Source of the DNA: Methanomicrobia archaeon
GTDB lineage: Archaea; Halobacteriota; Syntropharchaeia; Alkanophagales; Methanospirareceae
Direction: 5' to 3'
DNA length: 32,217 nt
Assembly (NCBI GenBank): GCA_016930255.1
Contig: JAFGHB010000015.1
Coordinates: 1-32,217 of the forward strand
Positions 1 to 32,217 of the stretch are shown in pieces (within the stretch, counting starts at the first letter, position 1; every line of letters begins with the position of its first letter). The translations under genes and the position numbers were made by a program. Under the pieces are notes generated by a model. It was not told the origin of the DNA and searched no databases. It saw only the letters and a program-made list of their open reading frames with translations.

Positions 1-81
1 ATCCTCCTTTACAGAAAAAGAAAGAAAAGAGGACTCATAAAAACGAATACATCGATGTGTAACCTTTTTTGGTTTACTTAA
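1..81 (+). CDS. Possible 3' end of an upstream membrane protein (partial)
   Basis: The first frame is open from the window edge to a TAA at 79-81. It begins ILLYRKRKKRG, which looks like the end of a membrane helix followed by a basic cytoplasmic stop-transfer tail, as at the C-terminus of many archaeal surface proteins. Only 26 codons are visible, so chance is a real possibility. The gene would start outside the window. Confidence 0.2.
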   Translation: MLLYRKRKKRGLIKTNTSMCNLFWFT

Positions 82-2000
82 CAGGTAGCCATATCTATCT
101 TGGCGAGCCTCAAACGATGACCGAATATTCCGCCGGGGACTATACGCTGGTTTTTGATGATCCTCCGCTCGGAACGTATGAACTCACCGTGGGTGTCGGC
201 GATAACGTGCACAGGCGGTCTGAGAACTACTGGTATTGGGCAGAGGCTGAGGATAAGATTACGATCGAATTCGAGGACGATTTCGAGGATACTGACTTCT
301 CATACGGGGCATGGGTGGAGAATAACGGTGAGTGGCACATCTATACGAACACGAATAATTTTCTCTGGACGACTTCGCCGGCTGCAGACGGCTACGATCC
401 CATTATCCAGTTGAAAGGCACGTCTAACTGGACTGATTATACGGTGGAAACCGATTTCGGATTTATCGATACCGGATCCGAAGGAGCAGTAGCGTATATC
501 ATCGGACGGGATTCTATACAGCTCGGCGAGTCACACCCCTACGGAGGCTCGTATATCGTAAGTGTGGATATTAACTATGATGGTGAATGGACTGGAATGG
601 CTTACGTGTTCCGAACATACGATGCCAATGGCGACGGCAAAATCACGCAAGAGGAATTAACGCTTTTGGATTACGAGCCACTGAGTTCTGCTACGGTAAG
701 CGATCTCGTGAACCACTATTGGTGTCACCTGAAGGTCGGCTTTGAAGGTGATACCATAACAGTGTACGTCAAATCACCCTCAGCAGGTGAAAATTTAGTG
801 TTATCCGTGACCGATACCTGGAATACCCAGGGCGATATCGGGTTGGGTGCGAGTGAACCTGAAGGTACGACCATACAGGTCGCTTTTGATAACGTTCGCG
901 CTTCAAAGGGCTGTATCTTCAACGATCAGTTCGAGAATGACCAGTTCACATCCGGTGCGTGGCTCGTGAGTAATAACACGGACTGCTATCTCGATGACAT
1001 TGACGGAAACGGTGTACTGGTGATTGACGACCCAGCCGGTACTGGACCATACGCGTATGCTGACCAGGACTTCGGAACGAAGAGCGTCCGCGTAGAAGGC
1101 GTGTTTAACATCACCGAAGACAAAGCTGGACAATCACACGCGAGCGTCGAAATCACGCAAGATAAGGGTGCGTCTCACTCGCTATTGTACGGCCTCAATG
1201 CAAAGGCCGATGATGAAGCGGTCGTGCTCTACTGGTACGATACCGAGACGAGCGAGCAGGATAGTGCTTACACGAGCTACTCATTTGCCTCCAATCACTG
1301 GTATAACTTCAAACTGGTAATCGATAATGATACCAACAAGATGTACGCATACACTGATAATAGACTGGAGCTGACGTTGGATCTTCCTGGCTGCACCGGC
1401 AACATCTCCTGCATAGTATTATGGGATAAATACGCGCGGGTGCTCTGGGACAACATCTACGTCGAAGAAACACCCGCCGAGACCATACCACCAATCGTCT
1501 CCATTACATCTCCCGGTTCGGGTGTGACGGTCTCTGGCATCTTCACGGTAGAAACAACCGTCAACGAGACCGGAGGCAGCGGGATAAATCACACGGCGCT
1601 GTACGCCAATGAGTCGCTGATCGCGTTGAACACCACCGACACGACAAATCCTCTTTTCACGCTTGATACCGCCACGCTTAACTCAGGCAACTGCACACTC
1701 ACCGCGGTTGCCGTGGATAACGCAGGGAACAGCAACTGGACCGCGATAACTATCGATGTGAACAAGCTCCCTATTGCAGACTTCACGTATTCGCCAGCAT
1801 ACCCAACTACGCTGGATACCATCACGTTCAACGCTTCGGACTCTTACGACCCCGATGGGGCGATAACGTCCTACGAGTGGGATTTCGGTGATAATAATAC
1901 GGGTAGTGGTGTAGTTGTGCAGCATTCGTATGCGGAGAATGGCACCTATCTGGTGAATCTGACGGTAACCGATGACGATAACGTACAGCGTTCGGATTAG
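69..2000 (+). pseudogene. Surface protein with two lectin-like domains, Ig-like and PKD domain; 5'-truncated and frame-broken
   Basis: This 643-codon frame opens at a TTG just after an in-frame stop at 60-62, has no ribosome binding site and no signal peptide, and its first residues look like the middle of a beta domain. It therefore reads as a 5'-truncated remnant of an exported protein. Two related beta-rich segments (about residues 68-280 and 285-470, each opening with a D/N-x-F-E-x-D-x-F-x-x-G-A-W motif) resemble concanavalin/DUF1080-like carbohydrate-binding folds. The first holds a perfect EF-hand/dockerin-type calcium loop, DANGDGKITQEE, at about residues 185-196. An Ig-like segment beginning PPIVSITSPGSGVTVSG follows (about 478-570), then a PKD domain (about 573-640, with SYEWDFGDN and GTYLVNLTVTDDD). 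Many N-glycosylation sequons are present. The frame ends right after the PKD domain, and the next segment continues in another frame at 2003, so the gene was probably longer. Confidence 0.7.
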
Positions 2001-2002
2001 AA

Positions 2003-2437
2003 ATGATCATCGTCGATCATCCGGCAACAAGCTTTGATACCGGAGCACCAGCCAACCCCTACCCAAGCACCGCAGGCACTCATAACGGCACGATAACGGT
2101 AACCAAAACGGTCGTCGCAGCAAATCTGTATACCTATCCCTGTTCCGGCACGGGTGGCCATACGGAATACGCAAGAATCTGGAATTCCTCGTGGGACGGC
2201 GTAGAAGCGCATTGGCATGGTTATGTAGGAGATTGGCACAACATAACGTTTAATGAACCGTATACGTTATACTCTGAGGAGGTCTATAATTATACCATTC
2301 GCACCGGCTCCTATCCGAAGATCCATCATACTAGAACGCTACTGACCGAAAACGGCTGGATCAACTGTACTTCTTTCGTAGATGCTAACGGTCGTACGTA
2401 CGATAACTGGATACCGGCCATCAAATTATTTCTTTAA
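2003..2437 (+). pseudogene. C-terminal domain of the surface protein, in a shifted frame
   Basis: This 144-codon segment begins 2 nt after the stop of the PKD-containing frame, in another reading frame. It has no ribosome binding site at its ATG. The same frame is open a little upstream (…TAFGLE before the ATG), so a one-base slip near 1980-1999 would join the two into one protein. It contains PYPSTAGTHNGTI, YTYPCSGTGGHTEY and a tail ending IPAIKLFL. This is a C-terminal module I associate with large surface proteins of methanogen and ANME archaea; its function is not known to me. The last 40 codons are duplicated at 3171-3384. It could instead be a separate small gene, but it lacks a signal peptide and a start signal. 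Confidence 0.6.
2314..2392 (+). repeat. Direct repeat copy A (surface-protein tail)
   Basis: This stretch matches 3171-3249 at a fixed offset of 857 nt with about four mismatches in 79 positions. It codes for KIHHTRTLLTENGWINCTSF and following residues. The two copies bracket the gene pair at 2468-3156. Nucleotide identity drops sharply after 2392, although the encoded tails stay similar (IPAIKL in both). Confidence 0.9.
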
Positions 2438-2467
2438 TAAGGTATAGTTTCTTTTAATTGATGAGAA

Positions 2468-2764
2468 ATGCATGCAACATCGAGCAAAATGGGCGTGTTG
2501 GGTAAAGCCCTAAAAATACTGCCCGCAACGGAAGAGGATATTATTCTCACGGGAATCGTATCAAAGATTGCAGAGCGAATTACGGAACTCAAAAAAGCTG
2601 AGAAAATACTGATTGAAACCTACGTATCTCGTGAACGTTTAGAGCAGGAGATAAAGGAAAAAGGTGTTACTCCGGATGACCATACCCGCCACAATGATCT
2701 CTTAGAGTGGCGAGCGATACGCTATGAGTTAGAAGAACTTACAAACCTCTTGGAGAGTCTGTAG
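2468..2764 (+). CDS. Small helical protein, candidate antitoxin of a two-gene module
   Basis: The 98-residue product is not a family I recognise. It is charged and predicted almost wholly helical from about residue 20 (ITELKKAEKILIETYVSRER and the E/L-rich C-terminus), which suggests a coiled coil. It is followed by the next gene after only 2 nt (TAG GA ATG), so the two are surely cotranscribed and translationally coupled. A small acidic/helical gene directly upstream of a DUF6516/TumE-like toxin candidate fits an antitoxin, but that is inferred from arrangement alone. An in-frame ATG at 2489 (MGVLGKALK) is an alternative start. The pair lies between two copies of the surface-protein tail, so it is probably an inserted accessory module. 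Confidence 0.6.
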   Translation: MHATSSKMGVLGKALKILPATEEDIILTGIVSKIAERITELKKAEKILIETYVSRERLEQEIKEKGVTPDDHTRHNDLLEWRAIRYELEELTNLLESL

Positions 2765-2766
2765 GA

Positions 2767-3156
2767 ATGATCTGGCATCGGGGAGTTATCCAAAAGCTCA
2801 CTGCTTCTGGACTATTTTACGAGTGCTTCGTCATCGGTGCGAAAATCCGTGCTCCGATAAATGATACGCTTTTCCTCGACATTTACTACGATCCAACGAC
2901 AAAGAGCTATTCATACGGCCTGGTTGATTCAGAACTACCCTACAAGGGCGATAAAAGAATTTTGGGATGGGATGACTACCCACACGAGGGCATAAAAGAA
3001 ATGAAAGCCCTCAAAAGTTACCCACACCATTTTCAGTTCCGCAAAAACGAGAAGTGGGTATTTGATGACTCTCCACTGCGTGGGGACATAATGAAGGATA
3101 TTGAGGTCGTTATAAAAGCGGTTTCTGAATATCTTCGGAGTTCTACCACAGTATAA
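2767..3156 (+). CDS. DUF6516/TumE-like protein, candidate toxin
   Basis: The 129-residue product has the layout I associate with the DUF6516/TumE toxin family. A beta hairpin (TLFLDIYYDPTTKSYSYGLV) is followed by R-I-x-G-W-D-x-x-P-H, a second P-H-H motif (SYPHHFQF) and a C-terminal helix after a D-I-x-K-D-I segment. The family's usual 'DNAPHH…PHHxH' pattern is only partly kept (GWDDYPHE, YPHHFQF), so the assignment is by motif resemblance, not certain homology. No membrane segment or signal peptide is present. It is coupled to the helical gene upstream (2 nt gap) and its stop is about 14 nt from the start of the repeated surface-protein tail. Expected role if correct: an intracellular toxin held in check by its upstream partner. 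Confidence 0.5.
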   Translation: MIWHRGVIQKLTASGLFYECFVIGAKIRAPINDTLFLDIYYDPTTKSYSYGLVDSELPYKGDKRILGWDDYPHEGIKEMKALKSYPHHFQFRKNEKWVFDDSPLRGDIMKDIEVVIKAVSEYLRSSTTV

Positions 3157-3170
3157 AAAACAGGCTCGTG

Positions 3171-3384
3171 TCCGCAGATCCATCATACTAGAACGCTACT
3201 GACCGAAAACGGCTGGATGAACTGTACTTCTTTCGTAGATGTCAACGGTAAGCGTTCTGAGGACTGTATTCCTGCTATCAAGCTTTGGTCTGACGGAACA
3301 AGTTCTTTAATCAACGTTTCTTACCAAGAAAAGTTGTTGGATTCAGGCCATCAGGCTGTGGTCATAAAAAAGTTTCTCTGGTAA
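3171..3384 (+). pseudogene. Second, orphaned copy of a surface-protein C-terminal tail
   Basis: A frame with no start codon or binding site reads IHHTRTLLTENGWMNCTSF, then VDVNGKRSEDCIPAIKLWSD, and runs to a TAA at 3382-3384. The first 79 nt nearly equal 2314-2392; afterwards the DNA differs but the protein is still homologous (IPAIKL). The copy begins about 14 nt after the candidate toxin gene stops. It is therefore the 3' end of a second surface-protein gene, or of the same one before the gene pair was inserted. It then extends about 30 codons beyond the usual IPAIKL end, probably through loss of the original stop. Confidence 0.75.
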
Positions 3385-3410
3385 AGCTTTCTTTACAAAG
3401 AAAGGTTTAT

Positions 3411-3437
3411 GGGATACCAGCGATTAAATTGGAGTGA
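3411..3437 (+). pseudogene. Possible third relic of an IPAIKL tail
   Basis: The nine codons at 3411-3437 read GIPAIKLE followed by TGA, the same terminal motif as the two larger tail copies upstream, in a different frame from the second copy. With so few residues chance cannot be excluded. Its position directly after the other copies makes a third decayed tail plausible. The rest of 3385-3587 shows only short open frames and nothing I recognise; a ctttcttt/aaagaaag inverted repeat lies at about 3388-3406. Confidence 0.3.
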
Positions 3438-3587
3438 AATGGCTTTATCCCGATTTAAAACTCTCTCCTGGAGAATTCCAAAATGTAGCAGAAGAAATGG
3501 AAGGAAGAAGTGCCAGTGGGTAGCTGGACAGAAACCACGTGCGAGTCTGAAATGGTATAGAATTTTTTTATAGTTTGAAAAGCATAG

Positions 3588-3600
3588 CGTACTTAAATAC
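3588..3600 (+). promoter_or_regulatory. Candidate archaeal TATA box of the tubulin-like operon
   Basis: The stretch cgtacttaaatac holds a TATA-like box (cttaaata) about 65 nt before the first ATG of the operon, which leaves room for a leader of about 40 nt with the ribosome binding site gaggt at 3650-3654. Called by eye; no other candidate of similar quality lies closer to the gene. Confidence 0.4.
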
Positions 3601-3661
3601 TCCGAAACCTAAATAACTACTAGTATCGATATAGTGAAGTAAAGGGAAAGAGGTAGTGGAT

Positions 3662-4102
3662 ATGGAACCCACAAGTATAGGAATTCTGATTGTTGCTCTA
3701 GTGCTCATCGTAGAGGTCGTCGTGATGCTGTTGAAGCTCAAGGTGGACAAGATGCTGCTTCTCATGCCGCTCATCGGCGTTATATTCGCGGTCATCTCCT
3801 TTGCGTTGAACGAATACCGGGATAAGGTCCTTTCTTCGTTATCAGGCACGACGCAGTCTATCGTGATCTATGGTCTACTGGCGGTCGGCATCATCTTCGG
3901 CGTATTCGCTGTTGCAGTATGGTTCAAAGGCGAGAAGGAAGCGAGAAAGCTCACCTCAGCGGCAAAGAGCATAGATAGCGCGATTGCGGGGATTGAAAGC
4001 GACATACAGGGCAGCGGGATGGATATCGAGCATTTCGAGGAGGAGATGGGCTCGATCAAAGCGAAAGTAGAAGATTACGAAATGAAAGAGAAGGGGGTAT
4101 GA
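3662..4102 (+). CDS. Three-helix membrane protein of the tubulin-like operon
   Basis: A 146-residue membrane protein. I chose the ATG at 3662 because the binding site gaggt (3650-3654) is 7 nt upstream; the GTG at 3656 would be too close. Three hydrophobic helices are visible (about residues 5-24, 31-50 and 66-87). The loop KLKVDK after the first and the charged stretch GEKEARK after the third are positive, so the N-terminus is likely outside and the roughly 55-residue helical tail (with an acidic FEEEMGSIKAKVEDYE end) inside. The large tubulin-like gene begins 17 nt downstream, and the third gene is also membrane-bound with a cytoplasmic helical tail. I infer that this protein helps tether the GTPase to the membrane. 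I do not recognise its family. Confidence 0.85.
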   Translation: MEPTSIGILIVALVLIVEVVVMLLKLKVDKMLLLMPLIGVIFAVISFALNEYRDKVLSSLSGTTQSIVIYGLLAVGIIFGVFAVAVWFKGEKEARKLTSAAKSIDSAIAGIESDIQGSGMDIEHFEEEMGSIKAKVEDYEMKEKGV

Positions 4103-4119
4103 GCGGGGATAGATAGAAG

Positions 4120-6819
4120 ATGGAGAAGGGAGAAGATACGGTAAATAGGATTGTCATCGGAATCGGCGGGCAGGGGAGCACCGTCGTTAATAATATCCTG
4201 CGCATGCTGAAGTCCAAGACAGGGAAATTACCGAAGAATGAGGAGTTTTTGATTATCGATACCGACCAGGCATCCGCAAGTGCGTGCACCGAGGTAGAAG
4301 AGCGGAAGAAGATCGTTCTCAATCGCCCGGATACGATTTTGATGAAGAACGCCAACAGATGGCTTCCGGATCCGTATCTGTCGGCTGCAGGTGCCGGGTG
4401 CGGACAGCATCGGATCTACGGGCGGGCGATGTATAATGTGCATCGCGAGCGGATATTCAGTGCGATCGGTACGGCCGCATCGGAATTAAGAAACAGAACG
4501 GGCGGTAAGGACTTTTTTATAGTAATGGTGTGCGCATTCGGTGGCGGCACAGGATCGAGCATGCTGCTCGACGTCGCAATAGACATTAGGGATTGGATCT
4601 CGAAACAGTTCGGGTCCGAGCCGGTGATCTTTGGCATTGGGATTCTGCCGTCGAGCAAGGAGTCCGCGCTTCCAACCGCGAATGCCCTGGGTACTATGAA
4701 AGAGCTTCATTTCCTCATGTCACATACCGAGGACATCGTCATCGATGACAAGAACTATTCCAATCCGTTCAAACTGTTCTTCCTTTTAGGACGGGACCTT
4801 CAGGGGCAGAACCGGGATGAGGAATTGGAACGGGCGATACCACGGTTCCTTCTCGACCTTGGGTTCCTCCCGGGCGGCTCGGTGGAGACAAAGGGCAAGT
4901 GGCTCGACCTCAACGACCTCCAGAACAGAGCACGAGGCTACGAAAACCGGTTTGACTCGCTGGGTTACTACGAGTGTGTTTTCCCCTCAGAGAAGTTATT
5001 CTTGCTTTATGACGTCGAGGATGACATCCCTGGGGTCAGGCAACGATTAGTAGAGATAGAGGCGAAGATAGCGGATATACGAGGAAAAATAGAGACCGAA
5101 CGGGGCGAACTGGAGCGATTTGAGGGGCGAATTCGGGAGGTTCAGCGCGAGGTGGATAGTTACGAATCGGCGTCTGGGTTGTTCGCGCATCGGAGTACAG
5201 GTGCGATGGCGGATGCCAAGGCGAAGCTGGATAGAGCGAGGAAGAAGTTATCTGGCTTGAAAGAGGAGGTCTTCGACCTTGAGATCCGGGCGAGCGATGC
5301 AGAAGAGGAGAAGCGACTTACAGAGCGGAATTTAGAACGGCTTGAGGCGCTCAAGAACAAGCTGCTCCGGGACGTAACCTCGCCGCTGAATACGCGGAGT
5401 TATCATCAGATCGAGCTGTCGGACGAGGAGATCCGGAGCTTAAAGAAGAGCCGAGAAGACCTGAAGAATCTCTCGTTCTTCGCGATTATGAAGAAACTCG
5501 GCCGCGAGGAGGAGTTCTTCAGGTGGACGCACTCGCCGATTAACGAGGGCGATGTCATATTCAATCCGATGGTGAACTACCGGCATTCCATCGAGAATAC
5601 CCTGGCATCGAAGTATATCGACATTCTTCACGATTACGGATTCCTCATGCTGGATACGCTGGGGAACGTGGTGAACGAGGAGGAGAAGTTTGGGCATTTC
5701 ATCGCGGTATTGAGCACACGGGCGGACAATTTTGATGATGCGCGGCTCGGCGGCGGCGCGTTTAAGACCATGGTGACGGAACGCTTTGCAAAGGATGCAG
5801 ACGTGCTGAAATTGGATACGCCCGCGCGTTCACACAGCTTTGCCATCTATACGCTTATGATCGGGCTGCAACCGTGGGCGCCGGGACCCGGGCTTCCGCC
5901 ACGGCTGCGAGAGCTCGAATGGCTCGAGAAAGCGTATAAAGAAAGTGATTTCATCAGGTTGCAACGGCATCATTCGCTCTTTTACGGGACCCCGAAACCG
6001 TTCTCTCTCATTTCCGGAATACCTTACACGCCGGGTGCAGACGAGAAGAATAGAGATATGGTGACGACGTACTGGAAGAATTACGAGGTGCTGGAGAAGG
6101 ATGCGATATGGAATAACGTCCCGATCGTGCTCGCACAGTGCCTGAAGATGTTCGACGATTTACTTACCGGCTTGAATTTGGCGGAGGACATCAAGAACCT
6201 GCGCATTCCGGATCCGGCGAGCTACTCGATCGCGAATCTTACGATGCTCGTGCACGGCCTTGAGAATGCGAGTAAGAGCATGGAGAACGTGAAGAGCTGG
6301 ACAAAAGAGGCAGAACGCGGGTTTATAGTTCTGAGAAACGAGCTTAATGAATTGATAGCCAAATTACGCGGTATGGAGACGGGCGCGCCTCCGGGAGCTA
6401 AGGCTGGGCGAATGGTACGCATGATCGAAGACTCATCACGGAACATGGAGATTTTAATCGACCGGATTGAAGATCTCTCGAACCGGTTCAGTGACGACAT
6501 AAAAGCGGTCATTGACCGAGCGATGGAGTTCCTCGGGGCGATACCTTCTGAAGATACTTCCTCGAGCGTCATACGACATATGACCAAGGCGGAAGCGGAG
6601 ATTTCGAGGATCCGGGAGGATAGTATGAAAGCAGCAAAGGGGATAAAAGATATGGGCGGGCCGCTCGCAATGATGTTATCCGCGTTAAAAGAGCTGAAAA
6701 AGATAACCGAGTCGGGGGAACCGGGAGCGGACGTCGAAATAGGGGAAGAGAAGCGGGAGAAGCCGAAGAGCGTCGAGCTGCCCGATCTCTCACTCGATAT
6801 ACGGAGGGATGAAGAATGA
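4120..6819 (+). CDS. Large tubulin-like GTPase with coiled coil (Tubulin_2 type)
   Basis: An 899-residue cytoplasmic protein. The N-terminal third is a tubulin/FtsZ-type nucleotide-binding fold: a glycine-rich first loop VIGIGGQGS (residues 12-20), IDTDQ at 46-50, a GAGCGQHRIYGRAM segment, and the tubulin signature GGGTGSS at 141-147, followed by a lDva-x-x-x-R helix and GILPSSKES/NALGTMKEL. This order matches the Tubulin_2 family ('tubulin-like') better than FtsZ, CetZ or TubZ, all of which are much shorter. A long coiled coil occupies about residues 300-417, and the C-terminal part (about 690-880) is helical and charged. No membrane segment is seen. Upstream (17 nt) and downstream (4-nt ATGA overlap) genes code membrane proteins with cytoplasmic helices. 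Inferred role: a GTP-dependent polymer or scaffold docked at the membrane; what it moves or shapes is unknown. Confidence 0.85.
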   Translation: MEKGEDTVNRIVIGIGGQGSTVVNNILRMLKSKTGKLPKNEEFLIIDTDQASASACTEVEERKKIVLNRPDTILMKNANRWLPDPYLSAAGAGCGQHRIYGRAMYNVHRERIFSAIGTAASELRNRTGGKDFFIVMVCAFGGGTGSSMLLDVAIDIRDWISKQFGSEPVIFGIGILPSSKESALPTANALGTMKELHFLMSHTEDIVIDDKNYSNPFKLFFLLGRDLQGQNRDEELERAIPRFLLDLGFLPGGSVETKGKWLDLNDLQNRARGYENRFDSLGYYECVFPSEKLFLLYDVEDDIPGVRQRLVEIEAKIADIRGKIETERGELERFEGRIREVQREVDSYESASGLFAHRSTGAMADAKAKLDRARKKLSGLKEEVFDLEIRASDAEEEKRLTERNLERLEALKNKLLRDVTSPLNTRSYHQIELSDEEIRSLKKSREDLKNLSFFAIMKKLGREEEFFRWTHSPINEGDVIFNPMVNYRHSIENTLASKYIDILHDYGFLMLDTLGNVVNEEEKFGHFIAVLSTRADNFDDARLGGGAFKTMVTERFAKDADVLKLDTPARSHSFAIYTLMIGLQPWAPGPGLPPRLRELEWLEKAYKESDFIRLQRHHSLFYGTPKPFSLISGIPYTPGADEKNRDMVTTYWKNYEVLEKDAIWNNVPIVLAQCLKMFDDLLTGLNLAEDIKNLRIPDPASYSIANLTMLVHGLENASKSMENVKSWTKEAERGFIVLRNELNELIAKLRGMETGAPPGAKAGRMVRMIEDSSRNMEILIDRIEDLSNRFSDDIKAVIDRAMEFLGAIPSEDTSSSVIRHMTKAEAEISRIREDSMKAAKGIKDMGGPLAMMLSALKELKKITESGEPGADVEIGEEKREKPKSVELPDLSLDIRRDEE

Positions 6820-7874
6820 GCAAGAACGGATTAGCGGTCACAGCCCTCGCCGTTTTGGCATGCACATTTCTGTTTTTATCGCTTGGCATCGGACTCGCCG
6901 CAGCGCAGCAGGATGTGCTGAAGCTGGACGAAGACACGTCATACGTCCTCAATCTGGAGACGGGAAGTAAACAGACCTACGTTGGGTTTTTGGATAGCAA
7001 GCAATTTGAAGGCGACCGGCTGGAATTCAACATCTACGTGGGCAAGACGGGGAACCCCATACTCGATGATTATGTCCTGGAATTGCGGACGAACCTCGAT
7101 AACCCGGAGTGGAAGGTTGGTGATGACATTTATCATGCGGCAAACGTACTCGTGTGGAAGGGCGCGGAGGCGCATGCAGCCCTTGTCCCGAAGATCGTCT
7201 TATCCGGCGACGTGCCAAAGCCGATAAAGAAGATCAAAGAACCGGGGTTCGAAGTATACGACATCTACGGCATTGGTGAGGGCGAAGTGTACGTCGAACT
7301 CACCGTAGGCACGACGAGCGACGGGTCGACCTTATCGACGATAATACAGAAGCTGGAGCCGTCGATGACCTTCTTGTCAACGACGGAAGACATTCAGGAT
7401 GCCCAGAGCGAAATAGAGCAGAACTTGGAGGAAGCACAGGGTAAGATCGGCGAAACGGATTTGGAAGAGGACATCCGAAGACTGGCAGAGGAAGGGCATC
7501 CGGGCTGGGCATCACTACTATCAGCGCATTACAACGAGCTTTCAGTCGCCGCGGAGCCGCCACCAATCACGCTTTACGTCATCCTTTCGGTGCTCGTGGG
7601 CTTGATCTTGGGCTCGGCGTTCGTCTATGTCTACGTTTCGCGCGGCGGCGGTAAAGGCGTGGACGTGAGCCAGATCTCCGCGGAGTTGAACGATACATCC
7701 GGGCGATTGGAGGAGAAATCGAGTTCCATCAATGCGATCTCAACGAAGTTTGCGCGGAGTGAAGACGATGAGAAGCGGAGCGTTGCACGCGATCTGATCA
7801 AGATACGGGCGGGTCTGAACGAGATCTCAAACGAGATACGAACGATTGCCGATAAGATCAGGGGTCCACGGTAG
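6816..7874 (+). CDS. Single-pass membrane protein with extracellular beta domain and cytoplasmic coiled coil
   Basis: A 352-residue protein whose ATG overlaps the stop of the tubulin-like gene (ATGA) and has a strong site ggaggg just upstream. Residues 1-30 form a signal peptide (hydrophobic core, AAA cleavage region). About 31-190 is an extracellular beta-rich domain with no cysteine pairs and no motif I recognise; 195-240 is helical. A transmembrane helix lies at about 251-273 (LYVILSVLVGLILGSAFVYV), followed by a glycine-rich basic stop (SRGGGKG) and a 65-residue cytoplasmic coiled coil (IRAGLNEISNEIRTIADKIR). This is a receptor- or anchor-like layout. Within the operon it would link the outside or S-layer to the tubulin-like GTPase. 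The function is inferred from arrangement only. Confidence 0.85.
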   Translation: MSKNGLAVTALAVLACTFLFLSLGIGLAAAQQDVLKLDEDTSYVLNLETGSKQTYVGFLDSKQFEGDRLEFNIYVGKTGNPILDDYVLELRTNLDNPEWKVGDDIYHAANVLVWKGAEAHAALVPKIVLSGDVPKPIKKIKEPGFEVYDIYGIGEGEVYVELTVGTTSDGSTLSTIIQKLEPSMTFLSTTEDIQDAQSEIEQNLEEAQGKIGETDLEEDIRRLAEEGHPGWASLLSAHYNELSVAAEPPPITLYVILSVLVGLILGSAFVYVYVSRGGGKGVDVSQISAELNDTSGRLEEKSSSINAISTKFARSEDDEKRSVARDLIKIRAGLNEISNEIRTIADKIRGPR

Positions 7875-7924
7875 GTAAGGTAACACGGGTTGCAAAAAGC
7901 GCTCGTTTCTGAGGCGTTGAGGAA

Positions 7925-7934
7925 TACTTTTTAG
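7925..7934 (+). promoter_or_regulatory. Candidate TATA box of the N-hydrolase-like gene
   Basis: tactttttag lies about 28-37 nt before the ATG at 7962, the spacing expected for a transcript with almost no leader. No ribosome binding site precedes that ATG, which agrees with leaderless expression. Confidence 0.4.
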
Positions 7935-7961
7935 GTTCAGCGGAGCATATCTGTTCTTGTT

Positions 7962-8399
7962 ATGATCAAACCGAAACGCGTGTTCTTCTCCTGCTCGATG
8001 CGTGGCGGCTACAGCAGAGTGGCGCAGGCGGAGTTACGAAAGATTCCTGATATAATTGAAGAGTTGGGAATGGAAGTAATCAGCAGGCATCAAACCCAAG
8101 CGGATTTTATAGCGAACGAGTCACGGCTCACGGAACAGCAGATACACGATCGCGATTACCGCTGGTTACAGGAGGCGGATCTCGTCATCGCCGAGATAAC
8201 GAACCCGAGCCTCGGTGTCGGTGCGGAGATTGCGGATGCGGTTCAGTTGGGGATTCCCGTTTTAGCGATTTACAGAAAGGAATTTGAAAATCAAATCTCG
8301 GCATACATTAGCGGGAAAACGGGCGTGGTGTGCAGGGCGTATGCGGATTATGGGGAGTTGCGAAGAAGAATCGGAGAGTTTTGTTCTAATATCCTCTAA
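7962..8399 (+). CDS. Nucleoside 2-deoxyribosyltransferase / deoxynucleoside 5'-phosphate N-hydrolase-like (DNPH1/RCL type)
   Basis: The 145-residue product fits the length and motifs of the RCL/DNPH1 branch of the nucleoside deoxyribosyltransferase superfamily. The N-terminal strand and phosphate loop reads VFFSCSMRGG (family: F-x-x-S-x-R-G-G). The helix with IHDRDYRWLQEADLVIAEIT supplies the D-L-V-I-A-E-x-T strand, and SLGVGAEIADA carries the catalytic glutamate region (G-V-G-x-E-I). The family cleaves the N-glycosidic bond of 2'-deoxynucleoside monophosphates, a nucleotide clean-up or salvage step in the cytoplasm. Hydrolase and transferase cannot be told apart by eye. It is a single-gene transcript, converging on the minus-strand gene at 8476. 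Confidence 0.85.
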   Translation: MIKPKRVFFSCSMRGGYSRVAQAELRKIPDIIEELGMEVISRHQTQADFIANESRLTEQQIHDRDYRWLQEADLVIAEITNPSLGVGAEIADAVQLGIPVLAIYRKEFENQISAYISGKTGVVCRAYADYGELRRRIGEFCSNIL

Positions 8400-8475
8400 A
8401 GAAAAGATAATGGTAGAAAAATCTAAGCACGAACCGATCTCATACATGCCTTTATATCTTACTTTGTACTCCACC

Positions 8476-9075
8476 TCATGGCAAATCTTCTGGAGTATAG
8501 GTGACCCAAGAATAAATTGGTAAAGTACCATTAACGGTATAGTTAGAACCTGTACGACTTATAGCAAATCCCGTTTCTATTGTTTCCCAATCAGGGATTC
8601 TTTTGACAAACCCTTGTGGGTGACAATTGTCGCATGTTATCTTGTAGGATATTGATGTATTTTCTGTAATCATATATAGTTTATGTCGTGTGATTCCTGG
8701 GAGTTCAAATGCCGTTAATGTTGGATATTCTGATTCTAAGTCTGAAACATTATAATATTTTTCATCCACGCTTATAGCCGCAAAAAATGATGTATTATCT
8801 CCAGGATTTAGTGATTCTAATTGCAGGTGTGGTTTCGAATCACTGACCTCAAGTCTATAAAAGTTTATAGTCCCTGTCTCTTTTCTTGAAGCTGTATTCT
8901 CTAGGGTTATCTTCAAAAATCCGTTTTCTTTATCGATTTGATGTGTTATATTCAAATCTGGATATTCTGTCTGATAAAGTGTCAGATTAAGCTGCCATAT
9001 CGCTATTCCAAAACCCACCACGGTGACAATTAAACAAACAACACATAGGATAAGATTCAAATTCTCTTTTCTCAT
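8476..9075 (-). CDS. AT-rich membrane-anchored extracellular protein of unknown function
   Basis: A 199-residue product with one N-terminal hydrophobic helix (about residues 8-29, LILCVVCLIVTVVGFGIAIW) after a short basic start, so it is an uncleaved signal anchor with the rest outside. The exported part is beta-rich, with many N-x-S/T sequons (NTS, NYT, NGT, NLT) and a C-x-x-C pair (TCDNCHPQ) that could bind metal or form a disulfide. I recognise no family. A TATA-like attatttaa lies on the minus strand at about 9101-9110, close to the start, implying a very short leader. Its DNA is clearly richer in A+T than the genes on both sides, suggesting recent acquisition. Confidence 0.7.
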   Translation of the reverse strand: MRKENLNLILCVVCLIVTVVGFGIAIWQLNLTLYQTEYPDLNITHQIDKENGFLKITLENTASRKETGTINFYRLEVSDSKPHLQLESLNPGDNTSFFAAISVDEKYYNVSDLESEYPTLTAFELPGITRHKLYMITENTSISYKITCDNCHPQGFVKRIPDWETIETGFAISRTGSNYTVNGTLPIYSWVTYTPEDLP

Positions 9076-9222
9076 ATTAGCACAAAAATACTTTCTCGCT
9101 TAAATAATTTTTGATTGCCTAATCTAATAGAAAATTGACACGAGCAAACGGATCATCAAGGCTCGCAACAGGGCCATCTATTGGCAAGATGACTGTATAC
9201 ACTATCCCCTCCGTCTAGTACG

Positions 9223-9335
9223 TTAATCTATCTCTACCATCAGCTCCTTCCTCACTACCCCTTTTCCCTGACCGCATAAAGCCCATCATCCGTCCTCTTT
9301 AGCTGGTATCAGTGTTGTTCCAAAAAGGCTGCTGG
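9223..9335 (-). pseudogene. Decayed C-terminal fragment of adenine deaminase
   Basis: Read on the minus strand, this stretch gives LIPA-KRTDDGLYAVREK and, after a one-base slip, VVRKELMVEID followed by a stop. This parallels the end of the intact adenine deaminase nearby (VIPALKITDKGLYEITEREI then TRKELIL). The first 30 alignable nucleotides of the KITDKGLY segment are about 70% identical, and frameshifts and an upstream in-frame stop show it is not translated as a gene. It has the same orientation as the intact gene at 11460-13190 and is separated from it by the three-gene cassette. The remaining intergenic DNA (9111-9222 and 9336-9440) shows no gene; a TATA-like ttttttatag lies at about 9394-9403 ahead of the next gene. 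Confidence 0.6.
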
Positions 9336-9440
9336 AAGGTCCGTGATCAGCGAACAGCGATCGCGCAGCCGATAAGAAATCATACAATCGCAAGTTTTTT
9401 ATAGTATCACAAACAACGGAGTACTGGTGAAAAAATACTA

Positions 9441-9824
9441 ATGCCTGATGGAAATGAACCCCCGTCTGGAGGGCACCCCGAAAAGAAGCAGGTAGACGTA
9501 AATGCGCTTATTGGTGAAGAGAATGACCCCAAAAAGGTTTGGGATGAGATCAAAAAGGCGATTTCCAATCTCCTTTGCCTCGAAATTACAACCAGACTAT
9601 GCGGCGGTGCTGAGGACGAGAAGATATACACCAAGATCGACCTTCTGCAAGCAGACCGAACCAACGAAATCCACAGGATCTTCCTGACGGATCCCGATTT
9701 GGCATTCCTGCTCGAGTTTCATACTGACCAGGTAGAACTTGCGGAGCAGGACATCCAGACAAAACTGGAATTCCTGAGAAACCTGGCGAAGACGCTTAGC
9801 GCAGAGATCAAGGAAGCGACGTAG
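9441..9824 (+). CDS. Unknown small soluble protein, first gene of a three-gene cassette
   Basis: A 127-residue protein with a low-complexity N-terminus (PDGNEPPSGGHPEKK) followed by a mostly helical body. No membrane segment, signal peptide or known catalytic motif is seen. Residues from about 38 (DEIKKAISNLLCLEITTRL) resemble the start of the next gene's product (LKRAVKEASVDLLSLEVDS). The segment with DEKIYTKIDLLQ and LLEFHTDQVE lines up loosely with DGD-x-x-x-K/R-I and A-H motifs in the two genes that follow. A TATA-like element lies about 40 nt upstream. It sits directly after the decayed adenine deaminase tail. Function unknown. Confidence 0.6.
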   Translation: MPDGNEPPSGGHPEKKQVDVNALIGEENDPKKVWDEIKKAISNLLCLEITTRLCGGAEDEKIYTKIDLLQADRTNEIHRIFLTDPDLAFLLEFHTDQVELAEQDIQTKLEFLRNLAKTLSAEIKEAT

Positions 9825-9952
9825 ATAGAAGCACAACTCTGATTGATTACATACGACCGTTACACTTAGGTGGATAACTGTGAAGAAGAGCAGAGAGGTT
9901 GTTTTCTAATGAACGTACGTCGTGGTGGTAAACCGGGAGGGAAAGCAATGTC

Positions 9953-10723
9953 ATGAGTAGCGATAAAAATGATTCAGGAACAAGTAAACAAGATTTGAAG
10001 GACGCATTAGAGCGTCTAAAGAGGGCGGTCAAGGAGGCATCGGTCGATCTTCTCAGCCTCGAAGTTGATTCGGTGCTGGCGCCGAACATCTCTGGCGTGT
10101 ATCCTCTCGACGACGTGGGATTCCTCCATGAGACCTGCGGCAATCTCGTGGAATTTTTCGACATCTCCGAAGCGAAGAAGAAAAAACTCAGTGAAATTCA
10201 AAAACCTCTTCTAAACGATTCTTCTTTCAAGACACTCAAAGATCTTTGCGATAAAGATGAACTCACAAACGGTGATGACCGGATTAAAATTAAAAAACTC
10301 CGCGATGACCTCAAGGTATGCCTAGACCATAAAACCACTGATAATTTAGACAGAACGCAAAGCCATGAACGCTCGGAGTACCGGAGGTATCTGCACTACC
10401 TGCAGAAGTACCTCGACTTACACTGCAGCTCGGAATGGGACTGGGAGGAAGGGATGCTTAAGGGTCGTGAGCACCAGCAACTGCGCACACTCTGGGAACT
10501 GGTGGATGCAGCGTACATCTATGCGCAGACCGTCATGCAGCTTGATGGCGATATTGTATTCCGCATCAACGAGCGGTTGTTCACCGAGTCCTGGAGCAAT
10601 GCAGACGAGCTTATGCAGGCGCACCGTCTGAACGTTGAAGCGGGGACAAAGTATAGGAACGAGCTGATAAACACCTTCGTTCAGGTTATCCGAACGTTGA
10701 CGGGAGCGATATTTCACCGATAG
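9953..10723 (+). CDS. Unknown helical protein, second gene of the cassette
   Basis: A 256-residue soluble protein; the ATG at 9953 is preceded by gggaggg with suitable spacing. It is predicted almost entirely helical and highly charged. The C-terminal 75 residues carry QLDGDIVFRINERLF and NADELMQAHRL, echoing LLDGDMLVKIDKTIL and EIIRAHC in the next gene. A 15-codon basic open frame (9909-9956, MNVRRGGKPGGKAMS) overlaps its start as ATGA and could be a coupling leader peptide, though chance is likely. The gap of 128 nt to the previous gene otherwise shows nothing. No known family recognised. Confidence 0.65.
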   Translation: MSSDKNDSGTSKQDLKDALERLKRAVKEASVDLLSLEVDSVLAPNISGVYPLDDVGFLHETCGNLVEFFDISEAKKKKLSEIQKPLLNDSSFKTLKDLCDKDELTNGDDRIKIKKLRDDLKVCLDHKTTDNLDRTQSHERSEYRRYLHYLQKYLDLHCSSEWDWEEGMLKGREHQQLRTLWELVDAAYIYAQTVMQLDGDIVFRINERLFTESWSNADELMQAHRLNVEAGTKYRNELINTFVQVIRTLTGAIFHR

Positions 10724-10733
10724 CCTATGAAGT

Positions 10734-11351
10734 ATGACGAGTAAATCGACCGAGGACATCCTGGTGGGAGACCACGTCTATTACAGGAGGAATTTAGCAA
10801 ATCCACTGTTCGAATGCCGCCTTCAGACTGATCACGAACTCGCACAGAAACTCATAACTGATCCCGGCTCTTTACTCGGGAAGAAAAAGAGCCGAAAAGA
10901 TTCCCTTTTCTGGCTCCGTATATTGCTGGAAGGCATATGCACCGGTGGACTGTTTGTCTTCGAAACGTCTATTCCGCAGGGTACGAATTCGGAGTTCAAC
11001 GTGGCGGCGCGAACGCTGTTTCTACTGGATGGTGACATGCTCGTCAAGATAGATAAGACTATTTTGACGCGTACGGATGCTGTTGAGATAATCAGAGCCC
11101 ATTGCGGATGGTCGACTTGGTGTCTTACACAGCTACGGGGTGCGTCTTTTTTGCGCCGCTTCAGATGGTTACTTATTACCAGTGGCGTGGCTGCGGGAGG
11201 AGTGCTGTTCTTTTTAGTAAACCTGCGGTGGTATCTCGTGCCCACCATTCTCGGGCCCATTATGATGCTCGTGTGCGGTACAGTAATGGGGCTCATAGCA
11301 CCGAGTATTCTCCGCATTGTGCTCAAAATAACAATGAATCACTTCTTGTAA
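10734..11351 (+). CDS. Unknown membrane protein, third gene of the cassette
   Basis: A 205-residue protein starting 10 nt after the previous stop, so very probably in the same transcript. Residues 1-135 are soluble and include the LLDGDMLVKIDKTIL / EIIRAHC segment shared in outline with the second gene. Two hydrophobic helices follow (about residues 143-163 and 168-195, the second rich in glycine and proline: VPTILGPIMMLVCGTVMGLI), so the soluble part is probably anchored by a C-terminal hairpin. No enzyme motif is seen. Two soluble partners and a membrane-anchored relative would be compatible with a membrane complex or a membrane-acting effector; this is inference. Confidence 0.65.
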   Translation: MTSKSTEDILVGDHVYYRRNLANPLFECRLQTDHELAQKLITDPGSLLGKKKSRKDSLFWLRILLEGICTGGLFVFETSIPQGTNSEFNVAARTLFLLDGDMLVKIDKTILTRTDAVEIIRAHCGWSTWCLTQLRGASFLRRFRWLLITSGVAAGGVLFFLVNLRWYLVPTILGPIMMLVCGTVMGLIAPSILRIVLKITMNHFL

Positions 11352-11459
11352 TGGCTGCTCTCTTTTCACCGCTCCCAGTACCAGACAAGAATAGCTTTTT
11401 CAGGGTATCCGCATCTGCACTTCATATCCAGAATCTTCAGCTTCAGTTTCTGATTCCCG

Positions 11460-13190
11460 CTACAAAATAAGCTCCTTCCTCGTTATCTCCCGCTCGGTAA
11501 TCTCATACAGCCCTTTATCTGTTATCTTCAGCGCGGGGATCACGGGCAACGCTAGGAAGCTGAGCGCCATAAACGGTGACGTTAATCTCCCGCCTAACTC
11601 ACGGTACGCCGCTTCCAGCGTCTCCATATCCTTTACCACGTGAGCGGGCTCGTCGAGCGACATGAGCCCAGCATACTCGAGCACGAGTCTCGTTACCTTT
11701 CCGTCAGAAACCACAACCTCGCCGCCGTCCATCTCCCTGAGCGCGTTGACCGCTGCTGTCATATCGGTATCATTGGTACCGATGACGATGATATTATGAC
11801 TGTCATGCGCGATGGTAGAGCCGATAGCGCCTTCTTTGAGTCCTAACCCGGTAACAAAACCAGTGCTGTAGCCGCCCTTGCCGGTATGACGGTCAATCAC
11901 CGCAATCTTCAAGACATCGTTCCTGATATCCGCTTCAAGAACTCCATCGTGTACTTCCAGTTCTCTGATAACCGATCCCGTGATCAAACTGCCTTCCATG
12001 ACTCTTATGACGTTCACCTTTGCTCGTTTGCCCACGCATTTGATTGCAAACTGCTCAGCGGTAAATTCCGGACACCTCACTGTGTTAAGCCCGAATGAAT
12101 AGTTAAACGTTACTTCTGGGACGGTGGCCATGCCATTACGCGCGACAATTTTACCGTCTGCAATTACCAGTTCTGGAATGAAGCGTGTGAGATCGTCAAA
12201 CACGACAAGGTCTGCTCGTTTGCCAACCTCGATAATCCCTCGGTCGTCCAACCTGAAATGCCTGCACGGATTGACCGTTGCCATCTGGAGCGCTGTGATC
12301 GGATCGAGGCCCAAATTGACAGCAGTCCGCACCGTGTAATCGAGACCCCCAAGCATAATCAAATCGGCAATGTGCCGATCGTCGGTACAGAACGCTACAT
12401 TATCGGTAGAAAGCTCATTATCTAAAATGTAGCCAACCAGATTCTCCAGGTCTTTCGCCTGACTGCCAAACCGGATATACACCGCCATACCCAGCTTCAG
12501 CTTCTCTGCAAGCTCCCATCCCTCGGTCACTTCGTGGTCTGAGCTGATCCCGACTCCATAATATTTCTTTAACGCTTCACCGCTCAGCAACGGGCAGTGG
12601 CCTTCTATTATCTTACCTAATCGTTTAGCGGCCGCGATTTTACCCATAACCTCCGGATCGTTGTTGATAACGCCCGGGAAGTTCATCACTTCACCGAGAC
12701 CAATAACACCCTCCTCTCGAAGCAGTTCTTCGACCTCCTTGGCACCTAACGTCGCACCGGAGGTTTCAAAGGGCGAGGCAGGCACGCAGCTCGGGACGGT
12801 TATATACACGCTGATCGGTTGCAGTCGTGCCTCCCGCAACGTCTCTTCAACGCCTCGGACGCCGAGCACGTTGGCAATCTCGTGCGGATCGTTTACGAGC
12901 GTCGTGGTGCCATGCGCCATGATGAGCCGCACAAACGCACTCAACGGCAGCTTGCTGCTCTCATAATGCACGTGCGGCTCCACTAGACCTGGAGCAACGA
13001 ACTTGCCCGCAACGTCAACAGTCTGAATGCCCGTCAGTCCTGCTTGAATTTTTACTATTCTATCAGCAGTTATGCCAATATCAGAATCAAAGATAACCCC
13101 ATATTCCACATCCACGATTCTGCAGTTCTTCAGCACCAGATCTGCTTTCCCGTTGCCCAGGTCAACTTCGGCTATATCTTCTGTTGCCAT
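11460..13190 (-). CDS. ade: Adenine deaminase
   Basis: A 576-residue amidohydrolase of the usual length for Ade. It converts adenine to hypoxanthine and ammonia in purine salvage. The metal-binding H-x-H is at residues 73 and 75 (GLVEPHVHYESS), followed by GTTTLVNDPHEIANVLG, GLGEVMNFPGV, EGHCPLLSGEAL, SSDHE and FCTDDRHIADL, all landmark motifs of the family. The C-terminal Ade domain (NVIRV… to …LPVIPALKITDKGLYEIT) is complete. The start ATG is preceded on the minus strand by a TATA-like agtattttac about 60 nt upstream. A broken copy of its last ~35 codons lies at 9223-9335. Convergent with the three-gene cassette; the 108 nt between them show nothing special. Confidence 0.95.
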   Translation of the reverse strand: MATEDIAEVDLGNGKADLVLKNCRIVDVEYGVIFDSDIGITADRIVKIQAGLTGIQTVDVAGKFVAPGLVEPHVHYESSKLPLSAFVRLIMAHGTTTLVNDPHEIANVLGVRGVEETLREARLQPISVYITVPSCVPASPFETSGATLGAKEVEELLREEGVIGLGEVMNFPGVINNDPEVMGKIAAAKRLGKIIEGHCPLLSGEALKKYYGVGISSDHEVTEGWELAEKLKLGMAVYIRFGSQAKDLENLVGYILDNELSTDNVAFCTDDRHIADLIMLGGLDYTVRTAVNLGLDPITALQMATVNPCRHFRLDDRGIIEVGKRADLVVFDDLTRFIPELVIADGKIVARNGMATVPEVTFNYSFGLNTVRCPEFTAEQFAIKCVGKRAKVNVIRVMEGSLITGSVIRELEVHDGVLEADIRNDVLKIAVIDRHTGKGGYSTGFVTGLGLKEGAIGSTIAHDSHNIIVIGTNDTDMTAAVNALREMDGGEVVVSDGKVTRLVLEYAGLMSLDEPAHVVKDMETLEAAYRELGGRLTSPFMALSFLALPVIPALKITDKGLYEITEREITRKELIL

Positions 13191-13290
13191 GTTTCAGTCC
13201 GTACACGTCAAACTACTGTAACTAACGTTCTCCATCTGTAAAATACTTGTGTGAATTTCGCATCACCCTTACTCGCTCGACTTCTCATTC

Positions 13291-13980
13291 TCAAAATAAC
13301 CCGGTTAAACCATTAATAACGAAGAGTGCGCCCAACACGATAACAAAGAGCGCTAAAAGCAGTAATATCACTTCGTAGCGCTTGCCCACGAAGAATTTCG
13401 AGCTCTTTGAGAAGGAATAAGAGACAAAGGAATACCAGGTCAAATCAGAGAGGAAATGCCCGACGCTCACTAACGCTATTCCGGTCAGTGCGAGCCATTC
13501 AAATCCCTTTAACAAGAGCGGGTAGCCTATGGTCACCCACCAGGGGATAAAAGCGGGATTAAACGCAGTGAAGAGCACGCCGCCTACAATGGAACTGTTA
13601 TACGCATACTTCACGCCGCGCAATCGTATCCCCTTATCGATACCTCCCTGTTCCAGCTCGGATCTCGCCCGCCCCGACTCTTTAATCACCACTACCGCCA
13701 TCAAAATGAGTGCAATTCCGCCTAGTACGTATATCCACGATTTGTAATCGAGGAAATAGCTCGTCAACCCGAGCCCTAACACCAGTGCAACGATGAGCAG
13801 AAGTTCCACGAAGACATGTCCAAGCACGGTAAGGGGCCCTGATAACGCACCTTTCTTCAATGTATCGGACACGACGTAAGCCAGCATTGGTCCGGGTATC
13901 AATGCTCCGCTCAGACCGGTAAAAAAGCCTATTCCTATCAGCGATGCTCCGATAATAAACGGTGAAGCGATAAGATCCAT
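13291..13980 (-). CDS. LysE-family exporter
   Basis: A 229-residue integral membrane protein with six hydrophobic helices. The LysE/RhtB hallmark is in the first part (GLSGALIPGPMLAYVVSDTL, a G-x-x-x-P-G-P motif, then KKGALSG). The middle has FNPAFIPWWVTIGYPLL, typical of the family's N-P-x-x-x-x-W segment. These proteins export amino acids or related small molecules; the substrate cannot be read from sequence. It starts 85 nt from the tRNA on the opposite strand and shares with it an AT-rich divergent promoter region. Its stop lies 100 nt from the adenine deaminase start on the same strand, so cotranscription is possible but not required. Confidence 0.85.
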   Translation of the reverse strand: MDLIASPFIIGASLIGIGFFTGLSGALIPGPMLAYVVSDTLKKGALSGPLTVLGHVFVELLLIVALVLGLGLTSYFLDYKSWIYVLGGIALILMAVVVIKESGRARSELEQGGIDKGIRLRGVKYAYNSSIVGGVLFTAFNPAFIPWWVTIGYPLLLKGFEWLALTGIALVSVGHFLSDLTWYSFVSYSFSKSSKFFVGKRYEVILLLLALFVIVLGALFVINGLTGLF

Positions 13981-14016
13981 TGACGCCCAAGCTCCTCGAA
14001 CCTGCGAAAACTATTA

Positions 14017-14026
14017 CTTATTTATT
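14017..14026. promoter_or_regulatory. Divergent promoter region between the LysE gene and tRNA-Ala
   Basis: cttatttatt reads as a TATA-like box on the plus strand (about 48 nt before the tRNA) and as aataaataag on the minus strand (about 37 nt before the LysE-type start). A second plus-strand candidate, cttattaa, lies at 14035-14042. The tRNA and the proteasome/exosome genes may share the plus-strand promoter, because only 31 nt separate the tRNA from psmA. Confidence 0.4.
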
Positions 14027-14064
14027 GTGCTCTGCTTATTAAGTATCGTGGAGAAAAGGAGGCG

Positions 14065-14136
14065 GGGCTCGTAGCTCAGTGGAAGAGTGCCTCCTTCGCG
14101 AGGAGGAAGCCACGGGTTCAAATCCCGTCGAGTCCA
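14065..14136 (+). tRNA. tRNA-Ala (anticodon CGC)
   Basis: A full cloverleaf can be drawn. The acceptor stem is gggctcg/cgagtcc with one G-T pair and discriminator A at 14136. The D stem is gctc/gagt, the anticodon stem cctcc/ggagg around ttcgcga with anticodon CGC, and the T stem acggg/cccgt with loop ttcaaat. There is no intron and CCA is not encoded. It lies just upstream of psmA on the same strand. Confidence 0.95.
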
Positions 14137-14167
14137 TCGGTACGAGTAGAAAAAGAAGGTGATATGA

Positions 14168-14962
14168 ATGCAAATGATGCCACAAATGGGTTATGATAGG
14201 GCAATAACAGTCTTCAGTCCGGATGGACGGTTATTTCAGGTGGAATACGCACGAGAGGCGGTGAAACGAGGCACAACCGCCATAGGAATAAAAGCACGCG
14301 ATGGCGTTGCGCTCTTGGTGGACAAGAGGTTGACTTCCCGATTATTGGAAGGCGGCTCGGTGGAAAAGATTTTTCAATTGGACGACCATATTGGCGCTGC
14401 AACTTCGGGATTGGTCGCCGACGCACGAATGCTGATTGATCGAGGCCGGCTCGAAGCACAGATAAACAAAATCGTTTATGACGAACCGATCGATGTGGAG
14501 ACCTTAGCGAAGAAGATATGTGATTTTAAGCAAGCGTATACGCAACTTGGCGGGCTTCGACCGTTTGGTACCGCGTTACTAATCGGCGGCGTGTATAACG
14601 GCGATAGTTATCTCTTTGAGACCGATCCCAGCGGTGCATTACTCGAATATAAAGCTACTGCGATCGGTTCCGGGCGAAGCGTGGTCATCGAGCTCCTCGA
14701 GCAGGATTATAAAGAAGATCTCTCCATCGAGGATGCCATCGTGCTTGGTCTGGAAGCCTTGTACAAGGTAACCGAAGGGAAGCTTGACATCACCACCGTG
14801 GATGCGGGTCTCGCGGAATCGGCGAAGAAGGAGTTCCGGATATTAAAGGCCGATGAGCTGGAGCCCTACATAGCGAAGGTGAAGGAGAAGGCGGAGAGCA
14901 CGAGCAAGAGTGAAAGCGAGAGCGAGAGTGCGAGCGAAGGCAAGAGCAAGAGTGAAGGATAG
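14168..14962 (+). CDS. psmA: Proteasome alpha subunit
   Basis: A 264-residue alpha-ring subunit of the 20S proteasome. The N-terminus [20 protein letters not shown] contains the conserved Y-D-R gating motif, then [15 protein letters not shown], and [13 protein letters not shown] and [15 protein letters not shown] later. The start at 14168 fits the family's usual MQM-x-PQMGYDRA and has aaggtgat 5 nt upstream; an ATG at 14164 is in another frame. Alpha subunits form the outer rings that gate entry and dock the PAN or Cdc48 ATPase. The last ~25 residues ([20 protein letters not shown]) form an unusual repetitive Ser/Glu/Lys tail. First gene of the operon with sdo1, rrp4, rrp41 and rrp42. Confidence 0.97.
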
Positions 14963-14971
14963 CCAGATGCA

Positions 14972-15664
14972 ATGGTCAGTTTGGACAAGGCAGTAATAGC
15001 ACGGTATAAGCACGGTAAGAAGATTTTTGAAGTTCTTGTCGATCCTGAAGGGGCCGATTTAGTCAGGGGCGGCGCTAACGTGGAAATAGAAGGAGTCTTA
15101 GCAGCAGATGAGATATTTGCCGATGCGTCCAAGGGCAAAAAGGCGACGGAAGAGGATTTGATGGGCGCTTTCGCTACCACAGACGTTGTGGAAATAGCGG
15201 GGGAGATCATAAAAGAAGGCGAGTTACAGCTCACCACAGAGCAGAGGCGCAAGAAAGTCGAGGAGAAGAGGAAGACAGTAATCGAGCGGATCGCACAGAT
15301 CTGTATAAACCCGCAGACAAACACGCCCCATCCGCCTACACGAATCGAGATCGCACTGACCGAGGCGAAGGTGCACATTGACCCGTTCAAGAGCGTCGAT
15401 GAATTGGTAACCGAGGCAATAAAGGCGCTACGACCAATAATTCCGATAAAGGTCGAGGAGACCGAGATAGCGCTAAAAATACCGGCACCATATACCGGAC
15501 AGGTCTACGAGCTCAAGCGGAATTTCAACGTGACGCGGGAAGAGTGGCAGCAGGACGGCTCGTTTATAGCGATGGTGAAATTACCGGCGGGGATGAGAGA
15601 CGATCTCTTCTCCCTTTTGAACCGGATAACCAAGGGTGAGGCAGAAACGAAGATAGTGAAGTGA
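14972..15664 (+). CDS. sdo1: Ribosome maturation protein SDO1/SBDS homologue
   Basis: A 230-residue protein of normal length for archaeal SBDS, which releases the anti-association factor aIF6 from the large ribosomal subunit in eukaryotes and is thought to do likewise in archaea. The N-terminal FYSH domain shows ARYKHGKKIFEVLVDPEGA. The middle helical domain shows QLTTEQRRKKVEEKRKTVIE and INPQTNTPHPPTRIE, and the C-terminal ferredoxin-like domain begins near KALRPIIPIKVEE. It starts 9 nt after psmA and ends overlapping a possible GTG start of rrp4, so it is cotranscribed in the conserved archaeal proteasome-exosome superoperon. Confidence 0.97.
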   Translation: MVSLDKAVIARYKHGKKIFEVLVDPEGADLVRGGANVEIEGVLAADEIFADASKGKKATEEDLMGAFATTDVVEIAGEIIKEGELQLTTEQRRKKVEEKRKTVIERIAQICINPQTNTPHPPTRIEIALTEAKVHIDPFKSVDELVTEAIKALRPIIPIKVEETEIALKIPAPYTGQVYELKRNFNVTREEWQQDGSFIAMVKLPAGMRDDLFSLLNRITKGEAETKIVK

Positions 15665-15666
15665 TT

Positions 15667-16341
15667 ATGATGTACAAAGTAGTAGTTCCAGGGGATTTTC
15701 TCTCCGATGAAGTGAGTCGCGCTGGCGAGGGTACGTATGTCGACAACGGTAAGGTATACGCGCTGAATTATGGCATAGTGAGCGACAAGGGAGCGATAAA
15801 AGTGGTCGCGCTTTCTGGGAAGTACGTGCCAGCGAGGGGCGATGTCGTGATCGGTAGAATAATTGAGCTCTCGTATCCGTTTTGGATCGTTGATATCGCA
15901 TCTCCGTATGAGGCGCGCTTACACCTCTCCGATTTCTCACGAGGTGCAGAAAGACGGATAGATTTTAGCACGATGAGTAACTACCTGGATGTGGGCGATT
16001 TGATCATCGCGAAGGTGCAGGATGTAGACCCACTGATGCGAATAGATTTGGACTTGAAAGACGAGATTAAGATCGGTGATCGGGGTCGATTGATAGAGAT
16101 CTCGCATACGAAGGTGCCTCGTGTCATCGGACGGAGTGGTTCGATGATAAAGCTGCTGAAGGAGAAATGCAAATGTTTCATTTTTATCGCGAAGAATGGC
16201 CGTATATGGATAAAAGGCCAGGAAGAGAATATGAATCTCGCCACGCAGGTGGTGTTGATGATCGCGAACGAGGCGCATACTTCAGGATTGACGGATAGAG
16301 TGGCGCATTTTTTGGATTCTTATGAGGAAAAAGAAGCATAA
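15667..16341 (+). CDS. rrp4: Exosome RNA-binding subunit Rrp4
   Basis: About 224 residues, the expected size. Rrp4 forms part of the RNA-binding cap on the Rrp41/Rrp42 hexameric ring. An N-terminal strand domain (VVVPGDFLSDE) is followed by an S1 domain (about residues 65-135, VGDLIIAKVQDVDPLMRIDL) and a KH domain (VIGRSGSMIKLLKEKCKCFI, NGRIWIKG). The start could be the GTG at 15661, overlapping the previous stop by 4 nt, or the ATGs at 15667 or 15670. I prefer 15667 because the family usually begins a few residues before VVVPGD. It lies 21 nt ahead of rrp41. Confidence 0.95.
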   Translation: MMYKVVVPGDFLSDEVSRAGEGTYVDNGKVYALNYGIVSDKGAIKVVALSGKYVPARGDVVIGRIIELSYPFWIVDIASPYEARLHLSDFSRGAERRIDFSTMSNYLDVGDLIIAKVQDVDPLMRIDLDLKDEIKIGDRGRLIEISHTKVPRVIGRSGSMIKLLKEKCKCFIFIAKNGRIWIKGQEENMNLATQVVLMIANEAHTSGLTDRVAHFLDSYEEKEA

Positions 16342-16362
16342 AGAAGGGGATGAAGAATAAGG

Positions 16363-17100
16363 ATGAAAGAAGAAGGAATAGAACTTATAAAAGATGGAAA
16401 GAGATTAGATGGACGCGGTTTTGAGGAACTCAGGCCGATAAAGATAGAAGTTGGCGTGTTAAAAAGGGCAGATGGGTCCTGTTACTTTGAGATCGGGAAT
16501 AATAAAGCACTTGCTGCTGTTTATGGGCCGCGGGAGATGCATCCACGGCACTTACAAGATGCGAAGACCGCTGTGGTGAACTACCGGTATAATATGGCAC
16601 CGTTTTCCGTGGATGAGCGAAAGCGACCGGGCCCGGACAGAAGGAGCGTGGAGATCTCTAAGGTGAGTAGAGAAGCCTTAGACTCGGTGGTTCTCAAGGA
16701 ATATTACCCGAAGACCGCGATTGACGTCTACGTGGAATTACTCCAGTCGGATGCGGGAACGAGAACGGCAGGCATCAATGCTGCTTCCGTCGCGCTCGCA
16801 GACGCGGGAATACCGATGAAAGATCTGGTTTCGTCAATCGCAGTCGGTAAGATCGAGGGTGAAGTGGTATTGGATATGAACGCCCCGGAGGATAACTTTG
16901 GTGAGGCGGATATGCCGGTGGCCATAATAGCGAGGACGGATACCATCACCATGCTACAGATGGACGGCCGTTTTACGAAAGATGAGTTTACACGGGGTCT
17001 GGAGCTCGCGAAGAAGGCCTGCCACGAGATATACGAGTTGCAAAGGGCAGCGCTCTTAGATAAATACAGCGAACGTGCAGGAGAAAGAGGTGAGGAATAA
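16363..17100 (+). CDS. rrp41: Exosome catalytic subunit Rrp41
   Basis: A 245-residue RNase PH-fold protein, the active 3'-5' phosphorolytic subunit of the archaeal exosome. Visible landmarks are [16 protein letters not shown] at the N-terminus, [33 protein letters not shown] (arginines that bind RNA and phosphate), [20 protein letters not shown] and the active-site region [11 protein letters not shown] with the catalytic aspartate. Its stop is 2 nt from the start of rrp42, its obligate partner, which should ensure balanced synthesis of the alternating hexamer. Confidence 0.97.
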
Positions 17101-17102
17101 CT

Positions 17103-17882
17103 ATGGGTTTTGAAATTGTAGAGGATATCCGTAAGGATTACGTGTACGATCTATTAGGGAGCGGTAAGCGTATAGACGGCCGTGGATTCCTTGATTACCG
17201 TGAGATAAGCGTGGAGCGGGATCTGATAAGTAAGGCGGAAGGTTCTGCTCTTGTGAAGTTCGGCGACACGTCGGTCTTAGTGGGCGTCAAGCTCGAGCTA
17301 GGTGAGCCTTTTTCTGATGCGCCCAATAAGGGGATCATAATGACCAATGCGGAACTCCGACCGGGAGCATCGCCGGATTTCGAGCCAGGACCGCCGAATG
17401 AGAACAGTGTGGAGCTGGCGAGAGTGGTGGATCGAGGTATCAGAGGTTCAGAAACCATCGATTTAGAGAAGCTGTGTATAGCAGAAGGCGAGAAGGTCTG
17501 GATGACGTTCATCGATATCCACGCATTGGACAACGACGGGAATCTGATTGATGCCGCGGCATTGGGTGCTATTATTGCTCTTTTGCATGCCCGCGTACCA
17601 AACGAGCGATTCGGGATAACCGGGGCGGACGATACGCTTACGATCAGGGACACGCCAGTGGCGGTAACAGTAGTAAAAATCCGGGATGCTTTTCTGGTAG
17701 ACCCGAACTTGTCTGAAGAAACCGCAGCTACCAGCAAGTTAACGGTGATTTCAAATGCCGATGGCACGTTATCAGGCGTGCAGAAGAGCGGCCGCGCGGG
17801 TCTAAATGCAGACGAGATAGCCGAGATGGTAGATATAGGAATAGAGAAGGCAGGTGAACTAAGGGTAAAGTATTTAGGATAA
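17103..17882 (+). CDS. rrp42: Exosome non-catalytic subunit Rrp42
   Basis: A 259-residue RNase PH-fold protein that alternates with Rrp41 in the exosome ring and shapes its active site without catalysing. Landmarks are GSGKRIDGRGFLDYREISVE, GSALVKFGDTSVLVGVK, NENSVELARVVDRGIRGSE, ALDNDGNLIDAAALGAIIAL and the C-terminal GLNADEIAEMVDIGIEKAGE helix. It lacks the catalytic E-A-D-M motif of Rrp41, as expected. Last gene of the operon; a palindromic terminator-like element follows about 80 nt later. Confidence 0.97.
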   Translation: MGFEIVEDIRKDYVYDLLGSGKRIDGRGFLDYREISVERDLISKAEGSALVKFGDTSVLVGVKLELGEPFSDAPNKGIIMTNAELRPGASPDFEPGPPNENSVELARVVDRGIRGSETIDLEKLCIAEGEKVWMTFIDIHALDNDGNLIDAAALGAIIALLHARVPNERFGITGADDTLTIRDTPVAVTVVKIRDAFLVDPNLSEETAATSKLTVISNADGTLSGVQKSGRAGLNADEIAEMVDIGIEKAGELRVKYLG

Positions 17883-17961
17883 ACCGGAGAGCATCTCCCA
17901 TCTCAGGATAAGGTTGGGGCGAATATTCTAAAACTCCTCTCGTCATGGGGTTCCGAATCTG

Positions 17962-17996
17962 GATAAGCGCGCTTATCTTCTCTTTCCCTTTTTGCG
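17962..17996 (+). terminator. Perfect 16-bp palindrome followed by a pyrimidine-rich tract
   Basis: gataagcgcgcttatc (17962-17977) is a perfect inverted repeat that can fold into a six-pair stem with a cgcg loop. It is followed by a long C/T run ending in five T's before gcgg. It lies about 80 nt after the exosome operon and well before the tfe promoter, where a terminator would be expected. A protein-binding operator is an alternative reading. Confidence 0.5.
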
Positions 17997-18037
17997 GGCT
18001 TTAGTTACGTTACAGAGGGCACGGTAGGTGGTGTAAA

Positions 18038-18047
18038 AGTTTATTTT
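18038..18047 (+). promoter_or_regulatory. Candidate TATA box of tfe
   Basis: agtttatttt lies 21-30 nt before the ATG at 18068, the distance expected if transcription starts close to the start codon. The lack of a ribosome binding site before this ATG supports a nearly leaderless transcript. Confidence 0.45.
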
Positions 18048-18067
18048 GTCTGAAGTTAAAGTATCTA

Positions 18068-18595
18068 ATGGTGAGAGCGGTTACGATGTTGGAAGCGGAT
18101 AATCCACTGGTAAAGGAATATTTCAAGAAGATGATCGGGGATGAGGGCGTGCGAATAATGGAGAACATTCCAGGTGGAGAGATAACGGATGAGGAGATTG
18201 CGAAGCGAAGCGATACCAAACTCACTGCGGTAAGAAAGGTTTTGTACGTGTTATATGAGGGCAGGATCGCCGAATACCGGACCGAACGAGATGACACTAC
18301 TGGCTGGATCACCTATTGGTGGAGCTTCAATCACGACAACATCAGGCGAATGATGGAAGAGGAGGCGGATGCCACGCTCAAGGGGTTGCGAGAGCAGCTT
18401 GAATACGAACAGAACGGCGAATTTTACCGATGCCACTGTCAGTCTGTTTTATTTGAAGAGGCTGCGGAGCGAGAATTCTGGTGCGAGGAATGCGAATCAA
18501 CCTTTGAATATTTCGATAACGGTAGTTTAGTAACCGATATAGAGAAGCAGATAAAAGAGCTAGAGAAGTGGAAGAAGAACTTAGAGAGGAAATAA
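18068..18595 (+). CDS. tfe: Transcription factor E, alpha subunit (TFE)
   Basis: A 175-residue homologue of TFIIE-alpha, which helps RNA polymerase open promoters. The N-terminal winged helix spans about residues 10-90 (ITDEEIAKRSDTKLTAVRKV, LYEGRIAEYRTERD, GWITYWWSFN). The zinc ribbon is at about 118-146. Its first knuckle is C122-x-C124 (YRCHCQ) rather than the usual C-x-x-C, while the second is standard (C139-E-E-C142). The spacing change may affect zinc binding. A coiled-coil end (KQIKELEKWKKNLERK) closes the protein. An ATG at 18086 is an alternative start. The last 28 nt overlap the next gene. Confidence 0.95.
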   Translation: MVRAVTMLEADNPLVKEYFKKMIGDEGVRIMENIPGGEITDEEIAKRSDTKLTAVRKVLYVLYEGRIAEYRTERDDTTGWITYWWSFNHDNIRRMMEEEADATLKGLREQLEYEQNGEFYRCHCQSVLFEEAAEREFWCEECESTFEYFDNGSLVTDIEKQIKELEKWKKNLERK

Positions 18596-19107
18596 AACGC
18601 GATTGTATCGGGTTACTGCGAGCGGCCGGCTGTGACGAGGGCGTTATCAACCATTGCACTGCGGTTGCCGAGCTTGCATTGGAGATCGCTCAGCATCAGC
18701 ATAACGATATGGTAGATGAAGCGCTGGTTTTAAGGGGCGCGTTACTCCATGATCTTGGCAGAGCGCGGTCGCACGGTATCGACCACGGGTTGGTGGGTGG
18801 CGAGCTGGCACGTGAGCTGGGGCTGGACGAGCGTCTGGTGCGGATAATACAGAGGCATGTCGGCGCGGGAATAACAGCTGAAGAAGCGAAGGAATTGGGA
18901 TTGCCTCCTGTAAATTTCGTGCCGGAGACGATGGAAGAGAAGATCGTCGCGCATGCTGACAATCTCATCGAAGATCAAAAGAGGACGAGCATAGAGGCGG
19001 AACTATCAAACGTAAAAGCGAAATTAGGCGAATCGCACCCATCGATAAAACGACTGATCGCGCTCCATAAGGAAGTACTAGGGCAGAAAGAACGTAACGT
19101 AGAGTAG
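18568..19107 (+). CDS. HD-domain phosphohydrolase-like protein (TIGR00295 type)
   Basis: A 179-residue HD-superfamily protein. Metal-binding landmarks are NHCTAVAELALEIA (first histidine), GALLHDLGRARSHGIDHGLVG (H-D pair) and a conserved IIQRHVGAG and VAHADNLI (last aspartate). These match the archaeal HDIG family TIGR00295, whose substrate is not known to me; related HD proteins hydrolyse phosphate esters of nucleotides. Members occur next to or fused with tRNA methyltransferase genes in some archaea, but none is seen here. It begins with a GTG inside tfe (28-nt overlap), so it is translationally coupled to it. The tail-coding DNA is part of a 20-bp tandem repeat. Confidence 0.85.
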   Translation: MEEELREEIKRDCIGLLRAAGCDEGVINHCTAVAELALEIAQHQHNDMVDEALVLRGALLHDLGRARSHGIDHGLVGGELARELGLDERLVRIIQRHVGAGITAEEAKELGLPPVNFVPETMEEKIVAHADNLIEDQKRTSIEAELSNVKAKLGESHPSIKRLIALHKEVLGQKERNVE

Positions 19108-19130
19108 AGTAACGTAACGTAGAGCAGAGC
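19091..19130 (+). repeat. Two tandem copies of a 20-bp unit across a stop codon
   Basis: aacgtaacgtagagtagagt is followed directly by aacgtaacgtagagcagagc, 18 of 20 identical. The stop of the HD-domain gene (TAG, 19105-19107) lies in the first unit, so the duplication leaves the protein unchanged. Downstream, 19131-19205 is low-complexity (ttagttag repeats and a G run) with no gene. Confidence 0.85.
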
Positions 19131-19205
19131 AAAGCAGTTGAAAAGCTCACCCGTTATTTAGTTAGTTTAGTTAGGTTGGGGTGGGGGTATGCACGGTCTT
19201 TTTCG

Positions 19206-19571
19206 TTATCGCTTCAATGCAAGTTCCCGCAGCTTATCTTTCACATCCAACTTCGTAATCACGACATTCGAGGGATGTATGGGTCGTGGCACTTCGGACA
19301 GATCAGACCGTGCGACAACGATGCCTTCCATCGTTATCTTCTCCTTCTGCGGGTCGACGGTCCTTACTTTACCTTCCTTTCCTTTATCATCGCCCCGTAT
19401 CACCCGTACCGTATCCCCTTTTCTCACGGGGAAGTTCCTTCTCCCGTATTTACCTTGAAGCTCCTCGGAAAGCGGTGCAGTCATGAACTTGTGTCGTACA
19501 TGCAGTGGTGCGTTATACCTTTCCTTTCGCTGCTTCCTCGGCTGCTTAGACTTATCGGTGGCTTTCATCAT
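19206..19571 (-). CDS. rpl24: 50S ribosomal protein L24 (uL24)
   Basis: A 121-residue basic protein of usual archaeal uL24 length. The RNA-binding N-terminus (SKQPRKQRKERYNAPLHVRH) leads into KFMTAPLSEELQGKYGRRNF and the KOW motif (VRKGDTVRVIRGDDKGKEGK), followed by IVVARSDLSEVPRPIHPSNV. It starts at ATGATG with aaaggaag upstream. uL24 normally lies in the S10/spc ribosomal cluster beside uL14 and eS4; here it stands alone, divergent from geranylgeranyl reductase. The longer plus-strand frames in this stretch are its shadows. Confidence 0.95.
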   Translation of the reverse strand: MMKATDKSKQPRKQRKERYNAPLHVRHKFMTAPLSEELQGKYGRRNFPVRKGDTVRVIRGDDKGKEGKVRTVDPQKEKITMEGIVVARSDLSEVPRPIHPSNVVITKLDVKDKLRELALKR

Positions 19572-19638
19572 TTTTATCGCTTCCTTTATCCCTCTTCTTG
19601 TGACGGTTTCTTACACGGTCACTATACCCTCTTTCGCT

Positions 19639-19665
19639 TTTATTCTTATAAATTTTTAAACGTTA
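19639..19665. promoter_or_regulatory. AT-rich divergent promoter region between rpl24 and geranylgeranyl reductase
   Basis: tattcttataaatttttaaacg offers TATA-like boxes on both strands: tttaaa/ttttaa toward the reductase, and atttataag on the minus strand toward rpl24 at a distance leaving a leader of about 45 nt. A second plus-strand candidate is agtataagataaaa at about 19714. The whole 180-nt gap has no gene. Confidence 0.4.
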
Positions 19666-19751
19666 TACGTGCTTGGGGATCTGGGATTGATCCTCTCCGA
19701 TTTAACCTTCTCAAGTATAAGATAAAAGGCTTGGAGCGTTGATGGATAGGT

Positions 19752-21020
19752 ATGCGTGATTACGATGTTGTCGTGGTGGGTGGCGGTCCCGCAGGCTGCA
19801 TGGCTGCGAAATATGCGGCAAAGGCAGGTGCGTCCACGCTGATCGTTGAGGACGATGCGGTGATCGGCGAGCCAGTCCAATGCGCGGGACTTATAAGCAC
19901 ACGAGCACTAGCGGAGAGTGAGCTCGGGCATCGCAACGCATTTATACAGTGCGAAATACGAGGTGCGGTTGTTCATTCGCCTTCCTACGACTTAACGCTT
20001 GAATCACCGACGCAGAGGGCGTTTGCCATACGGCGTGATGTCTTTGATCGGGAATTAGCGAAAGCGGCGCAGAAGGCAGGTGCAGACCTCATGCTCAAGA
20101 GTAGAGTCAAACGGGTGCGGCAGCGAGCGGGTGAGGGTGAGAGGACGCAGGAGATAGCTGCCGTTACGTCGAAAGGCACAGAGGAAATAAAAGCAAAAGT
20201 GGTCATCGGGGCGGATGGTGTGAAGAGTACCATAGCGCGATTAGCAGGGCTCACGGTCGCACAGAGCACCCTGGCCTGCGTGCAAATAGAGGCTGACTAC
20301 GTAACGGAAGAGGGGCTTGCGGAGATCTTCGTGGGTAAAACCGTTGCACCAGGCTTCTTTGCCTGGGCCATTCCGCTTGGTGCAGGTGCAGGTGCGGAGA
20401 ATCGTGCGAGAATCGGGCTCTGTATAGACAAACGGGTCTCACCGCATTCCAGCCCCTTGCTCTTTTTAAAACGGAATTTAGAGCAGCATCCGGTGATAGC
20501 GCGGAAGTACAAGGGCACGGTCTTTAGCAGTACCGCAGGGAGAATTCCCATACCGGTAAATGCGGGTGGCCTGCGAGGACAAAAATCGCGGACGGTGAAA
20601 GTGGATACGGATGCAGATACCGGGATACTGCTGGTCGGCGACGCGGCAGCGCAGATCAAGCCGATCACCGGCGGCGGTGTGTATTACGGTATGAAATGCG
20701 GGAAGATAGCGGGTGAGATGGCTGCACGAGCATGCTTGATGGGCGAGATAACGATGCTGAACGATTATGAACGACGATGGCGCAAGGAACTCGGGCGGGA
20801 AATAGCGGTGGGGTTGAAGGTGCACCGGTTACGGTGTGTACTGAGCGACAAGGACTTCGATACGATTGTTCATACGCTGTTGAGAAGCGCGATGGCACGT
20901 CGGATAAAGAGTGAGGGTGATATGGATTATCCCGCGATGCTCGTTCACGCGCTTCTGGCGAATCCCAGCCTCATTCGAGTGATGGGACGGAACATCTTAA
21001 GATATTTATATACGAAGTAG
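19752..21020 (+). CDS. Digeranylgeranylglycerophospholipid reductase (geranylgeranyl reductase family)
   Basis: A 422-residue FAD-dependent reductase that saturates the isoprenoid chains of archaeal membrane lipids. The N-terminal dinucleotide-binding fold is VVVVGGGPAGCMAAKYAAKA. The family motif GEPVQCAGLIS follows, then the second FAD motif (LLVGDAAAQIKPITGGGVYY). Length and motif order agree with archaeal geranylgeranyl reductases. Paralogues with other substrates exist, so the exact lipid substrate is inferred. It starts at an ATG after ggataggt and is divergent from rpl24. The rps15 start is 49 nt downstream, so cotranscription with it is possible. Confidence 0.92.
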   Translation: MRDYDVVVVGGGPAGCMAAKYAAKAGASTLIVEDDAVIGEPVQCAGLISTRALAESELGHRNAFIQCEIRGAVVHSPSYDLTLESPTQRAFAIRRDVFDRELAKAAQKAGADLMLKSRVKRVRQRAGEGERTQEIAAVTSKGTEEIKAKVVIGADGVKSTIARLAGLTVAQSTLACVQIEADYVTEEGLAEIFVGKTVAPGFFAWAIPLGAGAGAENRARIGLCIDKRVSPHSSPLLFLKRNLEQHPVIARKYKGTVFSSTAGRIPIPVNAGGLRGQKSRTVKVDTDADTGILLVGDAAAQIKPITGGGVYYGMKCGKIAGEMAARACLMGEITMLNDYERRWRKELGREIAVGLKVHRLRCVLSDKDFDTIVHTLLRSAMARRIKSEGDMDYPAMLVHALLANPSLIRVMGRNILRYLYTK

Positions 21021-21069
21021 ACATAAGATAAGTAGGCAAAGGCACGTCGAGGGCTTTTGGAAGGAGAAA

Positions 21070-21540
21070 ATGGCAAGGATATACGCGAGAAAGCGAGGGA
21101 GATCAGGTTCAACACGACCATTTAGCTTGAGGCTCAAGCAGGCTTCACCTGAGTGGGTAGAGATGAGCACAGAAGAAGTGGAGAACAAAGTGGTAGATTT
21201 GCATAATCAAGGGCTGTCAACGAGTCAAATAGGAGTTCTCTTACGGGACAGTTACAGCGTGCCAAGCGTTGCACTGGTCACCGGGAGGAAGCTAACGCGG
21301 ATTTTAAAGGAGCGTGAGAGCGCGGATAAGCTGCCTGAAGACCTCCAGAATTTGATGCGAAAGGCGCTGAGACTGCGGAAGCATCTTGGCGTGAATAAGA
21401 TGGATATTCACAATAAAAGGTCATTACAATTAACGGAATCCAAGATACGACGGCTTGTGAAGTATTACAAACGGAAGCAGGTCTTACCAGGGGATTGGAA
21501 GTACAAGCCGGAAACAGCCGAGGTGATTTTGCGAGGGTAG
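21070..21540 (+). CDS. rps15: 30S ribosomal protein S15 (uS15)
   Basis: A 156-residue protein of typical archaeal/eukaryal uS15 length, longer than the bacterial protein. The archaeal N-terminus ARIYARKRGRSGSTRPFSLR is followed by LHNQGLSTSQIGVLLRDSY and the rRNA-binding core LGVNKMDIHNKRSLQLTESK, then IRRLVKYYKRKQVLPGDWKY. It binds the central domain of 16S rRNA. A strong site (aaggag) precedes the ATG. Leads a probable operon with the small membrane gene, rps17e and dapA. Confidence 0.97.
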   Translation: MARIYARKRGRSGSTRPFSLRLKQASPEWVEMSTEEVENKVVDLHNQGLSTSQIGVLLRDSYSVPSVALVTGRKLTRILKERESADKLPEDLQNLMRKALRLRKHLGVNKMDIHNKRSLQLTESKIRRLVKYYKRKQVLPGDWKYKPETAEVILRG

Positions 21541-21573
21541 GCAGCACACGTAAAGGAGCGAAGATATACGAAA

Positions 21574-21801
21574 ATGAGAGGGTTTGGGGAATTATTGGTT
21601 GGTTTTGCGTTGGTGGCTATCAGTTTTGTGGGCATTTGGTATCTCATCGACGAGGTCTTAGCGGTTCTGCTGGGAGTCATCCCCCTCGTGTTGCTGTTCT
21701 TCGGTGCGTTGTTCGTGATGATGGGCGTGAGTAGTATGAGAATGAAGAGTGCGGAGCCAGAAGGCTGGAGCGCGGAAAGCGGCGATGAGGGGCGAGAGTG
21801 A
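21574..21801 (+). CDS. Small two-helix membrane protein
   Basis: A 75-residue product with two hydrophobic helices (about residues 6-25 and 29-51, with LLVGFALVAISFVGIWYLI and VLLGVIPLVLLFFGALFVMM) and a short charged tail. I recognise no family. It lies 33 nt after rps15 and 6 nt before rps17e on the same strand, with aaaggag upstream and codon use like its neighbours, so it looks real and cotranscribed. Its place between two ribosomal protein genes says nothing definite about its role. Confidence 0.65.
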   Translation: MRGFGELLVGFALVAISFVGIWYLIDEVLAVLLGVIPLVLLFFGALFVMMGVSSMRMKSAEPEGWSAESGDEGRE

Positions 21802-21807
21802 GTACCA

Positions 21808-22002
21808 GTGGGCGCGATAAAACCGACGTATATAAAGAGTTTGGGGAAGAAACTGTTGACGGAAGTACCGGAGTTCACCGATGATTTTGAGGTTAATAAG
21901 AAGCTCGTGGAAGAGAACACGAATGTAAAAAGTAAGGGAGTAAGGAATAGGATAGCGGGATATATAACCCATAAGAAGGTAAAAGAAAGTAAGGAGGAGT
22001 GA
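21808..22002 (+). CDS. rps17e: 30S ribosomal protein S17e (eS17)
   Basis: A 64-residue protein matching the archaeal eS17 pattern: [34 protein letters not shown] and the conserved [16 protein letters not shown]. It starts with GTG six nucleotides after the small membrane gene. eS17 is shared by archaea and eukaryotes and sits in the small-subunit head. It is followed after 10 nt by dapA, a neighbour pairing seen in many methanogen-related archaea. Confidence 0.93.
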
Positions 22003-22012
22003 GCTGAGCGGG

Positions 22013-22900
22013 ATGTTGAGAATAGAAGGTGTTTATACAGCACTGATAACTCCTTTTACGAACGACAATGAGGTAGATGAGGCAGGTCTGAGACGACTTG
22101 TGGATTTTGCGATCGAGGGCGGTGTCTCGGGGATCGTCCCCTGTGGCACGACCGGCGAATCAGCAACGCTTTCGCATGACGAGCATAAGAAGGTAATCGA
22201 TGTGGTGATAGACGCTTCGACGGTGCCGGTAATCGCAGGCACGGGCTCGAACAACACGCAGGAAGCGGTCGAGTTCACGAAGCACGCAGAGGATGCCGGT
22301 GCTGCCGGATGTCTCTTGATAACTCCATATTACAATAAACCGAATGTAACGGGACTGAAAGCGCATATCGCGAAGATTGGCGATGCCGTTGATATTCCCC
22401 TGATTCTGTACAACATACCGTCGCGAACGGGTCAGAACATAAGTGCCGAGACGCAGATAGAGCTTGCGGCCGAGGTCCCGAATCTGAAGGGTGCGAAGGA
22501 GGCTTCGGGCGATTTGAAGCAGGTTGGCACGATCATTCAGATGGCGGCGGAGCGGGGTTTGGACTTCGCGGTAATGGCCGGCGATGATTTCCTCACGCTG
22601 CCGATCATGAGCCTGGGCGGTAAGGGTGTGATCTCGGTCGCGTCAAACATCGCGCCGAAGGAGATGTGCGCGATGGTGGCGGCGATGTCGAAGAACGAGG
22701 TTGAGAAAGCGCAGGAGATTAATATCAAGCTCTATCCGCTATTTGACTCGATGTTCTTGGAGACAAATCCGATACCGGTGAAGAAGGCTGCGGAGCTGAT
22801 GGGACTGCCAGCGGGTAATGTGAGGCTGCCGCTCGGCGCATTGAGCGAGGCGAACGTCGAGAAGTTGCGCACCGTACTGAAGGGGTTGGGGATGGCGTAG
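22013..22900 (+). CDS. dapA: 4-hydroxy-tetrahydrodipicolinate synthase
   Basis: A 295-residue TIM-barrel lyase that condenses pyruvate with aspartate semialdehyde, the first committed step of lysine biosynthesis. Key motifs are PCGTTGESATLSHDEH (substrate-binding T-T-G-E-S), LYNIPSRTGQNIS with the catalytic tyrosine, and GAKEASGDL with the Schiff-base lysine at residue 162. Length is standard. It ends its operon here; dapB, often next, is absent, and an AT-rich accessory gene follows instead. Because the DapA superfamily includes other aldolases, the assignment rests on these residues. Confidence 0.95.
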   Translation: MLRIEGVYTALITPFTNDNEVDEAGLRRLVDFAIEGGVSGIVPCGTTGESATLSHDEHKKVIDVVIDASTVPVIAGTGSNNTQEAVEFTKHAEDAGAAGCLLITPYYNKPNVTGLKAHIAKIGDAVDIPLILYNIPSRTGQNISAETQIELAAEVPNLKGAKEASGDLKQVGTIIQMAAERGLDFAVMAGDDFLTLPIMSLGGKGVISVASNIAPKEMCAMVAAMSKNEVEKAQEINIKLYPLFDSMFLETNPIPVKKAAELMGLPAGNVRLPLGALSEANVEKLRTVLKGLGMA

Positions 22901-23056
22901 ATCGTGGTATACTTAGAGGCAGGCATCAATAAGGAGAATATACTCAATATGCGGATATAATATCAAATTATAGTAATATCTGCAATACTGCAGATACACC
23001 GGAGTTAGATGAAATTGTACATTGTGATTTATTAAAAAAGTAATAGGGGGATAAAA

Positions 23057-23878
23057 TTGAAAAAAGAATCATCAGAAGGATTAATTGATTTTAATGTTGA
23101 TCAAACTGATGGTGTTGACTTATTAACAGCTGAAGGTGTTGTAAGATTGTTCAGTGAAACAGTAATGAAATATCCATCTAAATCCATTGATATCTTTAAT
23201 TACAACATTCAAAAAGCGAAGATTCTATTGGCTCTATCATATAAAATAAAGAAGGTTTGGCCATCAATTGTTGAATATTTTAAAGAACCAGAAGCACCAC
23301 CCTCTAGTTCACCTTGGATGGAATTAATCTCTGGAATAGGAAAAGCATTTGAAGGAGGTTCTGCGTCATATTTTGTTTTTACTGAACAGGCAGTTGTAAC
23401 TTCAGTTTCAGCAACAGAGATCTATTATCGGGATATACTTGCAGAATCAATCAATTCTGATTTACGAATTGCAAAGAGATTCGCAGATAAGGAGATTCAC
23501 ATAACTATTGATCAGTTATTCCAAATAGATTTTGAATTGAAAAGTGAAATTGGGATTTTTCTTGTTGAAAAAATAGATTTTCAAAAGGTTGACAATATTA
23601 TATCTTCGTATAAAAAGGCGTTTGGGAATGAATTTGGGAGTATGATGCTGGATGATGATGAAATTGTAACTTTAAAAAAGATTTTTGGAATTAGACATTT
23701 ATTCATTCATAAAGCCGGAAAGTTAGATAATAAATTCATATCAAATACGAATATTCAGAGAGATATAGGAAGTCATTTTGTTGTTACCCGTAAACAAGTA
23801 AATGAAATTATTAATTTCTTAGAAAAAATCGTAAATAAATCCGAAAATTTAATTTCTAAAAAGGGTTCTAAAAAATAA
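23057..23878 (+). CDS. HEPN-like protein, AT-rich accessory gene
   Basis: A 273-residue product, largely helical, with the R-x4-H motif of HEPN ribonuclease-type domains near its end: R213 and H218 in IRHLFIHKAGKLDNKFI. The layout R-H-x-x-x-H-x-x-G-x-x-D-x-x-F is typical of stand-alone HEPN proteins of stress and immunity systems. The N-terminal two-thirds shows no motif I know. A TTG start is chosen because aggggg lies 6 nt upstream and no ATG is near the beginning. A+T content and codon use differ sharply from dapA before it, and the 156-nt leader is AT-rich too, so horizontal gain is likely. RNase activity is an inference; many HEPN proteins have lost it. Confidence 0.7.
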   Translation: MKKESSEGLIDFNVDQTDGVDLLTAEGVVRLFSETVMKYPSKSIDIFNYNIQKAKILLALSYKIKKVWPSIVEYFKEPEAPPSSSPWMELISGIGKAFEGGSASYFVFTEQAVVTSVSATEIYYRDILAESINSDLRIAKRFADKEIHITIDQLFQIDFELKSEIGIFLVEKIDFQKVDNIISSYKKAFGNEFGSMMLDDDEIVTLKKIFGIRHLFIHKAGKLDNKFISNTNIQRDIGSHFVVTRKQVNEIINFLEKIVNKSENLISKKGSKK

Positions 23879-24071
23879 ATCACAATTAAAACGCAACTCT
23901 CGTTTGCCTCGGCCCTTCGGCCCCGAATTATAGAGCTTTTATGCGCAAGGCGCCAGTTACGATGAGCTTTTGGCTGCATTGTGCTGATAGAGGCGAAGAA
24001 CCTATCTGAAATGCCGTTACTTTAATTATCTTAAAACTATTATATCCAATTGGAGGTATGTATAAGCCGAA

Positions 24072-24293
24072 ATGAAAAAATTACATCTCCCCGTTATTAT
24101 TGAAGTTGATGAAGACGGCTATTACATCGTGAGCTGTCCGCTCTTTAAAGGCTGTCATTCCTACGGCGAAACGGTAGACGAAGCGTTGGAGAATATACGG
24201 GAAGTTATAGATCTTTGCCTTGAGGAGACGAAGCTGGAGGAGCTCAACAAGTTCGTGGGCTTTAGAGAGCTGGAAATAGTCCAGAATGCCTAA
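24072..24293 (+). CDS. hicB: HicB-family antitoxin (first copy)
   Basis: A 73-residue protein with the partial RNase-H-like HicB fold: IIEVDEDGYYIVSCPLFKGC, then SYGETVDEALENIREVIDLC. HicB binds and silences the mRNA-cleaving toxin HicA. There is no separate DNA-binding domain. It overlaps hicA by 8 nt. A ggaggt lies 14 nt upstream and a TATA-like ttaaaact at about 24031. The preceding 23879-24071 has no gene; it holds a small GC-rich hairpin (ggcccttcggcc) after the HEPN gene. Confidence 0.88.
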   Translation: MKKLHLPVIIEVDEDGYYIVSCPLFKGCHSYGETVDEALENIREVIDLCLEETKLEELNKFVGFRELEIVQNA

Positions 24294-24531
24294 ACTCCCG
24301 GTGCTTAAAGGTAGAGAACTTATAGCGTTTTTGGAATCCATTGACTTTAGAGTTACTAGAACGAAGGGCTCTCATGTACGATTGAAATCGGACGATGGGA
24401 GAGCAACCACGGTTCCTCTGCACGGGAACAAGGATATACCAAAAGGGCTTCTGCGTAAAATAATCAGAGAAGACTTGGAACTAAGTTTAGAAGAATTTTT
24501 AGAGTTGTACGAGCGGTATAAAGGGAAATAA
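24286..24531 (+). CDS. hicA: HicA-family toxin (first copy)
   Basis: An 81-residue double-stranded-RNA-binding-like toxin. The family core is visible: GRELIAFLESIDFRVTRTKG, then S-H-V-R-L with the catalytic histidine (GSH), TTVPLHGNKDIPKGLLRKII and a C-terminal helix ELSLEEFLELYERY. HicA cleaves mRNA when free of HicB. It overlaps the antitoxin gene by 8 nt, the usual toxin-antitoxin arrangement, and is followed by a 5' fragment of a GNAT gene. Confidence 0.9.
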   Translation: MPKLPVLKGRELIAFLESIDFRVTRTKGSHVRLKSDDGRATTVPLHGNKDIPKGLLRKIIREDLELSLEEFLELYERYKGK

Positions 24532-24577
24532 TTGTGATTAACCATTTTAAAAACGCTTTTCGCTCTTTTCAACAATA

Positions 24578-24658
24578 ATGATCCATATACGACCCGAAAA
24601 AACGGAAGATATCGCAAGCATCGGCGAGCTTACCAGACTCGCCCCTTTTGTGCCGTGA
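24578..24658 (+). pseudogene. 5' fragment of the GNAT acetyltransferase gene
   Basis: These 27 codons read MIHIRPEKTEDIASIGELTR, then LAPFVP and a stop. The first 66 nt match the start of the intact GNAT gene at 25263 with about eight differences (near 88% identity), after which the similarity ends at once. A TATA-like ttttaaaaacg precedes it by about 30 nt, as in the intact gene (cttaaaaaacg). It is a truncated duplicate lacking the acetyl-CoA-binding region, so inactive. The sequence from 24659 to 24758 shows no gene; a TATA-like tttttaaaaag lies at about 24708. Confidence 0.85.
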
Positions 24659-24758
24659 TAACCCAGCCAGCGGAACGTTATGCGACGTAAATGCTTGGAA
24701 GCTATTATTTTTAAAAAGTGAATGCTATTATAGTGATAGGAATACATTTTTAGCTACG

Positions 24759-24986
24759 ATGACAAATAGTTACCGTCTCTCCGTGGTGATAGAGAAGGAT
24801 GCTGATGGCTATTTCGCCTTCTGCCCAGAGTTGCAAGGCTGTTATACGCAGGGCGATAGTTACGAGGAAGTTTTAGAGAATATTAAAGATGCGATTCGCC
24901 TGCATATTGAAGATAGGATAGAGGACGGGGAAGCGATCCCACATATTGAAGCTATAAGCCTGACCTCTGTGGAAGTGGCGGTATGA
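24759..24986 (+). CDS. hicB: HicB-family antitoxin (second copy)
   Basis: A 75-residue HicB-like protein: VVIEKDADGYFAFCPELQGC, then YTQGDSYEEVLENIKDAIRL and an acidic end. I chose the ATG at 24759 because it gives the family's usual length; the frame is open further upstream, but those codons look non-coding. It overlaps its hicA by 4 nt (ATGA). It differs strongly from the first HicB, so the two pairs are not a recent duplication of each other. Confidence 0.88.
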   Translation: MTNSYRLSVVIEKDADGYFAFCPELQGCYTQGDSYEEVLENIKDAIRLHIEDRIEDGEAIPHIEAISLTSVEVAV

Positions 24987-25213
24987 GCGAGAAACTCCCT
25001 CGAATTACGGCTAGCAGAGTACTTAAAGTCTTGGAAAAGGCGGGTTTTGTCTGTGTTCGCCAAAGCGGAAGCCATAAGATTTACAAAAACAGCGAAGGAA
25101 AACGAGTAACGGTCCCCTACCACTCAAAGAAGGTTCTTCATCCTAAAGTCTTGAAAAGTATTCTGAGCGATGCCGATCTGACAGTAGAAAGATTCAAAGA
25201 GCTAATGAAGTAA
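24983..25213 (+). CDS. hicA: HicA-family toxin (second copy)
   Basis: A 76-residue HicA: ITASRVLKVLEKAGFVCVRQ, then SGSHKIYKNSEGKRVTVPYH with the catalytic G-S-H histidine, and SKKVLHPKVLKSILSDADL. Antitoxin and toxin are coupled by the ATGA overlap. Sequence differs clearly from the first HicA, so each pair should recognise its own partner. The intact GNAT gene follows 49 nt later with its own TATA-like box. Confidence 0.9.
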   Translation: MSEKLPRITASRVLKVLEKAGFVCVRQSGSHKIYKNSEGKRVTVPYHSKKVLHPKVLKSILSDADLTVERFKELMK

Positions 25214-25225
25214 CTTAGCCGAAAC

Positions 25226-25236
25226 CCTTAAAAAAC
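25226..25236 (+). promoter_or_regulatory. Candidate TATA box of the GNAT gene
   Basis: ccttaaaaaac lies 27-37 nt before the ATG at 25263, giving a nearly leaderless transcript; there is no clear ribosome binding site. The same arrangement precedes the truncated GNAT copy. The stretch atttttagctac just downstream is shared with the leader of the second hicB (about 24746-24757). Confidence 0.45.
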
Positions 25237-25262
25237 GTGCTATTTTTAGCTACTAAGGATGC

Positions 25263-25784
25263 ATGATCCACATACGACCAGAAAAACCGGACGATATCGA
25301 AAGCATCGATGAGCTTACCCGACTCGCCTTTGAGGGTGAGGATGAAGCGAACTTAACCGCGGCTATTCGTGCTTCAGACTACTTCATCCCCGCGCTATCC
25401 TTAGTAGCTTTAGACGATACTGATCAAACAGTCGGCCACATTCTTTTCAGTCCCATCACCATCGAATCTTCTGAAAGATCGGTAGAGGCATTAGCACTCG
25501 CCCCGATGGCCGTTCTTCCTGAATATCAGAACCGAGGGATTGGCTCTCTGCTGATCCAGCACGGACTGGCAGCATGTAAGAAGCTCGGCTATACGATTGT
25601 GGTCGTGGTTGGGCATCCTGAGTACTATCCACGGTTCGGGTTCAAGCCCGCACGCGACTACGGCCTTGAGGTGCCGTTTGAAGTGCCTGACGAAGCGTTT
25701 ATGGTTTGTGAGCTTGTTCCTGGCGCGTTGAAGAACGTACAAGGCGTGGTGAAGTACAGTCCGGCGTTTGATTCGGTTCTGTAA
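25263..25784 (+). CDS. GNAT-family N-acetyltransferase (YhbS-like)
   Basis: A 173-residue acetyltransferase resembling the YhbS branch. The N-terminus IRPEKPDDIESIDELTRLAF leads to a central beta sheet (VGHILFSPITIES), the acetyl-CoA pyrophosphate loop (LPEYQNRGIGSLLIQHGLAA, the Q/R-x-x-G-x-G/A pattern) and HPEYYPRFGFKPARDYGL, which is typical of this branch. The acceptor substrate is unknown. GNAT proteins can act as toxins on aminoacyl-tRNA, but this one lacks the usual small DNA-binding antitoxin partner, and the YhbS layout points rather to small-molecule or protein acetylation. It follows a hicBA pair, and a 5' fragment of the same gene follows the other pair. Confidence 0.88.
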   Translation: MIHIRPEKPDDIESIDELTRLAFEGEDEANLTAAIRASDYFIPALSLVALDDTDQTVGHILFSPITIESSERSVEALALAPMAVLPEYQNRGIGSLLIQHGLAACKKLGYTIVVVVGHPEYYPRFGFKPARDYGLEVPFEVPDEAFMVCELVPGALKNVQGVVKYSPAFDSVL

Positions 25785-25892
25785 AACCTTTTGGGCTTGA
25801 ACGGAAAACTCCTTGCAATCCTGAAATCCCAAAACTCTGCGGGGCTTGCATGATGCAGGGCAGGGTCAAGGACGGTTTTGAGTGGATAGAAA

Positions 25893-25903
25893 TGTTTAAA
25901 TAG
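25893..25903 (+). promoter_or_regulatory. Candidate TATA box of the substrate-binding lipoprotein gene
   Basis: tgtttaaatag lies about 70-80 nt upstream of the ATG at 25973, leaving a leader of roughly 45 nt that carries the ribosome binding site aaggtgat. The remaining gap since the GNAT gene shows no coding frame. Confidence 0.4.
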
Positions 25904-25972
25904 GGTAGTCATCGAGAATTAGTTACAGAAGTCGATAGCTAAGATAGCCAGGCCAGCCAGAAAAGGTGATAG

Positions 25973-27229
25973 ATGAAAATGAAAAAAATAGTGGGTATGG
26001 TACTCTGTATCTCTCTAATTCTAGGTGCTTTTTTGAGTGGGTGTGTTGAACCGCAACCGGAATCGCAACCTGAAACACAATCCAGAACTATAACGATTGG
26101 TGCATTATTGCCATTGACCGGAGACTTGTCTTCGCTGGGCGAGAGTAGCAATGCGGCATTGGCGGTGGGTTTGGAGGAGGCCAATACCTATTTCGCGGAG
26201 ATTGGCGCGAACACAGAAGTTGAGCTTATCATCGAGGATACCGAGACTGATACTGAGGTGGCTCTCGCGAAGCTCAAGAAGCTTGATGAAGCCGGTGTTA
26301 AGGTTGTTATTGGTCCGGTATCCAGCACTGTCCTGAGCGGTATAAAGGATTATGCAGACGAAAATGGGATCGTGCTCATCAGTTTGTCAACAGCACCAGG
26401 TCTTGCAATAGCAGATGACAATGTCCTGAGGTTGGTTCCAGATGATAGTGGCCAAGCAGGCGCGATTACAGCACTGATGCAGAGAGACGGGATAAAAGCT
26501 ATTGTCTCTATTGTCCGGGATGATGTGTGGGGAAATGAGTTATATGGGGCGGCAAGAAAGCAGATGGAAGGAGTTAAAGAGCTTGAAAAGGTAACCTATA
26601 ACACAGCCTCGGGAACATTCTCTGAACCACTTAATGTCGTAAATGCAAAAGCGGAGGAAGCTATTGGGAACTATGGCGAAGGCGCGGTTGGTGTCTATCT
26701 TGTGAGCTTTGAGGAGGGTATTCCGCTCTTGAAAGAAGCCGCAGGGTACGAAGCATTGGGGAACGTCAAATGGTATGGGAATGACGTGCTCGCAAACGAG
26801 CAGAAGATTGTTGAGGATGCGGTGATTGCAGATTTTGCCATAAAGACCGGTTTGATCAATCCGGTATTTGGAAGCGAGGAAGAGACGCCGACTTTTGAGT
26901 ATGTTGAAGGAAGAATAACAGAAATGATAGGGAGAAAGCCAGATGCCTATGCCATTGCGGCGTATGATGCATTCTGGCTTGCAACGAACGCGTACATGGA
27001 TAATCCGAATGATGCGAGCATAAAGAAGGTGTTAGTAATAACTGCAGAGTACTATTATGGCGCTACCGGCTGGACAATATTGAATGAGGCTGGAGACAGG
27101 AAATACGGCGATTATGACCTGTGGACGATCAATGAAGACCGTGAGTGGGAGATCGCCGCACGATACCAGATTGACCCCGGGGTCGGTGGGAGATTACTGG
27201 TTGGAGAAGAGATGAACCGAGGCTACTAG
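25973..27229 (+). CDS. ABC transporter substrate-binding lipoprotein (branched-chain amino acid type, Peripla_BP_6)
   Basis: A 418-residue lipoprotein. The signal peptide ends in the lipobox LSGC with the lipidated cysteine at residue 24, then a short Pro/Gln/Glu/Ser linker. The mature part starts TITIGALLPLTGDLSSLGES, the hallmark of LivJ/LivK-like type I periplasmic-binding proteins; VVIGPVSSTVLSGIKDYADE and KPDAYAIAAYDAFWLATNAY are also family-like. It captures a small ligand, perhaps an amino acid or amide, outside the cell. No permease or ATPase genes lie beside it, so it may work with a transporter coded elsewhere or as a sensor. The next gene has its own TATA-like box (cttttattta, 27261-27270). 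Confidence 0.9.
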   Translation: MKMKKIVGMVLCISLILGAFLSGCVEPQPESQPETQSRTITIGALLPLTGDLSSLGESSNAALAVGLEEANTYFAEIGANTEVELIIEDTETDTEVALAKLKKLDEAGVKVVIGPVSSTVLSGIKDYADENGIVLISLSTAPGLAIADDNVLRLVPDDSGQAGAITALMQRDGIKAIVSIVRDDVWGNELYGAARKQMEGVKELEKVTYNTASGTFSEPLNVVNAKAEEAIGNYGEGAVGVYLVSFEEGIPLLKEAAGYEALGNVKWYGNDVLANEQKIVEDAVIADFAIKTGLINPVFGSEEETPTFEYVEGRITEMIGRKPDAYAIAAYDAFWLATNAYMDNPNDASIKKVLVITAEYYYGATGWTILNEAGDRKYGDYDLWTINEDREWEIAARYQIDPGVGGRLLVGEEMNRGY

Positions 27230-27311
27230 ATCCTTTCACCGCTCCTCTTCGAGAAAGCTTCTTTTATTTATCCGCGCGAGCCATCATAAAAGCACGGAGA
27301 GCGATCATGCC

Positions 27312-28478
27312 ATGAAAAAGAAGCTATCCGAGATCATTGCTCAGGCACTTTATGACGCAGGCGCGGCAGTCACCACGTATGTCCCTGGTTATGGTGGTAC
27401 CGAGGTCTTCGCGAAGTTCTGCGCAATCACGAACCAGAAGCATCCAATCTCCTTCAACGAAGAGGTTGCCTATTCCATTGCGCACGGTGCGAGCTTGGCC
27501 GGCGTACGAGCTGCGAGCGTGATGAAAGCGCACGGGTTTGTCAAAGCAGGCAACAGCGTTATCGATTCGTTGTACGCAGGCACCACCGCGGGATTTGTTA
27601 CGGTCATCTTCGACGATAAAGAAGGAATACATTCGGATAGTATAATTAACATTGCTGCGTTTCTCGACGGAATCGGTATTCCGTACCGATCAGGCAATCC
27701 CGAAACGATCTACCAGGATGTTGTTAGCGGTTTCGAGCACTCGGAACGATATCAACTCCCGTATGCGCTTATCGTTGAGGCACGTGAACTGGACCGGCTT
27801 TCTGCCATCGATTCAAGAGCGGTTCGTAGCAAAAGTTGTAGTTACAAAAGGGAGATCACGCAGCACGTACTGTGCCCGTTCTTTAGCGAGTATCAGCACG
27901 AAGTACTTCGCGCCAAACGGCAGCAGGATGGCGAGTGGACGAAGCAGCCAAAACCTGCGGTACCTACAATCTCTGATTCGTTACCCGACCGATGGAAACC
28001 CGTTGCTGAATCGTACGCTACGTTGTTCGCAGTATTTCGATCTATCCGGGGCAAAATAGTGACCGGAGATACTGGCGTGTCAAGCCTCTTTGCTTTCCCA
28101 CCGTACAACTGTGTCGATATAACGACGTATATGGGCGGCAGTATCCCGCTTGCGATCGGTGCGTATTTGGCGGGCTACACGAACGTATGGGCAGTAACCG
28201 GCGACTTCTCGTTCATCGCTGCGGGACATCTGGGTCTGCCAGAAGCGGTGCAACGCAAGATCCCGCTGAAGATAGTGCTCTTTTATAACGGCAAAACAGA
28301 GACAACCGGCGGGCAGCCCATTCCTGAAGGCACACTTGAACGTATCGTGAGTGGGTATGGCGATTCCGTAAGATATATCCATGACCCACAAGATCGCCAT
28401 GAGATCGAGTCCGTACTACGCGAAGCAGCCAACGCGAAAGAGCTGCGAATAGTAATCGCGGACTACCGAGAATGGTGA
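27312..28478 (+). CDS. Short IorA-like thiamine-diphosphate enzyme
   Basis: A 388-residue protein with two ThDP-enzyme domains. The N-terminal pyrimidine-binding domain has FNEEVAYSIAHGASLAGVRA, with the E that activates the cofactor; VMKAHGFVKAGNSVIDSLYA resembles indolepyruvate:ferredoxin oxidoreductase alpha (IorA). The C-terminal diphosphate-binding domain has the metal motif G297-D298 through N326 (VTGDFSFIAAGHLGLPEA to VLFYNGK) and TTGGQPIPEGTLE. IorA is about 600 residues, with a middle domain and a C-terminal ferredoxin domain with iron-sulfur clusters; both are missing. It could therefore be a 2-oxoacid decarboxylase rather than an oxidoreductase; a fused ComDE-like sulfopyruvate decarboxylase is another option. 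No beta subunit (iorB) is adjacent. Confidence 0.7.
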   Translation: MKKKLSEIIAQALYDAGAAVTTYVPGYGGTEVFAKFCAITNQKHPISFNEEVAYSIAHGASLAGVRAASVMKAHGFVKAGNSVIDSLYAGTTAGFVTVIFDDKEGIHSDSIINIAAFLDGIGIPYRSGNPETIYQDVVSGFEHSERYQLPYALIVEARELDRLSAIDSRAVRSKSCSYKREITQHVLCPFFSEYQHEVLRAKRQQDGEWTKQPKPAVPTISDSLPDRWKPVAESYATLFAVFRSIRGKIVTGDTGVSSLFAFPPYNCVDITTYMGGSIPLAIGAYLAGYTNVWAVTGDFSFIAAGHLGLPEAVQRKIPLKIVLFYNGKTETTGGQPIPEGTLERIVSGYGDSVRYIHDPQDRHEIESVLREAANAKELRIVIADYREW

Positions 28479-28545
28479 AAACCGGAAAACCGTGAGTGGG
28501 ATATGCCCCCCAAAAAAGGTATAGGGGGAGAGTACGAGGGGTGGA

Positions 28546-29745
28546 TTAAAAATGGCTTGCCCTACTCCTATAGGCCGCACGCCCTCGTGGTCTCATCGTA
28601 TTCCTTTTTGGTTGGTCTTTCCACTTTATTCCTACTTTCTTTACCTCGGGGAGTCGTTCTTCAGTTATCGTGACGTCTTTGAGATGCATCACCCGTCTGA
28701 AACTATCGTGATCCCTGCTTGTGAGGATATTAATTGCTCTCCCTTCTTCCCCCGCTCGTGCCGTTCTCCCTATCCGGTGAATATAATCATTGCTGTCCTT
28801 CGGAATGTCGTAATTGTAAATATGCGACACACCAGGGATATCAAGACCTCGTGCGGCGACATCGGTGCAGACAAGAACACAGACGTTCTGAGCATGAAAT
28901 CGCTGCATTACCCGATCTCGCTTGTCCTGAGTCAATCCGCCATGAATGGCCAGCGCATCGATTCCCGCAGCTTTGAGGTTGTTGGCCACAAAGTCTGTAT
29001 TCTTCCGCGTATTGCAGAAGACCATGACCAGCCCTGCCTTTTCGTGCTCCAATAAATGGACTAACAACGAGAATTTCAGATTATCAGGGGCGTCATAGTA
29101 AAACTGCGTTAACTTTGTCGGATCGACATACGTCTCTGCAGCAACTTCAACGGGCGCCCGCATATATCTCTGCGCGAGCTGCGCGATCTCTCGTGAAATG
29201 GTCGCGGAAAACAAGAGCGTCTGCCGCTCTCGCGGGCACTCTCGTATTATCTGCTTCACATCATCGATAAAGCCCATATCCAGCATTCTGTCCGCTTCAT
29301 CTAACACCAGTGTGTTCACCGAGCGTAAATTGATTGTCCTTCTTCCTATATGGTCCAGAATCCTACCCGGGGTTCCTATAACCACATCCGCTGTCCTCAA
29401 CTGCTCCATTTGTGGATTGATCGACACCCCGCCAAAAACCGCGATGATCTTTAGCGGCTTGTACTTCGAAAAAACCCGTAAAGCAGCTGCCACTTGCTGT
29501 GCCAGTTCTCGTGTTGGCGTTAATACCAGCGCCTGAATTCCATCTCCTTTCTTAGCTTTCTGAATGATGTCCGCTGCAAAGGCAAGCGTCTTTCCAGAAC
29601 CTGTTGCCGCGCCCGCGATAACGTCCTCTCCCGTAAGAATTAACGGAATCGATTTCTCCTGTATCTCTGTTGGCTTTTCAAACTCTTCATCTTCTATTGA
29701 TTTTAAAATAGGCTCAATAATACCTAGCTTTCTAAAATATTCCAT
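28546..29745 (-). CDS. DEAD-box RNA helicase
   Basis: A 399-residue helicase with all core motifs in order: Q motif FEKPTEIQEKSIP, Walker A AATGSGKT (residues 46-53), PTRELAQQ, TPGR, DEAD (LVLDEADRMLD), SAT, FCNTRKNTDF, ARGLDIPGV and HRIGRTARAG. It unwinds RNA duplexes with ATP in the cytoplasm, for ribosome assembly, cold adaptation or mRNA decay. After the core only a short basic tail (PRGRAAYRSRASHF) follows, which may bind RNA. A TATA-like ctttatatag lies on the minus strand at 29818-29827. Convergent with the TPP enzyme gene, with 67 nt between them. Confidence 0.95.
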   Translation of the reverse strand: MEYFRKLGIIEPILKSIEDEEFEKPTEIQEKSIPLILTGEDVIAGAATGSGKTLAFAADIIQKAKKGDGIQALVLTPTRELAQQVAAALRVFSKYKPLKIIAVFGGVSINPQMEQLRTADVVIGTPGRILDHIGRRTINLRSVNTLVLDEADRMLDMGFIDDVKQIIRECPRERQTLLFSATISREIAQLAQRYMRAPVEVAAETYVDPTKLTQFYYDAPDNLKFSLLVHLLEHEKAGLVMVFCNTRKNTDFVANNLKAAGIDALAIHGGLTQDKRDRVMQRFHAQNVCVLVCTDVAARGLDIPGVSHIYNYDIPKDSNDYIHRIGRTARAGEEGRAINILTSRDHDSFRRVMHLKDVTITEERLPEVKKVGIKWKDQPKRNTMRPRGRAAYRSRASHF

Positions 29746-29817
29746 TCTTTTCTATTCAAGAAAAAAGTCTAAACCTCTCTCTTATCTACCTCTCTATGCT
29801 ATATGTTTCGATTACTA

Positions 29818-29827
29818 CTATATAAAG
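29818..29827 (-). promoter_or_regulatory. Candidate TATA box of the DEAD-box helicase gene
   Basis: On the minus strand ctttatatag precedes the helicase ATG (29745) by about 75 nt, giving a 5' leader of roughly 45-50 nt. Cold-induced RNA helicases often have leaders, but nothing more specific can be seen. Confidence 0.45.
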
Positions 29828-29839
29828 GTTGTAAGCATA

Positions 29840-30295
29840 ATTCTATGAATCTTCGATTCTAACGCAACGCGCAGCGCCTGAATTCCGGCCGGCAATCCGA
29901 TAATCAGTCCGCCAGCTATCCCTTCTTCTTTTTTATGACGGTCATCAAACGATACAACGGCTCAGTCAGTTGTACCGGAGAGAATGAACACATCTCTCGA
30001 ATCCCCGTGAGCGCTATTACAGCATTGGTATCCGCGTGCGAGCAAACGCGCTTTTTCAGCGCGGGCCTGTTTGTTCAGTGCGGTGTGGATTGCCTCAGGG
30101 ATCGCTGCCACTCGAAGGGCATTATCCGTGCCGCTTCTACGGATGTCAACGGCTCTTCGGCTGCTGAATAGGCTGCTGAATAGGTACTGTGCCAGTTCTG
30201 AGGGTTGGCACCAGGCAGGGAACTATACGACCGTGTGCGAAACCGGCGACTTCTACGAGGCTCAACCAAAACGCTCGCGATTTCGAACGGCATGC
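29840..30295 (-). pseudogene. Gene-free stretch with decayed coding-like DNA, possibly a precorrin-8X methylmutase relic
   Basis: About 550 nt between the helicase promoter and the sepF promoter hold no intact gene. On the minus strand fragments in different frames read TSVEAARIM, then IALTGIREM, EPLYRLMTVIKKKKG and, after a slip, GIAGGLIIGLPAGIQALRVA. The last two together recall the end of CobH/CbiC (P-x-A-L-x-x-L-x-x-L-I…, A-L-I-I-G-x-P-V-G-F…E-S-K), but the match is loose. The 12-bp unit ggctgctgaata is repeated in tandem at 30159-30182. Nothing else was recognised on either strand. Confidence 0.25.
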
Positions 30296-30308
30296 ACTAG
30301 CATACAAT

Positions 30309-30320
30309 AGTTTTTAATTG
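30309..30320 (+). promoter_or_regulatory. Candidate TATA box of sepF
   Basis: agtttttaattg lies about 77 nt before the sepF ATG at 30397, leaving a leader of about 50 nt with the strong site gagaggggg near its end. The leader contains a catgatgcatgatg repeat of unknown meaning. Confidence 0.35.
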
Positions 30321-30396
30321 ATCGGGCCATATCTTTAATGTCAGAGCGAGAAATAGATTATTCATGCATGATGCATGATGAGTGAGAGGGGGAAAA

Positions 30397-30777
30397 ATGG
30401 GATTAAAAGAAGGTTTCGAGAAGCTATTTGTGAAAAAAGAGGGAATACGTGACGAGGATGATTATCAGGACTTGGACTTAGAGGAGTACGAAGAGGAGCT
30501 CAGGGAAGAAGAAGGCGTACGGATGTACATAAAGCTCGCGGAATTGACAGGGTTATACGACATTCCCGATTTGAAGAAGGAGATCTACGGTGGTAATATC
30601 TTAATTCTGGACATATCCCTGGCGAAGCAGGACAAGGTGCTGGTAGAGAAGGCGATAAAAGACTTGAAGATGGCGGCATTCGATGTGGGCGGAGACATCG
30701 CGGGCATCTCGGATGACCAGGTGATTGTAGCGCCATTAGGCATTAAGATCGAACGGAAGAAGCTGACCAAGAAGTAG
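30397..30777 (+). CDS. sepF: Archaeal cell-division protein SepF
   Basis: About 126 residues. The ATG at 30397 gives MGLKEGFEKLFVKKEG, the expected amphipathic membrane-binding helix, and has gagaggggg 4-5 nt upstream; the frame's GTG at 30382 would add five useless residues. A variable acidic linker is followed by the SepF core: VRMYIKLAELTGLYDIPDLK, then IYGGNILILDISLAKQDKVL and GGDIAGISDDQVIVAPLGIK. In archaea SepF tethers FtsZ to the membrane at mid-cell. Its presence implies a normal FtsZ-SepF divisome in this organism, separate from the tubulin-like protein at 4120. A ZPR1 gene follows about 55 nt later. Confidence 0.93.
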   Translation: MGLKEGFEKLFVKKEGIRDEDDYQDLDLEEYEEELREEEGVRMYIKLAELTGLYDIPDLKKEIYGGNILILDISLAKQDKVLVEKAIKDLKMAAFDVGGDIAGISDDQVIVAPLGIKIERKKLTKK

Positions 30778-30832
30778 CGTAGCAGCCTCCTTTCTTTCGG
30801 GCTGCTGTGCTGTGCAGGGGAGTTACCGTGCC

Positions 30833-31330
30833 GTGAAAGAGACTTGTCCACTCTGTGGGGCAGAAAGCGAATTACAGGTTGTACCCTATGACATTCCCTT
30901 CTTCGGCGAAGTGATGATTTTTACCGTGGTTTGCCCCTCGTGTGGCTATCACGCTACCGACGTACTGACGCTCGCAGAAGAGCAGAAGAAACGATGCGAG
31001 CTGGTGGTCTCGTCGATAGAGGATGTCAACGCAATCGTCGTGCGGTCTTCGTCAGGAACCATTGAGATCCCGGAGTTGGGCGTAAGCGTGGAGCCGAAGC
31101 GCGGGGAAGCTTTTATATCTACGGTCGAGGGCGTGCTGAAGCGTGTGGAGAACGTGGTGATGATGCTGGCCAGAGATGGCGCGAGCAAGAAGCGTATAGA
31201 TGCGGTACTGAAGCAGATAGATGAGATAAAGTTAGGTAAAGCAAGTATGACGTTAATAATTGAAGATCCTACGGGTAACAGCGCGATAATTCCCAATAAA
31301 CTTTTCTATAAAAAAGAAGAGGGTACTTAA
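30833..31330 (+). CDS. ZPR1 zinc-finger domain protein
   Basis: About 165 residues. The GTG at 30833 is preferred because aggggag lies 10 nt upstream; the frame could begin at a GTG at 30812. The zinc finger CPLCGAES with CPSCGYH about 30 residues later is followed by the ZPR1 beta domain (SSSGTIEIPELGVSVEPKRG, then FISTVEGVLKRVE) and an end with MTLIIEDPTGNSAIIP, all typical of archaeal ZPR1 proteins, which have one finger-plus-domain unit where eukaryotes have two. Eukaryotic ZPR1 acts in translation-factor folding; the archaeal role is not established. It lies between sepF and metK and is probably cotranscribed with sepF. Confidence 0.9.
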   Translation: MKETCPLCGAESELQVVPYDIPFFGEVMIFTVVCPSCGYHATDVLTLAEEQKKRCELVVSSIEDVNAIVVRSSSGTIEIPELGVSVEPKRGEAFISTVEGVLKRVENVVMMLARDGASKKRIDAVLKQIDEIKLGKASMTLIIEDPTGNSAIIPNKLFYKKEEGT

Positions 31331-31393
31331 TAGCTAAACAATCTCATGCGTAGGTGTTTATTGCGATAAAAGAGCGTGAAAGAGGGCGTAAAA

Positions 31394-32217
31394 ATGGGTA
31401 TGCGGGATACGATGGAGAAGAACATAAAGGTGGAGTTCGTGAGCAGGGAGCCGATGGAAGAGCAGGCGATAGAGATAGTGGAGCGCAAGGGGCTCGGTCA
31501 TCCAGACAGCTTATGCGACGGTATTGCAGACGCGGTGAGTGTAGCGCTGTGTAGAGAATATCAGGAAAAGTGTGGTGTGATTCTGCATCACAACACGGAT
31601 AAAGTGCAACTCTCTGCCGGCAGGTCACATCCGTGCTACGGTGGTGGCGAGGTCATTTCGCCGATCTATATACTGCTGGGTGGACGGGCAACGCGCGTCT
31701 TTCAAGGCGAGGAGATCGCCGTTGATACCGTGGCCATCCGTGCGGCGAAGGAGTATTTACGAAACGTCAGGAACCTGGACGTCGAGAGTCACGTGATCGT
31801 GGATAGCAAGTTGGGAGGAGGTTCTTCGGATCTTATCGAGGTCTTCAAGGGTAACAGGAACGAGATCGGGAACGAGACCGCAGAGCCGAGTGTGCCGATG
31901 GCGAACGATACCTCGTTTGGCGTTGCCCATGCGCCGCTTTCGGAGACGGAATCGATAGTGCTCAACGTCGAGGAGAAGGTGATGGCGGAGTTCAGGGACC
32001 AGGAGAAGGCGATTGGCGAGGACATGAAGGTGATGGCGCTGCGTGAGCGAGACCGGATAACGTTGACGGTGGGTGACGCGTTCGTCTCGAAATACGTGGA
32101 CGATTACGATCACTATATAGAGACGAAGCAACGGTTACGGGAGTTTATCACCCGCGTCGCGAACGACTATACTGCATGCGACGTCAACGTGCTGGTGAAC
32201 ATGGCGGACATGCCCGG
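31394..32217 (+). CDS. metK: S-adenosylmethionine synthetase, archaeal type (3' end outside window)
   Basis: The frame is open from the ATG at 31394 to the window edge (274 codons of the usual ~400). It makes S-adenosylmethionine from methionine and ATP. Archaeal-type signatures are visible: ERKGLGHPDSLCDGIADAVS with the catalytic histidine region, LHHNTDKVQLSAGRSHPCYG, VDSKLGGGSSDLIEVF and PMANDTSFGVAHAPLSETE, and then VNMADMP at the edge. gaggg lies about 7 nt upstream of the ATG; ATGs at 31400 and 31412 are alternatives. Starts 63 nt after the ZPR1 gene on the same strand. Confidence 0.95.
   Translation, partial: MGMRDTMEKNIKVEFVSREPMEEQAIEIVERKGLGHPDSLCDGIADAVSVALCREYQEKCGVILHHNTDKVQLSAGRSHPCYGGGEVISPIYILLGGRATRVFQGEEIAVDTVAIRAAKEYLRNVRNLDVESHVIVDSKLGGGSSDLIEVFKGNRNEIGNETAEPSVPMANDTSFGVAHAPLSETESIVLNVEEKVMAEFRDQEKAIGEDMKVMALRERDRITLTVGDAFVSKYVDDYDHYIETKQRLREFITRVANDYTACDVNVLVNMADMP

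Follow-up and report, generated by a model that had tools for sequence, protein, structure and literature searches.

A conserved gene set around an FtsZl1/Tubulin_2 protein in ANME-1 and Syntrophoarchaeum archaea, with predicted membrane partners and a second tubulin-fold protein

A three-gene locus encoding a Tubulin_2 protein

The DNA analyzed here (the window) is a stretch of 32,217 nucleotides from a Methanomicrobia archaeon (GenBank assembly GCA_016930255.1, contig JAFGHB010000015.1). An initial annotation, made from the sequence alone, described three tightly packed genes in it, a membrane-linked tubulin-like operon distinct from FtsZ. We confirmed three adjacent open reading frames on the forward strand, here called A, T and C (Table 1), and their lengths and spacings agreed with that description: 17 nt separate the end of A at 4102 from the start of T at 4120, and T and C overlap by 4 nt. 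The start given for the locus, position 3588, was not retained, as it lies upstream of any gene. No intact open reading frame was found in the stretch from 3160 to 3590 upstream of A, which probably begins at ATG 3662, as do most of its orthologues, with a GAGG at 3650-3653 just upstream.

Table 1. Positions of the genes and of the features of T, numbered from the first letter of the window
Feature	Position (nt)	Strand	Description
Gene A	3662..4102	+	ORF, 146 aa from ATG 3662; 148 aa if from GTG 3656
Gene T	4120..6819	+	ORF, 899 aa; Tubulin_2/FtsZl1 GTPase, coiled-coil hairpin, helical C-terminal domain
T1 nucleotide-binding loop IGIGGQGS, T residues 13-20	4156..4179	+	Shared by all 27 full-length homologues, ending in S or G
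T4 signature loop GGGTGSS, T residues 141-147	4540..4560	+	Identical in 27/27 full-length homologues
Coiled-coil hairpin of T, residues ~290-420	4987..5379	+	AlphaFold2 model has one long helix at 290-350 and another at 360-420
DNFDDAR, T residues 536-542	5725..5745	+	Present in 26/27 homologues (Syntrophoarchaeum among them), three of these with G in place of A
Helical C-terminal domain of T, residues ~667-864	6118..6711	+	AlphaFold2 model
C-terminal peptide ELPDLSL, T residues 886-892	6775..6795	+	After acidic linker
Gene C	6816..7874	+	ORF, 352 aa; signal peptide, ectodomain, one TM segment, cytoplasmic helical tail

The predicted features of the flanking products also bore out the first description. 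Hydropathy and charge pattern gave A three transmembrane segments, a predicted N-out/C-in orientation and a cytoplasmic helical tail of ~57 residues. For C, hydropathy indicated an exported single-pass protein with a signal peptide, an ectodomain extending to approximately residue 250, a single transmembrane span (251-269) and a helical, charged tail in the cytoplasm. No Pfam family matched A above cut-off, and none in Pfam or NCBIfam matched C.

T, described at the outset as an 899-residue protein carrying GIGGQGS and GGGTGSS, indeed contains both motifs, and it matched Tubulin_2 (PF13809) in Pfam with an E value of 1.8e-24 and 87.1 bits against a cut-off of 27. Its score for the Tubulin/FtsZ family PF00091 was 28.4 bits, below the cut-off of 33, and Pfam gave no match to the FtsZ C-terminal domain. 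When a profile built from 27 T sequences was compared with seven further archaeal Tubulin_2 proteins, residues 11-316 aligned (hhalign, Prob 98.8, E 7.5e-17). The FtsZl1/Tubulin_2 family was defined by Makarova and Koonin in 2010 by a GTPase domain, a coiled coil and a helical C-terminal domain (PMC2875224). T shares this architecture, with an N-terminal FtsZ-like GTPase domain followed by an extended coiled coil, and its T4 loop agrees with the FtsZl1 signature GGGTG(S/T)G, the final G being S in T. Judged by the Pfam match, the profile alignment and the domain order in the model of T, this protein is a member of that known family.

The AlphaFold2 model of T was built from an alignment of 27 sequences, none less than 64% identical to T, and its mean pLDDT was 57.9, with most of the GTPase domain below 75, too low a confidence to confirm the geometry of the nucleotide pocket. 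The coiled coil noted in the initial annotation was predicted as the helical hairpin of Table 1 with pLDDT values mostly of 80-89; the same region gave weak matches to the coiled coils of SMC and Rad50 proteins. The C-terminal domain comprised helices at 667-693, 704-750, 759-806, 815-844 and 846-864 (pLDDT mostly 77-91). A fold search of the PDB with this model returned helical bundles only, a result that is meaningless at such a mean pLDDT; at the sequence level, phmmer found no relative of T in the PDB and the profile gave coiled-coil or helical matches only. The conserved DNFDDAR motif lies in a region of low model confidence, and its role as a counterpart of the catalytic T7 loop is a guess from conservation. 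At the C-terminus, [LM]P[DE]LS was present in all 26 ANME-1 sequences and absent in Syntrophoarchaeum, and ELPDLSL is a possible docking peptide.

Three other ideas about T were set aside. A phage origin was unsupported, as no relatives of T were found in the viral contigs searched, and a defence role was likewise unsupported, the PADLOC and PHROGs matches being confined to the coiled coil. In the Syntrophoarchaeum family, where the predicted T gene overlaps C by 4 nt, recoding of an in-frame TGA was rejected because the gene, 863 codons long, has a stop of its own.

Distribution of T and a larger locus with a second tubulin-fold protein

Relatives of T with 64-88% identity were found in 30 named genomes, which belong to ANME-1/Methanophagales (some of these labels being broader or doubtful) and to one Candidatus Syntrophoarchaeum. 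Within the class, 35 of 58 genomes had T, one of these as no more than a 43-residue end of low significance. A search of 393 genomes across the phylum placed all full-length relatives in these two families of the class; in six phylum genomes outside them, the matches were weak and were to other Tubulin_2 proteins. All homologous loci that no contig end interrupts had the order A-T-C, with A (38-84% identity among orthologues) immediately 5' of T wherever the contig reaches, C (49-84%) immediately 3' of it, and a T-C overlap of 4 nt in most loci. This conservation of order, together with the identity of T among the named genomes, indicates that the arrangement is not due to chance. Homologues of T lacking the membrane genes were sought, and A and C flanked T wherever the contig was long enough, leaving intact the proposal that the three belong together. 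The sequence comparisons thus support an operon in which a tubulin-superfamily GTPase distinct from FtsZ is joined to putative membrane partners.

The neighborhood comparison upheld the three-gene unit and also showed that it was too small a description, the real unit being larger by four genes, which in this genome lie on another contig. Two further genes, F4 and F3, which overlap mostly by 20 nt, precede A-T-C in Ca. Syntrophoarchaeum and most ANME-1 (Methanophagales) genomes, and beyond these genes lies a divergent pair, F5 and F6. The full locus, F6-F5 / F4-F3-A-T-C, was found in 11 contigs, including that of Syntrophoarchaeum (L074); two of the 11 (L055 and L079) are cut at a contig end. 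In the genome of the window, F3-F6 are on a separate contig (C22, locus L039), and by this comparison the window holds one piece of a locus that rearrangement has split. A-T-C follows other upstream genes in nine genomes (G000, which is that of the window, G012, G027, G029, G030, G031, G042, G047 and G048). These split loci span five genera, four of which also have an intact or near-intact locus, which suggests that the locus broke independently five times or more. The nine genomes have nevertheless all retained F4 and F3 elsewhere, and this repeated retention after separation provides independent support for the link between T and F4/F3.

The same link was seen in gene content. Over the 58 genomes, T and F4, and equally T and F3, occurred together in 33, were discordant in 2 + 4 and were both missing from 19, such that T and F4 agreed in 52; Fisher's test gave p=1.6e-9, which is not a strict probability because the genomes are related to each other. 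Several of the six exceptions for T and F4 are draft genomes with genes at contig ends. Among genomes at least 90% complete, 17 of 17 were concordant, 15 having T, C, F3 and F4 and two having none of them. The whole system was absent from two good-quality genomes of the ANME-1 family, and is therefore not needed for the ANME-1 way of life.

F4 appears to be a second tubulin-fold protein. All 15 members examined matched PF00091 (best E 2.7e-9), and a match to FtsZ sequences of the PDB was obtained at 2.5e-6. A model of F4, built from the copy of a genome of the same genus (L054), had a pLDDT of 80.5 and a pTM of 0.83, and Foldseek aligned it over its full length with CetZ1, CetZ2 and FtsZ (E 8e-16, TM 0.73); CetZ1, CetZ2 and CetZ were the best matches, in agreement with the two-domain tubulin/FtsZ fold. 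Like the CetZ proteins of Haloferax volcanii (CetZ1 and CetZ2; PDB 4b46 and 4b45), which have a GxGxAGG-type T1 loop, F4 largely keeps this loop (GxGNAGG). It differs from them in lacking the glycine-rich T4 loop, in being shorter before T4, in its tie to a membrane operon and in overall sequence (~17% identity). The T4 loop of F4 is three residues shorter than those of CetZ2 and FtsZ, and in place of a GGGTGSG-type loop most ANME-1 members have SGLxDSxIT or a similar sequence. From the sequences and the model, we infer that F4 is a pseudo-tubulin with an eroded nucleotide site, which probably cannot bind GTP normally.

The remaining three products are predicted membrane proteins. F3 (~425 aa) has two N-terminal transmembrane segments, one of which was scored in Syntrophoarchaeum, and a long cytoplasmic region predicted to be mostly helical. 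By hydropathy, F5 (~330 aa) and F6 (~820 aa) are exported single-pass proteins, and matches of the NPCBM_assoc, HYDIN and choice-of-anchor-D types indicated Ig-like repeats in F6. Both end in similar cytoplasmic peptides, e.g. DTRLGEELI and YEREVGDIIV, which are candidate docking peptides. The membrane topologies of A, C, F3, F5 and F6 are predictions supported by hydropathy only.

Comparison with other FtsZl1 loci and with FtsZ

Makarova and Koonin predicted that FtsZl1 acts with membrane proteins, outside division; this prediction was prompted by vWA and P-loop GTPase genes, whose operon link is frequent, although not universal (PMC2875224). T resembles the family in its membrane-protein operon and its coexistence with FtsZ. 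It differs in that its locus lacks a vWA or P-loop GTPase partner, A, C, F3-F6 and the closest neighbors in the window showing no such domain, and in that a second tubulin-fold protein, F4, belongs to its set. The initial view of T as a known fold with unfamiliar partners is partly supported: these particular partners appear not to have been described before, and the family was already predicted to work with membrane proteins. FtsZl1 has been known since 2010, and we found no function assigned to it in the literature. Among the open-access journal papers searched, none paired ANME-1 with FtsZ and tubulin, or Syntrophoarchaeum with FtsZ.

At five of seven other archaeal Tubulin_2 loci (six, plus a second Tubulin_2 operon, C52, in the genome of the window), an exported protein with a C-terminal transmembrane segment is encoded directly upstream, as judged from one hydrophobic stretch at its N-terminus and another towards its C-terminus. 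A longer protein of this kind lies ~220 nt from the Tubulin_2 gene at one other locus (L089), and none was found at L090. The C52 operon resembles that of T in placing a Tubulin_2 gene beside those for an exported single-pass and a multi-TM protein; it differs in having a P-loop GTPase-like gene. C and A were considered as homologues of the exported and 5-TM proteins of C52, and the profile comparison found no homology. Nor did profiles of A, C, F3, F5 and F6 significantly match any neighbor of the six archaeal Tubulin_2 genes or of C52. Thus, an exported single-pass partner looks common in archaeal FtsZl1, and the A, C, F3, F5 and F6 families and the addition of F4 appear lineage-specific as far as searched.

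FtsZ has a conserved C-terminal peptide after a linker. T belongs to the tubulin superfamily, as FtsZ does, and also has this layout, the latter being a resemblance only; it differs from FtsZ in lacking the FtsZ C-terminal domain by Pfam and in having transmembrane partners. FtsZ and SepF are encoded by separate genes in the genome of the window. SepF was confirmed at 30382-30777 (PF04472, E 4.6e-10), more than 20 kb from A-T-C within the window, and two FtsZ genes were found, as expected from the earlier suggestion that the cell already has FtsZ and SepF. Since these are present, a division role for the A-T-C system is unlikely.

Possible functions of the T system

We favor, with moderate confidence, a model in which A-T-C is the core of a seven-gene FtsZl1 variant, specific to ANME-1 and Syntrophoarchaeum, that couples tubulin-type proteins to the cell surface for envelope organization or shape rather than division. 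T would be a cytoplasmic GTPase that A, F3 and the tails of C, F5 and F6 anchor to the membrane, and F4 would serve it as a subunit for regulation, capping or scaffolding. Contact with the outside would be made by C, F5 and F6 with its Ig repeats, the most probable target being the S-layer or sheath of these cylindrical cells; none of these three proteins showed homology to known sheath or S-layer families in Pfam. The complex would organize or shape the envelope and take no part in dividing the cell. A physical complex, polymerization, GTP-driven assembly, attachment to the outer coat and a role in shape are all what we infer from these arrangements. The envelope or shape role is favored because ANME-1 cells are cylindrical and often sheathed, with sheath proteins in ~40% of ANME-1 genomes (PMC9012536, PMC11576556), and because CetZ, the closest fold to F4, acts in cell shape and motility (PMC9723716); the link to shape rests on the appearance of the organisms.

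The main rival to this model is membrane remodelling or vesicle formation, in which T and its partners would bend or pinch the membrane while the ectodomains select cargo or shield the bud. This is the published prediction for the FtsZl1 family (PMC2875224) and would suit the many membrane-spanning partners, but the vWA and P-loop GTPase genes behind that prediction are absent at the T locus, and the large Ig-repeat ectodomains and cytoplasmic helical regions fit a scaffold equally well or better; we consider it unlikely. Quite improbable, in our estimation, is a surface sensor or adhesion system whose ectodomains recognize partner bacteria or matrix, with T and F4 serving as a GTP-regulated, non-filamentous receptor scaffold in the cytoplasm. 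Speaking for it are the three exported single-pass proteins, each with a cytoplasmic tail, the similar tail peptides of F5 and F6 and the syntrophic aggregates of the ANME-1 lifestyle, but besides the Ig-like repeats no adhesion or signalling domain was recognized.

An accessory role in division or septation beside FtsZ1, FtsZ2 and SepF, for example in splitting cells within a rigid sheath, would draw on the superfamily of T, on the sheathed, cylindrical form of ANME-1 cells and on the SepF gene in the same window, distant as it is. Against this stand the two ordinary FtsZ genes, the absence of the whole system from some good genomes of the ANME-1 family and the finding that the recurrent neighbors of T loci include no division genes, and such a role seems quite improbable as well.

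Within the favored envelope model, a more specific version is that T, capped or seeded by F4, assembles together with it into filaments or arrays on the membrane, which C, F5 and F6 would couple mechanically to the S-layer or sheath. We hold this version to be doubtful; if true, it would represent a trans-envelope, tubulin-type cytoskeleton that shapes the cylindrical cells of ANME-1, an uncultured, methane-eating and globally important lineage. T has a fixed, conserved set of partners, including a tubulin with an apparently eroded site and predicted surface-exposed proteins, which provides a defined set for testing. Altogether, our results suggest that in archaea a tubulin-type protein may be connected, through the membrane, with the outer coat of the cell.

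Upstream partners in other archaeal Tubulin_2 loci

Seven other archaeal Tubulin_2 loci were compared, one of them a second Tubulin_2/FtsZl1 operon, which the genome that holds the window also carries on contig C52 (L038). In five of the seven (L086, L087, L088, L091 and L038), the gene immediately 5' of the tubulin gene codes for a protein with two hydrophobic segments, one N-terminal and one more C-terminal. No homology of these five upstream proteins to C, the exported single-pass protein encoded after the 899-residue tubulin-like protein T, was detectable by sequence.

Features of the window and of the C52 operon
Feature	Location	Length (aa)	Basis
TumE toxin homologue and gene just before it	window 2468-3156	98 (preceding gene)	TumE: PF20126, E 1.2e-7
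SepF, then ZPR1-type zinc-finger protein gene	window 30382-31330		SepF: PF04472
C52 operon	L038:4505-11505
Exported single-pass protein	C52 operon	241
Tubulin_2 protein	C52 operon	954
5-TM protein	C52 operon	178
P-loop GTPase-like protein	C52 operon	317	weak DO-GTPase2 match
Further protein	C52 operon	472

Locus breakage, and genes interrupted or absent in relatives

The TumE homologue and the gene preceding it, likely a toxin-antitoxin pair, adjoin the point at which the ancestral locus was broken, and window positions 3160-3590 hold no intact ORF. In the ANME-1 genome G031, an in-frame stop splits T into pieces of 368 and 441 residues (L070 3992-6466), reflecting either a gene in decay or an assembly error. 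T, C, the two-TM protein F3 and the CetZ/FtsZ-fold protein F4 are all absent from G007 and G018, both good-quality ANME-1-family genomes.

Tails of F5 and F6

F5 and F6, both exported, have a similar short cytoplasmic C-terminal peptide (L039 4413-7815 and relatives), and this sequence similarity suggests that the two proteins may share a common cytoplasmic binding site.
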